Assembly: GCF_017311415.1 (NCBI RefSeq)
Contig: NZ_JAEKIS010000005.1
Coordinates: forward strand, 1 to 64,000
Length of the DNA stretch: 64,000 bases
Direction: 5' to 3'
From: Salipiger abyssi
GTDB taxonomy: Bacteria; Pseudomonadota; Alphaproteobacteria; Rhodobacterales; Rhodobacteraceae
This document shows, one piece after another, positions 1 through 64,000 of the stretch. How positions within the stretch are numbered: position 1 is the stretch's first letter; every line of letters begins with the position of its first letter. The notes beneath the pieces are model-generated. The model was not told where the DNA came from and did no database searches. It was given only the letters and a program-made list of their open reading frames with translations. The translations under genes were made by a program, and so were the position numbers.

Positions 1-19
1 CCCCCGTGAAGAGAACCGC

Positions 20-76
20 GCCGCCGCCGCCAGCCTTCGGTCGGGCTACGCCCTCCCTACGGCTGGCGGCGGCGGC
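20..76. repeat. Inverted repeat at the left edge of the window
   Basis: A 16-bp GC-only arm at 20-35 is repeated as its exact reverse complement at 61-76, separated by 25 bases. It would form a strong hairpin. No gene can be supported in 1-199: the short open frames there overlap each other on both strands and show no recognisable protein. The stretch 77-199 holds nothing I can identify. Confidence 0.6.
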
Positions 77-199
77 CAACTTGCCTGACGGTGCCGGTCA
101 AGATGGTTGTCGCCCACCACGGGGGGATGCAACGGGGGCGCGCAGGAACGAAGTACTGGAGCGTGCCCCCTTGCCAAGATGTGAGTGGTACTACCACCC

Positions 200-1252
200 G
201 GCTTTGTTGCGCAAAGAGGCTGAAGGCCGCACTTCCCCTTTCCCGGACGCACTTATCCCATGGGCTCCGTGACAGGTATTCCGAGCGCGGTGCAGCCGTT
301 CAGCACGGCGGCGCGGACTTGGAGTTCTGCGACCTGGCGATCGAAGTCGCGTACCATGAGGCTCTGCCCCAGTAGTAGCTTCACGCAGTGCATCTTCGTC
401 TCGACGCGGCTTCTGCGGTGGTATCCGCTCCATCGTCGCCAGATGGCGCGGCTGAGGTATTTCGCGGCGCGGAGCGCCTCGTTCCGGGCGATCGCACCCG
501 CAGTCGAAGGCTTCCACGGCTTGGCATTTTTGCGGGGCGGGATGACGCCATGGGCGCCACGGTCTGCGACCGCGTTGTGGAACTTGCGCGTATCATATGC
601 TCCGTCCGCGGTGACTGACGCGATTTCCTCATCTGCCGGGATCTGATCCAGCAGCTCGAGCAGCATCGGCGCATCGCCGACCCTGCTACCGGTGATCTCT
701 ATGGCCCGGATTTCCAGCGTCTGTTCATCGACACCGATATGGATCTTGCGCCACAGGCGGCGCTTCGTGCCCGCATGCTTGCGGGCGTTCCACTCGCCTT
801 CGCCCTCTGCCTTTATGCCTGTGCTGTGGATGAGCAGGTTCAGTGGTCCCTTCGAGCCACGGCAGGGAATGTTCACGGCCATGGTCTTCTGGCGCCTGCT
901 GAGCGTGCTCAAATCCGGCACGCTCCAGTCGATAGCGACCAGACGCAAGAGGCTCTCGACGAAGCCAGTCTTCTGCCTGAGCGCCATGCCAAACAGAACC
1001 TTCATCGTCAGGCAGGTCTGAATCGCGGCGTCGCTATACCGCGGCTGACGGCCTTGCTTGCCCGTGGCGGGCGGCACCCAGACCATGTCCGGGTCGAACC
1101 AGATCGTCAGGGAACCACGCTGCTTCAGCGCTTCGTTGTAGGCCGGCCGGTTCTTGGTCTTGTAGCTCGGCGGGATAGGTCTGCTCATGCAGACCGGTTA
1201 CCACACTGGATTCACGAGATGAATCCCGCATCCACCTTTGCGCGACACCCCC
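200..1252 (-). mobile_element. IS5-family insertion sequence, about 1.05 kb
   Basis: The element carries one transposase gene. Its left end reads GGCTTTGTTGCGCAAAG (200-216), the typical terminal sequence of the IS5 group. The reverse complement of 1236-1252 matches it at 13 of 17 positions, including GCGCAAAG, so these are probably the imperfect terminal inverted repeats. The total length of about 1053 bp fits the family. I could not identify a convincing short target duplication next to the proposed ends, so the exact boundaries could be off by a few bases. The element lies 42 bp from the 3' end of the tRNA-Arg gene. Confidence 0.75.
253..1188 (-). CDS. IS5-family transposase
   Basis: This 311-residue DDE transposase catalyses movement of the surrounding insertion sequence. 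The N-terminal part contains the DUF772-like region (near residues 50-90, with RYSDAAIQTCLTMKVLFGM). The catalytic core follows, with KIHIGVDE, VTADGAYDTRKFH and a C-terminal RSRVETKMHCVKLLLGQSL segment holding the final glutamate. Full length and uninterrupted, so probably still functional. It ends about 50 bp inside the proposed left terminus and starts about 60 bp inside the right one, as expected for this family. Confidence 0.9.
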   Translation of the reverse strand: MSRPIPPSYKTKNRPAYNEALKQRGSLTIWFDPDMVWVPPATGKQGRQPRYSDAAIQTCLTMKVLFGMALRQKTGFVESLLRLVAIDWSVPDLSTLSRRQKTMAVNIPCRGSKGPLNLLIHSTGIKAEGEGEWNARKHAGTKRRLWRKIHIGVDEQTLEIRAIEITGSRVGDAPMLLELLDQIPADEEIASVTADGAYDTRKFHNAVADRGAHGVIPPRKNAKPWKPSTAGAIARNEALRAAKYLSRAIWRRWSGYHRRSRVETKMHCVKLLLGQSLMVRDFDRQVAELQVRAAVLNGCTALGIPVTEPMG

Positions 1253-1294
1253 CCTTCAAGGTGTTGGAGGACTTTTCAACGGCGAAATGTGAAA

Positions 1295-1371
1295 TGGCGC
1301 ACCCATCAGGATTCGAACCTGAGGCCTTCGCCTTCGGAGGGCGACGCTCTATCCAGCTGAGCTATGGGTGC
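1295..1371 (-). tRNA. tRNA-Arg (anticodon CCG)
   Basis: A complete cloverleaf can be folded on the minus strand. The acceptor stem pairs GCACCCA with TGGGTGC, the D-arm is GCTC/GAGC, and the anticodon stem TCGCC/GGCGA encloses the loop CTCCGAA, so the anticodon is CCG. The T-arm is TCAGG-TTCGAAT-CCTGA. The 3' CCA is encoded (1295-1297). Read by the ribosome as arginine (CGG codons). An insertion sequence lies just beyond its 3' end, and a second, truncated tRNA-Arg copy lies upstream. Confidence 0.95.
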
Positions 1372-1516
1372 GCAGCAGAACCGTCAGGCCCTGACTGCTT
1401 ACGCAGTGCTTACGCGACTTCTCCAGCCTTTAAATCGAAAAACGATCTGCTCGGCAAGAGCTTGGTATCACGTATCTTTCTTAGTCCTCTTCATCACGGC
1501 ATCCCCTTGACATCAG

Positions 1517-1557
<41 letters not shown>

Positions 1558-1629
1558 CTGCGCGGCGGTGATAGTGCAAAGAAACCGCGCCCGCAATCGG
1601 AATTCTCGCTTGCGGGCGCTTTCGCAAAC

Positions 1630-2643
1630 CTACTCGGGGCGCGTCGCAACGGCCAGCATGGTCATCTCGGGAATCATCGGCTCCACATTCACATCGGTGA
1701 ACCCAAGCGCCGTCAATTCCGAGGCCAAACCCTCGGCATCGACCGAACGCGCCTCCGGGGTAAAAGCGGTATGCTGGAGCTGCCAGAGCGCGGCAAGCGC
1801 CGGTCCGCTGCGGTCGGCATGGACCATGAAATCGTGGATCAGCAGCTTGCCGCCGGGCGCAAGACAGTCGAAGGCGCGCTTCATCAGCCCTTCATGGGTA
1901 TCGCCCGGCACGCCCGAGAATAGGTAGGACATCAGGATCACATCCTGCCCGCCCGGCCATTCGGTCTCCAGCGCATTGCCGTCGATATAGGAGATCCGGT
2001 CGGAAAGCTCCGCCTTCTCGACATAGCTGCGCCCCAGCGCCGCGACATTGGGGAAATCGACAATGGTGGCCGAAAGCTCGGGGAAGGCGCGGCAGAAGGT
2101 GATCGCATAGGCCCCCGTGCCGCCGCCCACGTCGAGCAGCTTTTTCGCGCCCGAGAGATCCACCCGCCGGGTCATCTGACGCGCCGGCCCGTGCGAGCCG
2201 GCATGCTGGCTTTCGGAATAGAGCCGCGCCTCCTCCGGATCGGAGAACCATTGCTCGTAAGACGCGGTGGCATCCTCGTCGAGATCGCCCGAAACGGCGG
2301 CGCCCAGCTGGCCCATGAGCCCGTACATCTGTTTGCCGACCTGAAGCCGGATATAGTCGCCGAAATCGTATTTCGCGCCCTTGACCAGAAACGCCTCCGC
2401 CGCCGGGGAATTGGCAAAGCGCCCCTCCGCCACCTCGACCAGCCCGAGCCCCGCCAGCGCGGTCAGCAGCGTTTCGGCCCTGTCACGGTGCAGGTCGCTT
2501 TTGGCGCCGATCTCCTCCGCGGTTTTCGGCCCGCCCGAGAGCTCGGTGAAGACCCCGTGATCGAGCGCCGTGAACAGCGCCTGCGATCCCATGAATCCAA
2601 AGGCAATTTGCGAGATTTCGTCGGCTTCCGTCAGCGGCCCCAT
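1630..2643 (-). CDS. SAM-dependent methyltransferase, candidate DsyB (DMSP synthesis)
   Basis: A 337-residue class I SAM methyltransferase of the acetylserotonin/plant O-methyltransferase type. An N-terminal winged-helix dimerisation domain (residues about 10-90, GFMGSQALFTALDHGVF) precedes the Rossmann catalytic domain. The SAM-binding motif is LLDVGGGTGAYAI (about 169-181), with a later acidic motif in IVDFPNV. Length and architecture fit DsyB, the 2-hydroxy-4-(methylthio)butyrate S-methyltransferase reported from Labrenzia and several roseobacters including Pelagibaca. I cannot prove the substrate from sequence alone; an ordinary O-methyltransferase is the alternative. The ATG has a GGAG ribosome binding site 7 nt upstream. 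It follows the suf operon in the same direction, after a hairpin, and lies next to the tRNA scar. Confidence 0.6.
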   Translation of the reverse strand: MGPLTEADEISQIAFGFMGSQALFTALDHGVFTELSGGPKTAEEIGAKSDLHRDRAETLLTALAGLGLVEVAEGRFANSPAAEAFLVKGAKYDFGDYIRLQVGKQMYGLMGQLGAAVSGDLDEDATASYEQWFSDPEEARLYSESQHAGSHGPARQMTRRVDLSGAKKLLDVGGGTGAYAITFCRAFPELSATIVDFPNVAALGRSYVEKAELSDRISYIDGNALETEWPGGQDVILMSYLFSGVPGDTHEGLMKRAFDCLAPGGKLLIHDFMVHADRSGPALAALWQLQHTAFTPEARSVDAEGLASELTALGFTDVNVEPMIPEMTMLAVATRPE

Positions 2644-2713
2644 ACATCTTCTCCATGTGGTGAATGTTGTGCGGGAGGCTAACAGGCGCGAGTCGAGAGT
2701 CCAGCCAGCAGAC

Positions 2714-2741
2714 GGAAACCGACACGGAAATGTCGGTTTCC
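2714..2741 (-). terminator. Hairpin after sufS, likely end of the suf operon
   Basis: An 11-bp perfect stem (2714-2724 with 2731-2741) and a 6-nt loop lie in the 104-bp gap between the sufS stop codon and the methyltransferase start. There is no long T run, so termination is an inference; the hairpin may only reduce read-through. Confidence 0.5.
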
Positions 2742-2747
2742 GGCAGA

Positions 2748-3967
<1,220 letters not shown>

Positions 3968-3968
<1 letters not shown>

Positions 3969-4549
3969 CAGATGGACATCCCGTTCGGTGTGACCCCGAG
4001 AAGGGTAAAGACAAAGCTCAGCGCAAACACAAGGGCGACAGAGCCGAGGACCAGCAGCATCAGCGCCTTGCCCAGACTGTCGAACCCGTGCGCGATATCG
4101 AGAAAGTTGATCATGATCCAGATCCCGGCGATCAGCGCCGCGATCACGAGAAGCGAGGCCAGCGCGCCGGAAACCGCCGCCGCCAGCGCCACGGCGATCT
4201 GCCCCAGCGCCCGCAGCGCCTGAAGCCAGATCAGCAGCAGCGCAATATCCTCCGCCCTGCCCTGCCCGCCCAGGATCCGGCCCAGCCAGGTCATGAACAG
4301 GATCGAGACCGTGAGCATCGCCGCCAGCAACAGCGCGATCACCCCCGGCGAGATCAGAAACGGCAGCGCCGCGCCCGGCAGGCCGCTCGCCTGGATGAGC
4401 CCGACGACCAGCGCGTTCAGCACCACGACCAGCGCCAGCGCGGTCAGCAGCGCCTCATGGCCGAGCCGCAGCGAGAGCAACAGCTTCGCCACGTCGCGCG
4501 GCGCCACCAGCGTCTGCCAGGCGAGCCGGAGAAACCCCGCCGCCGTCAT
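3968..4549 (-). CDS. Yip1-family membrane protein, suf operon
   Basis: A 193-residue hydrophobic protein with about five predicted membrane segments, of the YIP1 family (it begins MTAAGFLRLAWQTLVAPRDVAKLLL). The start at 4549 is chosen because its ATG overlaps the stop of the preceding gene (ATGA), implying translational coupling; a longer upstream start would add 16 unlikely residues. It sits between a second Yip1-like gene and sufS. The function in bacteria is unknown. Its place in the operon suggests a link with the cytoplasmic membrane during Fe-S assembly or a housekeeping passenger role, but that is inference. Confidence 0.8.
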
Positions 4550-5034
4550 GCCGCCGGCGCCTTCTGCGCGGCACGCATGCCGCTCAGCCAGAACCACAGG
4601 AAGACCGCGAACCAGATCAGCCCGACAAGCGTGAGCTGCGGCCCGGCGCCCATGAACCCGGCCACCAGCCCGTTCAGCAGCACCAGCGGCGAGGCCGCCA
4701 GCAGCGCCCAGAACAGCGCCAGCCGCGCACCATAGCCGCTGCCCTTGCCGCCAAAGAGCTTGGCGACGATCTGCGCGACAAAGGCGAGCAGGTAGAACAG
4801 CAGCGGCGCGATCACCAGCCAGGCCAGCAGCGCGCCGCCCAGCAGCGGGTTCAGCTCGATCTCCTGCATATGCGCCTGACGCGCCAGCGCCGGCATCTGC
4901 GCGACGAAGAACAACGCGCAGGCCGCCATGACCAGCACCAGCGCCCGGTCCTCGCGCGGACCCTGCGAGAGCAGACGCGCGACGACCGCGCCCGGCCCCC
5001 GATAGGTGGCCAGGATCTCGCGCGAGAGCGACAT
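4546..5034 (-). CDS. Yip1-family membrane protein, suf operon
   Basis: A 162-residue integral membrane protein with four to five hydrophobic segments (for example residues about 30-50, 70-100, 110-130, 135-155). It begins MSLSREILATYRGPGAVVARLL, a start shared with Yip1-type proteins found in roseobacter suf operons. Its start overlaps the sufD stop (TGATG) and its end overlaps the next Yip1 gene (ATGA), so all three are translationally coupled. The biochemical role is unknown. Confidence 0.8.
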   Translation of the reverse strand: MSLSREILATYRGPGAVVARLLSQGPREDRALVLVMAACALFFVAQMPALARQAHMQEIELNPLLGGALLAWLVIAPLLFYLLAFVAQIVAKLFGGKGSGYGARLALFWALLAASPLVLLNGLVAGFMGAGPQLTLVGLIWFAVFLWFWLSGMRAAQKAPAA

Positions 5035-6311
5035 CAGCCGCGCCGCCGGGCCAGCCAGCCCTCGACGCGGGCGACGATCTCGTCCTGAAGGCGCTCGTCC
5101 TCGATCTCCTGCACCGCCTCGGCGATGAAGGCGATGGTCAGCAGGTCTTCGGCGGCACCGCGCGGCAGGCCACGGGCACGCAGATAAAAGAGCCCTTCCT
5201 CGTCGATCGCGCCCGAGGTGGAGCCGTGGGAACAGGCGACATCGTCGGCATAGATCTCAAGCTCGGGCTTGGCGAGGAACTGGCTGTCGCCGTCCAGCAG
5301 CAGCGATTGCGAGATCTGGTAACCGTCGGTCTGCTGGGCGCCGGGCTTGACCAGGATCTTGCCCTGGAACACGCCGGTCGCGCCGTTGCGCAGCACCTTC
5401 TTGAACACCTGCCGGCTTTCGCAATTCACCGCGTCATGGGTGATGAACACCGTGTCGTCATGGTGGAAATCGCCATCGCCCATGCAGGCCCCGGCGACAT
5501 GCGCCACCGCGTCGTCGCCGGTCAACTCGACCACGCATTCATTGCGGGTCATCACGCCGTTGGCGGTGAGCGTGAAGGTCTTGAAGGTGCTCTCGGTGCC
5601 GAGCCGCGCAAAGATATGCGTGGCGGCCTGGCGCTCGTGATCGCGGCCCTGGGCGCGGACATGGTGGAACCCGCCCCGGTCGGCCACATCGACCTCCATC
5701 ACCTTGTTGAACCGCGCCGCTGCCGGGCCGTTCTCCAGAATGGTGACATCAGCGCCCTCCTCGACCTTCACCACATGGTGCAGCGTCGCGTCGGAGGTCT
5801 CGGAACGGTGGTAATAGACCAGGCTGATCGGCTTCTCGACCTTGCCGGTCACCCGCATCAGCAGCCCGTCGCTGGCAAAGGCGGTGTTGAGCGCCGCCAG
5901 CGGCCGCTCCACCGGGCTCTGCCCCGCCTCTTCGAGCTTGCCATAGAGATCCTGCGCCCAGTGGATATCGGCGCCGTCGGAGAGACGGGCGAATTCCACG
6001 CCCTCAAGCTCCAGCGCATCCGAGGCCTCCGGGTCGAAGACACCGTCGACAAAGACGATCTTGAGCCGGTCGACATTGCCGAAAAACGGCCCCTCATCGG
6101 CATCGAACACCGCCGCCGGCGCCGGTTCGGGCGCGTTGAGGCTGTGCGGACGGGTGAATTTCCAGTATTCGTCACGCGCACCGGGCAGCCCCATGGCACG
6201 CAGCCGCGCCAGCGCGGCCTTGCGCGCCGGCACCGACCAGCCCGTCTCGGGCATGCTCAGCGTGGCGAGCCGCGCCTCGGTGGCGTCGATCTTGGGTTGC
6301 GGAAGTGCCAT
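5034..6311 (-). CDS. sufD: SufD, Fe-S cluster scaffold subunit
   Basis: This 425-residue protein is the SufD partner of the SufBC2D scaffold, on which Fe-S clusters are built in the cytoplasm. The C-terminal half carries the right-handed beta-helix of the SufB/SufD family, with the conserved stretch near residues 355-375 (EIYADDVACSHGSTSGAIDEE), where the histidine and serine lie at the SufB-SufD interface. The start overlaps the sufC stop (TAATG), indicating coupling. Length is normal. Confidence 0.95.
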   Translation of the reverse strand: MALPQPKIDATEARLATLSMPETGWSVPARKAALARLRAMGLPGARDEYWKFTRPHSLNAPEPAPAAVFDADEGPFFGNVDRLKIVFVDGVFDPEASDALELEGVEFARLSDGADIHWAQDLYGKLEEAGQSPVERPLAALNTAFASDGLLMRVTGKVEKPISLVYYHRSETSDATLHHVVKVEEGADVTILENGPAAARFNKVMEVDVADRGGFHHVRAQGRDHERQAATHIFARLGTESTFKTFTLTANGVMTRNECVVELTGDDAVAHVAGACMGDGDFHHDDTVFITHDAVNCESRQVFKKVLRNGATGVFQGKILVKPGAQQTDGYQISQSLLLDGDSQFLAKPELEIYADDVACSHGSTSGAIDEEGLFYLRARGLPRGAAEDLLTIAFIAEAVQEIEDERLQDEIVARVEGWLARRRG

Positions 6312-7066
6312 TACGCCTGCTCCTCGATCAGATGCGCGTAGCCCTCGTTTTCGACTTCGAGCGCCAGCTCGGGGCCGCCGGTCTTGATGATGCGGCCATT
6401 CGACATGATGTGCACCACGTCCGGTTTGATGTGGTCGAGCAGGCGCTGGTAGTGGGTGATCACCAGAAAGCCCCGGCCCTCCGAGCGCAGCGCGTTCACG
6501 CCGTCGGCCACCAGCCGCATGGCATCGACGTCGAGACCCGAGTCGGTCTCGTCAAGGATGCACATCTTGGGCTCCAGCATCGCCATCTGAAGGATCTCGT
6601 TGCGCTTCTTCTCACCGCCGGAAAAGCCGACATTGACCGGGCGCTTCAGCATCTCGGCATCGATCTGGAGGCTTTTCGCCTTTTCGCGCACCAGCTTGAG
6701 GAACTCGGTGGAGGACATCTCCTCCTCGCCGCGCGCCTTGCGCTGGGAGTTCACCGCGGTACGCAGGAAGGTCATGTTGCCGACGCCGGGGATCTCCACC
6801 GGGTACTGGAAGGCCAGGAACAGGCCGGCGGCGGCACGTTCCTCGGGGTCCATTTCGAGCAGGTCCTTGCCGTCGAGCGTCGCTTCGCCGCCGGTCACCT
6901 CATAGCCGTCCTTGCCCGAGAGCACATAGGACAGCGTCGATTTGCCCGAGCCGTTCGGGCCCATGATCGCATGCACCTTGCCCGCCTCGACGGTCAGGTC
7001 CACACCTTTGAGGATCTGCTTGTCCTCTTCTTCAAGTTTCACTTGCAGGTTCTTGATTTCCAGCAT
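6311..7066 (-). CDS. sufC: SufC, ABC-type ATPase of the Suf scaffold
   Basis: A 251-residue ATPase that powers conformational change in SufBC2D. The Walker A motif is GPNGSGKST (about residues 35-43), the signature is the family-specific FSGGEKKRNEI, and Walker B is CILDETDSGLDVDAM. The internal ENYH-like region is replaced by EEMSSTEFL. Only 23 bp separate it from the preceding gene. Full length, with no missing catalytic residue. Confidence 0.97.
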   Translation of the reverse strand: MLEIKNLQVKLEEEDKQILKGVDLTVEAGKVHAIMGPNGSGKSTLSYVLSGKDGYEVTGGEATLDGKDLLEMDPEERAAAGLFLAFQYPVEIPGVGNMTFLRTAVNSQRKARGEEEMSSTEFLKLVREKAKSLQIDAEMLKRPVNVGFSGGEKKRNEILQMAMLEPKMCILDETDSGLDVDAMRLVADGVNALRSEGRGFLVITHYQRLLDHIKPDVVHIMSNGRIIKTGGPELALEVENEGYAHLIEEQA

Positions 7067-7089
7067 CTTTTTCTCTCCTCACGGGCCGC

Positions 7090-7692
7090 TCAGGGCCGCA
7101 TGGTCAATTGCATGATCCGCAGCAGCCGATGCGCCGGCACGGGCTGCGGGGCGATGTCGAACCGGGCCATGCGCCCGGTCAGTTGCGGGGTGCCGAGGAA
7201 TTCCTCGACCTTGTGATATTGCCTGCGCTGCTCGTAATCGTCGAAGAGCAGCACCAGCGGCTTTTCGGTCAGAAAGGCGGTGGCCAGCGCACAGCCCTCG
7301 CGGAACCGCCCGTCGACCAGCACCAGATCGGGCTGGCGGAACTCGGGCAGGCCCCAGACCTCCAGCGGATAGCGCGGCCAGCGCCGCCACTCGCCCTCGT
7401 CGACCGGCCGGCCCCATTCCTTGGTGGGGCCGATATCCGACCAGATCACATCCACCTCTGTGCCCGCGACCGGCGGGTTCTCGTCGAACCAGCGGCGCAT
7501 CATCTGCGCCCAGTCGCGGTCGCTTTCGACGGAAAACACCGTCTTTCCGGGCTGTTCGGCGGCATGGACCGTCGAGCCGCCCGAACCGTATTCGAGGATG
7601 ACCTCGGCACGCCCGTAGAGATCGCGCAAAAGCGCGGCCTCGGCCTCGGGCATGGTCAGCTCGGGGCGCGTTATGGGCGCCGCCTCGGTCAC
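7090..7692 (-). CDS. Uncharacterised protein with a methyltransferase-like fold, suf operon
   Basis: A 200-residue protein with an N-terminal glycine-rich motif [15 protein letters not shown] (about 32-46) that resembles motif I of class I SAM-dependent methyltransferases, followed by an acidic VFSVESD and [13 protein letters not shown]. No cofactor binding is proven. It starts with GTG overlapping the stop of the upstream ybjQ-like gene (GTGA). Placement within the suf operon between ybjQ-like and sufC is typical of roseobacters, but a role in Fe-S assembly is not established. Confidence 0.75.
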
Positions 7693-8003
7693 GCGATCAC
7701 CACCGCCGTTCCGGAGGCGGAAACCATCAGCATCGAGTTGCCGACCACCTCGTAATCGAGATCGACGCCGACCACCGCATTGGCACCGAGCGCCACCGCC
7801 CGCTGCTCAAGCTCGCGCAGCGCAGTCTCGCGGCCTTCCTGAAGCTTGCTCTCATAGGCCCCCGAACGACCGCCGATGATATCGGTGACCTGCGCAAAAA
7901 GATCGCGCACCACATTGGCGCCCATGATCGCCTCGCCCACCACGATGCCCTTGTAGGCGGTGATGGAATGGCCCTCGATCGTATTGGTCGTGGTGACGAT
8001 CAT
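7689..8003 (-). CDS. YbjQ/UPF0145 family protein
   Basis: A 104-residue protein of the YbjQ (UPF0145) family: [24 protein letters not shown] at the N-terminus and a [16 protein letters not shown] segment near residue 80. These small proteins assemble into pentamers; their function is unknown, although they are sometimes labelled heavy-metal-binding. The start at 8003 is preferred over one 8 codons upstream because alignment with the family begins there. It couples to the next suf operon gene through a 4-bp overlap. Confidence 0.85.
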
Positions 8004-8040
8004 GCTTTTCTCCCAGGGGTTTGCCACGCGTTCCTCAGGT

Positions 8041-8235
8041 TCAGCTGGTGAAATATTTCATCGCCATCATGACGATCATGGCGAGCCCCGCCGCAGCGCT
8101 TGCGGTGACGAATACCGAGCCGGCAAGAAGCCCGTCGGTTTTGCCTTTGCGCTTGCGCATGCCGAGCCCGATGAGCACGCCGATAAACACACCGACGCCG
8201 GTGCCGAGCGATTGCAGTGCCAGCTGCTGGATCAT
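8041..8235 (-). CDS. Small membrane protein, suf operon
   Basis: A 64-residue protein with two hydrophobic segments (about 10-30 and 42-62) separated by a basic turn (RKRKGK), so both termini are probably on the same side of the membrane. The start MIQQLAL at 8235 is used because a longer frame would run into a dispersed palindromic repeat. No family recognised. It lies between sufB and the ybjQ-like gene and is probably co-transcribed with them. Confidence 0.65.
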
Positions 8236-8247
8236 AGCGTTTCCCCG

Positions 8248-8273
8248 CGTAGGGTGGGCAATCCTGCCCACCG
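8248..8273. repeat. Dispersed palindromic repeat, copy 1
   Basis: One of five copies of a REP-like element that begins CGTAGGGTGGGCAAT and folds through GTGGGCA/TGCCCAC. This copy lies in the sufB-small membrane gene gap. Other copies: 33199-33224, 53399-53424 (inverted), 53475-53499, 62691-62715. Confidence 0.8.
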
Positions 8274-8280
8274 CCGCCCG

Positions 8281-9837
8281 TCAGCCCACAGAGCCTTCGA
8301 GCGAGATCGCAACCAGCTGCTGCGCTTCCATGGCGAATTCCATCGGCAGCGCCTGAAGCACTTCCTTGGCAAAGCCGTTGACGATCAGCGCCACGGCCTC
8401 CTCCTCGCCCATACCGCGCTGGCGGCAGTAGAAGAGCTGCTCGTCATCCACCTTGGAGGTCGTCGCCTCGTGCTCGCAGCGCGAGGAATTGTTCTTCACC
8501 TCGATATAGGGCACCGTATGCGCGCCGCATTTGTCCCCGATCAGAAGGCTGTCGCACTGGGTGTAGTTGCGCGAGTTCTTGGCCTTCGGGTGCATCGAGA
8601 CGAGCCCGCGATAGGTGTTCTGCGCCACCCCCGCCGAGATCCCCTTGGAGACGATCCGCGACTTGGTGTTCTTGCCCAGATGGGTCATCTTGGTGCCGGT
8701 ATCGGCCTGCTGGTGGTTGTTGGCGATGGCGATGGAATAGAACTCGCCCTGGCTGTCGTCGCCGCGCAGCAGGCAGGACGGGTATTTCCACGTCACCGCC
8801 GAGCCGGTCTCGACCTGCGTCCACATCACCTTGGCCCGGTCGCCGCGGCAATCGGCGCGCTTGGTGACGAAGTTGTAGATGCCGCCCTTGCCGTTCTCGT
8901 CGCCCGGGAACCAGTTCTGCACGGTGGAATATTTCACCTCCGCATCTTCCTCGATGACGATCTCGACCACGGCGGCATGCAGCTGCGCGGTGTCGCGCTG
9001 CGGCGCGGTGCAGCCTTCGAGATAGCTGACATAGCTGCCCTTGTCGGCGATGATCAGCGTGCGCTCGAACTGGCCGGTATTTTCGGCGTTGATGCGGAAA
9101 TAGGTCGACAGCTCCATCGGGCAGCGCACACCCGGCGGCACGTAGACAAAGGATCCGTCGGAGAACACCGCAGAGTTCAGCGTGGCATAGAAATTGTCCG
9201 AGACCGGCACGACGGAGCCGAGATATTTCTTCACCAGATCAGGATATTCGCGGATCGCCTCGGAGATCGAGCAGAAGATGACGCCGGCCTCCTTCAGCTC
9301 CTTCTGGAAGGTGGTGCCGACGGAGACGCTGTCGAATACCGCGTCGACGGCGACCTTGCGGTCGGAGCCCGCGGTTTCGGAGAGCGATTTGACCGCATCG
9401 GCGGGAGCGGCCTCCTCGGCGCCCTCGACGCCGGCGAGGATCATCTGCTCCTTCAGCGGGATGCCCAGCTTTTCGTAGGTGGCCAGCAGCTTGGGATCGA
9501 CATCGTCGAGCGATTTCGGCTTTTCCGCCATGCTCGTGGGCCGGGCGTAGTAATACTGTTCCTGAAAGTCGATCTCGGGATAGGTGACCATCGCCCAGGT
9601 GGGCTCTTTCATGTTGGTCCAGCGCTCATAGGCCTTGAGCCGCCATTCGGTCATCCACTCCGGCTCACCGTTCTTTTCCGAGATCAGGCGCACGATGTCG
9701 GGATTGATGCCCTTGGGGGCATATTCCATCTCGATATCCGTGTCCCAGCCGTACTTATACGTCGAGACGGCCTCGACCGCATCCACGGTTTCCTTCTCCA
9801 CCCCTTCCTTGACGGTCACGTTGTCGAAGGCTGCCAT
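8281..9837 (-). CDS. sufB: SufB, Fe-S cluster scaffold subunit
   Basis: A 518-residue scaffold protein of the SufBC2D complex. Recognisable features are the N-terminal [17 protein letters not shown], the central beta-helix, [19 protein letters not shown], and the C-terminal [23 protein letters not shown] region, which contains the conserved cysteine and glutamate implicated in sulfur transfer and cluster building. The start at 9837 has an AGGAGAG ribosome binding site; an in-frame extension to 10134 only encodes the translated 28-bp repeats and is rejected. Confidence 0.97.
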
Positions 9838-9855
9838 GTGCTCTCTCCTGTCATC

Positions 9856-9987
9856 GCACCGGAGGTGCGTCTCATTGCATAGCGCACCGGAGGTGCGTCT
9901 CATATCCATCGGCACCGAAGGTGCGTCTCGTATCACAACACACCGGAGGTGCGTCTCATGCGTTCCGGCACCCGGGGTGCCTGCTGT
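9856..9987. repeat. Tandem repeat of 28-bp period with palindromic core, upstream of sufB
   Basis: Copies start at 9856, 9884, 9912, 9940 and, degenerate, 9968. Each carries the imperfect palindrome GCACCGGAGGTGC followed by GTCTCAT and about 8 variable bases. The first four cores differ by only one or two bases. The array fills most of the 244-bp gap between the iscS-like gene and sufB. It could form serial small hairpins in the mRNA or be a run of protein binding sites; no function can be assigned from sequence. Confidence 0.85.
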
Positions 9988-10081
9988 TTCGCGGGCGGCG
10001 CCGGTGCCTCCGCCCCGTCTCAAGCTGCATCTGCGATACAGCTTATCCGGCAAACCGGCGCCGGCGGCGCCTCTTATCCTG

Positions 10082-11131
10082 TCACGCGTGCCGCGCGCGG
10101 TGTTTCTCGTACTGGCGCAGCCAGGCGTCGGCAAAGCGCATCACGTCCTCTTCCGTCACGCCCGGCCCCAGGCTCACGCGGATCGCGCTGCGGGCGGTGT
10201 CGTCGTCATGTCCCATCGCCTGCAACACCCGCGAGGGGCGCAGCTTGCCGCTGGAACAGGCCGAGCCCGCGCTGATCGCGAACCCCGCCAGATCCATCTG
10301 CATCACCTGCGTCTCTCCCTTCCAGCCCGGCAGGGCAAAGCAGGAGGTGTTCGGCAGGCGCGGCGCATCATTCCCGACAAAAATAGTCTCTTTTGCGCGC
10401 TCCGCAATGGCATTTTCTAGAATGTTTCTAAGTTTTTCCACCTCTGTCCAGTGGCCTTGCTCCAATTCGCGGATCGCCGCCTCTGCTGCGGCGGCAAACC
10501 CCGCTATTCCAAGGATATTTTCCGTCCCCGCCCGGCGCCCCATTTCCTGCCCGCCGCCCTTCAGCATGGCGTCGAGATCGGTGCCGCGCCGGATCACCAG
10601 CGCGCCGATTCCCTTCGGGCCGCCAAGCTTATGCGCCGAAACCAGCGCCGCCGTACAGCCCACCCAGTTGAAGGCAAAGGGGATTTTGCCGAAGGCCTGG
10701 GTCGCATCGACCACGGCGAGCCCCTGCGGCAGCGCCTGAATCACCCCGGTCTCGGAATTGGCGGCCTGCAAGGCGGTCTCCTCCGGCACCGCGACCTGCA
10801 CCTGTCCGCGCGCATCGACCGGCAGCACCGGATCGACCCAGGCCGCCAGCGCATCGTGCTCGATCCAGGCGCCCTTGAGCCCGCGCCCGGCACAGGCCTG
10901 CGCCGCCGCCTCGGTGGCGCCCGAGACAAAGATCACATCGGCCCCGTCCGCCCCCAGCGCGGTGGCGACCTGCGCCCGCGCGCGCTCCATCAGCGCCTTG
11001 GCCGCACGGCCCTCCGCATGCACCGAGGACGGATTGCCCACCATGTCCATGGCGCCGATCATCGCCTCGCGCGCCTCGGGCCGCAGCGGCGCTGTGGCGT
11101 TCCAGTCGAGATAACTCCGCCTCACCGCCAT
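10082..11131 (-). CDS. IscS/NifS-like cysteine desulfurase (group I)
   Basis: A 349-residue PLP-dependent desulfurase, somewhat shorter than E. coli IscS (404). The PLP lysine is in [15 protein letters not shown] (near residue 172) and the active-site cysteine is in [15 protein letters not shown] (near residue 305) on the flexible loop typical of group I enzymes. It follows the iscR-like gene by 69 bp and precedes sufB across a repeat array. A second desulfurase, SufS, closes the operon, so the two enzymes may serve different acceptors. Confidence 0.9.
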
Positions 11132-11200
11132 CTGCCTTTCATCTTTCTCATAAATACTCCGGGGTCCGGGGCAGCGCCCCGAACGACGCGCCGCCGGGCC

Positions 11201-11662
11201 TCAAGCGTCATCCACCACCGAAAACAGCGTGGGCACCGCCGGACAGGGCGCCAGCGTGTTGTTCACCACATCCGACAGCCGCGTCTGGTGCAGGAAGACA
11301 TAGACATTCGCCGAGAGACTCTGCCACAACCGGTTGCTCAGCGACTGCGCCCGGCTGCCCGAGGCGCCGCCGCTGGCGCCGGCGCCCTTGTGCATGGCGT
11401 CCACCGTCTCGTCGACCGCGGCGAGAATATCCACCACCCGGATCTCCGAGGCCGGGCGCGCCAACCGGTAGCCGCCGCCGGGCCCGCGCACCGAGGCCAC
11501 TAGCCCGGCCCGGCGCAGCTTGACGAAGAGCTGCTCCAGATAGGGCAGCGACACATCCTGACGCTTCGAGATATCGCCCAGCGTCACAAGGTCGCCCTCG
11601 GGCTGGAGAGCGATATCCGCCAGCGCCACCATCGCATAGCGGCCTTTCGTACTCAGTTTCAT
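11201..11662 (-). CDS. iscR: Rrf2/IscR-family transcriptional regulator without the classic cysteine triad
   Basis: A 153-residue Rrf2-family regulator: winged helix MKLSTKGRYAMVALADIA plus the recognition region SLPYLEQLFVKLRRAGLVASVRGPGGGYRLAR (about 39-70). In E. coli IscR three cysteines and a histidine near residues 92-107 hold a [2Fe-2S] cluster. Here that stretch reads HKGAGASGGASGSRAQSL and contains no cysteine; only one cysteine remains, at APCPAV near residue 142. From memory, Rhodobacter sphaeroides IscR is similarly divergent. As first gene of the suf operon it probably regulates the operon according to iron or Fe-S status. Confidence 0.9.
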   Translation of the reverse strand: MKLSTKGRYAMVALADIALQPEGDLVTLGDISKRQDVSLPYLEQLFVKLRRAGLVASVRGPGGGYRLARPASEIRVVDILAAVDETVDAMHKGAGASGGASGSRAQSLSNRLWQSLSANVYVFLHQTRLSDVVNNTLAPCPAVPTLFSVVDDA

Positions 11663-11756
11663 ATCGCACCTCCCGCGCCCGCGCAGCCCTGACGATTGAC
11701 CTTGCCGGGGCGATTGCCTATCTGCAATTCAGCCCTCCCGGACCCGCTTCCGGGAA

Positions 11757-11771
11757 TTAGAACCGTTCTAA
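11757..11771. promoter_or_regulatory. ICE-like (Irr box) palindrome in the iscR/suf promoter region
   Basis: TTAGAACCGTTCTAA is a perfect inverted repeat around a central C and fits the core of the Irr-binding iron control element (TTTAGAA-N3-TTCTAAA) known from Rhizobiales and Rhodobacterales. It lies 95 bp upstream of iscR and 60 bp upstream of the divergent hydrolase gene, so Irr could act on either promoter. Iron-dependent control of suf by Irr is inferred, not shown. Confidence 0.65.
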
Positions 11772-11830
11772 GGTGCCTGAGAAGTTTCGTCAAGAAACCC
11801 CGGGTGCCCTTACAGGAGCCCACTGCACCG

Positions 11831-12484
11831 ATGCCCGAGGTCATTTTTCCCGGACCCGAAGGCCGCCTCGAAGGCCGCTATCACCCCCAGAAAGAAAACG
11901 ACGCACCGATCGCGATCATCCTGCATCCGCATCCGCAGTTTGGCGGAACGATGAACAACAAGGTCGTCTATAACCTTCACTACGCCTTTTACAACATGGG
12001 CTTTACGGTGCTGCGGTTCAATTTCCGCGGCGTCGGGCGCAGCCAGGGCGAATACGACCAGGGCATCGGCGAGCTTTCCGATGCCGCCTCGGCGCTCGAC
12101 TACCTCCAGTCGATGAACAACAACTCCAAGCATTGCTGGGTCGCGGGCTTCTCCTTCGGCGCCTGGATCGGCATGCAACTGCTGATGCGCCGGCCGGAGA
12201 TCACCGGCTTCGTCTCGGTCTCGCCGCCGGCGAACATGTACGATTTTTCGTTCCTCGCCCCCTGCCCCTCCTCGGGCCTGATCATCAACGGCACCGCCGA
12301 CCGCGTGGCGCCGCCCGCCGATACCACGGCGCTGGTGAACAAGCTCAAGGAGCAGAAAGGCATCACCATCACCCATGATGAGGTAGAGGGCTCGGGGCAT
12401 TTCTTCGAAGAGCCGCATATGGAAACGATGATCGGCGGCGTGACCTCCTATGTGAAGCGCCGCCTCACTGAAACATCGCGCTGA
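11831..12484 (+). CDS. Alpha/beta hydrolase (COG2945-like)
   Basis: A 217-residue hydrolase of the COG2945 type. It shows the HPHPQFGGTMNNKVVY motif near the N-terminus (oxyanion region), the nucleophile elbow GFSFGAWIG (Ser near residue 105), and GSGHFFEEP with the catalytic histidine near the C-terminus. The start at 11831 matches the family's usual N-terminus (MPEVIFPGPEGRLEGRY). It diverges from the iscR-led suf operon and shares its promoter gap. The substrate is unknown. Confidence 0.85.
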   Translation: MPEVIFPGPEGRLEGRYHPQKENDAPIAIILHPHPQFGGTMNNKVVYNLHYAFYNMGFTVLRFNFRGVGRSQGEYDQGIGELSDAASALDYLQSMNNNSKHCWVAGFSFGAWIGMQLLMRRPEITGFVSVSPPANMYDFSFLAPCPSSGLIINGTADRVAPPADTTALVNKLKEQKGITITHDEVEGSGHFFEEPHMETMIGGVTSYVKRRLTETSR

Positions 12485-12494
12485 GCGCAGCGGT

Positions 12495-13670
12495 TCAGGA
12501 CGCCTCCGCAGCGTCGCCGTGCGGGGGCGTCCGGTCCAGCACATCGGCCAGATGCCGCAGCGGCTTCGGGCGATAGGCCGAGGGCGCGTGATGCCAGCGC
12601 TGCTGCGCCGCTTCCGAGACATCCCAGATATAGGGCGGCGCATAGGCATCGACGCGGTCCAGCACATTGCGCCGCAACAGCCGGGCGACAAAGCCCGGCT
12701 TTTTCGTCTGGTTGCAGAGCGGCGCCGAGAAGCGCTCTTCGGCCACGCAGGTCTCCAGCTGCGCGGTATCGAAGCCCAGCCCCTGCTCTGCCGCGCCCTC
12801 GGCCACCCAGGCCAGCGCGATATTGGACAGGCCGACAATATCGCCGCCGCCGCCCACCGAACCGTGATCGCCCGGAAACCAGTGCTGGAGGTAATAGCGC
12901 TTGCGGTCGGGATCGTCCTGATTGAGATCGCCGAGATTCTCCCAGATCGTCGGCGGGAAGGTCTTGCGCGTTTCGTCGATCGACACCGCATGCCGCGCCG
13001 CCTTGACGCTGCTCGACAGCTTGAGATCGTGGAAGCCGTGGCTGCCGTTGAAGATCTGCGCGAGAATCCGGTAATGCCCCGGCACCCCCATGGCGCCGAC
13101 AGTGTCCCACACACCCATATAGGCGATGCTCAGCAACGGCGGCCGCCCCTTGCCCTGCGCCTCGCGCCAATCCTGCTCTTCGGGGCTGGTGGCGAGATGC
13201 GGGCAGAACTCCGCCCGGAAGGCAAAGCTCTCGGGCGTGTCGGGCCGGGTCTCGGGCGCATCGTCGCGATAGCGCTTCAGCGCCTCGCCCTCGCGATAGG
13301 CCTGGTCATGCCGGGGAAGGCCCGAGGCGCGGATCAGCCCCGCCAGCGAGCGCGCGGTAAAGGCACCGCGCGAAAAGCCGAAGATAAAGATCTGGTCGCC
13401 CGGCTCGTATTGCTCGGCAATGAAGCGGTAGCCGGTCATGATATTGCGCGTCACCCCCGCGCCGAACATGCCGCCCCGGATCTTGTCCCAGGTCCTGGCA
13501 AAGCCGGTCATGCCAAAGCCGGTGCCGACGCCGGGTATGTATTTCGGCAGCTGCGTCACACCATCGGCAGCGGTCTGCCGGGTGCCGCGGTGCAGCTTAT
13601 AGACGTTCGTGGCAAAGGCCGCATCGGGCCGGTTCCACGTTCCATCACAGAATATCGCGATGCGCTTCAT
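12495..13670 (-). CDS. DUF2235 (T6SS Tle1-like) alpha/beta hydrolase
   Basis: A 391-residue protein of the DUF2235 family, which shares its fold with type VI phospholipase effectors. Visible landmarks: KRIAIFCDGTWN at the start, the nucleophile elbow FGFSRGAFTARSLAG (Ser near residue 102), YMGVWDTVGAMG with an acidic residue, and HWFPGDHGSVGGG with the probable catalytic histidine. No T6SS, immunity or adaptor gene is nearby, so a toxin role is not supported; the free-standing roseobacter versions are uncharacterised. Convergent with the preceding hydrolase gene. Confidence 0.85.
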   Translation of the reverse strand: MKRIAIFCDGTWNRPDAAFATNVYKLHRGTRQTAADGVTQLPKYIPGVGTGFGMTGFARTWDKIRGGMFGAGVTRNIMTGYRFIAEQYEPGDQIFIFGFSRGAFTARSLAGLIRASGLPRHDQAYREGEALKRYRDDAPETRPDTPESFAFRAEFCPHLATSPEEQDWREAQGKGRPPLLSIAYMGVWDTVGAMGVPGHYRILAQIFNGSHGFHDLKLSSSVKAARHAVSIDETRKTFPPTIWENLGDLNQDDPDRKRYYLQHWFPGDHGSVGGGGDIVGLSNIALAWVAEGAAEQGLGFDTAQLETCVAEERFSAPLCNQTKKPGFVARLLRRNVLDRVDAYAPPYIWDVSEAAQQRWHHAPSAYRPKPLRHLADVLDRTPPHGDAAEAS

Positions 13671-13847
13671 GAAAATCTCTCCTGAAAAATCGTCTCAAAC
13701 GGAAGAAAATGCCCTCGGGACACAACCACAGATAGCATAGTTGCGTAAACCTGTCCCGACCTTGGGAAACCCGGCCGCGCGTGCTTTTCTCTGCCCCGTG
13801 CTTTCCGCTATGAGAGGGCAGGATGCACAACCCGGGCAAGGTGGACG

Positions 13848-14096
13848 ATGTCTCTGGCACAGGAACTGGCCGACAAACTGGCCGAAGACACCTTCAAGGT
13901 GATGAAGGCCACCGGCGACGACCGGTTCTTCATGGAAGTGGCCAAGGTGATCGGCGCGTCCTCGACCACGCTGGAAGAGGCCTATCTGACTTCGATCCGG
14001 GTACGGATGGCCGAGCGCCGGGCGCGCCAGTTCATTCTCGATCGGGTGAAGCAGGCGCAGGCGGAGCGCGGCTCGAAATCGGAGCCCGAGACATGA
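13848..14096 (+). CDS. Conserved small protein, function unknown
   Basis: An 82-residue, mostly helical, charged protein (MSLAQELADKLAEDTFKVMKATGDDRFFMEVAKVIGASS...). It has no signal peptide or membrane segment. The ATG has an AAGGTGG ribosome binding site. Its stop overlaps the start of the HD-domain gene (ATGA), so the two are translationally coupled. No family can be named with confidence. Confidence 0.75.
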   Translation: MSLAQELADKLAEDTFKVMKATGDDRFFMEVAKVIGASSTTLEEAYLTSIRVRMAERRARQFILDRVKQAQAERGSKSEPET

Positions 14097-14668
14097 GCGC
14101 CCGACTCGACGCGCAAATGGCCTTCCTGATGGAGGCCGACCGGCTGAAAGCGATCACCCGCGCCACCCGCAATCACGACGGGCGCCGCGAAAACTCCGCC
14201 GAACACAGCTGGCATCTGGCGCTCTTTGCGCTGGTGCTGGAGGAACACGCGCCGGAGCGGATCGATATTCATCGGGTGATCCGGATGCTGCTGATCCACG
14301 ATCTGGTGGAGATCGACGCCGGCGATGCGCCGATCTATGGCAAGGTCGACGCCGCCGCTCAGGCCGCCGGCGAAAGCGCCGCGGCGGAGCGGCTCTTCGG
14401 CCTGCTGCCGCAAGCGCAGGGCGCCGAGCTGCTGGCGCTCTGGGAGGAGTTCGAGGCGAACGAGACGCCGGACGCGCGGTTCGCGAAATCGCTCGACCGG
14501 TTCCAGCCTCCGAACCTGAATCTGATGAATGGCGGCGGCAGCTGGACCGAATACAACGTCACCCAGGATCTCTTCGAGACTCGCGTCGGCGCCAAGGTCG
14601 CGCACGGCGCCCCGGCGCTCTGGGCCTGGCTGCAACCGCGCGTCGCGGCGTTTTTCGGCAGGGCCTGA
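14093..14668 (+). CDS. HD-domain phosphohydrolase (YfbR/HDDC2-like 5'-nucleotidase)
   Basis: A 191-residue HD-domain protein. Metal ligands are visible in ENSAEHSWHLAL (His near residue 36) and LLIHDLVEIDAGD (His-Asp pair near residue 68), with a further aspartate in FAKSLDRFQP. The arrangement fits the YfbR/HDDC2 group, which removes phosphate from deoxynucleoside 5'-monophosphates; the substrate is inferred from family only. It overlaps the small upstream gene by 4 bp and is followed by a perfect 32-bp palindrome. Confidence 0.85.
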   Translation: MSARLDAQMAFLMEADRLKAITRATRNHDGRRENSAEHSWHLALFALVLEEHAPERIDIHRVIRMLLIHDLVEIDAGDAPIYGKVDAAAQAAGESAAAERLFGLLPQAQGAELLALWEEFEANETPDARFAKSLDRFQPPNLNLMNGGGSWTEYNVTQDLFETRVGAKVAHGAPALWAWLQPRVAAFFGRA

Positions 14669-14684
14669 GCCCGACCGGCGGACA

Positions 14685-14716
14685 CGCCAAGATTTTTCGT
14701 ACGAAAAATCTTGGCG
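14685..14716. terminator. Perfect 32-bp palindrome, bidirectional terminator
   Basis: The sequence around AAGATTTTTCGTACGAAAAATCTT with CGCC/GGCG ends forms a perfect inverted repeat with T and A runs inside the arms. It sits between convergent genes (HD-domain gene and lpd), so it can serve both as a terminator. The same palindrome type recurs in roseobacter genomes. Confidence 0.7.
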
Positions 14717-14729
14717 CCCGCGTCAAATC

Positions 14730-16124
14730 TCAGTAGTGGATCGCCCGGCCCCAGGCGTCGAGCACGCTTTCATGCATCATTTCCGACAGGGTCGGGTGCG
14801 GGAAGACGGTGTTCATCAGGTCTTCCTCGGTGGTCTCGAGCTGGCGGCCCACCACATAGCCCTGAATGAGCTCGGTCACCTCAGCGCCCACCATATGCGC
14901 GCCCAGCAGCGCCCCGGTCTTGGCGTCGAACACGGTCTTCACCATGCCCTCCGGCTCGCCCAGAGCGATGGCCTTGCCATTGCCGATGAAGGGGAAGCGG
15001 CCGACCTTGATGTCATAGCCCTTTTCCTTCGCCTGCGCCTCGGTAAGGCCGACACTGGCCACCTGCGGGTGGCAATAGGTGCAGCCGGCGATGCTGTCGG
15101 GGTCGACCGAATGCGGATGCCCGCCGGCGATCAGCTCAGCCACCATCACACCCTCGTGGCTCGCCTTATGCGCCAGCCAGGGCGCGCCGGCGAGATCGCC
15201 GATGGCATAGACCCCCTCGACACCGGTGCGGCAATACTTGTCGGTGACCACATGGGTGCGGTCGACCTTGATGCCCTGCTCTTCAAGCCCCAGGCCTTCG
15301 GTATTGCCGACGATGCCCACGGCGGAGATCACTGTGTCGAACTCCTCGGTGGTGGTCTTGCCGCCCTGCTCGATATGCGCGGTCACCTTGCCCTGGCCGC
15401 GGTCGAGCTTTTTCACCATCGCCTTTTCGCGGATCTTCATGCCCTGCTTCTCGAACTGCTTCTTGGCGAATTTCGAGATCTCGGCGTCCTCCACCGGCAG
15501 GATGCGATCCATTACCTCGACCACCGTCGTGTCGGCGCCGAGCGTGTGATAGAAGCTGGCGAATTCGATGCCGATGGCGCCGGAGCCGATCACCAGCAGC
15601 TTCTTGGGCATGCGCTTGGGCGCCAGCGCGGCCTTGTAGGTCCAGACCAGATCGCCATCCGCCTCCAGCCCCGGCAGTTCGCGGGCGCGGGCGCCGGTGG
15701 CCAGCACGATGGATTTGGCGGTCAGCTCCTCGGTGCCCTTGTCGGTCTTGACGCTCACCTTGCCCTTGCCGGTGAGTTTCGCCTCACCCATGATCGCCGT
15801 CACCTTGTTCTTCTTCAGAAGATGCGTGACGCCGGAATTGAGCTGCTTGGCCACCCCGCGCGAGCGCTTGACCACCGCGTCGAGATCGAAACCGATCTTC
15901 TCCGCCGTCAGCCCGTATTCCTTGGCGCGATGCATGTAGTGGAAGATCTCGGAGCTGCGCAGCAGCGCCTTGGTGGGGATGCAGCCCCAGTTGAGGCAGA
16001 TCCCGCCCATGTGTTCGCGCTCCACACAGGCCACTTTCAGCCCGAGCTGGGCGCCGCGGATCGCGGCCACATAGCCGCCGGGTCCGGCGCCGATCACGAT
16101 CATGTCGAAGCTTTGCGAAGCCAT
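14730..16124 (-). CDS. lpdA: Dihydrolipoyl dehydrogenase
   Basis: A 464-residue flavoenzyme (E3) that reoxidises dihydrolipoamide in 2-oxoacid dehydrogenase and glycine cleavage complexes, producing NADH. FAD-binding GAGPGGYVAA is at residues about 12-21, the redox-active disulfide is in GGICLNWGCIPTKAL (about 40-54), the NAD site is GSGAIGIEFASF, and the catalytic His-Glu pair is in HPHPTLSEMMHE near the C-terminus. No E1/E2 genes are adjacent in this window, so it may be a shared or stand-alone copy. Confidence 0.95.
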   Translation of the reverse strand: MASQSFDMIVIGAGPGGYVAAIRGAQLGLKVACVEREHMGGICLNWGCIPTKALLRSSEIFHYMHRAKEYGLTAEKIGFDLDAVVKRSRGVAKQLNSGVTHLLKKNKVTAIMGEAKLTGKGKVSVKTDKGTEELTAKSIVLATGARARELPGLEADGDLVWTYKAALAPKRMPKKLLVIGSGAIGIEFASFYHTLGADTTVVEVMDRILPVEDAEISKFAKKQFEKQGMKIREKAMVKKLDRGQGKVTAHIEQGGKTTTEEFDTVISAVGIVGNTEGLGLEEQGIKVDRTHVVTDKYCRTGVEGVYAIGDLAGAPWLAHKASHEGVMVAELIAGGHPHSVDPDSIAGCTYCHPQVASVGLTEAQAKEKGYDIKVGRFPFIGNGKAIALGEPEGMVKTVFDAKTGALLGAHMVGAEVTELIQGYVVGRQLETTEEDLMNTVFPHPTLSEMMHESVLDAWGRAIHY

Positions 16125-16241
16125 GGCTCTCTCCGTCGAGTTAAATTAGTTTGGCATTAAACCATTTTCCGGAACGGTTCAACGGCAAGCAGGTTCCGGA
16201 GGCAGGTTTCCCTCCCCTCCCGACCTAGCGCTTCGGCGTGA

Positions 16242-16275
16242 AAAGGCCCGCGCGAACTTCTCCGCGCGGGCCTTT
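16242..16275 (-). terminator. Intrinsic terminator downstream of the DUF924 gene
   Basis: A 13-bp perfect GC-rich stem (16242-16254 with 16263-16275) and an 8-nt loop. On the minus strand the hairpin is followed by TTTT, fitting termination of the DUF924 gene at 16304. Confidence 0.85.
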
Positions 16276-16303
16276 GTCAAAGAGATCAGCATCTTGGACG
16301 GGA

Positions 16304-16885
16304 TCAGGCCGCCTCCGCCTGCAATTTGCGCAGGGTCGCGCCATAGCCGCCGGCATCCACATAGGCGCGTTCGGCGGCAGTGGAGGCCCGCTCCAGCGCG
16401 GCGTTGCGCGTCGGGAAGCGGCCGAAATCGCGGATCACCTCGCGATGGGCGCGGGCATGCAGCAGGTTCGGCGCGCCGGTCTCGGGCATGCGCTCCTTGA
16501 CCAGCCGGATGCAGCGGTCCTGATCGCAGAGGTTTTCCGAATGCATCAGCGGCAGGTAGAAGAACTGCCGCGCCGGCTCGTCGATCTTGAGATCCCAGCC
16601 GCGCCAGATCGCCTGCTTGGCCGCGGCCAGTGCGATCTCGTCCGAACCGAAAGCCCTGCCGTCGCCGCGGAACATATTGCGCGGAAACTGGTCCATCAGG
16701 ATGATATAGGCCAGAGCGCCGCTGGGATAGGTCAGCCACAGGCCGAAACGGCCCTCCATCGCCGCCTCCCAGGTCTCCATGAATTGCTCGCGGATACGTG
16801 CGTCGAGCGCCTCATCCACCGCGTACCATTTGTCCTGCCCGACCTCGTCGAGCCAGAACGCCAGAATGTCTTCGGGCCCTTTCAT
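16304..16885 (-). CDS. DUF924 family protein
   Basis: A 193-residue protein of the DUF924 (COG3803) family, an all-helical TPR-like fold. Diagnostic stretches: EDILAFWLDEVGQDKWY at the start, LAYIILMDQFPRNMFRGDGRAF in the middle, and FFYLPLMHSENLCDQDRCI. Biochemical function is unknown. It is transcribed alone and has its own terminator. Confidence 0.88.
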   Translation of the reverse strand: MKGPEDILAFWLDEVGQDKWYAVDEALDARIREQFMETWEAAMEGRFGLWLTYPSGALAYIILMDQFPRNMFRGDGRAFGSDEIALAAAKQAIWRGWDLKIDEPARQFFYLPLMHSENLCDQDRCIRLVKERMPETGAPNLLHARAHREVIRDFGRFPTRNAALERASTAAERAYVDAGGYGATLRKLQAEAA

Positions 16886-17001
16886 GGCCTCATGCTCCTC
16901 TCACCGGTCCCACTCCGCGTGCGTCACAGGAAGGTTACAATCCCCCCCGAGACGAACAAAAGTAAAAAATTCTGTCAATTACGACATTCCGCCAGCGGCG
17001 A

Positions 17002-18297
17002 TTATCCGACCGCTCCCTGTCGGCGTGCCTCCGATTCGGCCTCTGCCTCGGCTTCTGCCGCCTCGATGGCCTCGATCACCACCTCCTGAGCGGCCTCCAT
17101 GGCCACCGGGGTGACGGTGGGACTCATCGCGGTATAGGCGCTGGTCTCGTCCACCGAGGGCGCCGGGCGCCGGGTCATCCGCCAGCCCGCGTAGCCGGTG
17201 AGGCTGAGCAGCAGCACCGCGATCAGAGCGAAATAGCCGCCCGGCCCGAATGTCTCGATCGCCCAACCGGTGACGATGGGGCCGGCGATAGCACCAACCC
17301 CGTTCACGAAGAGCAGCCCCGCCGAGGCGGCGGCCATGTTCTCGAGGTCGAGAAAGTCATTGGTATAGGCAATAAGCAGCGAATAAAGCGGATTGGCCGC
17401 GCCCCCGATCAGGAAGGCCGCGCCGAGCAGCACATAGAACCGGTCGGGCATCACCGCCGCCAGACAGGCGGCAAGCCCGCCCATCAGCGCCACGCCGGCA
17501 ACGAGCTGGCGACGGTCCATCCGGTCGGAGAGCCAGCCCAGCGGGTATTGCGTGACCAGCGCGCCGACATAAAAGGCCGCGACGAACATCGAGATCTGCG
17601 TCAGCCGCAGCCCGGCCTCTGCGGCGAACACCGCCGCCATGCCGAACTGCGCGGCGAAAACGCCACCGAGCAGGATCATGCCGACGACCCCCAGCGGCGA
17701 GGCGGCGTAAAGCTCGCGCAGGCTCATCCGCTTGGTGGTGTCGAAGGCGGGGGTCGGCGAGACCGAGAGCAGAATCGGCGCGAAGGCCACCGAGACCAGC
17801 ACCGAGGGGATCACGAAGAGCAGGAAGCCCGAGGGATCGGGCACCAGCAGCATCGCCTGCGCGGCGATGATCCCCAGCATCTGCACGATCATGTAGGCCG
17901 AGAGCGTCTGGCCCCGCGACTCGTTCGAGGAGGCGTTGTTGAGCCAGCTCTCGGCGGTGACGTAAACGCCGCAATAGCAAAAGCCGATGATCATCCGCTC
18001 GATCGTCCAGGCGACGGGATGCGGGAAAGCCGGGTAGAGGATCAGCACCGCCGAGACGAAAGAGCCCAGCGCCGCGAAGACCCGCACATGGCCGACGCGG
18101 CGAATCATGCCGGGCGTCAGGCGGGAGGCAAGCAGGAAGCCGGCGAAATAGGCCGACATGACCACAGACATCTCAAAGGCGGAGAACCCCGCGCCGCTGC
18201 CGCGCACGCCCAGAAGCGAGCCCTGAAGGCCATTGCCCAGCATCAAAAGCAGCATGCCGAGAAGCAGCGCCCAGGAATGTCTCAGAACTTCGAGCAT
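17002..18297 (-). CDS. MFS transporter (YcaD-like)
   Basis: A 431-residue major facilitator with about 12 membrane segments, a MFS-type loop GMIRRVGHVRVF after segment 2, and YPLGWLSDRMDRRQ after segment 8. The start at 18297 is preferred because a GGAGGG ribosome binding site precedes it and the first membrane segment begins there. The last 50 residues form a cytoplasmic tail rich in Glu and Ala (EAIEAAEAEAEAESEARR). The substrate is unknown; YcaD/sugar-efflux-like proteins are the nearest group I recognise. Confidence 0.85.
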   Translation of the reverse strand: MLEVLRHSWALLLGMLLLMLGNGLQGSLLGVRGSGAGFSAFEMSVVMSAYFAGFLLASRLTPGMIRRVGHVRVFAALGSFVSAVLILYPAFPHPVAWTIERMIIGFCYCGVYVTAESWLNNASSNESRGQTLSAYMIVQMLGIIAAQAMLLVPDPSGFLLFVIPSVLVSVAFAPILLSVSPTPAFDTTKRMSLRELYAASPLGVVGMILLGGVFAAQFGMAAVFAAEAGLRLTQISMFVAAFYVGALVTQYPLGWLSDRMDRRQLVAGVALMGGLAACLAAVMPDRFYVLLGAAFLIGGAANPLYSLLIAYTNDFLDLENMAAASAGLLFVNGVGAIAGPIVTGWAIETFGPGGYFALIAVLLLSLTGYAGWRMTRRPAPSVDETSAYTAMSPTVTPVAMEAAQEVVIEAIEAAEAEAEAESEARRQGAVG

Positions 18298-18525
18298 GCG
18301 GGGGCCCTCCTTCGTCGTGCCGGTTCGCGTGAGTGCGAGTCGGTTCGGCGCACCCGTGCCATTGGTCCGGGACAAAGGCAACTATCCAGTAAAGGCCGGT
18401 TGACGATCCCTCTTGCACACGGGCAATGGGCGGCCGTTTTATCTTTGGACATTCGAGCACAGTCTGCGCGGAACAAGGCGATGGCGCGGCTGCCGTTGCG
18501 TGCGGACAGGCCCCTCACCCAACCG

Positions 18526-19575
18526 TCACGGCAGCAGCAGCGACGAATCCCCATAGGAGAAGAACCGGTAACGCTCCGCCACCGCATGGGCATAGATCCG
18601 CTTTATCCGTTCCTGCCCCATCAGCGCCGAGACCAGCATCATCAGCGTCGATTTCGGAAGGTGGAAATTGGTCATCAGCGCATCGGTCACCCGGAACTCG
18701 AAACCGGGATAGATGAAGATCTCCGTCACCCCCGTCCAGGGCGCGATGGCACCGGTCTCGCGCGCCGCCGTCTCGATCAGCCGCAGCGCCGTGGTGCCGA
18801 CCGGGATCACCCGCCCGCCGGCGGCCTTGGTCGCCGCGATCTCGGCGGCGGCGGCGGCAGAGACCTCGCCCCATTCGCCATGCATCTTGTGGGTGGTCAC
18901 GTCGTCGACCTTTACCGGCAGGAAGGTGCCCGCGCCCACATGCAGCGTCACATGGGTGAACGCCACGCCCCGTTCGCGCAACGCCGCCAGCAGCGGCGCG
19001 TCGAAATGCAGCGAAGCGGTGGGGGCAGCCACCGCGCCGGAATGTTTCGCCCAGACGGTCTGGTAATCCTGCTTGTCGCGCGCATCGGCGGCGCGCTTGG
19101 CAGCAATATAGGGCGGCAGCGGCATGGCGCCGGCCTCGGCCAGCGCGGCGTCGAAATCCTCACCCGCAAGATTGAAGCGGAACAGCCCCTGCCCCTCCTC
19201 GCGCGCCTCCAGCGTGGCCGAGAGCGCGTCGGAGAACACCACCGTCTCGCCCTCGCGCAGCTTCTTCAGCGGCTTGACCAGCGCCGCCCAGAGCCCGCCG
19301 GCGCGCGGCTCGAGCAGCGTCACCTCGATCTGCGCCTGCGTCAGCCCCTGCGCGCTCTGCCGGCTGCGGGTGCCGAAGAGCCGCGCCGGGATCACCTTGG
19401 TGTCGTTCAGCACCAGCCGGTCTCCGGGGCGCAGCCAGTTGCCCAGATCCGAGACCACCGCATCGGTGATCCGCTCGCCCTCGGCCACCAGCAGCCGCGC
19501 GGAGGAGCGCGGTTGCGCCGGCCGCGTGGCGATCAGCGCCTCGGGCAGATCGAAATCGAAATCGCTGAGTTTCAT
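18526..19575 (-). CDS. queA: tRNA preQ1(34) S-adenosylmethionine ribosyltransferase-isomerase
   Basis: A 349-residue enzyme that adds an epoxycyclopentanediol ring, derived from SAM, to 7-aminomethyl-7-deazaguanine in tRNA during queuosine synthesis. The family is recognised from [63 protein letters not shown] and [14 protein letters not shown]. Length is normal. It follows the large AsmA-like gene by only 7 bp and is probably co-transcribed with it. Confidence 0.95.
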
Positions 19576-19582
19576 GATGTCC

Positions 19583-22500
19583 CTACTGGCTCAGGCTGGG
19601 GGGCGGGCGGCGGAAGATGTCACGGAACATGCCCGGAGTGAAGGCCGAAAGCGGGTTCACCGAGACCGCCGGATCGTCCACCGAGCCCGCGAGATTGAAG
19701 TTGAAGCCGATCAGCCCCTCGCCCTTGCGCGAGAACAGCCGCCCGATGCCGTTGAGGATATAGACCGGCGACAGCACCCCCTGCATGTCCATGCGGCGGC
19801 TGGCGAGATCGTAATAGCCATCCATCGAGATGCCCATAGACGGCCCCACCGCGCTCGACCGGGAAAGCACCACCTGCGACGGTGTCAGCCGGAACCGCGC
19901 CTCGACCTCGGAGAAGAAGATCCCGGCGCCGTTCAGCTCATCGAGCAGGCCGACGACAGAGACCGCATCGAGCAGCCCGGTGATCGCCGGCGCGTCCTGC
20001 AAGCGCGCGCCCTCGATGGCCAGCGTGCCATCGTATTCGCCCGCCCGTCCGCGCACCGGCACCAGCGTCAGATCGAAGGTGCCGTCCTGCACGTTGCGGA
20101 ACACCCCCGCGCCGGCAAGCACGTCGCCCGCGTCGCGGCTGCGGATGCGCACGGCGCTGCCGCCGCGCTGCGGCACGATCTCGCCGGTGACCGGGGCGCG
20201 GTCGCCCACCCGCGCGCGGAATTCGCCGTTGATGCCCCCCGCCAAGGAGAAATCGCCCTCGAAATCCGCCAGATAGATCGCATCGCTCACCTGCAACCGG
20301 TCGAGCGCGATGCTCAGCGGGCCGCCGCCACCGGCAGCGCCGCCCGGGCCGCCACCCATGCCGAAGGGCGCGCGGCGCAGATCCAGCCAGCCGCCGTTCA
20401 GCGCCACCGCCAGCGCGGCGCCACGTCCGCGCGGGGTCAGCACCGCCGCGCTGTCGAGCCAGTTGCCGACCTTGAGTTCCGGCAGATCGAGCCGCGTCAA
20501 ACCGCCGTCATTGCCCAGCGTGACCGAGCCGAGCGCCTCCAGCCCGGCGCCGCTCAGCGCCAGCCGGTCGATGCGCACCGGCTGCGCCAGACTGCCCGCC
20601 AGATCCAGCGCGCCGGTGCCCGCCTCCGAAAGCCGCCAGCCGATCTGCGGCAGCGAGATGCCCAGCCCCGCCAGCGACGACGTGAGAGTAAAGCGCGGCG
20701 CCGTACCCGGCTCCAGCGCGATGCTCACCTTGCCGGTGCCGCGCCCCGACACCACGCCCGGCGCCAGTCGCAGCCCCAGCGCCTCGGCGACCGGTGCCGA
20801 GAGCACGATCTCGCCCTCGACCCGGCTGCCCGCCCCGGGCGGGGTCAGCGGCTGGGTCCAACTGCCACGGAACGGCACGCCCGACAGATCCGCCGAACCG
20901 GAGATCACCAGTTGATCGTCTGTCAGATCGAAGGCGAGCCGCGTGGCGCTCAGGCTCTTACCGGGCACGATCTCCTCGCTGCGCACATCCTCCAGCGTAC
21001 CGGTGCCGCGAATATGGATATCCTCGCGCTTGACTCCATGGATCAGCGGCACGTCGATCCGGCCGGCAAGCGCGACACGCCCGTCGCCGAGCTGCACCGG
21101 CTTGCCTGCCTTGCGCATGAATTCCAGCCCCGGGCTGTCGAGATAGGAGAGCGCCGCGACCAGCGGCGCGCGCACGTCGAGCGTGAGTTCCCCCATCAGC
21201 GGACGGGCGGTCAGATCCGGGATGACGAAGCGGCTGCCGCTGCCGTCGAGCGGGCCGCCCTCGGGCGGGGTGGCCTGCCCCGCCTCCATCGTCACCGCCA
21301 GCCGGTTGTCGTAGATGGTGAGCTGCCCCGCCGCATCGGTGATCCGCGGGAGCGTGCGCGAATAGGTCAGCTCGATCCCTTCGAGACGCGTGTCCACGTA
21401 GGGCACCAGGCCGCCGCCCGGCGCCAGGCGCAGCGCAAAGACCGTGTCGCGCAGCCCGCCGGCATAGATATTGTCCGCCACCCATTTGCGTGGCTTGTCG
21501 GCCATCGCCTCGGGCCAGTAGGAGAGCAGCTCTTCATGGCCGATGGCGTCGAGCCTGCCGTCGAGCGCCAGCCGCCAGCCCTCGGGCTCGGCGGCAAGCG
21601 TGCCGGACAGCCGCAGCGGCAGCGCCGGGTCGGTGCTGCGGAACCTGCCCAGATCGAGCCGGAACGGATCGAAATCGAGCTGCCAGTCGAGCTCTGCGCC
21701 GCTGAGCCGGACCGGGCTATCGAGAAAGCCCTCGGGGTCGGCCTCGAAGCGGGTGACGCGGAACTGCCCGGTCATGCCGCGCGGCCAGCCGCCCTCGGCC
21801 CCGCGCAGCGTCGCGCGCCCGTCCGAGACGATGGTGCCGAGGCGGCTCGTCACCGAGATCTCGTCGAAGCGCAGGCTGGCGCTGGCCGGATCGTAGGAGA
21901 AATAGGTGCGCGCGCGGTCGAAGGGGATGGGCCGGGTGCGCGGGTTGGGCTGCACCGCGCCGGCGCCGATCTGGAGCGTGGCGCTCAGCGCACCGAGTCG
22001 GCCGCCGGAACTGACGGAGCCGCGCAGCGCGCCGGAGATCGGCGCGCGCAGCGCGTTGAGCCAGGCCAGCGCCGGGCTCTGCGTGGCGATGTCCTGCGCG
22101 CCGAGCCCGCTGAGATTGAGGCCGAAACTGCCGCTGGTCTCGCCGATCGGACTTTCGGCATTGAGCGCCAGCGTCGCCGCCACGTCGCCGCGCCCGAGCA
22201 GCGCCATGTCGCCGGCAAGCCGCAGCGCCCCGCCCTCGCGGGTGAGGCTGAGCCTGCCGCCATCGGCGGTCCAGCCGCGCCCGGCGCGCGCGTCCTCGTA
22301 GCGGATGGTCAGCGCGTCGGCCTGCACCTCGCGCAGCCCGGCGAGGCGCGGATCCGACATGGCGTCATCGACCCGCGCGATGATCGTGGGAATGTCGGGC
22401 GTTGGCGTGTCGGAGGCGAACACATCCCCGAGCGCCAGCCCCAGCTCGCCCTCGGCATTGCGGCGCAAGGTCAGCACCGCGCCGGAGAGCCGCGCGGCGC

Positions 22501-22873
22501 GCAGCTCCGCCTCGCCGAAGAGCAGCTTGCCGGGCGTCACGCCGATCTCCACATCCGAAAGCGTCGCCACCTGCGCCCCGGTCTCGGCGCGGACATCCAC
22601 ATCCGTCAGCACGAAACGAGCAAGCCCATCGGGCTGCACCAGCAGGTTCAGGCCGCCGAAGCGGATGTCGAGCCCGGGCACCATGGCGCCCAGCCGGGAC
22701 TCGATCCGCTCGCGCAGCCAGTCCGGCGCGGCAATCGCCCGGCCCTGCGCATACCAGAGCCCGCCGGCCAGCAGCAGCCCCACCAGTGCCAGAGGCAATA
22801 GCAGCCCGGCCAGCCAGCGGCGCTTTCTGCGTCCTGCCTGCGTCGCCCCCGGATCTTCGTTCTCGGATGTCAC
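19583..22873 (-). CDS. Large AsmA/YhdP-like (DUF3971) envelope protein
   Basis: A 1096-residue protein with a short basic cytoplasmic N-terminus (RRKRR), one membrane anchor (about residues 20-42), and a long periplasmic beta-rich region. The DUF3971 domain lies in the middle (around 290-600) and the AsmA-like C-terminal segment near the end ([55 protein letters not shown]). Related AsmA/YhdP proteins bridge the periplasm and are linked to phospholipid transport to the outer membrane; that role is inferred here. Start is GTG at 22873, just before the membrane anchor; frames further upstream would run through the divergent peroxiredoxin gene. Confidence 0.85.
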
Positions 22874-22960
22874 TGCCGGTCGTGTCTCTCGGTTTGCTTT
22901 GCCGCTCCGGCGTTCTACACCCAGATCAGGGAATTGAGAAACGCTAGAATGGAGCGCCCC

Positions 22961-23413
22961 ATGGCCGACACCGCCCCCGATTTCACCCTGCCCGCCACCA
23001 CCGGAGAGGACGTGACGCTCTCCGCCCTGCGCCCCGCCCCGGTGGTGCTGTTCTTCTATCCGCGCGACGACACCTCGGGCTGCACCAGGGAGAACCAGGA
23101 TTTCTCCGCCCTGCTGCCCGAGTTCGAGGCGGCGGGCGTGAAGGTCTTCGGCCTGTCGAAGGATAGCCTCGCGAGCCATGAAAAATTCATGAAGAAGAAA
23201 GAGCTCACCGTGCCGCTGCTCTCCGACGAGGGCTCGGAGGTCTGCGAGGCCTTCGGCGTCTGGAAGGAAAAGAAGATGTATGGCAAGACCTTCATGGGGA
23301 TCGAGCGCAGCACCTTCCTGATCGACGCCAATGGCGAGATCGCAAAGGAATGGCGCAAGGTGAAGGTGCCCGGCCACGCAGAAGAGGTGCTGGAGGCGGC
23401 AAAGGCGTTGTGA
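22961..23413 (+). CDS. bcp: Bacterioferritin comigratory protein-type peroxiredoxin
   Basis: A 150-residue thiol peroxidase (PrxQ/BCP) that reduces hydrogen and organic peroxides. The peroxidatic cysteine is in YPRDDTSGCTRENQDF (Cys near residue 43); no second cysteine occurs five residues later, and the other cysteine is in SEVCEAFGV (near residue 93), so this is probably an atypical 2-Cys or 1-Cys form. The start at 22961 has GGAG six bases upstream; an in-frame ATG four codons earlier is possible. Divergent from the AsmA-like gene. Confidence 0.92.
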   Translation: MADTAPDFTLPATTGEDVTLSALRPAPVVLFFYPRDDTSGCTRENQDFSALLPEFEAAGVKVFGLSKDSLASHEKFMKKKELTVPLLSDEGSEVCEAFGVWKEKKMYGKTFMGIERSTFLIDANGEIAKEWRKVKVPGHAEEVLEAAKAL

Positions 23414-23423
23414 GCCCGCGCCG

Positions 23424-23467
23424 CAAATCTCTTGCAAGAGATTTGCAATGTCCTTGCAAGGACATTG
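23424..23467. repeat. Two abutting perfect 22-bp palindromes
   Basis: 23424-23445 and 23446-23467 are each perfect 22-bp inverted repeats with the same core TTGCAA but different arms, and they touch without a spacer. They lie between the peroxiredoxin stop codon and the DUF455 gene. They may act as a transcription terminator or as a protein binding site; there is no T run. Confidence 0.8.
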
Positions 23468-23498
23468 GCCCGGCGGAGAGGAACGGGACGACGCGGCG

Positions 23499-24317
23499 AT
23501 GATGAGCTTGAGCGAAATGGCGGTGGACGTGCTGGCCACCGCCGACGGGCGCGAAAAGACCGCCAAATCCCATGCCCACGCGGCGGCGTGGTTCGCCGCG
23601 CGCAAGGCCGGCGAGACGATCCCGCTCGGCGAGGCGACCCCGCCGCTGCGCCCGGCGCGCCCCGCCCGGCCCGAGCTGCTCGACCCGCGCGAGGTGCCCA
23701 AGCGCAAGCCCGGCTCGTCCGCGGGCCGCATCGCGCTTTTGCATGCGGTGGCGCATATCGAGCTGAACGCGGTGGATCTGCACTGGGACATCGTCGCGCG
23801 TTTCACCGACACGCGGTTCCCGACCGGCTTCTACGACGACTGGGTCAAGGCCGCCGACGAGGAATCCAAGCACTTCAACCTCATGTGCGACTGCCTCGAA
23901 AGCCTTGGCAGCTTCTACGGCGCCCTGCCAGCGCATGCCGGGATGTGGCGTGCCGCAGAGGACACCGCCAGCGATCTCATGGGCCGGCTCGCCGTTGTGC
24001 CCATGGTGCTGGAGGCGCGCGGGCTCGACGTGACGCCGGGCATGATCGAGATCTTCCGTCGCGCCGGAGTGGACAACGCCGTGGCCGCGCTGGAGACGAT
24101 CTATGCCGAGGAGGTCGGCCATGTGGCCTATGGCTCGAAATGGTTCCACTTTCTGTGCGGTCGCCACGATCTGGACCCCAAGGAGGTGTTCCACGATCTC
24201 GTGCAGACCTATTTCCACGGCGCGCTGAAACCGCCCTTCAACGAGGAAAAGCGCGCCGAAGCCGGATTGCCGCCGGATTTCTACTGGCCGCTGGCGGACG
24301 AGCGTGGCCCCCGGTGA
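23499..24317 (+). CDS. DUF455 ferritin-like domain protein
   Basis: A 272-residue DUF455 protein with a ferritin-like four-helix core. Likely metal ligands are visible in LLHAVAHIELNAVDL (Glu-His), DEESKHFNLM, and EEVGHVAYGSKWF, matching the spacing of a di-iron site. The function is unknown. The start is assigned to the ATG pair at 23499 because the palindromes end upstream; no strong ribosome binding site helps the choice. Confidence 0.85.
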   Translation: MMSLSEMAVDVLATADGREKTAKSHAHAAAWFAARKAGETIPLGEATPPLRPARPARPELLDPREVPKRKPGSSAGRIALLHAVAHIELNAVDLHWDIVARFTDTRFPTGFYDDWVKAADEESKHFNLMCDCLESLGSFYGALPAHAGMWRAAEDTASDLMGRLAVVPMVLEARGLDVTPGMIEIFRRAGVDNAVAALETIYAEEVGHVAYGSKWFHFLCGRHDLDPKEVFHDLVQTYFHGALKPPFNEEKRAEAGLPPDFYWPLADERGPR

Positions 24318-24511
24318 CGCGGAAATAGGCGCACCGAACCCATTGGCATCGGCGGTTTTTCGCCATTTTGACGGAGATTCGCGGCATGCCGCCGGGGCAA
24401 AGCCCAAAAATGTTGCGATCATGCCGGGCTCTGGGTAAGGCCCTTTGGCAGGACGCCGGGTGTTTTGGGGAACCGAGCGTTGTTGTTGGGACGGGAACAA
24501 AGGACAGACAG

Positions 24512-25822
24512 GTGAGAACGCGTTTCGCGATCAGAACCCATGCGCTTATGGAGCGCTTTTTTCCGGAACGTCGGCTGTTTCTCAAATCGGATACCGACAC
24601 ACGTTTCATCCGCCTGCGCTCGGAAACGCAGCTTGTGGCCTTTCTAGGCGGCGCCCTTCTGGTCGCCTGGGCCATCGTCGCCACAGCGATCCTGCTCATG
24701 GACAGCATCAGCGCCGGCAACTTCCGCGAGCAGGCCAAGCGCGACCAGGTCACCTATCAGCGCCGGCTGAACGAGCTTTCCGCCGAGCGCGATGCCCGCG
24801 CCTCCGAGGCGCTGGCCGCGCAGGAACGGTTCAACACCGCGCTGGCGCAGGTCTCCTCCATGCAGTCCAAACTGCTCGATTCCGAGACCCAGCGCCGCGA
24901 GCTGGAAACCGGCATCGATGTGATCCAGACCACACTGCGCACCACCATGGAAGAGCGCGAGGCGATCGGCGAGCGTCTGGCCAGCCTCCAGACCCGCATC
25001 GAGGGCGGCGCGGTACAGAGTGCCGGCAATAGCGAGAGCGACAGCACACTCGATCTGCTGGCCGAAGCGCTGGCCCGCACCGCCGAGGAGCGCGACCAGG
25101 TCGTGGCCGATGCCCAGGATGCGCTGGTGCGCGCCGACGAGATGGCCACCGAGCTGCGCCTGATGGAAGAGAAGAACGACCGCATCTTCCGCCAGCTCGA
25201 AGAGGCGATGACCGTCTCGGTCAAACCGCTCGACAAGATGTTCTCCGCCGCCGGCATGGACCCGGATCGCATTATCGACCAGGTGCGCAAGGGCTATTCC
25301 GGCCAGGGCGGGCCGCTGACGCCGATCACCTTCTCGACCCGCGGCGAGGAACCGTCCGCCGATATGGAGCGCGCCAACCGCATCCTCGGCGAGATGGACA
25401 AGCTGAACCTCTACCGCATCGCCGCGCAGAAGGCGCCCTTCGCGGTGCCGCTCAAGGATCCGTTCCGCTTCACCAGCGGCTTCGGGCGCCGCTGGGGGCG
25501 TCTGCACGCGGGAACCGATTTCGCCGCGCCGCACGGCACGCCGATCTATGCCACGGCCGACGGCGTCGTCACTCATGCCGACTGGATGTCCGGCTATGGC
25601 CGTCTGGTGAAAATCCAGCACGAGTTCGGCATCGAGACCCGCTATGCGCATATGTCCAAAATCCGCGTGAAGGTGGGCCAAAGGGTCTCGCGCGGGGACC
25701 GCGTTGGTGATATGGGGAATACCGGACGGTCGACCGGAACGCATCTTCACTACGAGGTTCGCGTCGGAGGTGAGCCCGTGAACCCCATGACCTACATCAA
25801 GGCTGCAAACGATGTTTTCTAA
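24512..25822 (+). CDS. M23-family murein endopeptidase
   Basis: A 436-residue membrane-anchored peptidoglycan endopeptidase. One transmembrane segment (residues about 43-67) is followed by a coiled coil (about 75-250) and a C-terminal LytM/M23 domain. Zn ligands are visible in RLHAGTDFAAPHGTP (HxxxD) and GTHLHYEVR (HxH). The chosen start is GTG at 24512, with AGGA upstream; the protein then opens RTRFAIRTHALMERFFPERR, typical of this group. The gene overlaps the bactofilin gene by 11 bp. Such peptidase-bactofilin pairs control local cell wall synthesis in other bacteria. Confidence 0.9.
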   Translation: MRTRFAIRTHALMERFFPERRLFLKSDTDTRFIRLRSETQLVAFLGGALLVAWAIVATAILLMDSISAGNFREQAKRDQVTYQRRLNELSAERDARASEALAAQERFNTALAQVSSMQSKLLDSETQRRELETGIDVIQTTLRTTMEEREAIGERLASLQTRIEGGAVQSAGNSESDSTLDLLAEALARTAEERDQVVADAQDALVRADEMATELRLMEEKNDRIFRQLEEAMTVSVKPLDKMFSAAGMDPDRIIDQVRKGYSGQGGPLTPITFSTRGEEPSADMERANRILGEMDKLNLYRIAAQKAPFAVPLKDPFRFTSGFGRRWGRLHAGTDFAAPHGTPIYATADGVVTHADWMSGYGRLVKIQHEFGIETRYAHMSKIRVKVGQRVSRGDRVGDMGNTGRSTGTHLHYEVRVGGEPVNPMTYIKAANDVF

Positions 25823-26330
25823 AAGCAAGATCAACGAGCCCGGCCCGAAGGCCGAGGACAGCGCACCGAAACCGGCCGCCGAAGCGCCGCGCCAGTCGGC
25901 GCCCGAGTTCAAGCCGTCGACCCCGCCGAAAGCCAAGCCCCCGGCATCGGTTCTGTCGAGCGATCTGCACATCACCGGCAACCTCAAGACCACCGGCGAC
26001 ATCCAGGTCGAGGGCACGGTCGAGGGCGACATCCGCGCCCATCTGCTGACCATCGGCGAGACCGCCACCATCAAGGGCGAGGTCGTGGCCGATGACGTGG
26101 TGATCAATGGCCGCATCGTTGGCCGCGTGCGCGGTCTCAAGGTGCGCCTGACCGCCACCGCCCGCGTCGAAGGCGACATCATCCACAAGACCATCGCCAT
26201 CGAGAGCGGCGCGCATTTCGAAGGCTCCGTGCAGCGCCAGGACGATCCGCTCTCCTCACGCGGCAAGGGCGCAGCCGCCGCTCCGGCCCCGCAGCCCAAA
26301 CCGGCCGCCGCCGAGGGTCAGGCCGGCTAA
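25812..26330 (+). CDS. Bactofilin
   Basis: A 172-residue cytoskeletal protein. A proline/lysine-rich N-terminal tail (about 1-45) precedes the bactofilin domain (about 47-150), a beta-helix visible as a regular repeat: LHITGNLKTTGDIQVEGTVEGDIRAHLLTIGE, IKGEVVADDVVINGRIVGRV. A flexible Ala/Pro-rich tail follows. Bactofilins polymerise without nucleotides and recruit cell wall enzymes; here the partner is probably the overlapping M23 peptidase, as in the CcmA-Csd1 pair of Helicobacter. Confidence 0.93.
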   Translation: MFSKSKINEPGPKAEDSAPKPAAEAPRQSAPEFKPSTPPKAKPPASVLSSDLHITGNLKTTGDIQVEGTVEGDIRAHLLTIGETATIKGEVVADDVVINGRIVGRVRGLKVRLTATARVEGDIIHKTIAIESGAHFEGSVQRQDDPLSSRGKGAAAAPAPQPKPAAAEGQAG

Positions 26331-26356
26331 ACGCCGCCGCCTTTCATCGCGTTTCG

Positions 26357-26390
26357 AAGCGCCGGGCCTCGCGCCCGGCGCTTTCGTTTT
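26357..26390 (+). terminator. Intrinsic terminator after the bactofilin gene
   Basis: An 11-bp GC-rich stem (26357-26367 with 26373-26383) followed by a T-rich stretch (TCGTTTT). It lies 27 bp beyond the bactofilin stop codon. Confidence 0.85.
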
Positions 26391-26523
26391 CGATGGGCCG
26401 GGCAATGTCGCCCGGAGAGACTTCGCCGCTCGTGAATGCTCCTCCCAAAGACACCACAACCCGGCTCTGGACCCGGCGCTTGCAGTCGCCCCCAAAGCAC
26501 CGCGTCATGATCCCTAAAAGCCT

Positions 26524-26602
26524 CCCGCCCCGGACTTGATCCGGGGCCTCCAAGCCTCCTCACCGCACAAACGCAGAGGCCCCGGATCAAGTCCGGGGCG
26601 GG
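26524..26602. repeat. 27-bp inverted repeat with self-palindromic arms
   Basis: The arm at 26524-26550 recurs as its perfect reverse complement at 26576-26602. Each arm contains CCCCGGACTTGATCCGGGG, itself an interrupted palindrome. The element belongs to a repeat type frequent in alphaproteobacterial intergenic regions. It lies between the bactofilin terminator and the promoter of the ABC transporter operon. Confidence 0.8.
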
Positions 26603-26638
26603 TATCTGCCAACCGCTGCCCGCTCGCTCTTTCCCGCA

Positions 26639-26678
26639 ATGTCATAAAATCATCACCGATCCGTCGCCCGGCTGTCGC
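26639..26678 (+). promoter_or_regulatory. Candidate Pho box array (four PhoB half-sites at 11-bp spacing)
   Basis: Four heptamers start at 26639, 26650, 26661 and 26672: ATGTCAT, TCATCAC, CCGTCGC and CTGTCGC. They resemble the PhoB half-site CTGTCAT and are spaced exactly 11 bp apart, as PhoB dimers require. The first pair with its AAAA spacer matches 14 of 18 positions of CTGTCAT-AAAA-CTGTCAC. The array ends 65 bp before the GTG start of the ABC ATPase gene. PhoB binding is inferred from sequence. Confidence 0.6.
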
Positions 26679-26705
26679 GCCTTACCCCCATCCATCGCCA
26701 CAACG

Positions 26706-26721
26706 CTGCACAGCTGTGCAG
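26706..26721. promoter_or_regulatory. 16-bp perfect palindrome, candidate LacI-type operator
   Basis: CTGCACAGCTGTGCAG lies 22 bp upstream of the first gene of the ABC transporter operon. It is a perfect dyad of the size bound by LacI-family dimers, and the operon ends with a LacI-family gene, which makes autoregulation plausible. The link is inferred. Confidence 0.5.
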
Positions 26722-26743
26722 TGGCACGGGAAAGGGACGGATC

Positions 26744-27829
26744 GTGAGCGACATCGCCATCGACGCATTGGACAAGCGCTTCGGCCAGACGCAGGTGCTG
26801 CATCAGGTCTCGCTCGCCATCGCCGACGGCGAGTTCGTCGCCGTGCTCGGCCCCTCCGGCTGTGGCAAGACCACGCTGCTGCGCTGTCTGGCTGGGTTCG
26901 AAAAACTCGACGGCGGCCAGATCGCCATCGGCGGCGAAACCGTCTCCGGCCCTGCCCGCCACCTGCCGCCCGAGAAACGCGGCATCGGTGTGGTGTTCCA
27001 GAACTACGCGCTCTGGCCGCATATGAGCGTGGCGCAGAACGTCGCCTACGGGCTGAAGATCGCAGGCCTGCCGAAACCCGACCGCGACAGGCGTGTCGCC
27101 CATGTGCTCGATCTCGTCGAACTCGGCCCGCTCGCCAAACGCCGCCCCGCCGATCTTTCCGGCGGCCAGCGCCAGCGCGTGGCGCTGGCCCGCTGCCTCG
27201 CCATGGAAAGCCGCGTGGTGCTGCTCGATGAGCCGCTGGCCAATCTCGACATGCATCTGCGCGGCACGCTGGAAGAAGAATTCGCCCGCTTCCACGCCCG
27301 CTCGGGCGCTACCATGTTCTACATCACCCACGATCAGGCCGAGGCGCTGGCGCTCGCCGACCGCGTCGCCGTAATGGACCGGGGCCGCATCTTGCAATTC
27401 GCCCCCCCGCAGGCGCTGTTCCGCCAGCCCGCCAGCGAGGCGGTCGCGGGCTTCATCGGCGAGGGCCGGGTGCTCGACGGCGAAGGCCTGCACCCCACCG
27501 GCGACGGCCTCGCCCGCGCTTCGGTGCTGGGCCATCCGGCCAGGTTGCGCTGCGCCCCCGGCGAACGCCCGCGCCCCCGCGCCCGCATCTCGATCCATCC
27601 CGGCGATCTCGACCTGGTGCCCGAGGGCACCCACAACGCCATTTCCGCAAATGTCACCCGCGCCAGCTTTCGCGGCGCCTATCTGCGCACCGAGGTCATG
27701 GCCGGCCCCGCGGGCGACGTGCCGCTTTCCCTCAACATCGCCGCGCCCGCCTCGCTGAGGCAAGGGCAGCGGATCTCCCTCGCCCTGCGCGACGGCTGGG
27801 TCATCCCCGACACGGCCGCCACACCCTGA
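26744..27829 (+). CDS. ABC transporter ATP-binding protein (ferric/organophosphate type)
   Basis: A 361-residue ATPase of the FbpC/PotA class. Walker A is GPSGCGKTT (about residues 38-46), the signature LSGGQRQRVALARC, Walker B VVLLDEPLANLD, H-loop THDQAEAL, and a C-terminal TOBE-like domain (about 250-355) follows. The start is GTG with an AGGGACGG ribosome binding site. It heads an operon with a periplasmic binding protein, a fused permease, an MBL-fold hydrolase, a phosphatase and a LacI regulator. The enzymes in the operon argue for a phosphate ester cargo rather than iron. Confidence 0.9.
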   Translation: MSDIAIDALDKRFGQTQVLHQVSLAIADGEFVAVLGPSGCGKTTLLRCLAGFEKLDGGQIAIGGETVSGPARHLPPEKRGIGVVFQNYALWPHMSVAQNVAYGLKIAGLPKPDRDRRVAHVLDLVELGPLAKRRPADLSGGQRQRVALARCLAMESRVVLLDEPLANLDMHLRGTLEEEFARFHARSGATMFYITHDQAEALALADRVAVMDRGRILQFAPPQALFRQPASEAVAGFIGEGRVLDGEGLHPTGDGLARASVLGHPARLRCAPGERPRPRARISIHPGDLDLVPEGTHNAISANVTRASFRGAYLRTEVMAGPAGDVPLSLNIAAPASLRQGQRISLALRDGWVIPDTAATP

Positions 27830-27867
27830 CCCTTCATCTTTCTGCAAATACTCAAAGGACGGATCTT

Positions 27868-28836
27868 ATGAAGCTTCTCCCCATGACGCTCGCCGCGGCC
27901 CTGCTCTCCAGCGCCGCCTATGCGGAAACCACCCTCACCCTCTACACCAGCCAAGCCCCCGAACAGGCGCAGCAGACTGTCGATGCTTTCGAGGCCGCAC
28001 ATCCCGACATCAAGGTCGAATGGACCCGCAACGGCACCTCGGCGCTGATGAACGTGATGCGCGCTGAGATCGAGGCCGGCCAGGTGCAACCCGACGTGCT
28101 GCTCGTCGCCGATGTCATCAACCTCGGCGAGCTGAAAGTCGGCGGCCATCTGATGGCCTACCCGGAGGCCCCCGTAGCCGAGTACGCGCCCGAGACCTAC
28201 GACCCGGACATGACCTTTTTCGGCACCAAGGCGATCACCACCGGCATCGCCTATAACACCCAGATCGCCGAGCCGGTCGAAACCTGGGCCGAGCTGCTGA
28301 CCGAAGACAATCGCGGCATGATCGCCGTGCCGTCGCCGCTCTATTCCGGCGCCGCGCTGAACCACCTGCACGCGCTGATCAATGCCGACGGTATCGGCTG
28401 GGGTTTTTACGAAGGGTTGAACGATCTCGACATCGTGCCCGAGGGCGGCAACGGGCCGGCCACCAAGGCGGTCGCCTCGGGCATGGCGAAATACGCCATC
28501 ATCGTCGATGCCAACACGCTGCGCGCCAAGGCCGACGGCTCGCCGGTCGATTACATCGCCCCCAAGGACGGCGTCAGCTTCATCACCGAGCCGGCGGCGA
28601 TCATGGCCACCACCCAGCACCCGGACGAAGCCAAGATCTTCATCGACTTCCTGCTCAGCCGCGAAGGTCAGGAGCTGGTGGCCGAGCAGGGCAACCTGCC
28701 GATCCTGCCCGGCGTCGCAGGCCCCGAGGGCTACCCCGCCATCGAAGACATGAAACTGCTGGGCTACAATGTCGAGGCGGCCGTCGAGACCAATGACGCG
28801 GTCCGCGCCAAATTCGCCGACATCTTCGGGCTCTGA
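27868..28836 (+). CDS. Periplasmic solute-binding protein (FbpA/AfuA/PhnS-like)
   Basis: A 322-residue binding protein. The first 19-20 residues form a signal peptide (MKLLPMTLAAALLSSAAYA), and the mature part begins TTLTLYTSQAPEQAQQTVDAFEA, the opening of family 1 ferric-type binding proteins. The adjacent tyrosine pair used for iron by FbpA is not seen at the expected place (the region reads GMAKYAIIVDANTLRAK). Some relatives (AfuA, PhnS/AepX) bind sugar phosphates or 2-aminoethylphosphonate. I infer a phosphorylated ligand from the neighbouring hydrolase and phosphatase. Confidence 0.88.
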   Translation: MKLLPMTLAAALLSSAAYAETTLTLYTSQAPEQAQQTVDAFEAAHPDIKVEWTRNGTSALMNVMRAEIEAGQVQPDVLLVADVINLGELKVGGHLMAYPEAPVAEYAPETYDPDMTFFGTKAITTGIAYNTQIAEPVETWAELLTEDNRGMIAVPSPLYSGAALNHLHALINADGIGWGFYEGLNDLDIVPEGGNGPATKAVASGMAKYAIIVDANTLRAKADGSPVDYIAPKDGVSFITEPAAIMATTQHPDEAKIFIDFLLSREGQELVAEQGNLPILPGVAGPEGYPAIEDMKLLGYNVEAAVETNDAVRAKFADIFGL

Positions 28837-28840
28837 TCCT

Positions 28841-30577
28841 TTGAGCCTCGCCGACAACACCCCGAAGCGCCCCTACCGGGCGCTTCGTCTGCCCTCAGCA
28901 CCGGACGGCGAGCGGCTGCTACTGCTCGCGCTGGTGCTATTCGTGGGGGTGCTTTCCATCGTGCCACTGGGGCGTCTGGCCTATGCGGCGCTGTTTCCGC
29001 AGGGCGGTTTCGACGCGGCCCGCATCGCCGAGATCCTCGGCGGGCGCCGGGTGGCCGAGGCGGTCGTGAACACGATCTGGATTTCCGTCGCCGCCACCCT
29101 GCTCGCCACCGTGACCGGCACGCTCGCGGCGCTGATGACCGGGCTCACCGACATGCGCAACCGCACGCTCTGGGTGTTCGGCTTCGTGCTGCCGCTGATG
29201 ATCCCGCCGCAGGTGACGGCCCTTGCCTGGATCCAGGCGTTTTCCCCCGCCAGCCCCATTCTCGGCCCGCTCGGCCTGTCGCTGCCGCCGGGCACCCGCC
29301 ATCCGCTCTATTCCATGGGTGGCATCATTTTCCTTCTCGGCCTCTACAACGCGCCGCTGGTGTTCCTGTCGGTCCGCGCCAGCCTGCAACGCCTGCCCGC
29401 CTCGCTGCTCGAAGCCGCGCGGGCCAACGGCGCAGGCGGCTTTGCGCTCACACGCGACATCGTGCTGCCGCTGATCCGGGGCGGCGTCTTTGCCGGGGCC
29501 GCGCTGGCCTTTGTCTCTGCCATCGGCAATTTCGGCATTCAGGCGATGCTGGGCATTCCCGCCCGCGTCTCCACGCTCATCACGCTCATCTATCGCAGGC
29601 TCAGCTCCTACGGCCCCTCGGCGCTCAACGACATGGCGCTGCTGGCGCTGCTGCTGGCCGGGCTCACCGTCTGCGGCATGGCGGTCACCGCCTGGCTCGG
29701 GCGGCGCGGCGACCAGCGGGTCGATGCGGCGCAGCGCCCGCCGCGCATGGCGCTGGGGCGCTGGCGCCTGCCCGTCGAGGCGACCGCCTGGGCCTATCTG
29801 CTCGCCTGCCTCGTGCTGCCGCTCTCGGCGCTGTTCGGCACGGCGCTGGTGCGCGGCTACGGCCAGCCGCTGAACGCCGAGACCATCACCTTCGAAAATT
29901 TCGCCAATGCGCTCTTTCACCACGAAGGCATCCGCGAGGCCTTTGCCACCAGCCTCTGGCTGACGCTGCTCACCGTGGCGGTGCTGATCCCGGTGGCGGT
30001 GGCGCTCGGCTATGTGCTGGTCTGGCGCAAAGGCTGGGTCGCGCGGCTGCTGCGGCTTGCCTCCGAACTCGCCTATGCCCTGCCCGGCATCATCATCGGC
30101 GTGGCGATGATCCTCTTTTTCCTGCGCCCCCTGCCGCTGATCGGCACCGGGCTTTACGGCACGGTCTGGGTGATCCTTGCGGCGTATCTGTCGAACTATC
30201 TGGCCCTCGCCCTGCGTCCGATCCTCGGTGGTTACGCCCAGATCGAACGCGGGCTCGACGAGGCGGCGCAGCTCGCCGGCGCCGGCATCTTCGCCAGGCT
30301 GCGCGACATCGTTCTGCCCTCGCTGGCGCCCTCGGCCATGGCGGCCGGCATCCTCGTCTTCATGACGGCGATCAACGAGATCCAGACCTCGGTGCTGCTG
30401 GTCTCGTCGCGCGCCCAGACCATCGGGCCGATGATCATCTTTCTCGAAGAGGCGGGCTCGTCGACGCTGGCCGCCGCCGTGGGCTGCCTGATGGTGCTCC
30501 TGGTGCTGGCGCTGATGGGGCTGAGCCTGATCGTCGGGCGCCGTCTGCCCGAGGGGGTACTGCCATGGCGCGACTGA
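28841..30577 (+). CDS. Fused two-domain ABC transporter permease
   Basis: A 578-residue membrane protein with two homologous permease halves, each of about six membrane segments (approximately 25-290 and 310-570). EAA-type loops are visible in LLEAARANGAGGFALTRDIVLPLI and GLDEAAQLAGAGIFARLRDIVLPSL. This FbpB/AfuB architecture needs only one permease gene. The start is a TTG five bases after the binding-protein stop; no ATG lies near enough to the first membrane segment, so the start is moderately certain. The end overlaps the next gene by 13 bp. Confidence 0.87.
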   Translation: MSLADNTPKRPYRALRLPSAPDGERLLLLALVLFVGVLSIVPLGRLAYAALFPQGGFDAARIAEILGGRRVAEAVVNTIWISVAATLLATVTGTLAALMTGLTDMRNRTLWVFGFVLPLMIPPQVTALAWIQAFSPASPILGPLGLSLPPGTRHPLYSMGGIIFLLGLYNAPLVFLSVRASLQRLPASLLEAARANGAGGFALTRDIVLPLIRGGVFAGAALAFVSAIGNFGIQAMLGIPARVSTLITLIYRRLSSYGPSALNDMALLALLLAGLTVCGMAVTAWLGRRGDQRVDAAQRPPRMALGRWRLPVEATAWAYLLACLVLPLSALFGTALVRGYGQPLNAETITFENFANALFHHEGIREAFATSLWLTLLTVAVLIPVAVALGYVLVWRKGWVARLLRLASELAYALPGIIIGVAMILFFLRPLPLIGTGLYGTVWVILAAYLSNYLALALRPILGGYAQIERGLDEAAQLAGAGIFARLRDIVLPSLAPSAMAAGILVFMTAINEIQTSVLLVSSRAQTIGPMIIFLEEAGSSTLAAAVGCLMVLLVLALMGLSLIVGRRLPEGVLPWRD

Positions 30578-31590
30578 CAGCGCTGAGCGGGCTGGGGCGC
30601 AAGAGCGCCGCCATCTTCCTGCTGGAAATCGCGGGCAAGCGGCTGCTGCTCGACATGGGCACCGGGCTGGAGGCGGGCGAGCGCCCGGATCTCTCTGGCG
30701 CGGGCCGCATCGACGCGGTGCTGCTGAGCCACGCCCATAGCGACCATGTGGGCGCGCTCGACCGGCTGGACGAGATCGGCACACCGACCGTCTTCGCCTC
30801 CGCCGAGACCCTGCGCCAGTTGCCCCCCACGCTGCGCCCAGTGCAGTGTGTCGCACTGCCCGAACGGGGATGCGCCGACGTGCTGGGTGTCACCGTAGAA
30901 ACGGGGCGGGCCGGACACGCGCCGGGCGGGATCTGGATGCGGTTCGACACGGATCACGGCGGGTTCCTCTACACCGGCGATTTCAGCACCGAGACGGCGC
31001 TGCTCGCCTGCGACCCGTTTCCCCGCGCGGCAACGGTGCTGGCGGATGCCTCCTATGGCGACCGCGAAGTGGCTTTGTCCGATCAGGTTGCCGCGCTGGC
31101 CAAGGCCGCAGAGCGCGGCGCCGTGCTGCCCTGCCCCGCGGACGGGCGTGGGCCTGACATGGTGGCGGCGCTTTCCGCTCGGGGGCTGGAGGTCCACGCC
31201 TGCGCGCAGATCGCGGGTGAGATGTCGCGCCTGACAGGCACCCGTCCGTTGCGGGCCGATGCCGACACCGCGCGCCCCGGCCAGATCATCGTCGCGGCCG
31301 GGCCGAATGCCGAAGAAGGCCTGCCCGCCGCGCTGCGGGACCGCGCCGGGTTTCGCTTTGTCTTCTCCGGCCATGTGCCACAGACCAGCCCGGCGCACGC
31401 AATGATATCCGAGGGGCGCGCCCGCTGGATGGGCTGGAATGTGCACCCGCGCTGCTCCGACGTGGTTGCACTGGCCGACGGCACAGGCGCGGCCCGTGTC
31501 CTGCCTGCCTTCGTCGATCTTGCCACCGCGCCGAACCTCGTGGCCGAGCTCGGCCCCCGGCTCTGCCGCGCCACGTCTCTGGAGGTCTGA
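30565..31590 (+). CDS. MBL-fold metallohydrolase in an ABC transporter operon
   Basis: A 341-residue metallo-beta-lactamase-fold enzyme. The metal-binding motif LLSHAHSDHVGALD (HxHxDH) is near residues 53-66, followed by LYTGDFS with the bridging aspartate near residue 138 and FSGHVPQTSPAH with a C-terminal histidine. The fold suits a phosphodiesterase or nuclease-like hydrolase. The gene overlaps the permease and is followed within 3 bp by a phosphatase. I infer that it opens an imported phosphodiester or cyclic phosphate; the exact substrate is unknown. Confidence 0.85.
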   Translation: MARLTALSGLGRKSAAIFLLEIAGKRLLLDMGTGLEAGERPDLSGAGRIDAVLLSHAHSDHVGALDRLDEIGTPTVFASAETLRQLPPTLRPVQCVALPERGCADVLGVTVETGRAGHAPGGIWMRFDTDHGGFLYTGDFSTETALLACDPFPRAATVLADASYGDREVALSDQVAALAKAAERGAVLPCPADGRGPDMVAALSARGLEVHACAQIAGEMSRLTGTRPLRADADTARPGQIIVAAGPNAEEGLPAALRDRAGFRFVFSGHVPQTSPAHAMISEGRARWMGWNVHPRCSDVVALADGTGAARVLPAFVDLATAPNLVAELGPRLCRATSLEV

Positions 31591-31593
31591 CGC

Positions 31594-32175
31594 ATGACCC
31601 GCCACGCCCTGCCGACCGACACCCCCGCCCATGAAGCGCGCGAGGATGCGCGCCCGCTGCTCTATCGCGCAAGCGAGACGCCCGGTCCGGGGCTGGGCGC
31701 GCTCTGGCTCGGCAACCTGCCCGCTGCCGAGGATGCGCAGGCGCTGCACGCACATGGCATCACCGCCACACTGAACCTGGCGATGAACATCTTCCCCGGC
31801 CCGCTGTCCCTGCCCCACGGCACGCAGGTGCGGCGCTATCAGATCGGCATGATCGACGGGGCGGGCAACGCGCCGCAAACGCTGGCCGCCGCCGTGCAAC
31901 TGATCGACGGGCTTGCAGCGGGCTATACGCCGGGCAAACCGCATTACCCGGCCCACCGCCCCGGCGGGCTGCTCGTGCATTGCCGCGGCGGGCGCTCACG
32001 CTCGGTGACCGTGCTGGCGCTCTGGCTGCATCTGCGCCGTCGCGAAAGCTACCCCGATCTTGCCACCGCCCTTTCGCATCTGCGCGCACTGCGCGGCATG
32101 GACGACACCTATCCCCTGCCGCCGATGCTGGCGCTGGCGCAAGAGGTGCTCGACCGGGGGCTCTGCGCGCGATGA
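31594..32175 (+). CDS. Dual-specificity (tyrosine-type) phosphatase in a transporter operon
   Basis: A 193-residue cysteine phosphatase. The catalytic P-loop HCRGGRSRSV (C-x5-R) is near residues 129-138, and an aspartate that could serve as general acid is in IGMIDGAGNAPQ. It begins 3 bp after the MBL-fold gene and overlaps the LacI gene by 4 bp. In this context it may dephosphorylate the small-molecule product of the imported compound rather than a protein; that is inference. Confidence 0.85.
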   Translation: MTRHALPTDTPAHEAREDARPLLYRASETPGPGLGALWLGNLPAAEDAQALHAHGITATLNLAMNIFPGPLSLPHGTQVRRYQIGMIDGAGNAPQTLAAAVQLIDGLAAGYTPGKPHYPAHRPGGLLVHCRGGRSRSVTVLALWLHLRRRESYPDLATALSHLRALRGMDDTYPLPPMLALAQEVLDRGLCAR

Positions 32176-33164
32176 GCGGACGACGGCGCTTTGTCTCTGC
32201 GGCGGATGTGGCGCGAAGGGCGGGCGTGTCGCGATCGGCGGTGTCGCGGGCGTTTACGCCCGGCGCGCAGGTCTCGGCCACCGCCCGCGAACGCATCCTC
32301 GCCGCCGCCGAAGAGCTGGGGTATCGCGTCAACCGGCTGGCACAGACGCTGCATCAGGCGCGCTCGGATCTGGTGGGCGTGGTCGGCGGCAATCTCGGCA
32401 ACCCCTATATCTCGGCACAGCTCGATGCGCTCAGCGCCGGGCTGCACGCGCGTGGGCTGCAATGCCTGCTGCTGAACAGCGCACAGGGCGGCGCGGCGGA
32501 TCTGGCGCGGCTACTGGATTACCGGGTGCGCACGGTGGTGTTGCTGTCGGGCGCGGCGCCGGACGATCTGATCCGGCTCTGTGCCAGCAACGGCGCACGC
32601 ATGGTGCTGATCAACCGCCCCGCCCCGCCCAAAGGCACGCTGGCCGATCTGATCCAGGCGGATTCCGCGCAGGGCGGCCGGCTGGCCGCCGAGCGGCTGA
32701 TCGCGGCGGGCTGCGGCAATGTGGCGGTGGTGATCTCGGGCTCGCGCACCTCGGCCAAGACAGAACGCGCCGAGGCCTTCGAGGCGGAGATGGCCCGCCA
32801 CGGCATCCCGGTGACCCGCTGGGCGGAAGGCCCCAACCGCTATGAGACCGGCTGCGCGGCGGCCCGCGCGCTGCTGGCGCGGCCCGGGCTCGACGGCATA
32901 TTCGGCGTCACCGACGAGCTGGCGCTCGGCGTGCTCAACACCGCGCGGGCCGAACTCGGGCGCACGGTGCCCGGCGATCTGTCGGTGATCGGGTTCGACG
33001 ACGCGCCGGTCTCGGGCTGGGCCTCGCACCGGCTGACCACGATCCGCCAGTCGCTCGACGCGCTGACCCGCGCCACGCTGGACGCGGTGGACCGCCCCGC
33101 CGAAGCGGCGCCGACCTGCGAGCATATCCCGGTGACACTGGTGGAACGGAACAGCGTCGCGTGA
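32172..33164 (+). CDS. LacI-family transcriptional regulator
   Basis: A 330-residue regulator. The N-terminal helix-turn-helix reads VSAADVARRAGVSRSAVSRAFTPGAQVSATARERIL (about 7-42), followed by the hinge and a periplasmic-binding-protein-like effector domain (VGVVGGNLGNPYISAQLDAL, VIGFDDAPVSGWASHRLTTI). It is the last gene of the transporter operon, coupled by ATGA to the phosphatase. It probably senses the imported compound or a product and controls its own operon through the palindrome at 26706-26721. Confidence 0.92.
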   Translation: MSGRRRFVSAADVARRAGVSRSAVSRAFTPGAQVSATARERILAAAEELGYRVNRLAQTLHQARSDLVGVVGGNLGNPYISAQLDALSAGLHARGLQCLLLNSAQGGAADLARLLDYRVRTVVLLSGAAPDDLIRLCASNGARMVLINRPAPPKGTLADLIQADSAQGGRLAAERLIAAGCGNVAVVISGSRTSAKTERAEAFEAEMARHGIPVTRWAEGPNRYETGCAAARALLARPGLDGIFGVTDELALGVLNTARAELGRTVPGDLSVIGFDDAPVSGWASHRLTTIRQSLDALTRATLDAVDRPAEAAPTCEHIPVTLVERNSVA

Positions 33165-33198
33165 TCTCTTCGCGCGGCTCCTGAAAATGCCAATGCCT

Positions 33199-33224
33199 CG
33201 TAGGGTGGGCAATCCTGCCCACCG
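33199..33224. repeat. Dispersed palindromic repeat, copy 2
   Basis: Identical over its full 26 bp to the copy at 8248-8273. It lies between the convergent lacI-type and hexapeptide acyltransferase genes and could serve as a terminator for either. Confidence 0.8.
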
Positions 33225-33229
33225 CTCCC

Positions 33230-33841
33230 TCACCCCGCGTATTTCTCGATAAACGCGTCGATGCTCAGCCGTCGGATATCGGGCAGCGCCGCGCGCAGTG
33301 TCTCGTGCGGCCAGTCCCACCAGGCGATCTCCTGCAAGGCCGTGCCCTGCATCTCGGTAAAGCGGCGCTTGATCGGCTGCGCCGCGACGCCGCCGACGAT
33401 GGTGTAGGGTGCCACATCCTTCGACACCACCGCCCCCGCGCCCACCACGGCGCCATCGCCGATGCGCACCCCCGGCAGCACCGTCACGCCGTGGCCGATC
33501 CAGACATCGTGACCGATGCTCACCCAGTGATCCCTGCGCCACTGGAAGAAATCCGCATCGTCCTCGCCCAGCCCGAACTGCGCCGCGCGATAGGTGAAAT
33601 GATGCTGCGCCGCGCGCCAGGTGGCGTGGTTGCCCGGGTTGATCCGCGCGCCCTCCGCAATCGAGCAGAACTTGCCGATGCTCGACCAGACGACATTGCC
33701 GTGTTTGACGATATAGGAATAGTCGCCAAACTCGACCTCGCGCATTGAGACATGGGCCTGCACCTCGGTCCATTTTCCCAGCGTGCAATTGACGACGCTC
33801 GAGGTCTCATGGATCGTCGGCGCTTCGGTGAGTTTCTTCAT
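33230..33841 (-). CDS. Phosphonate-cluster hexapeptide acyltransferase
   Basis: A 203-residue left-handed beta-helix transferase with isoleucine-patch hexapeptide repeats (VSIGHDVWIGHGVTVLPGVRIGDGAVVGAGAVVSKDV, about 106-142) and a catalytic histidine candidate in NPGNHATWRAAQHHF. It belongs to the phosphonate-metabolism acetyltransferase group often found with phn genes, and may acetylate an aminophosphonate or protect an intermediate. The start overlaps the phnE2 stop (ATGA), so it is the last gene of the phnC-D-E1-E2 operon. Confidence 0.85.
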   Translation of the reverse strand: MKKLTEAPTIHETSSVVNCTLGKWTEVQAHVSMREVEFGDYSYIVKHGNVVWSSIGKFCSIAEGARINPGNHATWRAAQHHFTYRAAQFGLGEDDADFFQWRRDHWVSIGHDVWIGHGVTVLPGVRIGDGAVVGAGAVVSKDVAPYTIVGGVAAQPIKRRFTEMQGTALQEIAWWDWPHETLRAALPDIRRLSIDAFIEKYAG

Positions 33842-34695
33842 TTTGCGCTTCCCCAGTCGCCGATGATGCGCGCGCGGATCTTGGCCGAGAGGAAGTCGAT
33901 CACATAGACCATGAGGATGATCAGGAAGATGATCGACCAGGCCTCGTCCCAGCGATAGGCACTGATGCGGTCCGAGAGCAGAAAACCGATGCCGCCTGCC
34001 CCGACGATGCCCAGTATGGTGCCCGAGCGCACATTGGATTCGAAATTGTAGAGCAGGATCGAAAAAATCACCGGCAGCACCTGCGGCAGCGTGCCGAAGC
34101 GGATCTGCTGGGCCCGCGACCCGCCCGACGCCTTCACGCCCTCGACCGGCTTTTCCGACGTGTTCTCGATTGCTTCCGAGAAGAGCTTGGCAAAGGTGCC
34201 GATCTCGCTGACAGCAATCGCAAGGATGCCGGGCAGCGGGCCCAACCCGAAGGCGCGGATGAAGATCAGCGCCAGGATCAGCGTCTCGAAGGCGCGGATG
34301 ATGTCATAGCCGCGCCGCACCGAGAGCCGCAGGACAGGCAGCCGGTTGATGTTCTTCGCCCCCAGAAAACTCAAGGGGAAGGCAAAGACAGCGCCCAGCA
34401 GCGTGCCAAGAAAGGCCATCGACAGCGTCTCGCCCAGCCCTTTCAGGATCTCGGAAAACGCCTCCCAGCTTTTCCAGACATAGGGCGGGAACATAAAGCC
34501 CGCGACATCGCCAAAGCGCTGTATGCCGGTCCAGATCCGCGCAGGCGTGATGTCGAAGGCCCAGATGCAGTAGACAATGAGCCCCAGAAACAGCGCCCAG
34601 AGTGCCGCCCGGCGCAGGCGCACGGATAGCGGCGCGCGGAAGGCCAGAGGCATCTCTCCCTTGGCCCGCGCGATATCGAGATCGGTGACGCTCAT
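33838..34695 (-). CDS. phnE: Phosphonate ABC transporter permease (second PhnE)
   Basis: A 285-residue PhnE-family permease with about six membrane segments. The EAA-type loop reads FSEAIENTSEKPVEGVKASGGSRAQQIRFGTLPQVLPV, and the segment NVRSGTILGIVGAGGIGFLL is characteristic of PhnE. The start overlaps the stop of the first phnE (ATGA). Two PhnE proteins per transporter are common in alphaproteobacteria and probably form a heterodimer. Confidence 0.93.
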   Translation of the reverse strand: MSVTDLDIARAKGEMPLAFRAPLSVRLRRAALWALFLGLIVYCIWAFDITPARIWTGIQRFGDVAGFMFPPYVWKSWEAFSEILKGLGETLSMAFLGTLLGAVFAFPLSFLGAKNINRLPVLRLSVRRGYDIIRAFETLILALIFIRAFGLGPLPGILAIAVSEIGTFAKLFSEAIENTSEKPVEGVKASGGSRAQQIRFGTLPQVLPVIFSILLYNFESNVRSGTILGIVGAGGIGFLLSDRISAYRWDEAWSIIFLIILMVYVIDFLSAKIRARIIGDWGSAK

Positions 34696-35636
34696 GGCCG
34701 TTCCTCCAGCCCGATGATCCGGTGGCGCAGCTTTTCCGAGCCGAAGTCGATCACCACCACGGTCACGAAGATGATGACAAAGAGCGCCGACAGATCGGTA
34801 TATTCCTGAAAACTCATGGCGGTGCGGAACTCCTGCCCCAGCCCGCCGGCGCCGACATAGCCGATGATCGACGACGAGCGGACATTGATCTCGAAGCGCA
34901 GCAGCGTGTAGCTGACGATATTGGGCAGCACTTGCGGCACCGCGCCATAGCGGATCTGATCGAACCAGGTGCCGCCCGCCGCCTTGACGCCTTCGAGCGG
35001 CGCCATGTCGATATTCTCGTTCACTTCCGAATAAAGCTTGCCGAGCGCGCCTGTGGCATGCAGCCCCACGGCCATGACACCGGCCATCGGCCCCACCGAA
35101 AAGCAGAAGACAAAGATCAGCGCCCAGACCAGCTCGGGCACGGTGCGGGCGATCTCCAGATAGCGGCGGCAGATCCACAGCACCCATCTGTTGGGCGCGA
35201 GGTTGCGCGAGGCGGGAAAGCTCAACAGGAACCCGCCGATCACCCCCAGCGTGGTGGCCATGAAGGCGATGAGAATGGTTTCCACCAGCAGCCGCAGCCA
35301 GATCTGCCAGCGCCAGAACCATTCCGCCAGATCGGCGCCGAGGCTCTCCCAGCGCAGCACCGGCAGGGTTTTCTCGATATATTCGCCCAGACGCGGGATG
35401 CCCGCCGGGACGATCCAGCGCCAGTCGCGCGAGCCGTCCGGCAACGTCACCTGCGTGACCTTGAAGAAATCGCCCAGCCAAGCGGTGGCAAGAAACAGCG
35501 CCACGAACACCGCCGTGCCGAGCGCCCAGTTGATCCGCGCCGCCTTGCGCTTGGCGGTGAAATCGCGCTCGAACGCCGAAATCGCGCTCGGCCCGCTGAC
35601 CGGCGGATAGGCGGTCAGCTCCGCAACATCGCTCAT
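34692..35636 (-). CDS. phnE: Phosphonate ABC transporter permease (first PhnE)
   Basis: A 314-residue PhnE permease with a longer cytoplasmic N-terminus (about 35 residues) than its partner. The conserved loop reads YSEVNENIDMAPLEGVKAAGGTWFDQIRYGAVPQVLPN, and the family motif NVRSSSIIGYVGAGGLGQEF follows. It lies 63 bp downstream of phnD, after a strong hairpin, and is coupled to the second phnE. Confidence 0.93.
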   Translation of the reverse strand: MSDVAELTAYPPVSGPSAISAFERDFTAKRKAARINWALGTAVFVALFLATAWLGDFFKVTQVTLPDGSRDWRWIVPAGIPRLGEYIEKTLPVLRWESLGADLAEWFWRWQIWLRLLVETILIAFMATTLGVIGGFLLSFPASRNLAPNRWVLWICRRYLEIARTVPELVWALIFVFCFSVGPMAGVMAVGLHATGALGKLYSEVNENIDMAPLEGVKAAGGTWFDQIRYGAVPQVLPNIVSYTLLRFEINVRSSSIIGYVGAGGLGQEFRTAMSFQEYTDLSALFVIIFVTVVVIDFGSEKLRHRIIGLEERP

Positions 35637-35656
35637 ACCTGCCCCCTCATAAAAGA

Positions 35657-35681
35657 ACCGGGGCGCATGATGCGCCCCGGT
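35657..35681 (-). terminator. Intra-operon hairpin between phnD and phnE
   Basis: A 25-bp palindrome with 12-bp GC-rich arms and one central unpaired G, lying 18 bp after the phnD stop. On the minus strand it is followed by a T-rich stretch (TTCTTTTAT). It may stabilise the phnD transcript or partly terminate, which would yield more binding protein than permease. Confidence 0.75.
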
Positions 35682-35699
35682 CTGTTGGTCTCGCCTGGC

Positions 35700-36617
35700 T
35701 TACGAGCCGCGGCGCTGTTCTTTGATCCACTGACGCATATCGACGATCCACTGATAGCGGTCGTGATCGACACGGATGTAGTCGGTATCGGGGTTCTCGT
35801 CGGACGGGTCGACCGAGTTGGTGAGGGCGAACCCCTCGGGATCGTTCTCGGCGAAGTTTTCCAGAACCTCGGTCAGCTCTTCGACCATCGCGTCGGGCAG
35901 GTTGTTGCGGACAGTCCAGGGGCCGACGGTGATCTCGGGGCTTTCCCAGATGGTGCAGATCACACCGTCCTCGATCATGCCCTTGGAGACCATGCGCTGC
36001 GGGATGCCGTCGACCTCGTTGTTCTGATAGGTCGATGCGGTGTCGAAAGTGCCGTTGACGACGCCCTGCACACCGGCCTCATGCGAGCCGGAAAACGGCG
36101 TGGCGGCGAAATAGCTGGCCGGGTCGATACCCAGCTTTTCCTTCATGTTGAAGAACGGCACCGCATAGCCCGAGGTGCTGTCGGGATCGGCGAATGCATG
36201 GACCTTGCCCTTGGCATCGTCGAGCGACTTGATGCCGCTATCGCAGCGGGTCACGACGATGGAGTTGTAGCCGGTGTTGCCGTCCTGCTTGATGGTGGTG
36301 AGGATCGGGCGCACGCCGCCCTCGGTCGCGGTATAGGCGGCCGCATAGGAGGAGGAGCCGAAGCGCGCGATCTCGATCTGGTCGGCGGCCATGGCCTGCA
36401 CCACACCGTCGTAGTTGCCGGCGGTGAAGATCTCGACCTTCACGCCCAGCTGGCTTTCGAGATACTGGCGCAGCGGCTCGTTGCGCATCAGGCGGTCTTT
36501 TTCGTTCTCGCCCGAGAGGATGCCGAACTTGATGACCTGATAGTCATCCTTCCAGCCCTCGGCCATGGCAGGGGCGGCGATGAGCGCCACGAGCGCGGCA
36601 GTGGTGAAGAGTTTCAT
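35700..36617 (-). CDS. phnD: Phosphonate ABC transporter substrate-binding protein
   Basis: A 305-residue periplasmic protein. The signal peptide is MKLFTTAALVALIAAPAMA (19 residues); the mature protein starts EGWKDDYQVIKFGILSGENEKDRL. Family motifs include FGSSSYAAAYTATEGGVRP and FADPDSTSGYAVPFF. The start at 36617 is set by the signal peptide and an upstream GGGAG; the longer frame adds an unlikely 17 residues. Binds phosphonates and delivers them to PhnE/PhnC. Confidence 0.95.
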   Translation of the reverse strand: MKLFTTAALVALIAAPAMAEGWKDDYQVIKFGILSGENEKDRLMRNEPLRQYLESQLGVKVEIFTAGNYDGVVQAMAADQIEIARFGSSSYAAAYTATEGGVRPILTTIKQDGNTGYNSIVVTRCDSGIKSLDDAKGKVHAFADPDSTSGYAVPFFNMKEKLGIDPASYFAATPFSGSHEAGVQGVVNGTFDTASTYQNNEVDGIPQRMVSKGMIEDGVICTIWESPEITVGPWTVRNNLPDAMVEELTEVLENFAENDPEGFALTNSVDPSDENPDTDYIRVDHDRYQWIVDMRQWIKEQRRGS

Positions 36618-36664
36618 GACGGGTGTCTCCCTGAGATATGTCAGACGTTTAGGAGGTGTCGCGG

Positions 36665-37480
36665 TCACGCCGGCATAGGCGCCGGGTTGCGCGTGACCGT
36701 GGTCGAGGTGACGGCCTCGTTGAACTCTGCGAGTCCCTCCGAGCCGTAGATGTCACGCACCACATCGTCGGTGAGCTGGTGCGCGGTGCCGTCGAACATC
36801 ACGCGGCCCTCGCGCATCGCGACGATGCGGTCGCAATAGGCGCGCGCGGTATCGAGCGTGTGCAGGTTCACCAGAACGGTCAGCCCGTCCTCGCGGTTGA
36901 TATTGCGCAGCGCCTCCATCACACGGGTGGCGTTGCCCGGATCGAGCGAGGCGATGGGCTCGTCGGCCAGCATGATGCGCGGGCGCTGCACCAGCGCGCG
37001 GGCGATGGCGACGCGCTGCTGCTGCCCGCCCGAGAGCGTGCCGGCGCGTTGCAGCGCCTTGGGCGCCATATCCAGCCGGTCGAGCGCCTGAATCGCAAGC
37101 GTGCGCTCTTCGTCGGTGAAGTTCATCGCCATGGAGGCGAGGAACCCGCGCTCCGCCAGCCGTCCGACCAGCACGTTGGTCAGCACGTCGAGCCGGTCGA
37201 CCAGGTTGAACTGCTGAAAGATCATGGCGCAGTCGCGGCGCCATTGCCGCAGCGCCCTCCCCCGAAGCGCCGTCACGTCGGTATCGCCGTGATGGATCTG
37301 GCCCTCGCTGCGGTCGATCAGCCGGTTGATCAGCCGCAACAAGGTGGATTTGCCCGCGCCGGAGCGTCCGATGACGCCCACGAACTGGCCCTGCGGGATT
37401 TCGAGCGTCACGCGGTCGACGGCGGTGTTGCCGCCGAAACGGCGCGTAAGCGAAGTGAGGCGAAGCGATGCGTGTTCCAT
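36665..37480 (-). CDS. phnC: Phosphonate ABC transporter ATP-binding protein
   Basis: A 271-residue ATPase with Walker [10 protein letters not shown] (about residues 38-46), the Q-loop [12 protein letters not shown], signature [15 protein letters not shown] and Walker [14 protein letters not shown], all as in PhnC. It starts at the ATG at 37480; a longer in-frame reading lacks homology. First gene of the phnCDE1E2-acyltransferase operon and divergent from phnM. Confidence 0.95.
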
Positions 37481-37651
37481 GAGGCCGGAGCATCGCGGCG
37501 GCAGATGACGGCTTAAACACATCCGGATGAATTTTGTATCGACGCTTCTTGTCGCTTTCGTGAAGGCCATCGCCCCGGGTGACGGAAAATCAAGCGCTTG
37601 CAGGTTTCGCGCTGTTTCCGCCGCCGGAAACCGCCCCACGCAGGCTTTGCG

Positions 37652-37713
37652 GCGTCATGATTGCATCATAGAAGCGCAGAAAAACCGTCACAAAACCGAA
37701 ATGCGCCGGTCAC
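37652..37713 (+). promoter_or_regulatory. Candidate Pho box array upstream of phnM (half-sites in 11-bp phase)
   Basis: PhoB-like heptamers start at 37652 (GCGTCAT), 37663 (GCATCAT), 37685 (CCGTCAC) and 37707 (CGGTCAC). All are separated by multiples of 11 bp; the 37685 site is followed by AAAA. The array lies 77 bp upstream of phnM and 172 bp upstream of the divergent phnC, in a 309-bp gap that holds no gene. Phosphate-starvation control of phn genes is common; binding here is inferred. Confidence 0.5.
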
Positions 37714-37789
37714 CTGCGAGCGTCAGAAATTCATCCGGATCAATCCGCGCCGGGGTGCCGCTCCGGACACACTCAGGGAGCCCCCGACG

Positions 37790-39004
37790 ATGGCCATTAT
37801 TTTCGAAGGCGCCGAGGTCGTCCTGCCCGAAGGCACCGCACGCGTGTCGCTGCGTGTCGAGGGCGGGCATATCACCGGTCTCGACAGTGCTCCGGACGGC
37901 GCAAAACGCATCGACGCGCGCGGGCTGACACTGGCCCCGGCGCTGGTGGATGTGCATGGCGACGCCTTCGAGCGCCAGCTCATGCCGCGTCCGGGCGTGT
38001 TCTTTCCGCTCGACATGGCGCTGATGGAGACCGACCGGCAGCTTGCCGCCAACGGAATCGCCACCGCCTATCATGCGCTGACGCTCTCGTGGGAGCCCGG
38101 GCTGCGCTCGGTCGACCAGGCCACGCGCATCCTCGACCGGCTTGCGGCGCTGGAGCCCCGACTGGCGGCGGAGAACCGGCTGCAACTGCGCTGGGAGACC
38201 TTCTGTTTCGAAGCCCGGCCATTGATCGCGCAAGCTTTGGCCGGCGCGCTGACGCCTTCGGTGGCGTTCAACGATCACACCTCCATGGCGATGCTCGACC
38301 CGGCGATTCCCCTACAGGAGCGGCCCTTCGACCTCGTGAACGACTACCCGGCCATCGAACTCACCCGAACCGCCTCCGCAGGAAAGTTCGAGAAACGCGC
38401 CGCGCGCGCCGGCATCGACGCCGCCGCCTATCTGCGGCTGCTGGGCGAGATCTGGGAGCGGCGCACGCAGGTGGCAGACGCCATCGCCGAGGTCGGCGGT
38501 CAGGCGCGCGCGGTGGCGGCTCCGATGCTCAGCCATGACGACACCCAGATCGAAACCCGCGACTTCTATCGCGGCCATGGCGCGCGGATCAGCGAATTTC
38601 CAATGAACGAGACCGTCGCGCGCGCGGCGCGCGAGGCCGGCGACTGGATCGTCTTCGGCGCGCCCAACGCGGCGCGTGGCGGCAGCCATCTCGGCTCGCC
38701 AGGCGCCGCCGATATGGTGGCGCGCGGACTTTGCGATATCCTCGCGTCCGATTACTACTACCCCGCCATGCTCGCCGCCGTTGCGCGGATGCGCGCCGAG
38801 AATCTCGCACCGCTGCACGCGCTTTGGCAGCTGGTCAGCGCCAACCCGGCAAAGGCCTCCGGTCTGCACGACCGGGGCGAGATCGCGCCCGGCAAACGTG
38901 CCGATCTGGTGCTGCTCGACTGGCCCGAGGGCGGCGCGCCCGCGCCGGTTCTGACGCTGCGGGCCGGGCGCGTGGCACATGCAGCACGAGGCTTCGGGCT
39001 TTGA
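37790..39004 (+). CDS. phnM: PhnM, alpha-D-ribose 1-methylphosphonate 5-triphosphate diphosphatase
   Basis: A 404-residue amidohydrolase-superfamily enzyme that removes pyrophosphate from ribose 1-alkylphosphonate 5-triphosphate, just before C-P bond cleavage by PhnJ. Metal ligands are visible in PALVDVHGDAFERQ (HxD/E region near residue 50), AFNDHTSMAML, APMLSHDD (His-Asp-Asp) and FGAPNAARGGSH. The start at 37790 follows AGGGAG. None of the core C-P lyase genes phnGHIJKL is in the window. A methyltransferase gene follows with a TTGA overlap. Confidence 0.93.
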   Translation: MAIIFEGAEVVLPEGTARVSLRVEGGHITGLDSAPDGAKRIDARGLTLAPALVDVHGDAFERQLMPRPGVFFPLDMALMETDRQLAANGIATAYHALTLSWEPGLRSVDQATRILDRLAALEPRLAAENRLQLRWETFCFEARPLIAQALAGALTPSVAFNDHTSMAMLDPAIPLQERPFDLVNDYPAIELTRTASAGKFEKRAARAGIDAAAYLRLLGEIWERRTQVADAIAEVGGQARAVAAPMLSHDDTQIETRDFYRGHGARISEFPMNETVARAAREAGDWIVFGAPNAARGGSHLGSPGAADMVARGLCDILASDYYYPAMLAAVARMRAENLAPLHALWQLVSANPAKASGLHDRGEIAPGKRADLVLLDWPEGGAPAPVLTLRAGRVAHAARGFGL

Positions 39005-39780
39005 TCTGCGAGGCCGCCGAGCGGTTCGAGGGGCTGGCAGAGACCTATGCGCTGCACCGGCCCGGCTATCCGGTGGCGGCTTTTTCCGATCTGACGGCAC
39101 AGGTGGACTGCGCGGCGCGCATCGCGGTCGATGTGGGCGCGGGCCCCGGCAACTCAACCCGCGCGCTGCGCGCGGCGCTGCCGCAGGACTGGCTGGTGAT
39201 GGCGGTGGAGCCCGGGCGCGACATGCGCCGGGTTCTGGCGCGCAGCTTTCGCGACGAACCGCGGGTGCAGGTCGACGAGGGCGCTGCCGAGGCGCTGCCC
39301 CTGCCCGACGGCTCCGCCGGGCTGCTCACCGCCTGCGCCGCCTTTCACTGGTTCGACCGCGCCGCATTTTTCACCGAGGCCGCGCGGGTGCTGGCGCCGG
39401 GCGGCGTTCTGGCGCTGGTGCGCAACCGCCGGGTGTGCTGCCCGCTGGTCGCAGCTTTCGACGCCTATGTCGCCGAACAATCGGTCGAAGTGTCGGATTT
39501 CCAGGCGCGCGAACGCTCCAAGGAGCCCACCGTACGCGATCTGGGCGCGCTGGAGGCGTTCCGCTCGGGCAAGTCGCGCACCTATTCATGGCAGCAGGAA
39601 ATGGACTTTCAGGGGCTGATAGATCTGTATCTGACCCGCGCCACGGTCTGGGCGCTGGTGCGTCGCATGGGGCTGGGCCGGGTGCTGGAGGATCTGCGCG
39701 CGCTCTGCGAGATCCATGGCGGCACCGGACGCTTTACCCTGGAGTGGGAAACCACGGTGAAATGGACCCGGCGGCGCTGA
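39001..39780 (+). CDS. Class I SAM-dependent methyltransferase coupled to phnM
   Basis: A 259-residue methyltransferase. SAM motif I is AVDVGAGPGNSTRAL (near residues 41-55), the acidic motif is VEPGRDM, and the post-core segment ACAAFHWFDRAAFF is typical of the COG2226/ubiE-like group. The predicted start is TTG, overlapping the phnM stop (TTGA); the assignment rests on this coupling and on the first alignable residues (RFEGLAETYALHRPGYP). No function in phosphonate metabolism is known to me. Confidence 0.8.
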   Translation: MICEAAERFEGLAETYALHRPGYPVAAFSDLTAQVDCAARIAVDVGAGPGNSTRALRAALPQDWLVMAVEPGRDMRRVLARSFRDEPRVQVDEGAAEALPLPDGSAGLLTACAAFHWFDRAAFFTEAARVLAPGGVLALVRNRRVCCPLVAAFDAYVAEQSVEVSDFQARERSKEPTVRDLGALEAFRSGKSRTYSWQQEMDFQGLIDLYLTRATVWALVRRMGLGRVLEDLRALCEIHGGTGRFTLEWETTVKWTRRR

Positions 39781-39813
39781 GACGGAGGCCGTAGCGGCCC
39801 CCGCCATGAGAGG

Positions 39814-40884
<1,071 letters not shown>

Positions 40885-41009
40885 GTCTCGTCCTTTCCCT
40901 ATACGCAAACCGACGTAAGGTCACATTGCGGTGGATGCAATCCTCGCCCAGATTGCGCCTAATTATTACGCTTAACGCCTTGCTTTCGCTCAGCTCCCCG
41001 CCAAAAACC

Positions 41010-41028
41010 CTATGCGTTATCCGCATAG
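41010..41028. promoter_or_regulatory. Inverted repeat upstream of the DUF1127 gene
   Basis: CTATGCG and CGCATAG flank the spacer TTATC, about 92 bp upstream of the DUF1127 start. It may be an operator in the promoter region of the stress-RNA locus. The surrounding gap (40885-41120) holds no other recognisable signal, and I could not place a sigma-32-type promoter with acceptable spacing. Confidence 0.4.
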
Positions 41029-41120
41029 CGGCATTGTGGCTTCGCGGGATTGTGCAGTTGCAGCATTTGCCCCAAATTGGTCGCAACACCGCAATAGACC
41101 GACACAGGCAAGTTAATCAA

Positions 41121-41339
41121 ATGGCATACGCAACCGAACAGACCTCCCGCAGCCAAAGCGGTTTGACCGGACGCTTCGCCGATCTCGCCGCGGGTCTGCG
41201 CGAACATCTGGCACGGCGCCGTCTCTACAAGGAGACGTTCCGCGAACTGGCGGCGCTGAGCAACCGCGAACTTGGCGACCTGGGGCTGAACCGCTCGATG
41301 ATCCGCCGGATCGCATGGCAGGCCGCCTACGGCGCCTGA
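41121..41339 (+). CDS. DUF1127 protein, CcaF1-like
   Basis: A 72-residue basic protein of the DUF1127 family. The domain occupies the C-terminal half: RLYKETFRELAALSNRELGDLGLNRSMIRRIAWQAAY. In Rhodobacter sphaeroides the DUF1127 protein CcaF1 (71 residues) is encoded directly upstream of the CcsR1-4 small RNAs; it binds RNA and affects their maturation. This gene has the same length, family and position relative to an array of the same RNA type, so I take it as the functional counterpart. The transcript probably reads through into the array. Confidence 0.88.
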   Translation: MAYATEQTSRSQSGLTGRFADLAAGLREHLARRRLYKETFRELAALSNRELGDLGLNRSMIRRIAWQAAYGA

Positions 41340-41356
41340 CACACAGGAATTGGTTT

Positions 41357-41431
41357 CGAAGGGCTCTCTCCTCCTCCCTGAGCCCTTCGGACATCGGCGG
41401 CGGCCTCACTCCTCCTCCCGAGGCCGCCGCC
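41357..41431 (+). ncRNA. CcsR/cuckoo-type small RNA, unit 1
   Basis: Two hairpins. The first pairs 41357-41365 with 41381-41389; the second pairs 41396-41407 with 41420-41431 (12 bp). Both loops expose CCTCCTCCC. A small hairpin in the linker (41444-41457) separates it from unit 2. It starts 18 bp after the DUF1127 stop codon. The two-hairpin design with CCUCCUCCC loops is that of the CcsR RNAs of R. sphaeroides. Confidence 0.88.
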
Positions 41432-41467
41432 GCAAAGAACAAGGGGCAGAAATGCCCTAGACGACAT

Positions 41468-41540
41468 CGAAGACCCTCTCCTCCTCCCTTGGGTCTTTCG
41501 TGTCAGCGACGGTGCCTCTCCTCCTCCCTGGCACCGTCGC
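41468..41540 (+). ncRNA. CcsR/cuckoo-type small RNA, unit 2
   Basis: First hairpin: 41468-41476 with 41491-41500 (one bulged base); second: 41506-41516 with 41530-41540 (11 bp, perfect). Loops again carry CCTCCTCCC while the stems differ from unit 1. The first hairpin arm (CGAAGACCC) is shared with unit 4. Confidence 0.88.
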
Positions 41541-41571
41541 ACCCTACATCCGGGCTGAACGCCTGACAATT

Positions 41572-41644
41572 TCGGAGCCCCCTCTCCTCCTCCCTGGGGC
41601 CTTCGATACGCGGCGGGGTCTCTCCTCCTCCCTGACCCCGCCGC
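41572..41644 (+). ncRNA. CcsR/cuckoo-type small RNA, unit 3
   Basis: First hairpin: short perfect stem 41577-41581 with 41596-41600, extended imperfectly outward; second: 41610-41620 with 41634-41644 (11 bp, perfect). Both loops carry CCTCCTCCC. A linker hairpin (41655-41659 with 41665-41669) follows. Confidence 0.86.
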
Positions 41645-41676
41645 ACCGAACATAGGGGCCCGATGCCCCACCGGAA

Positions 41677-41748
41677 CGAAGACCCTCTCCTCCTCCCTGG
41701 GTCTTTCGTGACCGCGACGGGGCCTCTCCTCCTCCCTGGCCCCGTCGC
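41677..41748 (+). ncRNA. CcsR/cuckoo-type small RNA, unit 4
   Basis: First hairpin: 41677-41685 with 41699-41708 (one bulge); second: 41714-41724 with 41738-41748 (11 bp, perfect). Both loops carry CCTCCTCCC. A linker hairpin GAGCC-GCGA-GGCTC lies at 41761-41774. Confidence 0.88.
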
Positions 41749-41781
41749 ACACCACAACAAGAGCCGCGAGGCTCACCAGTT

Positions 41782-41860
41782 TCTGGAGCCCCTCTCCTCC
41801 TCCCTGGGGTGTCTGGAAAATCGACGGCGGTGCCCTCTCCTCCTCCCTGGGCACCGCCGT
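41782..41860 (+). ncRNA. CcsR/cuckoo-type small RNA, unit 5
   Basis: First hairpin: 41788-41792 with 41806-41810 (includes a G-U pair), weakly extended; it is the least regular of the ten. Second: 41824-41835 with 41849-41860 (12 bp, perfect), loop CCTCCTCCC, followed by a T-rich tail that ends the array. Confidence 0.85.
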
Positions 41861-41871
41861 TTCCTTTTCTC
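41824..41871 (+). terminator. Terminator of the small-RNA array
   Basis: The last hairpin of unit 5 has a 12-bp GC-rich stem directly followed by TTTCCTTTTCT, so it doubles as an intrinsic terminator. This would separate the array from valS, whose ATG lies 117 bp further on. Confidence 0.75.
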
Positions 41872-41987
41872 CCCCCTGCTCATGACCGCTCATCCGCCGC
41901 AGGACGGCCCGGATTCGCGGCCTTCCCCTTCCCCACGGCTTTCGATAGACGAGACGGGACGACAGATGCAGGCACGGGAAGACACCC

Positions 41988-44900
41988 ATGGCGATGGAAA
42001 AGACATTCGACGCAGGCCAGGCCGAGGCGCGGATCTACGAGGCATGGGAGAAGGCGGGCGCCTTCAAGGCCGGGGCCAACGCCTCGCGCTCTGAAACCTT
42101 CAGCATCATGATCCCGCCGCCCAATGTGACGGGCTCGCTGCATATGGGCCATGCGTTCAACAACACCTTGCAGGATATCCTGATCCGCTGGCACCGCATG
42201 CGCGGCTTCGACACGCTGTGGCAGCCCGGTCAGGACCATGCGGGCATTGCCACCCAGATGGTGGTCGAGCGTAAACTGGCGCAGGAGCAGCAACCCTCCC
42301 GCCGCGAGATGGGGCGCGAGGCCTTCACCGCGAAGATCTGGGAATGGAAGCAGCAATCAGGCGGCACCATCATCAACCAGCTCAAGCGGCTGGGCGCCTC
42401 CTGCGACTGGTCGCGCAACGCCTTCACCATGTCCGGCGCCGAAGGGGCGCCCGCGGGCGAAGAGGGCAATTTCCACGATGCGGTGATCAAGGTCTTTGTC
42501 GACATGTACGACAAGGGGCTGATCTATCGCGGCAAGCGGCTGGTGAACTGGGATCCGCATTTCGAGACCGCGATCTCCGATCTCGAGGTCGAGAATATCG
42601 AGGTGCCGGGCCATATGTGGCACTTCAAATACCCGCTCGCCGGAGGCGAGACCTATGAGTATTTGGAGAAAGATGAAGACGGCAACGTGCTCTTCCGCGA
42701 GGAGCGCGATTACATCTCCATCGCCACCACCCGCCCCGAGACCATGCTGGGCGACGGCGCCGTCGCGGTGCACCCCTCGGACGAACGCTATGCGCCCATC
42801 GTCGGCAAGCTCTGCGAGATCCCGGTGGGGCCGAAGAAACACCGCCGGCTGATTCCCATTATCACCGACGACTACCCCGATCCCGATTTCGGCTCGGGCG
42901 CGGTGAAGATCACCGGCGCGCATGATTTCAACGACTATCAGGTCGCCAAGCGCGGCGGCATCCCGATGTACCGGCTGATGGACACGCGCGGCACCATGCG
43001 CGAGGACGGCAAGCCTTATGCGGATTGCGCCGAGATCGCGCAGCAGGTCGCGCGCGGCGAGCTGGAGCTGACCGAGGCCGAGGCGGATGCGATCAACCTG
43101 GTGCCCGACCATCTGCGCGGGCTCGACCGGTTCGAGGCGCGCGAGGCGGTGATCCGCGAGATCACCGAAGAGGGTCTCGCGGTGATGACCGAGGTGACCG
43201 ACACGCGGCTCGGCGCTGCGGCGGGCAAGGCGCCGGTCGCCCCCGAAGAGGGCGGGGAGGCGCGCGACGAAGAGGCGCAATGGGTGCCCCTGGTCGAGTC
43301 GAAACCGATCATGCAGCCCTTTGGCGACCGCTCCAAGGTGGTGATCGAGCCGATGCTCACCGACCAGTGGTTCGTCGATACCGCCAAGATCGTCGGCCCG
43401 GCGCTCGACGCGGTGAAGGACGGCACGGTCAGGATCCTGCCCGAGAGCGGCGAGAAGACCTATTACCACTGGCTGGAGAATATCGAGCCCTGGTGCATCT
43501 CGCGTCAGCTCTGGTGGGGGCATCAGATCCCGGTCTGGCACACCCCCGGCTTTGGCGGCGAATGGCGCAGCTTCTGCGCCGCGACCGAGGAAGAGGCGCT
43601 GGCCAAGATGCGCGATTTCTTCGGCTTCTTCGGTGAGGATACCGAGTTCCTCCTCGTCGAGGATGCCGCCGCCGCCGAGGATCTGCTCGCCGACCTGCTG
43701 TCGCAGGGCACCGATTACACCGGCGTCGATCAGCGCCGACGCGCGCAGGCGATCCCGGTCTTCCGCGATCCGGACGTGCTCGACACCTGGTTCAGCTCGG
43801 GCCTCTGGCCGATCGGCACGCTGGGCTGGCCGGAAAAGACCCCCGAGCTGGAGAAATACTTCCCCACCGACGTGCTGGTGACCGGGCAGGACATCCTGTT
43901 CTTCTGGGTTGCGCGCATGATGATGATGCAGCTCGCCGTGGTGGACGAGATCCCGTTCCACACGGTCTATCTGCATGGGCTCGTGCGCGACGCCAAGGGC
44001 AAGAAGATGTCCAAGTCGCTCGGCAATGTGGTCGATCCGCTTGAGATCATCGACGAATACGGCGCCGACGCGCTGCGCTTTACCAATGCCGCCATGGCAA
44101 GCCTCGGTGGCGTGCTGAAGCTCGATATGCAGCGCATCGCCGGCTACCGGAATTTCGGCACCAAGCTGTGGAATGCCGCGCGCTTTGCCGAGATGAACGA
44201 GGCGGTGGGGCTCGGGGGCGGCATGCCGCAACCGCAGGCCACGGTGAACAAGTGGATCCTCGGCGAGACCGCCCGTGTCCGCGAGACCGTCGATGCGGCG
44301 CTGGAGGAATACCGGTTCAACGACGCGGCGCAGGCGCTTTACGCCTTTGTCTGGGGCGTGGTCTGCGACTGGTATGTCGAGTTCTCCAAACCCCTCCTGC
44401 AAGGCGAGGATGCGGCGGCCCGGGCCGAGACGCAGGCCACCATGTCCTGGGTCATCGACCAGTGCCTGATCCTGCTGCACCCGATCATGCCCTTCATCAC
44501 CGAAGAGGTCTGGGGCACGCTGGGCGAACGCTCCAAGATGCTGATCCATGCCGACTGGCCGGTCTACACGACCGAGGAGCTTCTCGATCCGGCCGCCGAT
44601 GCCGAGATGACCTGGGTGATCTCGCTGATTGAGGGCGTGCGCTCGGCGCGGGCGCAGATGCATGTGCCGGTGGGGCTCTACGTGCCGGTGCTGGTGAGCG
44701 AAATCGACGCCGCCGGCGAGGCCGCCTGGACCAATAACGAGACGCTGATCAAGCGGCTGGCGCGACTCGAAAGCCTCACCAAGGTCGAGAGCTTCCCCAA
44801 GGGCACGGTCACCGTGCCGGTGGGCGGCGCGGTCTTTGGCCTGCCGCTGGCCGATATCATCGATGTCGAGGAGGAAAAGGCCCGGCTCGAAAAGGGAATC

Positions 44901-45071
44901 GCCAAGCTCGCCAAGGAGCTGGGCGGGCTGCGCGGCCGGCTGAAGAACCCGAAATTCATCGAAAGCGCCCCCGAGGAGGTGGTCGAGGAGACCCGCGACA
45001 ACCTCGCTGCGCGCGAAGAGGAAGAGGCCAAACTCAAGGACGCGCTGGCGCGGCTCTCGGAGCTCGGCTGA
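41988..45071 (+). CDS. valS: Valyl-tRNA synthetase
   Basis: A 1027-residue class Ia synthetase that charges tRNA-Val. The HIGH motif appears as SLHMGHAFN (near residue 52), KMSKS as KKMSKSLGN (near residue 671), the CP1 editing domain lies between about 190 and 430, and a C-terminal coiled coil (about 960-1027, [21 protein letters not shown]) contacts tRNA. Longer than the E. coli enzyme (951) mainly through insertions around 395-430. A GGGAAG ribosome binding site precedes the ATG. Confidence 0.97.
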
Positions 45072-45092
45072 GCCTCAGCAGTTGGAAAGCGC

Positions 45093-45120
45093 AAGGGCCG
45101 GGTCTTTCCCCGGCCCTTTT
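45093..45120 (+). terminator. Intrinsic terminator of valS
   Basis: A 10-bp GC-rich stem (45093-45102 with 45109-45118) ending in TTTTC, 22 bp after the valS stop codon. Confidence 0.9.
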
Positions 45121-45216
45121 CGCATCCCCCTGCCCATCATCTTTCTGAAAATACTCGAAAACCGCCGCGCCGCCGGGCACGGCGCTTGGCATGTGCGCGG
45201 CAGCGCTGCCCGCCGC

Positions 45217-46665
45217 TCAGGCCCGCCAGAACCGCAGCGTGAAGAGCGTGAACACCGCCATGACCTCGAGACGCCCGGTAAGCATGGCAAAGGCCAGCAT
45301 CCATTTCGCGGTGTCGTTGATCTCGGCGAAATTGCCCGCCGGGCCGATCATGTCGCCCAGACCGGGGCCCACATTGGCAAGCGCCGTCGCAGCCCCCGAG
45401 AGCGAGGTGATGAAATCGAGCCCGGTCATTCCCAGCCCAACCGAAAGCACGCCCAGCGACACCACGAAAAAGCCGAAGAAGGCCAGCACCGAATAGAGCG
45501 TCTCGTCATCCACCGTCCGGCCCTGAAAGCGCGGCGCAAAGACGCCATGCGGCGCGCGGATCCGCTTCAGCTGAACGGCGATCGAGGCGAAGAGGATCTG
45601 ATAGCGGAAAATCTTGACCGAACAGGCTGTCGAGCCGGCGCAGCCGCCGATCAGCCCGATGAAGAAGAACAAAGTGATCAGAAACGGGCCCCAGCCCATG
45701 TAGTCCACCGAGGCATAGCCGGTGCCCGAGATGATCGAGGTGATATTGAACAAAGCCTCGCGCACCGCCTGTTCGGGGTGATGCGGAAAGATCGACAGCA
45801 GCGTCACCACCATCACCGAGACCAGCGCAGCGATGGTGTAGAGGAACACCCGCACCTGGCTGTCGCGCCAGATCGCGATACGGTTGCCGTTGATCATCTG
45901 CACATAGCGCACGAAGGGCAGCGCGGCGAGGATCATGAAGACCGAGGCGACATATTCCGCCGGCCCCGAGAACGCGCCGAAACTGGCGTCGTAATTGGCA
46001 AAGCCCCCGGTCGAGAGCGTGGTAAGCGCATGCACCGTGGCGTCGAACGGGTTCATCCCACAGAATAGGTAGGCCACCGCGCAAGCCAGTGTCAGCGCCA
46101 CATAGATGGTCGAGATCGAGGATGCGATCTCGGTCGCGCGCGGCAGGATCTTGCCCATGGTCTCGAAGGCTTCTGAGCGAAAGACCTGCATGCCGCCCAC
46201 CCGCAGCTCGGGCAGGAACACCATGGCGACGACGATGATGCCGATACCGCCCAGCCATTGCAGGATGCCGCGCCACAGGAGCAGCCCCTTGGGCAGCGTA
46301 TCGAGCCCCGAGAACACCGTGGAGCCGGTGGTGGTGAGCCCCGACATGGCCTCGAAATAGGCGTCGGTAAAGCTCGCCTCGGTGGCGCCGAAGATAAACG
46401 GCAGCCCGCCGAAGAGCGGCAGCGCCGCCCAGACGCCCACGGTCAGCAGGAAGGTCTGTTGCAGCGTCAGCCCCTGTTTCACCGCATTGGCGCAGGCCAG
46501 CGAGATGAGCCCGCCGGTGAGCATGGTCACCAGCCCGGTTTCGAGGAACACATGCCACTCGCCCCGCCCTTCGGCGATATCCACGAGCATCGGCAGAAAC
46601 ATGGTGGCGCCGAGCGTGGCGACCAGCAGGCCGATCACATAGGCGACGGGGCGTATGTCGAACAT
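45217..46665 (-). CDS. trkH: TrkH-family potassium uptake protein
   Basis: A 482-residue membrane protein with the four pore-loop repeats of Trk/Ktr channels; selectivity-filter segments are visible as SGLTTTGSTVFSG, TLSTGGFANYD, SIISGTGYASVD and ANVGPGLGD. It imports K+ together with a cytoplasmic TrkA regulatory protein, which is not encoded next to it. The start at 46665 (MFDIRPVAYVIG) begins just before the first membrane segment; the longer frame adds 31 implausible residues. Confidence 0.93.
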   Translation of the reverse strand: MFDIRPVAYVIGLLVATLGATMFLPMLVDIAEGRGEWHVFLETGLVTMLTGGLISLACANAVKQGLTLQQTFLLTVGVWAALPLFGGLPFIFGATEASFTDAYFEAMSGLTTTGSTVFSGLDTLPKGLLLWRGILQWLGGIGIIVVAMVFLPELRVGGMQVFRSEAFETMGKILPRATEIASSISTIYVALTLACAVAYLFCGMNPFDATVHALTTLSTGGFANYDASFGAFSGPAEYVASVFMILAALPFVRYVQMINGNRIAIWRDSQVRVFLYTIAALVSVMVVTLLSIFPHHPEQAVREALFNITSIISGTGYASVDYMGWGPFLITLFFFIGLIGGCAGSTACSVKIFRYQILFASIAVQLKRIRAPHGVFAPRFQGRTVDDETLYSVLAFFGFFVVSLGVLSVGLGMTGLDFITSLSGAATALANVGPGLGDMIGPAGNFAEINDTAKWMLAFAMLTGRLEVMAVFTLFTLRFWRA

Positions 46666-46764
46666 GCGCGCAGCGTTGGCCTGCCCCTTCGCGGCTGTCA
46701 AGCGATGCGCGACCGATTGCGGCGCGGCGCGGTTCACACGCCGCAGCCCAGAGCGCATCGAGGC

Positions 46765-47373
46765 TCAATGCATAAGGACCAGCCGCACCCGCGCATCGAC
46801 GTCCCGCCGCAACCGCTCAGCGTCCCAGCCCCCGCGGCCCCGGAACATATAGCCCTGCCGGATGTCGAACAGCAGCGCCGCCCGTTCGCGTGACGGAAAA
46901 TCGGGCGGCAGCGTGCCTTTTGCTATTTCGCGATCGAAGCGCGCCGCCAGCCGCTTTTCGGTCTCCTCAATGGCACTCTCAACACGTTCGGCAACGCCGT
47001 CCACCTGACCGACCGTGGTCACCACGCTGGAGGCCAGAAAGCAGCCCTTCGCACCGCTTTCATGTTCCGTCGCCATATGAATCACCGCGAGCAGGAAGTT
47101 CCGCACCGCCGCGCCTATTTCGTCTTCCGTCTCGAAGGCGACGATAGGCGCGCAGGAATCCGCCTCGCAATAATGATCGATCGTCTTGAGATACAGCGCG
47201 CGCTTGTCGCCGAAGGCCGCGTAGAGGCTGGGTCCGGTGATCCCCATGGCGCCGGTCAGATCCCGCAACGACGCACCGTCATAGCCCTTGGCCCAGAACA
47301 CCGACATCGCTTCTGTCAGCGCCTTGTCGTAGTCGAAGCCACGCGGCCGGCCAATTTTTTTTGTATCAGTCAA
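46765..47373 (-). CDS. TetR-family transcriptional regulator
   Basis: A 202-residue repressor-type protein. The helix-turn-helix lies at about residues 26-50 (ASLRDLTGAMGITGPSLYAAFGDKRALYLKTI). The C-terminal ligand domain is of the type found in regulators of small reductases. The start appears to be a TTG at 47373 with AAGGTG seven bases upstream, and this start codon lies inside the first of two operator-like repeats, suggesting autoregulation. It is divergent from the thiol-peroxidase-like gene. Confidence 0.9.
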   Translation of the reverse strand: MTDTKKIGRPRGFDYDKALTEAMSVFWAKGYDGASLRDLTGAMGITGPSLYAAFGDKRALYLKTIDHYCEADSCAPIVAFETEDEIGAAVRNFLLAVIHMATEHESGAKGCFLASSVVTTVGQVDGVAERVESAIEETEKRLAARFDREIAKGTLPPDFPSRERAALLFDIRQGYMFRGRGGWDAERLRRDVDARVRLVLMH

Positions 47374-47430
47374 TATATAACACCTTGACGCCTGAAGTGC
47401 CTTGTATTTTATGTATCAAACGATATATAA
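47362..47430. promoter_or_regulatory. Duplicated operator in the tetR/peroxiredoxin-like divergent promoter
   Basis: TGTATCAGTCAATATATAA (47362-47380) and TGTATCAAACGATATATAA (47412-47430) are 19-bp direct repeats, 50 bp apart, 16 of 19 identical. Each contains an imperfect dyad (TGTATC-N4-GATATA in the second). One covers the tetR start codon and the other lies 16 bp upstream of the divergent gene, so one regulator could control both genes. Confidence 0.65.
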
Positions 47431-47445
47431 TTCAGGATATCCGAT

Positions 47446-47979
47446 ATGACCAGCCCAAAGCTTGCCGCCGGAACGGCCTTTCCGGCGCTCTCTCTCCCCG
47501 TGCTCAGCGGAGGGACACGCAGCCTTTCATCGGCCCGAGACGGGTTCGACTGGATGCTGACAATTGTCTATCGCGGCAAGCATTGCCCGCTCTGCACCGC
47601 ATACCTAAAAGAGCTGAACGCCGCCCTGCCCGACCTGACCGCACTTGGCGTGGACGTGCTGGCGGTGTCCGCCGACAGCGAGGCGCGCGCAGCGGCGCAT
47701 ATGGCCGAGATCTCGCCATCCTACGACGTGGGTTATGGGCTGACCGTCCCGCAGATGCACAAGCTGGGGCTTTATGTATCCGGCACTCGGAACGGCACGG
47801 ATGTCGAGGCGCCCTTTGCCGAACCGGGGCTCTTCGTGCTCGACGCGCATCGCGTCTTGCGGATCGTCGATATCTCGAATGTCCCGTTCGCGCGGCCCAG
47901 CCTGGCGTCCATCGTCAAGGGCATCGGATTTCTCAAGGATCGCAGCGATGCCATGCCGGTCAACGGAACCCATGCCTGA
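47446..47979 (+). CDS. AhpC/TSA-type thioredoxin-fold protein
   Basis: A 177-residue thioredoxin-fold protein of the AhpC/TSA superfamily. The active-site region reads IVYRGKHCPLCTAYLKEL (near residues 43-60), with a C-x-x-C pair instead of the single peroxidatic cysteine of classical peroxiredoxins. It probably reduces a peroxide or disulfide in the cytoplasm (no signal peptide). Divergent from the tetR gene, followed 16 bp later by a small NTF2-like gene, and probably induced when the TetR protein is released. Confidence 0.85.
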   Translation: MTSPKLAAGTAFPALSLPVLSGGTRSLSSARDGFDWMLTIVYRGKHCPLCTAYLKELNAALPDLTALGVDVLAVSADSEARAAAHMAEISPSYDVGYGLTVPQMHKLGLYVSGTRNGTDVEAPFAEPGLFVLDAHRVLRIVDISNVPFARPSLASIVKGIGFLKDRSDAMPVNGTHA

Positions 47980-47995
47980 GGAAGGGACACACAAG

Positions 47996-48394
47996 ATGAC
48001 CGAACGTACGGAAACCGCCTTGCGCGAGACACTCCACGAGCTGATGCGCGCCGGGGTGAGCGTCGATCTTGAGGCGCTGGACCAGATCTATCACAATGAT
48101 CTGCAAATCCTGATGCTCACAGATGACGGCGCTTTGATGAGTACCGACAAGGCCGGCTGCCTTGCGCTTCTGAAAGAGACCTTTCGCGGCAAGACCCCGG
48201 AAGATCATATGTGGGCCAAGATACATGCGGTCTCGGTGAGCGGGGATCGGGGACATGTTTTGATCTCGCGAAAGATCCCCATCGGAGGGCCCGAGATGCT
48301 GATAGATCTCAGCATCGACCTGATCCATCAGGACGGCCGCTGGCAAGTCATTCGCGAAGTGAATTTCAGCCGCCCAGCGACGGCCGCCGCCTGA
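47996..48394 (+). CDS. NTF2/SnoaL-like domain protein
   Basis: A 132-residue protein with the pattern of an NTF2-like fold (DUF4440/SnoaL type): an N-terminal helix (ALRETLHELMRAGVSVDLEALDQIYHNDLQIL) followed by alternating strands (MWAKIHAVSVSGDRGHVLISRKIPIGG, LIDLSIDLIHQDGRWQVIREV). The ligand or substrate is unknown. Starts 16 bp after the thioredoxin-fold gene, so the two probably form an operon. Ribosome binding site GAAGGGA lies upstream of the ATG. Confidence 0.8.
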   Translation: MTERTETALRETLHELMRAGVSVDLEALDQIYHNDLQILMLTDDGALMSTDKAGCLALLKETFRGKTPEDHMWAKIHAVSVSGDRGHVLISRKIPIGGPEMLIDLSIDLIHQDGRWQVIREVNFSRPATAAA

Positions 48395-48420
48395 CGCGGC
48401 CACGCCCGGCATTGGAGCCC

Positions 48421-48648
48421 TCAGGCCGACAGCAGATCCCGGAACACATGCGGCAGGATCTCGTCGCGGCTGAGGCCCATGCGGGCGAGCTGCGCGTCGC
48501 TCTTCATCTCCAGAGAGATGATCTCGCGCATGCGGGCGCGGCGCAGGCCGGAGGGATTCAGCCCCAGTCCGAGATTGGTGAAATACATGTCGATCTTCTG
48601 TCTCAGGGACGTGCGCCCCATGGCGATCTGGACGTTCTGTGCGCTCAT
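48421..48648 (-). CDS. DUF1127-like small protein
   Basis: A 75-residue protein starting MSAQNVQIAMGRTSLRQKIDMYF. The C-terminal part (ISLEMKSDAQLARMGLSRDEILPHVFRDLL) resembles the DUF1127 signature (LSDRELADIGLSR). The start at 48648 is preceded by GGAGG. Single gene, convergent with the NTF2-like gene. A second DUF1127-type candidate besides the CcaF1-like gene 7 kb away; no small-RNA array follows it. Confidence 0.7.
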   Translation of the reverse strand: MSAQNVQIAMGRTSLRQKIDMYFTNLGLGLNPSGLRRARMREIISLEMKSDAQLARMGLSRDEILPHVFRDLLSA

Positions 48649-48813
48649 TCCGGAAACCTCCGTGCGTTTCGGTTTCCTCCCGCCCCCAAACTTAGGGCAA
48701 ATCCCTAAGCTTTTCCGAACCCGCCGGTCACGTTTTGCTGCAACGCAGCAATCTGCACAAGAAATGCGCCGCCCAAACGGGCGGCGCACGGAATTCCAGC
48801 GGCGTTCGCGGTA

Positions 48814-49905
48814 TCAGCCAGCGTGAATCAGCGTCGAGAACAGGCGCGGATCGAGGCTGTCATTGGCAAATGTGGTGCCTTCGGTCAGAACCGACACCGC
48901 ATCGTGGGAATGCAGGCTCTCCTGATGGCTGGCCAGCACGCGGAAATCGCCGATGCGCGGATCCGCCTGAAGCTGCTCGGCGAAAAGCCGCGCGGCGTCT
49001 TCGACAAAGATCGGATTGGCGGCGTTGAGCTCGGCAAAGGCCTGCTCGTCCTCGCGTTTCACCATCACCTGGGTCTCGGTCGGCACCGCCTTGCGGCAGA
49101 GCCCGATGAGATCCTCGAACCACAGGCAGCCGCCCTCCTTCATCTCGACCGAGATCCGCGCCACCGAGCGCTGCGAATGCGGCGTCGCCAGTTGCCCGCG
49201 CGCGCGGCGCGCATGTTCGGAGAGCTCCAGCGAACAGGGGCAGGTCGAGCTGTAGACATAATCCAGATGCAGGATCTTGCGGCGCACGCCGGCGGTTTCC
49301 ACCAGCTCCAGCGCGATATCGTAATACTGATAGCCCTGAAGCCCCGAGCGCAGGCTCTCGACCTTCACCGGGAAGGAAAACCGCATCTCGATCCGTGCGT
49401 CAAAGCTCTCCAGATCGGTCTTGTAATCGTCCAGCGCCGCTTCGATCACCTCGAAGGAAAAGGTCTTTTCCGCATGGGCATAAAAGCTGCGCATGATGCG
49501 CGACATGTTGATGCCCTTCTTGTCGGCATCGAGGCTCACCGTGCCGGTGACCGAGGTCTCCAGCATCAGCTCGCCATTGTCGCGGGTGCGGTAGCGGATC
49601 GGCAGGCGGAAATTCGAGATCCCCACATGCTGAATCGCCCGGTTCTCGCCCCGGATCAGCGAGGCGGGGCCGTTCTGAAGGTCGGGCAGCGTGGCGCGAT
49701 AGGCGGCATCGACCGTGAAGCCCTCCGGATAGTCGCGCGACAGATCCGGATAAGCGACACCGTCACGCAGCACCGCCAAGGCCGGGTCAAGCGCCGCGAT
49801 CTCGGCATCCTGGGCCTTGTCCGTATAGCGGCGCAGCAGCGCGAGCGCTGCCGCGGCCTCTTCCTGGCTGGGCTTGCGGTCGATTTCCGGCGTAAAGACG
49901 TTCAT
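48814..49905 (-). CDS. folE2: GTP cyclohydrolase FolE2 (type IB)
   Basis: A 363-residue enzyme that converts GTP to dihydroneopterin triphosphate, the first step of folate synthesis (and of queuosine; the window also encodes queA). FolE2 landmarks: LQNGPASLIRGENRAIQHVGISNFRLPI, the metal-binding STCPCSLELSEHARRARGQLATPHSQRS (cysteine and histidines), and ASHQESLHSHDAVSV. The ATG at 49905 is preferred over a GTG one codon upstream because of its AGAGGAA ribosome binding site. Confidence 0.95.
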   Translation of the reverse strand: MNVFTPEIDRKPSQEEAAAALALLRRYTDKAQDAEIAALDPALAVLRDGVAYPDLSRDYPEGFTVDAAYRATLPDLQNGPASLIRGENRAIQHVGISNFRLPIRYRTRDNGELMLETSVTGTVSLDADKKGINMSRIMRSFYAHAEKTFSFEVIEAALDDYKTDLESFDARIEMRFSFPVKVESLRSGLQGYQYYDIALELVETAGVRRKILHLDYVYSSTCPCSLELSEHARRARGQLATPHSQRSVARISVEMKEGGCLWFEDLIGLCRKAVPTETQVMVKREDEQAFAELNAANPIFVEDAARLFAEQLQADPRIGDFRVLASHQESLHSHDAVSVLTEGTTFANDSLDPRLFSTLIHAG

Positions 49906-50015
49906 CACAGGTTCCTCTCAGACCCTTTCCCCAAGGCAGAGATAGGAATAATGCGCCGCAGGTCCAACTTTTTCTTTGCCTCCGCGGCGCCGAACGCCGA
50001 TTTTTCCGGGCGCCC

Positions 50016-51197
50016 TCAGACGGCGTCGAGTGCCTGGAGAATATCTGCAACGAGATCCTCCGTCGCCTCGATTCCGACCGAAAGGCGGATCAATCCGTCA
50101 GAGATGCCAAGCCCGGCGCGCTGTTCCGGCGTCAGACGCTGATGCGTGGTCGTCGCCGGATGGGTCGCAATGGTCTTGGCGTCGCCGAGATTGTTCGAGA
50201 TCAGCACGATCTCCAGCGCGTTGCAGAAGCGGAACGCCGCCTCCTTGCCGCCGTCGATCTCGAAGGCCACCACCGTGCCCCCCGCCCCGCCGAGCTGGCG
50301 CTGCGCCAGCGCACGCTGCGGATGGCTGTCGAGCCCCGGATAGCTTACCAGCGTCACCTTGGCATGGCCCGAGATGGCCTCGGCAATGGCTCCGGCGGAG
50401 GCCGTCTGCGCCCGCACCCGCAATTCGAGCGTTTCCAGCCCCTTGAGCATGATCCACGCGGTGAACGGGCTCATCGAGCCGCCAGTATGTTTCATATAGG
50501 GCTCGACGGTCTTGCGGATGAACTCCCGCGTGCCGAGGATCACCCCGCCGAGCGCCCTTCCCTGCCCGTCGATATGTTTGGTGGTGGAATAGACCACCGC
50601 ATCGGCGCCCTGCGCGATGGCCTTCGAATAGACCGGGGTGGAGAACACGTTGTCGACCACCACCAGCGCGCCGGCGGCATGGGCGAGCTTTGCCACGCCC
50701 TCGATATCGACCAGCTCCAGCGTCGGGTTGGCCATGCTCTCGAAGAACACCGCCTTGGCGCCGGGCGCCAGCGCCGTTTCCCACTGCGCCAGATCGGCGC
50801 CGTCGACAAAGACCACCTCGACGCCGAAGCGCGGCAGGATCTCCTCGAGAATGTAGAGGCACGAGCCGAACAGCGCCCGTGCCGCAACCACCCGGTCGCC
50901 GGCGCGCAGCATCGAGACCAGCGCCCCGTTCACCGCTGCCATGCCCGAAGCGGTGGCAAAGGCATCCTCGGCGCCTTCGAGCAGCGCGATGCGCTTTTCG
51001 AACATCGCCACCGTCGGGTTGCCGTAGCGGGCATAGATATATTCGTCGGGCCCCGCCTGAATAAAGCGCGCCTCCGCCTGCTCGGCGCTGTCATAGGCAA
51101 AGCCCTGGGTGAGGAAAATCGCCTCGCTCATCTCGCCCCACTGGCTGCGCTGCGTGCCCCCGTGCACCGCCTGGGTGCGTCTTCCCTTGGTCGTCAT
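50016..51197 (-). CDS. metZ: O-succinylhomoserine sulfhydrylase
   Basis: A 393-residue PLP enzyme of the Cys/Met metabolism family that makes homocysteine from O-succinylhomoserine and sulfide. The PLP lysine is in DAVVYSTTKHIDGQGRALGG (near residue 206), and YARYGNPTVAMFEKRIALLEGAEDAFATASGMAAV is the typical N-terminal cofactor region. The start at 51197 has a GGAGG ribosome binding site. A SAM-II riboswitch and terminator lie upstream, so expression falls when SAM is plentiful. Confidence 0.95.
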   Translation of the reverse strand: MTTKGRRTQAVHGGTQRSQWGEMSEAIFLTQGFAYDSAEQAEARFIQAGPDEYIYARYGNPTVAMFEKRIALLEGAEDAFATASGMAAVNGALVSMLRAGDRVVAARALFGSCLYILEEILPRFGVEVVFVDGADLAQWETALAPGAKAVFFESMANPTLELVDIEGVAKLAHAAGALVVVDNVFSTPVYSKAIAQGADAVVYSTTKHIDGQGRALGGVILGTREFIRKTVEPYMKHTGGSMSPFTAWIMLKGLETLELRVRAQTASAGAIAEAISGHAKVTLVSYPGLDSHPQRALAQRQLGGAGGTVVAFEIDGGKEAAFRFCNALEIVLISNNLGDAKTIATHPATTTHQRLTPEQRAGLGISDGLIRLSVGIEATEDLVADILQALDAV

Positions 51198-51233
51198 GTA
51201 TCGTCCCTCCGCGGCGCCCCAACGCCGCAATTG

Positions 51234-51271
51234 AAAAAAGCCCCACCCGCGGTCAAGCGAAAGGGGCTTTC
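51234..51271 (-). terminator. Intrinsic terminator in the metZ leader (attenuator)
   Basis: An 8-bp stem (51237-51244 with 51263-51270) which, on the minus strand, ends in a run of six T. It lies 7 nt downstream of the SAM-II aptamer and upstream of metZ, so it is the expression platform of the riboswitch. Confidence 0.8.
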
Positions 51272-51277
51272 GTCCGA

Positions 51278-51331
51278 CCTCTTTAGCGGCTTGTTTAACG
51301 TGGCCCGCAATCCGGTAACAAAGCGCCACGC
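51278..51331 (-). promoter_or_regulatory. SAM-II riboswitch upstream of metZ
   Basis: On the minus strand P1 pairs CGTGGC (51330-51325) with GCCACG (51304-51299), enclosing TTTGTTACCGGATTGC. P1 is followed by TTAAACAAGCCGCTAAAGAGG minus its last base. Both segments line up with the conserved SAM-II pieces UUUAACCGUAUUGCA and UAAAUGUAGCUAAAAAGG. Position ahead of metZ is classic for this RNA in alphaproteobacteria. Binding of SAM should favour the downstream terminator. Confidence 0.8.
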
Positions 51332-51518
51332 GCAGCGCCTTACGCCTGCCCGGCGCCTGCGTCAAGCTGCCCCCTTGTATCGGCGCATGGAGGCCGCTGC
51401 ACTTTCAAGCGTTTGTTATCGTATTGGGCATAGATGCGCATAACACGCGCGCGACAGCTGTTGTCATTGACCGGTCGGCTGGCACATCATGTTGCGGATT
51501 GAGTGAAATGGGACGGGT

Positions 51519-53393
51519 ATGGACGGATTTCTTTTTCAGGCCTCGGTTTATCTTGCCGCCGCGGTGATCGCGGTGCCGATCGCGGCGCGGCTCGGTCTCG
51601 GCTCCGTCCTCGGCTATCTGCTCGCCGGCATCGTCATCGGCCCCGTCCTGCATCTGGTCGCCGCCACCGACGATCTGCGCCATTTCGCCGAGTTCGGCGT
51701 GGTGATGATGCTCTTCATCATCGGGCTGGAGCTGGAGCCGCGCGCGCTTTGGGACATGCGGCACAGGCTGGTGGGGCTCGGCGGCTCGCAGATCCTGCTG
51801 ACCATGTTCGCGGTCATGGCCGCCGCCATGGCGATGGGGCTGAGCTGGCCCACGGCGCTGGCCTGCGGCATGGTCTTTGCCCTGTCCTCCACCGCCATCG
51901 TACTGCAAACGCTCAGCGAAAAGGGGCTGATGCAATCCTCGGGGGGGCGCTCGGCCTTTTCGGTGCTGCTGACGCAGGATATCGCGGTGATCCCGATGCT
52001 GGTGGTGCTGCCGCTGCTGGCGGTCGAGACCACGGCCAGCCTCGCACCCGACGGCTCGATCCAGCGCCCGGTGGCCGAGGCTGCCGACGCCCATCACGGC
52101 ATGTCGTTGGTCGAGGGGCTGCCGGGCTGGGGCGTGGCACTGGTGACGCTGGCCGCTGTGGCGCTGATCATCCTGGCGGGCATCTATGGCGCGCGGCCGC
52201 TCTTCCGCCATATCAACTCCGCCCGTCTGCCCGAGATGTTCACCGCCGTGGCGCTGCTGATCGTCGCTGGCATCGCCTTCCTCATGGAACTGGTGGGCCT
52301 GTCGCCGGCGCTCGGCACCTTCCTGGCGGGGGTGGTGCTGGCCAACTCGGAATTCCGCCACCAGCTGGAATCCGATATCGAGCCTTTCAAAGGGCTGCTG
52401 CTGGGACTGTTCTTTATAACCGTGGGCGCCGGCATCGACCTCGGCGCCTTCATGCGCGAACCGGTAACCATCCTCGGGCTGGCGCTGGGGTTGATACTGG
52501 TGAAGGGCGCCATCCTGCATGGGTTGGCGCTGGTGTTCCGGCTGCGCCGGCGCGGACGGCTGCTCTTCACCCTGTCTTTGGCTCAGGCGGGCGAGTTCGG
52601 CTTCGTGCTGATCTCCTTCGCGCTGCAACTCAATATCTTCACCGAGACGCTCGGCCAGCGGCTGCTGCTGGTGGTGGCGCTGTCGATGCTGATCACCCCG
52701 CTGCTCTTCATCCTCTACGACAAGGCCTCGCGCCGGATCGACGAGGCACGCGACGCACAGCCCGCCGACAAGGTCGAGGCCGACGGGCCGATCATCATCG
52801 CCGGCATCGGGCGCTTCGGGCAGATCGTGAACCGGCTGGTGCAGAGCTCGGGCTACAAGACCGTGGTGATCGACCACGACATGCAGACCATCGAGCTCAT
52901 GCGCCGCTTCGGCTATCGCGGCTTCTTCGGCGACCCGACCCGCCCCGAGCTGCTGCATGCGGCGGGGATCAAGGATGCCAAGGTGCTGGTGGCCGGGCTC
53001 GACGATCCGAAATCCACCACCAAGCTAGTGCGCTTTGCCCGCCGGATGCGCGAAGACGTGTTCATCGTCGCCCGCGCCCATGACCGCACGCATGTCTATG
53101 AGCTCTACCAGGCCGGCGCCGACAAGATCGTGCGCGAGATGTTCGACAGCTCGCTGCGCGCCGGGCGCTATGTGCTCGAAGAAGTGGGGATGACGGAATA
53201 CGAGGCGGCGATCGCGCAGGAGACCTTCTATCACCACGACCGCGAGACGGTGCGCGAGCTGGCGCAGCTCTGGGATCCGAACATCCCGTCGGCGAAGAAC
53301 GAGGCCTATATCAAGCGCGCGCAGGAGCTGGAGAAAGATCTGGAAACGGCGCTCTATACCGCGCTGGCGGAGCAGAAGAACGACGCGGCATAG
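51519..53393 (+). CDS. KefB/KefC-type cation:proton antiporter (CPA2) with TrkA-N domain
   Basis: A 624-residue protein. About 12 membrane segments (1-400) form the Na+/H+-exchanger-type core, with the polar motif LSLAQAGEFGFVLISF near residue 355. A cytoplasmic RCK/TrkA-N domain follows (about 425-545; nucleotide-binding GIGRFGQIVNRLV), then a helical tail. Such proteins release K+ in exchange for protons, often gated by glutathione adducts in KefB/C; the gating ligand here is not known. The kefF/G ancillary gene is not adjacent. Confidence 0.9.
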   Translation: MDGFLFQASVYLAAAVIAVPIAARLGLGSVLGYLLAGIVIGPVLHLVAATDDLRHFAEFGVVMMLFIIGLELEPRALWDMRHRLVGLGGSQILLTMFAVMAAAMAMGLSWPTALACGMVFALSSTAIVLQTLSEKGLMQSSGGRSAFSVLLTQDIAVIPMLVVLPLLAVETTASLAPDGSIQRPVAEAADAHHGMSLVEGLPGWGVALVTLAAVALIILAGIYGARPLFRHINSARLPEMFTAVALLIVAGIAFLMELVGLSPALGTFLAGVVLANSEFRHQLESDIEPFKGLLLGLFFITVGAGIDLGAFMREPVTILGLALGLILVKGAILHGLALVFRLRRRGRLLFTLSLAQAGEFGFVLISFALQLNIFTETLGQRLLLVVALSMLITPLLFILYDKASRRIDEARDAQPADKVEADGPIIIAGIGRFGQIVNRLVQSSGYKTVVIDHDMQTIELMRRFGYRGFFGDPTRPELLHAAGIKDAKVLVAGLDDPKSTTKLVRFARRMREDVFIVARAHDRTHVYELYQAGADKIVREMFDSSLRAGRYVLEEVGMTEYEAAIAQETFYHHDRETVRELAQLWDPNIPSAKNEAYIKRAQELEKDLETALYTALAEQKNDAA

Positions 53394-53398
53394 GGGGA

Positions 53399-53424
53399 GG
53401 TGGGCAAGATTGCCCATTCTACGG
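53399..53424. repeat. Dispersed palindromic repeat, inverted copy 3
   Basis: A slightly diverged copy of the CGTAGGGTGGGCAAT element in reverse orientation, 5 bp after the KefB-like stop codon. Confidence 0.7.
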
Positions 53425-53474
53425 CTGAGTGTTGCCCGGCGCGGAACAAGGCCGCAGGCCGCCGCGCCATCGCC

Positions 53475-53499
53475 CGTAGGGTGGGCAATCTGCCCACCG
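53475..53499. repeat. Dispersed palindromic repeat, copy 4
   Basis: Forward copy of the element, 50 bp from the inverted copy 3. The pair forms a larger inverted repeat between the convergent KefB-like and carD genes. Confidence 0.8.
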
Positions 53500-53513
53500 C
53501 CCCACCAAAACAA

Positions 53514-53538
53514 AAAAGCGGGCCAGAAGCCCGCTTTT
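53514..53538. terminator. Bidirectional intrinsic terminator between kefB-like and carD
   Basis: A 10-bp stem (53514-53523 with 53529-53538) with A and T runs on both sides, so it can terminate the plus-strand antiporter transcript and the minus-strand carD transcript. Confidence 0.88.
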
Positions 53539-53560
53539 CCGTTGTCTCTCTGACAGATGT

Positions 53561-54070
53561 TCAGGCGGCGCGCAGCCCCAGGACCTCGTCCACCTGGCGC
53601 GCGGCGGCCACTTCGTCGCCACCGGACACGGCGGCAACCTCGCGGGTCAGCCGCTCCAGCGCCGCTTCGTAAAGCTGACGCTCGGAATAGCTCTGCTCGC
53701 GCTGGTCGTCGGCGCGGTGCAGATCGCGCACCACCTCGGCGATGGCGATCAGATCGCCGGAATTGATCTTTTGCTCGTATTCCTGCGCCCGGCGCGACCA
53801 CATGGCCCGCTTGACCTTGGCCTTGCCCTTCAGCGTCTTCATCGCCTGGCTGACAACGTCGGGCGTAGAGAGCGAGCGCATGCCGATTTCGGTCGCCTTG
53901 TGGGTGGGCACCCGCAGGGTCATCTTGTCCTTTTCGAAGGAGATCACAAACAGTTCCAGCTTCATGCCGGCGACTTCCTGCTCCTCGATCGACATGATCT
54001 GACCCACGCCATGCGCAGGGTAGACCACGTAATCATTCGGGCGGAATTCGTTTTTCTTGGTTTTGGTCAT
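53561..54070 (-). CDS. carD: CarD-family transcriptional regulator
   Basis: A 169-residue protein that binds RNA polymerase beta and stabilises open promoter complexes; in alphaproteobacteria it acts globally. The Tudor-like RNAP-interaction domain is at about residues 8-65 (FRPNDYVVYPAHGVGQIMSIEEQEVAGMKLELFVISF). The C-terminal helical DNA-binding part contains KRAMWSRRAQEYEQKINSGDL, with the tryptophan that inserts next to the -10 region. Single gene with its own terminator. Confidence 0.95.
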   Translation of the reverse strand: MTKTKKNEFRPNDYVVYPAHGVGQIMSIEEQEVAGMKLELFVISFEKDKMTLRVPTHKATEIGMRSLSTPDVVSQAMKTLKGKAKVKRAMWSRRAQEYEQKINSGDLIAIAEVVRDLHRADDQREQSYSERQLYEAALERLTREVAAVSGGDEVAAARQVDEVLGLRAA

Positions 54071-54360
54071 TCAACAGCGTCCTCAGCAGCCAAACCATAC
54101 CACACAGCGACAGAAAAGACGGACGGATATGCGTTGCATCCCGTTCGCCTGAAAACTTGCGCGTCTTCGCTATTCCCCCGTGCGCCGAGCGCCCCGGTCG
54201 TGTGTGCATGGATCCGTCATGTGTGCCAAACATTATAGCACAAATGAAAGGCGTTTCCCACAACAATGCGGGAAACAGAGAATCTCCATGGATTCAAGTT
54301 ATTGCAGATTGTTCCTCATCCGAAGGCAACCGCTTTGGCGCGCCTGCCGCGAATCGCGGC

Positions 54361-54699
54361 TCAGCCGCCCTCGCCCGGCGCCTCGGAGAAGTATTTCTCC
54401 ATCTTGCCCTCTTCGCCGTCGCGCTCGTCGGCCTCGGGCATCGGGTCTTTCTTCGAGATGATCACCGGCCACATCTCGGAATACTTGCGATTGAACTCGA
54501 CCCATTTCTCCATGTCCGGCTCGGTATCGGGCCGAATCGCATCCGCCGGGCATTCCGGCTCGCAGACGCCGCAGTCGATGCATTCGTCGGGATGGATCAC
54601 CAGCGTGTTCTCACCCTCGTAGAAGCAATCCACGGGGCAGACTTCGACGCAGTCGGTGTATTTGCAGGCGATGCAGTTCTCAGTGACCACATAAGTCAT
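54361..54699 (-). CDS. fdxA: 7Fe-type ferredoxin FdxA
   Basis: A 112-residue electron carrier. Cluster ligands are in [18 protein letters not shown] (residues about 9-26) and [12 protein letters not shown] (about 40-51), which fit one [3Fe-4S] and one [4Fe-4S] cluster. The C-terminal extension ([15 protein letters not shown]...) is that of Azotobacter-type FdI. Downstream of the helicase and S4 genes in the same direction. The gap 54071-54360 up to carD shows no gene or clear signal. Confidence 0.95.
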
Positions 54700-54759
54700 G
54701 GCGATCCGTCCGTATGAGGCTTTAGCGTCTAGGGCGTCTAGCTAATCCAGCCCGCCGGA

Positions 54760-55152
54760 TCATTCAAGCATATCCCGGCGCGCATCGAGCGCACGTCTGT
54801 CGCGCTTGGTCGGGCGGCCCCCGCCCTCGTAGCGCGGTGCCGGCGGCTCCACCGGTTGCGGCGGGCGCGCGGCCGGCGGGTCGAGATCGTCGTACAGCGC
54901 CTGCGCCTCCGGTGCCGGCCCGCGCCGCGTGCCGAGCGCCACCACGCGGATCACCCGCACAACGCGCCCCTGTGCGAAGGTCAGCACATCGCCCGGCCCC
55001 ACGGCAAAGGCCGGTTTCGACACGCTGAGCCCGTTGACCCGCAGCCCGCCCGACACGGCCTTGGCGGCAAGGCTCCGCGTCTTGAAGAAGCGGGCCTGCC
55101 AGAGCCATTTGTCGATGCGCAGCTTGGCGGGAGCGGCGGGAGCGTCAGCCAC
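54760..55152 (-). CDS. S4-domain RNA-binding protein (Hsp15-like)
   Basis: A 130-residue basic protein. The S4 RNA-binding domain is at about 11-60 (RIDKWLWQARFFKTRSLAAKAVSGGLRVNG), and the tail is rich in Pro, Arg and Glu, ending RPTKRDRRALDARRDMLE, as in ribosome-associated heat shock protein Hsp15. In E. coli Hsp15 rescues stalled 50S subunits carrying peptidyl-tRNA. It starts with GTG directly abutting the helicase stop codon, so the two are co-translated. Confidence 0.88.
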   Translation of the reverse strand: MADAPAAPAKLRIDKWLWQARFFKTRSLAAKAVSGGLRVNGLSVSKPAFAVGPGDVLTFAQGRVVRVIRVVALGTRRGPAPEAQALYDDLDPPAARPPQPVEPPAPRYEGGGRPTKRDRRALDARRDMLE

Positions 55153-58107
55153 TTACGACTTGCCCTTGAACCCCATGAGCGCGGCGGCAAAGGGGTTGTC
55201 CGGGTCGATCTTGTCTTCCTTGCGGGGACGCGATTCGTAGGTCTTGGCGCCCTTCTGGCCCTGCGGCTTGCCCTTGCCCGGCTTGCCGCCCTTGCCCTTG
55301 GGCGCGCCGCCCTTGCCGCGCGGACCGCCGCCTTTGGCATGCTGGCGCTCGCCACGGCCACCGTCGCGCCCGCCTTCGCGGCGCGGGCCGCGATTGCGGT
55401 TGCCGCCCCAGGTGAAGGTATAGAAGGCCTCGATCTCGGGGCCGGCCAGCGCCTCGTCGGGCGCGCTGCCCGGCAGCAGATCGGTATCGTCGGCCTCAGG
55501 GATGTGATCGTCGACCTCGACGGCCTCCGGACCCTCGGCCATCGGCGCGACGCCCTCGTCGTCATACCCCTCGGCGCCCGGCACCGCATCGGCGGCAGGC
55601 GGTGTGTCGGCGGCATCCGGCGCGGCGGCGGGGGTGTTCTCCTCCTCCTGTGCCGCATCCATGACTGGCTCGTTTTCACCCGGTTCGCCAGAGGGTTGCG
55701 AGTCCTCGGTCACGACCTGATCGGCGCTGCGCACCTTTTCGCGCTCGCCCTTCTCGGCCTTGTAGCCCAGTCCCTGCATGAGGTCGGCGAACTGGTCCAG
55801 CGTCATGCCGGTGATCGAGAGCATATCGGGATTGGCCTCGAACCCACCGCGGCTGTCCTGCGCGCGCAAGAGATCGGCAAGACGCTCCAGCATGTCGATG
55901 CGGATCGCACGCTCGCCCGCCGGGCGGTAGCCCGCCAGCGTGTAATGCTGCATCGGCACGTCGCGAATATTCGGCACCGTCACCAGCCCGGGCGGCGGCG
56001 CCTCGGGGAAGGTGTCGAGATCGGTGAACAGCGACCAGAGCACCAGCCGCAGCCGGGTCGGCGCCGGCTTCAGCAGCAGCGGCATGAAGATCGTGTACTG
56101 ACCGAAACGCATGCCGTGCTTGCGCAGCGCGCCGCGCGCGTCCTGGTCGAGCTGCTTGACCTCGTCGGCCACCTGGCCGCGCGGGATGATGCCCATCGCC
56201 TCGACCATGCGGAAGGCAAAGCCCCGCGCAAGACCGGTCAGCGTCTCGTCGCGCTGGAGATTCAGCAGCGGCTCGAACTGCGCGGCGATCTTGCGGTCGA
56301 TGAAATGCTGAAGGCGGCGTTCCACCTTCTGAATCACATCCGGCCCGGCGATCTCGTCAACAAAGGCCACCACGCGCGGTTTCAGCGCGTCGTCACCCTT
56401 GGCAAGCCGGCCCACCGCCTGCTCGCCCCACATCAGACCACCCTGCTCGGTGAAATCGATCTCGGTATCCGGCGCGTTGTAGAACCGGTCCGCCCGCAGA
56501 TGGAAATGCGGTGCCAGCGCCTGGAGCGACGCCTGCTTCAGCGTCTTCGCCTCCTGCCCTGTCGCGCCCTGATCCTGCCGGAACCGGAACCCTTCCAGCC
56601 GACCGACGAATTCGCCTTCGACGGTCACTTCACCCTTGTCGTTCACCTCGGCCAAGAGGGCCTCCTTCTGCTTCAACCGGCGGAGCAATACGGATGTCCG
56701 CCGATCTACAAATCTTTGCGTCAGACGCGCATGGAGCGCATCGGATAGAGCGTCTTCTACCGCGCGGGTTGCCTCGCGCCAATGGCTTTCGTCATCGACC
56801 CAGCCGCGCCGCTGCGCCACATAGGTCCATGTGCGGATATATGCCAATCGCTTCGACAGCGCGTCGATATCGCCATCGGTGCGGTCGATCCGCTTGACCT
56901 GCCGCGCCATGAAATCATGCGGTATCGTACCGCGTTCGTGCAGGTGCTGAAAGATAACCTGCAACAGGCCAGCATGTTCCGCATGGCTGATTCCCCGGAA
57001 ATCCGGAATCCGGCAGACATCCCACAAGAGCTGCACCGAGGCCGGATTGCCGGCCCGCGCCAGCACCTCGGCCTCCTGCCCCAGCGATTTCAGCACTTGC
57101 AGGTCGTCGGCCTCGCGCGCCTTGACGAGCCAGTCGTCCTGCGGTGCCTGCTCCAGCGAGTCGATCAGCGCCGGGATCGAGCCGAAGCGCAGATTCGGGT
57201 TGCGCCAGTTGAGCTTGCGCAGCGGCGTGAAGCTGTGATTGCAGATCGCCTCCACCCAGTCCTCGGGGATCTGGCCGGCATCGCCGGTGGTGCCGAAGGT
57301 GCCGGGCTTCATCCCCCGGCCCGCGCGCCCGGCGATCTGCGCCAGCTCGTTGGGCTGCAACTCACGCATGCGCCGCCCGTCGAACTTGGTGAGCGAGGAA
57401 AACGCCACATGGTCGATATCGAGATTGAGCCCCATGCCGATGGCATCGGTGGCCACCAGATAATCGACCTCGCCATTCTGGTAGAGATCCACCTGCGCAT
57501 TGCGCGTGCGCGGGCTGAGCGCCCCCATCACCACTGCGGCACCGCCTTTGGTGCGTCGGATCAGCTCGGCAATGGCATAGACATTATCGACCGAAAACCC
57601 GACGATTGCCGAGCGCGCCGGCATGCGGCTTATCTTTTTCGAACCAATATAGCTCAATTGGCTCATCCGCTCGCGGCGCATGAATTCGCAGCCCTTCACC
57701 AGCGCCGCAATCGGGCCACGCATCGTGTCGGAGCCCAGAAACAGCGTCTCGTGCTGCCCGCGCATGCGCAGCAGCCGGTCGGTGAAGACATGGCCACGCT
57801 CGGGATCGGCGCAAAGCTGGATCTCGTCGATGGCGACGAAATCGCAGCCCAGCCCCTCGGGCATCGCCTCGACCGTGCAGACCCAATAGGCGGCGCGCGG
57901 CGGCACGATGCGCTCCTCGCCGGTGACCAGCGCCACCACCGAGGGGCCGCGCGCCGCGACCACCTTGTCATAGACCTCGCGGGCAAGCAGGCGCAGCGGC
58001 AGGCCGATCATGCCTGTGCGATGCGCCAGCATCCTCTCGATGGCGTAATGGGTCTTGCCTGTATTGGTCGGGCCGAGAACGGCCGCAACCCGTGCGCGCT
58101 GGGGCAT
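55153..58107 (-). CDS. SUV3-like superfamily 2 helicase
   Basis: A 984-residue helicase related to mitochondrial SUV3. Walker A is GPTNTGKTHYAIERM (about 12-26), the DEAD-type box is FVAIDEIQLCADPERG (about 92-107), motif VI region IAGRAGRGMKPGTFG (about 268-282). The SUV3-type helical C-terminal region follows. The last 250 residues are low complexity: acidic (about 780-890), then Gly/Lys/Arg-rich (RRGNRNRG..., KGKGGKPGKGKPQ) that probably binds nucleic acid. It is coupled to the S4-domain gene, hinting at a role in RNA handling. The biological substrate is not known. Confidence 0.88.
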   Translation of the reverse strand: MPQRARVAAVLGPTNTGKTHYAIERMLAHRTGMIGLPLRLLAREVYDKVVAARGPSVVALVTGEERIVPPRAAYWVCTVEAMPEGLGCDFVAIDEIQLCADPERGHVFTDRLLRMRGQHETLFLGSDTMRGPIAALVKGCEFMRRERMSQLSYIGSKKISRMPARSAIVGFSVDNVYAIAELIRRTKGGAAVVMGALSPRTRNAQVDLYQNGEVDYLVATDAIGMGLNLDIDHVAFSSLTKFDGRRMRELQPNELAQIAGRAGRGMKPGTFGTTGDAGQIPEDWVEAICNHSFTPLRKLNWRNPNLRFGSIPALIDSLEQAPQDDWLVKAREADDLQVLKSLGQEAEVLARAGNPASVQLLWDVCRIPDFRGISHAEHAGLLQVIFQHLHERGTIPHDFMARQVKRIDRTDGDIDALSKRLAYIRTWTYVAQRRGWVDDESHWREATRAVEDALSDALHARLTQRFVDRRTSVLLRRLKQKEALLAEVNDKGEVTVEGEFVGRLEGFRFRQDQGATGQEAKTLKQASLQALAPHFHLRADRFYNAPDTEIDFTEQGGLMWGEQAVGRLAKGDDALKPRVVAFVDEIAGPDVIQKVERRLQHFIDRKIAAQFEPLLNLQRDETLTGLARGFAFRMVEAMGIIPRGQVADEVKQLDQDARGALRKHGMRFGQYTIFMPLLLKPAPTRLRLVLWSLFTDLDTFPEAPPPGLVTVPNIRDVPMQHYTLAGYRPAGERAIRIDMLERLADLLRAQDSRGGFEANPDMLSITGMTLDQFADLMQGLGYKAEKGEREKVRSADQVVTEDSQPSGEPGENEPVMDAAQEEENTPAAAPDAADTPPAADAVPGAEGYDDEGVAPMAEGPEAVEVDDHIPEADDTDLLPGSAPDEALAGPEIEAFYTFTWGGNRNRGPRREGGRDGGRGERQHAKGGGPRGKGGAPKGKGGKPGKGKPQGQKGAKTYESRPRKEDKIDPDNPFAAALMGFKGKS

Positions 58108-58135
58108 GGTACCGCCCTGTTCTTTTGTCAGAGGT

Positions 58136-58702
58136 TCAGATTTCGATGCCCTGCACCCGGCCAGCCAGCCGTTCCAGTGCCTCGGTCACCTCTTCGTCAA
58201 ACGGTCGCAGCTCCAGTACCTGCGTATAGGCGTCATAGGCAAGCGCCTCGTTGCCGAGCTGCTCATGCATCGCCGCCACGCCGCGCAACGCCCCGAAATG
58301 CTGGGGATTCAGCGCCAGCACATGTTCCAGCGCATCCATCGCCGGGCCGAACATCTCGGCCTGATAATAGGCCAGCGCCAGCGCATGCCAGCCCTCGGCG
58401 AAATTCGGCGCATGGTCGGTGAGCGCGGTCAGGTGATCCAGCGCCGAGGCGGTATCGGTCACCTCCAGCGCATCCTGCCCGCGCTTGAGCAGCAGATCCA
58501 TCGCCGCCGATCCGGATTTCGACCACTCCAGATAAAGCGCCTTTTCCAGTCGCTGCGCCTGGGCCTCCGACTCGGCGGCGCCGAGCTCTTCCAGCAGCTC
58601 TCCCGCCCGGTCCTGCGCGGTGGCAGAGGCGGGTATGGAAAACATGACTAGGGCGGAAAACGCCGCTACGGTAGATTTGATCTTGCTTCGACCCATGCTC
58701 AT
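58136..58702 (-). CDS. Periplasmic TPR-repeat protein
   Basis: A 188-residue secreted protein. A signal peptide occupies about residues 1-28 (SKIKSTVAAFSALVMFSIPASATAQ), and two to three tetratricopeptide repeats follow (NFAEGWHALALAYYQAEMFGPAMDALEHVLALNP, FGALRGVAAMHEQLGNEALAYDAYTQVLELRP). TPR proteins act as adaptors; the partner is unknown. Two start codons (58702, 58696) are possible. Lies upstream of the helicase gene in the same direction. Confidence 0.82.
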   Translation of the reverse strand: MSMGRSKIKSTVAAFSALVMFSIPASATAQDRAGELLEELGAAESEAQAQRLEKALYLEWSKSGSAAMDLLLKRGQDALEVTDTASALDHLTALTDHAPNFAEGWHALALAYYQAEMFGPAMDALEHVLALNPQHFGALRGVAAMHEQLGNEALAYDAYTQVLELRPFDEEVTEALERLAGRVQGIEI

Positions 58703-58768
58703 GCTTCCGAGTGTACCCTGAACATGCTGGAATGCCAGCACAGGATTTCGTGAAGGAAGGACCAAGGA

Positions 58769-59059
58769 ATGAGCGACATCGTGACCGCAGCGGTCGAGGC
58801 GCTGAACGCAAAGATGGATGGGCGGGGGTTCGACGGCGTGGCCAAATTCGTGATCGAGGGCGAAGGCAGCATCCTTGTGGATGCAGACGGCGCCCGCGCA
58901 GGCGACGAGGCCGCCGATGTCACGCTGACCGCCGATACCGGCACATTCCGGCAGATCATCGAGGGCTCTCTCAATCCGACGAGCGCCTTCATGTCGGGCC
59001 GGCTTTCGATTGACGGTGATATGGGCGCCGCGATGCGCCTCGGTGGAGTTTTTTCCTGA
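58769..59059 (+). CDS. SCP2 sterol-binding-domain protein
   Basis: A 96-residue single-domain protein of the SCP2 family (hydrophobic-ligand binding): MSDIVTAAVEALNAKMDGRGFDGVAKFVIEGEGSILVD, then ADVTLTADTGTFRQIIEGSLNPTSAFMSGRLSIDGDMGAAMRL, which closes the lipid pocket. It may bind fatty acyl-CoA or other lipids. The lysophospholipase-like gene starts 1 bp after its stop, suggesting a shared lipid-related role. Confidence 0.9.
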   Translation: MSDIVTAAVEALNAKMDGRGFDGVAKFVIEGEGSILVDADGARAGDEAADVTLTADTGTFRQIIEGSLNPTSAFMSGRLSIDGDMGAAMRLGGVFS

Positions 59060-59060
59060 C

Positions 59061-60038
59061 ATGATGCAAGACGCGCCCTTTCATGCCGAGCTGGCCGATG
59101 GCCCGGTCGGTGCCCGTGCCTACTGGATGCAGACCGAGGACGGGCTGCGCATCCGCGTGGCCCATTATCCCGGGCCGCAGGAGGCGCAGGAGGCCAAGGG
59201 CACGGTACTGATGTTCCCCGGGCGCACGGAATATGTCGAGAAATATGGCCGCGTCGCCGGCGATTTCGCCGAGATGGGCTATCACACGCTGACGGTGGAC
59301 TGGCGCGGCCAGGGGCTCGCCGACCGCATGCTGCCCGACGGGCGCGTCGGCCATGTGGACGTGTTCCACGATTACCAAACCGACGTGGCCGCGGTGCTCG
59401 ACGCCGCCGCCGCGCTGGCGCTGCCGCGCCCCTTCTTCCTCGCCGCGCATTCCATGGGCGGCTGCATCGGGCTGCGCGCCCTGCATGAGGGGCTGCCGGT
59501 GGCCGCCTGCGCCTTTACCGGCCCGATGTGGGGGATTCGCCTGCCCGGGCCGCTGCGCTCCGCCGCCTGGGCGCTGGGTTGGGGCAGCGCGCGGGTCGGG
59601 CTGAGCCATGTCTACACCCCCTCCACCGGCCCGGCGAGCTATGTCGCCACCGAGACCTTCGAGACCAACCAGCTCACCGGCGACCGCGGGGGCTGGGATT
59701 ACATGCAGCGGCAGGTGAACGCGATCACCGACCTCCAGCTCGGCGGCCCCTCGCTGCGCTGGCTGCATCAGGCGCTGGCGGAATGCCTGGCGCTGGCGCG
59801 GATGCCCTCGCCCGATATGCCCTGTATCGCCTTTTTCGGCGCCAATGAGCGCATCGTCGATGTGCCCCGGATCATCGCCCGCATGGCGGCCTGGCCCGGC
59901 GGGCATCTGGAGACGGTGCCGAACGGACGGCACGAGGTGCTGATGGAGGAAACCGCGACCCGCCGCCACATCACGCAGCAGATGGTGGAGGTCTTCGAAG
60001 GCCGCCCCTGCGACGGCCAGGAGGCGCTGAGCGCCTGA
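59061..60038 (+). CDS. Alpha/beta hydrolase, lysophospholipase (PldB)-like
   Basis: A 325-residue serine hydrolase. The nucleophile elbow is FFLAAHSMGGCIGLRAL (Ser near residue 138); GRTEYVEKYGRVAGDFAEMGYHTLTVDWRGQGLADR is the family's N-terminal signature, shared with PldB and monoacylglycerol lipases. The catalytic histidine is in VPNGRHEVLME. The start at 59061 is one base after the SCP2 gene stop codon; ATG-ATG leaves two options. Confidence 0.87.
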   Translation: MMQDAPFHAELADGPVGARAYWMQTEDGLRIRVAHYPGPQEAQEAKGTVLMFPGRTEYVEKYGRVAGDFAEMGYHTLTVDWRGQGLADRMLPDGRVGHVDVFHDYQTDVAAVLDAAAALALPRPFFLAAHSMGGCIGLRALHEGLPVAACAFTGPMWGIRLPGPLRSAAWALGWGSARVGLSHVYTPSTGPASYVATETFETNQLTGDRGGWDYMQRQVNAITDLQLGGPSLRWLHQALAECLALARMPSPDMPCIAFFGANERIVDVPRIIARMAAWPGGHLETVPNGRHEVLMEETATRRHITQQMVEVFEGRPCDGQEALSA

Positions 60039-60075
60039 TCTGGCCCGCGCGACGCGCCGTGCTAGGTTGCGGCGC

Positions 60076-61098
60076 ATGAGCGCAACGGTTCTGACCTTTA
60101 CCGACAGGGGCATCTACTGCCCGGCGGGGGACTTCCACATCGACCCGTGGCGCCCGGTCGACCGGGCGCTGATCACCCATGGCCACGCGGACCATGCCCG
60201 CCCCGGCCATGGCGCCTATCTCGCCACCGAACCCGCCGCGCCGGTGATCCGCCACCGGCTGGGCGAGATCGCGCTCGACACCATCCGCTTTGGCGAGCGC
60301 CGCCGCATCGGCGGCGCCACGGTGACCTTTCACCCCGCCGGCCACATCCCCGGCTCGGCGCAGATCCGGGTGGAGGTGGGTGGCGAGATCTGGGTGGTCT
60401 CGGGCGACTACAAGCTGGCGCCGGACGGGCTCTGCGAGGCGTTCGAGCCGGTGCGCTGTCACGCCTTCATCACCGAATGCACCTTCGGCCTGCCGGTCTT
60501 CAGCTGGCGCCCGCAGCAGGAGATTGCCGCCGAGATCAACGGGTGGTGGGCGGCCAATGCCGCCGAGGGCCGCGCCTCGATCCTCGGGGCCTATTCGCTC
60601 GGCAAGGCGCAGCGGCTGCTGGCGCTGCTCGATCCCGGGATCGGCCCGATCCTCACCCATGGCGCGGTGGAGAACACCAATGCGGTGCTGCGGTCGCAGG
60701 GCTATGCGCTGCCCGAAACGAGACACGCGACGCCGGATCTCGATGTCAAAGCCCATCCTGGCGCGATGGTGATCGCGCCGCCCTCGGCGCTGGGATCGAC
60801 CTGGGCGCGGCGTTTTGGGCGGGCCGCCACCGGCATGGCCTCGGGCTGGATGCGCCTGCGCGGGGTGCGCCGGCGACGCGGCGCCGACCGGGGCTTTGTG
60901 CTCTCCGATCATGCGGATTGGGGCGATCTGCATAGCGCCATTCGCGAAACCGGCGCGGAAAAGATATTCGTTACGCATGGTTACACCGAGATCTTCAGCC
61001 GCTGGCTGGCGACGCAGGGTTATGATGCACAGGTCGTGCCGACCGAGTTCGGCGGCGAGGAAGACGAGTCCGCCACATCGGGGGAGGATGCCGCGTGA
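60076..61098 (+). CDS. DNA-ligase-associated MBL-fold exonuclease
   Basis: A 340-residue metallo-beta-lactamase/beta-CASP-type nuclease of the ligase-associated group. Metal ligands: LITHGHADHARPGHGAY (HxHxDH near residue 35), TFHPAGHIPGSAQ, VVSGDYKLAPDG, and the C-terminal FVLSDHADWGDL and FVTHGYTE. It probably trims DNA ends before sealing by the ATP-dependent ligase encoded next, whose GTG start overlaps its stop. The start at 60076 is preferred over one three codons upstream. Confidence 0.9.
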   Translation: MSATVLTFTDRGIYCPAGDFHIDPWRPVDRALITHGHADHARPGHGAYLATEPAAPVIRHRLGEIALDTIRFGERRRIGGATVTFHPAGHIPGSAQIRVEVGGEIWVVSGDYKLAPDGLCEAFEPVRCHAFITECTFGLPVFSWRPQQEIAAEINGWWAANAAEGRASILGAYSLGKAQRLLALLDPGIGPILTHGAVENTNAVLRSQGYALPETRHATPDLDVKAHPGAMVIAPPSALGSTWARRFGRAATGMASGWMRLRGVRRRRGADRGFVLSDHADWGDLHSAIRETGAEKIFVTHGYTEIFSRWLATQGYDAQVVPTEFGGEEDESATSGEDAA

Positions 61099-62687
61099 AA
61101 GCCTTCTCCCGGCTCTTTACCGCCATCGACCAGAGCACCAAGACCTCGGTCAAGACCGCCGCGCTGGCCGAGTATTTCCGCAACGCGCCGGAGGAAGACC
61201 GACTCTGGACCATCGCGCTCTTCTCCGGGCGGCGCCCGAAACGCGCGGTCACCACCACGCAGCTGCGCGAATGGGCCGCCGAACGCGCCGGGCTGCCGCT
61301 CTGGCTGGTTGAGGAAAGCTATCCGGTGGTCGGCGATCTGGCCGAGACCATCGCCCTGATCCTGCCGCCGCCCTCATCCCCCTCGGACCACACATTATCT
61401 CACTGGATCAATACTCTGGTCGATCTTTCTCAAGTCGATCAGGACGCCCGCAAGGCGCAGATCCTCGCCGCCTGGGACGGGCTCGACGAGACCGGGCGCT
61501 TTCTCTTCAACAAGCTGATCACCGGCGGTTTCCGCATCGGCGTCAGCCGCAAGCTGATGACCCGCGCGCTGGCGCAGGCCACCGGGCAGGACGAGGCGGC
61601 GCTGGCGCTGCGGCTGATGGGCGACTGGACACCGCAGACCACCACCTGGCAGGCGCTGATCGAGGCGCCCGACCCGCAGGCCGATGACAGCCGGCCCTAT
61701 CCCTTCTACCTCGCCTATCAGCTCGACGGCGCGCCCGAGGCGCTGGGCGCGCCGGAGGACTGGCTGGCGGAATGGAAATGGGACGGCATTCGCGGCCAGC
61801 TCATCCTGCGCGGCGGTGCCCATCACGTCTGGTCGCGCGGCGAAGAGCTGATGACCGACCGCTTCCCGGAATTCGCCCGCGTCCCGGATTTCCTGCCGCC
61901 CGGCCATGTGTTCGACGGCGAGCTCGTCGCCTGGGACGGCGCCCAGCCCCTGCCGTTCAACGCGCTGCAAAAGCGCATCGGGCGCAAGACTGTGCCGAAA
62001 AAGCTGCTGAAGGATGCCCCCGTGATCCTTCTGGCCTATGATCTGCTGGAGTCGGAGGGACAGGACATCCGCGACCGCCCCTTTGCCGAACGCCGCGCCA
62101 TGCTCGATACGCTGCTCGCCGATCTGCCGCCGGACGCGCCGCTGCGCGCCTCGCCGCGCATCGCCTTCGACAGCTGGGAGGTGCTGGCCGCCACCCGCGC
62201 CACCGCCCGCGAGCAGCGCGCCGAGGGGCTCATGCTGAAGCGGCTGGACGCCCCCTATCTCGCCGGGCGCAAAAAGGGCGACTGGTGGAAATGGAAGCTC
62301 GATCCGCTCAGTGTCGATGCGGTGATGATCTATGCCCAGCAGGGCCACGGGCGCCGCGCCAACCTCTTCACCGATTTCACCTTTGCCGCCTGGGACGGCA
62401 ACGATCTGGTGCCTTTCACCAAGGCCTATTCCGGCCTCACCGATGCCGAGTTCAACGAGATCACCGCCTGGGTGCGGCGCAACACGCTGCAACGCTTCGG
62501 CCCGGTACGGCAGGTGCGGCCCGAGCTGGTCTTCGAGATCGCCTTCGAGGGCATCCAGCCCAGCCCGCGCCACAAATCCGGCCTCGCCCTGCGCTTTCCC
62601 CGCATGGCACGCTGGCGCCGCGACAAGCCGGCGCAGGAGGCCAACACGCTGGCCGATCTGCGTGACATGCTCACCGCATACGGGTGA
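61095..62687 (+). CDS. ATP-dependent DNA ligase (ligase-exonuclease-helicase system)
   Basis: A 530-residue ligase. An N-terminal DNA-binding domain (about 1-175) precedes the nucleotidyltransferase core with the adenylated lysine in EWKWDGIRGQL (near residue 227); motif III is HVFDGELVAWDG, motif IV EGLMLKRLDAPYLAG, motif V WWKWKLDP. The OB-fold domain ends the protein. GTG start, GTGA overlap with the nuclease gene. In many proteobacteria this pair is followed by genes for an Lhr-type helicase and a metallophosphoesterase; neither is present here. Confidence 0.93.
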   Translation: MKAFSRLFTAIDQSTKTSVKTAALAEYFRNAPEEDRLWTIALFSGRRPKRAVTTTQLREWAAERAGLPLWLVEESYPVVGDLAETIALILPPPSSPSDHTLSHWINTLVDLSQVDQDARKAQILAAWDGLDETGRFLFNKLITGGFRIGVSRKLMTRALAQATGQDEAALALRLMGDWTPQTTTWQALIEAPDPQADDSRPYPFYLAYQLDGAPEALGAPEDWLAEWKWDGIRGQLILRGGAHHVWSRGEELMTDRFPEFARVPDFLPPGHVFDGELVAWDGAQPLPFNALQKRIGRKTVPKKLLKDAPVILLAYDLLESEGQDIRDRPFAERRAMLDTLLADLPPDAPLRASPRIAFDSWEVLAATRATAREQRAEGLMLKRLDAPYLAGRKKGDWWKWKLDPLSVDAVMIYAQQGHGRRANLFTDFTFAAWDGNDLVPFTKAYSGLTDAEFNEITAWVRRNTLQRFGPVRQVRPELVFEIAFEGIQPSPRHKSGLALRFPRMARWRRDKPAQEANTLADLRDMLTAYG

Positions 62688-62690
62688 CGC

Positions 62691-62715
62691 CGTAGGGTGG
62701 GCAATCTGCCCACCG
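62691..62715. repeat. Dispersed palindromic repeat, copy 5
   Basis: A 25-bp copy of the CGTAGGGTGGGCAAT element, 3 bp after the ligase stop codon and between convergent genes; a plausible shared terminator. Confidence 0.8.
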
Positions 62716-62724
62716 GGCCTGGGC

Positions 62725-63690
62725 TCAGCCGCACGCGCCCTCAAGACCGACCAGACCGCCGCCGACGCCGGTCACCGTGACCGAGCAGGCCTTGCCGTCG
62801 ACCTCGACCTCCAGCGACGATCCGGTCGCGACCATCTCCGTCTCGATCCCGTTCACCGCCAGCCGCGCCGCCGAGCCGTCCGCGCCCAGCCCCGAGACAT
62901 AGACGCGCAGTGCCCCGTCGGCAAGCCGCGCCATATGGCCCGGGCGATAGCCCTCCTCCGGCACCTTGCCGGCCTCGGCGGGCGCCGCCTCCGCGCGCTC
63001 GCCTGCGCCACCGCAATCCGACCCGAGCGTGACCCGCCCGTCCCGCAGCGCCATCACCGCGACCGAGCAATCGCCGCCCGCCACTGGCGCGGAACCGCCG
63101 GCGCCGAGCGCCACCAGCCCGCCATTGACCGCCAGCCGCACCGAGCCGCCCTGCGGATCGAGCCGCGAGACAAAGGCCCGCACCCGGCCGTCGTCGAAAA
63201 GCGCCGTCTCGCCCACGCCCAGCGGATCGGTGACCATCATCCCCGCCGCTGCCGGGCCGCCGCCGTCATTGCCGACACCCCCGCTGCGTGTCGCCACGGC
63301 GGCGGCGGCGATCTGCGCCGCCTCCTCCATGCCGCCGGAGAGATCCGCCAGCACGCCCCGCACCGCCTGCGACTGCGCCTCGGCCTGCTCCGACAGGGCG
63401 TCGAGCCGCTCTTGCATGCCGGTTTCCAGCGCGTCGAGCCGGGCGGTCAGGTCGTTGCCGTCCCCCTCCTCGGAGATCGCCGCTTCCAGCGCCGCGATGC
63501 GCTCACCCAGCCCGGTCAGCGCCTCCTGCTGCGATGCCGCGGCGCTCTCGTTCGCCGCCTGCGCGGGCGCCAGCGCCTGGCTCACCGCCTCGCCGACCCG
63601 GCTCTGACTGGTGGCGCTGCCGATGGCGATGCCGCCGACAAAGCCCACCAGAATGCCGATGGCACCGTAGAGAATGGGTTTCTGTGTCAT
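62725..63690 (-). CDS. Membrane-anchored protein with two repeated C-terminal domains
   Basis: A 321-residue protein without a recognised family. One membrane segment (about 7-25, GAIGILVGFVGGIAIGSA) is followed by a predicted coiled coil (about 45-115, ERIAALEAAISEEGDGNDLTARLDALETGM). The C-terminal half holds two similar domains of about 64 residues (about 165-228 and 257-321); both have the pattern (L/V)R-x-(F/Y)VS-L...RLAVNG, a CSV strand and a final GxCG. The start at 63690 was chosen because the membrane segment begins there. Probably in the cell envelope; the function is unknown. Confidence 0.75.
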   Translation of the reverse strand: MTQKPILYGAIGILVGFVGGIAIGSATSQSRVGEAVSQALAPAQAANESAAASQQEALTGLGERIAALEAAISEEGDGNDLTARLDALETGMQERLDALSEQAEAQSQAVRGVLADLSGGMEEAAQIAAAAVATRSGGVGNDGGGPAAAGMMVTDPLGVGETALFDDGRVRAFVSRLDPQGGSVRLAVNGGLVALGAGGSAPVAGGDCSVAVMALRDGRVTLGSDCGGAGERAEAAPAEAGKVPEEGYRPGHMARLADGALRVYVSGLGADGSAARLAVNGIETEMVATGSSLEVEVDGKACSVTVTGVGGGLVGLEGACG

Positions 63691-63922
63691 GATCGTCTCC
63701 TCCCGAAATCGCACATTCACAAAACGCCCCTCTCCTCACGGGGCACTGAGAAAAACTCTACCCGCTCACACCGCGCCGTCGAAAGATTTTTGCCCAAATC
63801 CGCGTGAACAGCGCCGAAAGTCTCGGGTCGTCGCCCCGGCGCCTTGTGCAAAATCCGCGCGGCGCCATTGCCATCCGGGCGGGCACGCCCCTATGTCTTG
63901 GGGAAACAGATGTGAGGATCCC

Positions 63923-64000
63923 ATGCAGACCGCCTTTCCCGCCTCCCGCCCGCTTTTCGACGCCAACGCCTCTGCCGGAGGCCGCGACCTGGGCGATCTG
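63923..64000 (+). CDS. Start of an unidentified gene, cut by the window edge
   Basis: Twenty-six codons are visible, beginning MQTAFPASRPLFDANASAGG. GTGAGG lies about six bases upstream of the ATG, a good ribosome binding site. The rest lies beyond the window and the family cannot be named. The 232-bp gap before it (63691-63922) holds no recognised signal. Confidence 0.55.
   Translation, partial: MQTAFPASRPLFDANASAGGRDLGDL

Follow-up and report, generated by a model that had tools for sequence, protein, structure and literature searches.

Downstream of a short gene of Salipiger abyssi (assembly GCF_017311415.1, contig NZ_JAEKIS010000005.1), hairpins with the same loop follow one another in a compact tandem array, which raises the questions to what kind of element this array belongs, how it is expressed, and on what it acts. 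The stretch of DNA that was analysed, positions 1 to 64,000 of the forward strand of this contig, is referred to here as the window.

The sequence CTCCTCCTCCC is encountered ten times in the window, exclusively on the + strand and within 41368-41847, where dinucleotide shuffles predict 0.07 occurrences and 0 of 100 shuffles reached ten. Local folding pairs the arms flanking each of the ten loops and groups the hairpins as five pairs. The ten same-loop hairpins and five two-hairpin units described in a first-pass annotation are thereby confirmed, and the period that it gave, 104-111 bp, had to be corrected to 103-111 bp (first loops are spaced 110, 106, 103 and 107 bp apart, second loops 109, 104, 104 and 111 bp). 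The array and its flanking genes are as follows.

39814-40908, - strand: gene for an Mrp/ApbC-type ATPase, divergent from the DUF1127 gene (NCBIfam models, all below cut-offs)
41121..41339, + strand: ccaF1-like gene for a 72-aa DUF1127 protein (Pfam PF06568, 48.8 bits, cut-off 23.3)
41353..41435, + strand: unit 1, two hairpins (loops 41368, 41409; Rfam CcsR1 47.2 bits, E 3.1e-10, full length; ar14 52.9 bits; both below gathering)
41443..41458, + strand: linker mini-hairpin 1, GGGGCAGAAATGCCCT (linker survey and region fold)
41463..41545, + strand: unit 2 (loops 41478, 41518; Rfam CcsR1 50.5 bits, E 3.2e-11, below gathering)
41551..41565, + strand: linker mini-hairpin 2, CGGGCTGAACGCCTG (linker survey and region fold)
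41568..41649, + strand: unit 3 (loops 41584, 41622; Rfam CcsR1 46.1 bits, E 6.6e-10, below gathering)
41655..41669, + strand: linker mini-hairpin 3, GGGGCCCGATGCCCC (linker survey and region fold)
41673..41753, + strand: unit 4 (loops 41687, 41726; Rfam CcsR1 46.5 bits, E 4.9e-10, below gathering)
41761..41774, + strand: linker mini-hairpin 4, GAGCCGCGAGGCTC (linker survey and region fold; a terminator scan lists the same inverted repeat as terminator-like on the - strand)
41779..41865, + strand: unit 5 (loops 41794, 41837; Rfam CcsR1 46.9 bits, E 3.9e-10, below gathering)
41824..41870, + strand: hairpin 10 with a TTTCCTTTTCT tail (41860-41870), probable transcript terminator (sequence and fold)
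From 41988: valS, downstream of the array (NCBIfam valine--tRNA ligase, above cut-off)

The DUF1127 gene ends at 41339, approximately 15 nt before the first hairpin, and no NCBIfam family was found for its protein. The position of the five copies beside valS, as annotated earlier, is borne out by the NCBIfam match and the valS start. The shorter sequence CTCCTCCC at 26439 (+), 63697 (+) and 14449 (-) gave no such hairpin on folding. A long reverse-strand open frame at 41327-41989 overlaps the array and is probably the repeat read backwards. Elsewhere in the window, a SAM_alpha riboswitch lies at 51262-51339 on the - strand (62.4 bits).

Folding of 41340-41880 yielded -274.1 kcal/mol, versus -189.1 ± 5.9 kcal/mol for 100 shuffles (z = -14.4); hairpin 9 is by this prediction the weakest of the ten, since it pairs differently in the whole-region fold. 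When the ten hairpins were aligned, 84.5% of the pair cells held standard pairs versus 61.8% after shuffling (0 of 500 shuffles as high), both-sided changes were found at 9 of the 11 pairs (5 of 500 shuffles reached 9), and the covariation score was 0.667 versus 0.245 in shuffles (0 of 500) and 0.08-0.22 in slid controls. Among hairpins of fetched arrays with the exact loop TCTCCTCCTCCCT (807 instances with 445 distinct arm pairs, these being related sequences whose counts are not independent events), 68-96% of the arm pairs were paired per level at levels 2-11, versus 41-68% with shuffled arms, and the closing pair was nearly fixed, at a modest excess (0.888 versus 0.835 shuffled). Covariation in both sets agrees with the earlier view that structure is kept more than sequence. 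Its description of ten different stems holds insofar as the arms vary yet pair, but not all stems are unrelated, as units 2 and 4 share 82% identity when the loops are left out. A chance origin of the array was ruled out by the loop count, the folding z-score, and the covariation relative to shuffles.

At gathering cut-offs, Rfam gave no match within the array. With an E-value cut-off, CcsR1 (RF02791) matched all five units at full length with 46.1-50.5 bits (E 3.2e-11 to 6.6e-10; gathering 65.3), and ar14 (RF02344) matched all five with 40.6-52.9 bits (E < 1e-5; gathering 58.8), scores that at these units lean on the shared loop. The covariance-model search with cuckoo-type families that had been proposed thus recovered every unit with both models, but below the curated cut-offs. 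Each unit contains the two hairpins with the CCUCCUCCC loop that characterize CcsR RNAs, the array as a whole presents the adjacent hairpins with this common loop and variable stems that characterize ar14/cuckoo RNAs, and a short DUF1127 gene lies directly upstream on the same strand, as in a CIN1 locus. The sub-gathering Rfam matches, the Pfam DUF1127 match, the covariation and the published descriptions (PMC3927594, PMC10253847, PMC10746234) uphold the annotation of CcsR/cuckoo RNAs behind a ccaF1-like gene, and the array is a real and well conserved further member of the known CcsR/cuckoo ("CIN1") kind of sRNA.

The closest described counterpart is the locus of Rhodobacter (Cereibacter) sphaeroides, named CIN1, for which ccaF1, CcsR1-4 (RF02791; former RSs0680a-d), an RpoHI/RpoHII promoter and processing by RNase E have been described, together with RNA binding by CcaF1 and its effect on CcsR levels and sRNA maturation (PMC10253847). 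Moreover, CcsR interacts with Hfq, and CcsR1-4 target the flhR mRNA in this organism (PMC8307010). Compared by description, both loci consist of a DUF1127 gene followed by co-directional two-hairpin units with CCUCCUCCC loops, with an RpoH-like promoter and a likely end terminator, whereas five units are present here and four in R. sphaeroides, and the scores obtained here fall below RF02791 gathering. The rhizobial RNAs ar14/NfeR1/SmelA075 and SmelA099 (RF02344) also carry CCUCCUCCC-loop hairpins on variable stems; the loop motif, its anti-Shine-Dalgarno (anti-SD) nature, the variable stems and processed, stress-induced forms have been described for SmelA075/SmelA099 and RS0680a (PMC3927594). 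In the ar14/NfeR1 group, anti-SD silencing was tested for NfeR1, an ar14 member that lowers an ntrB reporter via its CCUCCUCCC seeds, while a seed mutant does not (PMC10746234). This group differs from the present array in having three or four hairpins per RNA and an RpoD/LsrB promoter, and the accessible text on it mentions no DUF1127 gene. The cuckoo RNA family and CIN1 locus (Reinkensmeier and Giegerich 2015; known through citing papers) are described as CcsR-like sRNAs beside a short DUF1127 gene, and there, as here, loops are kept and stems have diverged.

A three-loop pattern scan of genome contigs yielded at least 118 stretches, and by name the relatives are nearly all Rhodobacterales (80 of the 118 matches listed), the exceptions among the matches listed being two Alphaproteobacteria MAGs (L107, L147), a Proteobacteria MAG (L106) and Maritalea mobilis (L090). 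The exact two-loop pattern was detected in 185 of 394 family genomes, a search in which a reversed-pattern control also matches some genomes. Outside the window's family the exact two-motif pattern was not found, both matches among 289 class-wide genomes being in-family, a scan that is not informative on rhizobial ar14, whose motif is shorter. Among the matches listed, arrays contain 3 to 23 loops (median 8, an even number in 94 of 118), with ten loops in 12 of the 118, more in 22 and fewer in 84; in 12 of the 118 the array touches the locus end and its count is a lower bound. Very long arrays are those of L198 (G207), with 26 loops in three-hairpin blocks repeating at approximately 140 bp, and L172, with 23 loops. 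Within the genus, 18 of 20 genomes were compared (leaving out G005, where a long gap splits the array, and G001, at a contig end), and their arrays hold 4-7 units, five being commonest (8 of 18). The array had initially been presented as expanded, a label that these numbers do not sustain, as five units are ordinary for a genus with 4-7 and at least 22 relatives exceed ten loops, up to 26.

Unit identity with the loops left out averaged 0.70 for first units, 0.75 for last units and 0.72 for inner units across species, while within an array first and inner units shared 0.58 and inner units 0.81 with each other; 4 of 78 within-array pairs of inner units were identical, and the window's own inner units are less alike (0.64-0.82). 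Because the end units are alike across species and inner units are alike within an array, the end units seem, as far as sequence comparison goes, to be kept by position, with copies gained or lost inside the array. Among the matches listed, 99 of the 103 loci that offer 700 bp or more of room have a co-directional DUF1127 gene upstream (107 of 118 overall), and mrp is divergent in 81 of 96 loci with 1500 bp of room. Four loci have the room but lack a DUF1127 match (L093, L099, L171, L176), and the promoter module described below is still present there. Synteny with valS was discarded as a family trait, since valS follows in only 13 of 92 loci with room among the matches listed. A lack of a Shine-Dalgarno sequence in ccaF1 as self-protection was likewise considered and rejected: GGAGG precedes 0 of 105 DUF1127 starts, but control genes are alike (valS 0 of 17, mrp 1 of 32, counting only starts near the expected place).

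The tiny hairpins that had been noticed in the linkers are indeed present, all four window linkers containing mini-hairpins of 5-6 bp. In a survey of 309 distinct linkers (loop distance 60-85 nt), stems of 5 or more pairs were present in 76%, versus 17% in plain letter shuffles, and stems of 4 or more pairs in 96%, versus 46%. The array repeat is therefore H1-H2-mini-hairpin, as linkers commonly keep the third element, for which a role in processing may be envisaged. A terminator at the end of the array, also claimed before, is likely in that hairpin 10 is followed by TTTCCTTTTCT when judged by eye, but it is absent from the terminator scan, which covers loops of 3-8 nt only.

Upstream of the DUF1127 gene, an alignment of 23 Salipiger-group and near loci revealed a strict shared module, which served as the source of an HMM and is composed in the window as follows.

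41010..41078, + strand: conserved promoter/operator module (23-locus alignment, HMM, consensus)
41010, + strand: CTATGC, start of the module
41023-41032, + strand: box 1, GCATAGCGGC, a degenerate CTGCN3GCAG
TTG at 41050, + strand: ATTGTGCA with TTG, -35-like
From 41052, + strand: box 2, GTGCN4GCAG
41070, + strand: CCCCAAATT, RpoH-like -10

A perfect inverted repeat, CTATGCG-TTATC-CGCATAG, occupies 41010-41028 within this module. At E<0.01 the HMM matched 107 of 118 loci among the matches listed, once each; 103 of the 107 matches lie at most 250 bp upstream of DUF1127, 4 are in loci without a DUF1127 match, and none is elsewhere. The module is found upstream of DUF1127 in all 101 loci with over 200 bp between the start of this gene and the locus end; without close kin and model sources the count is 96 of 96. 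Its consensus, rounded by eye, is ATGCa-N3-TgCtGCATaGCaGCaTTG-N10-ATTGTGCANNtGCAGCAt-N5-cccATnTT. When positions are counted by eye, the RpoHI/RpoHII promoters of R. sphaeroides as described in PMC3441632 are matched by TTG at -36 to -34, C at -14 and T at -9. A regular expression for an RpoH-like -10 matched only 22 of the 96 relatives (background 3.8% of random stretches), a looser one matched 47 of 107 promoter matches, some of them incomplete, and a sigma-70 promoter scan found nothing at the array promoter. By comparison with PMC3441632 and PMC12542648, the sigma factor is probably of the RpoH type and the boxes would be regulator sites. The TTG...CCCCAAATT element and the open linkers are compatible with the stress induction and the RNase E processing of the ccaF1 transcript that mark CcsR RNAs.

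The action of the RNAs may be sought in their loops. The genome of the window contains the 16S tail GGATCACCTCCTTTCT, and each loop holds its CCTCC core twice, in agreement with the anti-Shine-Dalgarno sequence that had been recognized there; because the loops copy the anti-SD tail, however, they would mask ribosome-binding sites and not mimic them as had been suggested. The pattern GGAGGAGN{2,9}ATG occurs at 222 sites in the genome, versus 18 for the reversed pattern. At 30 of these sites, which were picked for fit to the loop and compared by bare energies, the duplex with the loop averaged -17.8 kcal/mol versus -12.0 kcal/mol with the 16S tail, and the loop was stronger at 30 of 30. An open frame of at least 60 aa, or reaching the locus end, follows 21 of the 30 sampled GGAGGAG-ATG sites; some of the sites are not start sites, since 9 of 30 lack such a frame.

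On this basis, a single transcript would be initiated at a stress (RpoH-type) promoter approximately 35 nt ahead of the DUF1127 gene, cross the five two-hairpin units and stop at hairpin 10. Cuts in the single-stranded linkers around the mini-hairpins, in R. sphaeroides made by RNase E with involvement of CcaF1, would release five CcsR-like sRNAs, each with two loops of CUCUCCUCCUCCCU or near it that act as a double-register copy of the 16S anti-SD tail. Under stress, base pairing of these loops with the purine-rich GGAGGAG ribosome-binding sites of many mRNAs would make such messages less stable or less well translated, several units would provide a higher dose, and the stems would drift under a pairing constraint because they display the loop and shield the RNA. 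Taken as a whole, this account of a stress-induced precursor that is cut into two-hairpin anti-SD sRNAs masking ribosome-binding sites is considered very probable.

Three other explanations share part of this evidence. Tandem duplication of units, the range of 3 to 23 loops among the matches listed, and the 4 of 78 inner-unit pairs that are identical minus loops would also be expected of a REP/BIME-type repeat DNA element or low-complexity sequence arisen by chance, without RNA function, but the compensatory changes in the stems, the fixed place behind DUF1127 with one promoter module, the 10 of 10 motifs on one strand, and the matches to Rfam sRNA families make this highly improbable. It is also conceivable that the array serves mainly as a protein sponge, its loops or precursor binding the CcaF1-like protein, Hfq or RNase E, with mRNA pairing secondary. 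In 99 of the 103 relatives with room among the matches listed, the operon starts with a DUF1127 gene, and CcaF1 and Hfq are linked to CcsR in R. sphaeroides as outlined above (PMC10253847, PMC8307010). A protein site, however, would not need an exact anti-SD copy, units that occur apart from any array retain the loops at loci with 0 of 40 DUF1127 matches, and NfeR1 acts by base pairing (PMC10746234), so that a sponge is an unlikely main function.

The remaining alternative concerns the breadth of the effect: the loops could act as a general translation brake that competes with 30S ribosomes at most start sites, without a defined mRNA set. The doubled 16S CCTCC core and the approximately 200 GGAGGAG-before-ATG sites above background fit such a brake, but sRNAs are normally outnumbered by ribosomes. 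In addition, defined targets are described for related RNAs, namely flhR mRNA for CcsR1-4 (PMC8307010) and ntrB for NfeR1 (PMC10746234), and a general brake is judged improbable. The masking of ribosome-binding sites by processed two-hairpin sRNAs is thus the preferred explanation.

Besides the arrays, single units occur dispersed in genomes of the genus, of which the window's own genome provides an example.

C22:29305-29355, - strand: orphan two-hairpin unit (L039)

Together with 39 further loci this gave 40 aligned orphan units, at none of which (0 of 40, all checked) a DUF1127, mrp or valS match was found. Visual inspection shows ATGCA...CATTGTGCTGCN3GCAGCAT...CTAnnT to be common to them, together with a small 5' hairpin, H1, H2 and a pyrimidine tract. 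Applied to 133,636 bases of orphan loci, the array-promoter HMM gave 12 matches (E up to 0.14), 11 of which are immediately followed by an orphan unit on the same strand, while 29 of the 40 loci had no such match. Exact CTGCN3GCAG is present in 16 of the 40 orphan upstream windows (0.029 expected each). At least 7 of the 40 units are on plasmids (G017 C2, with two; G010 C3 and C5; G014 C3, C4 and C6), and Salipiger sp. CCB-MM3 has orphan units on three plasmids. The own-genome unit matched 15 plasmid records, from Thioclava (6), Salipiger (4), Alloyangia (3), Qingshengfaniella (1) and Haematobacter (1); the 15 best places have no annotated feature beneath, and all 15 plasmids are typed non-mobilizable. 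Eight plasmid regions (L240-L247) represent unannotated orphan units on large plasmids of these five genera, and their incomplete gene table contains no annotated DUF1127 gene.

The two TGC/GCA boxes of the module are similar to CTGCNNNGCAG, the PhaR site of R. sphaeroides, and in phaP promoters of Sinorhizobium meliloti two boxes flank the -35 (PMC12542648). Exact CTGCN3GCAG is present in 63 of 107 promoter matches, and TGCN4GCAG in 105 of 107; within 220 bp upstream in the 96 relatives, CTGCN3GCAG occurs in 56 (random 2.9%) and TGCN3-4GCAG in 96 (random 10%). Both boxes are degenerate in the window's array promoter (GCATAGCGGC, GTGCN4GCAG), and CTGCN3GCAG occurs 3 times in the whole window, about as often as expected by chance (3.05). 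A PhaR gene (PF07879, 96.5 bits) is present in the window's genome, and ATTGTGCTGCATCGCAG and TGCTGCGGTGCAGCA, an element that also occurs in orphan cuckoo promoters, lie approximately 150-180 nt before the first of two neighbouring phasin matches (C5, L252/L254), while no exact CTGCN3GCAG box was found at the third phasin match (L253) or the PhaR gene's own locus. None of the literature matches listed joins PhaR with DUF1127 or CcsR, PMC9230146 naming PhaR and DUF1127 in unrelated places. The two boxes flanking the start of the -35 and the dispersed orphan genes with a related promoter hint, at the level of sequence, at a link to carbon storage. Rhodobacterales cuckoo/CcsR RNAs may form a regulon read by PhaR, in which PhaR would hold back transcription and granules release it, output would be tied to carbon storage and stress, and plasmid copies would add dose. 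This control by PhaR, which is the novel part, is a candidate lead that we hold tentatively, at slightly less than even confidence.

The idea that five units are special is hereby corrected, and a clear example is added to a known kind of sRNA. Array size changes readily among its relatives (3 to 26 loops among the matches listed), while the loop, the promoter module, the DUF1127 gene and the end units stay. Follow-up is warranted for the promoter module, the orphan copies and the mini-hairpins. If the promoter reading is true, the link between carbon storage and a broad set of ribosome-masking sRNAs would be directly testable, and there would be a reason for the extra orphan copies on plasmids of some Rhodobacterales.
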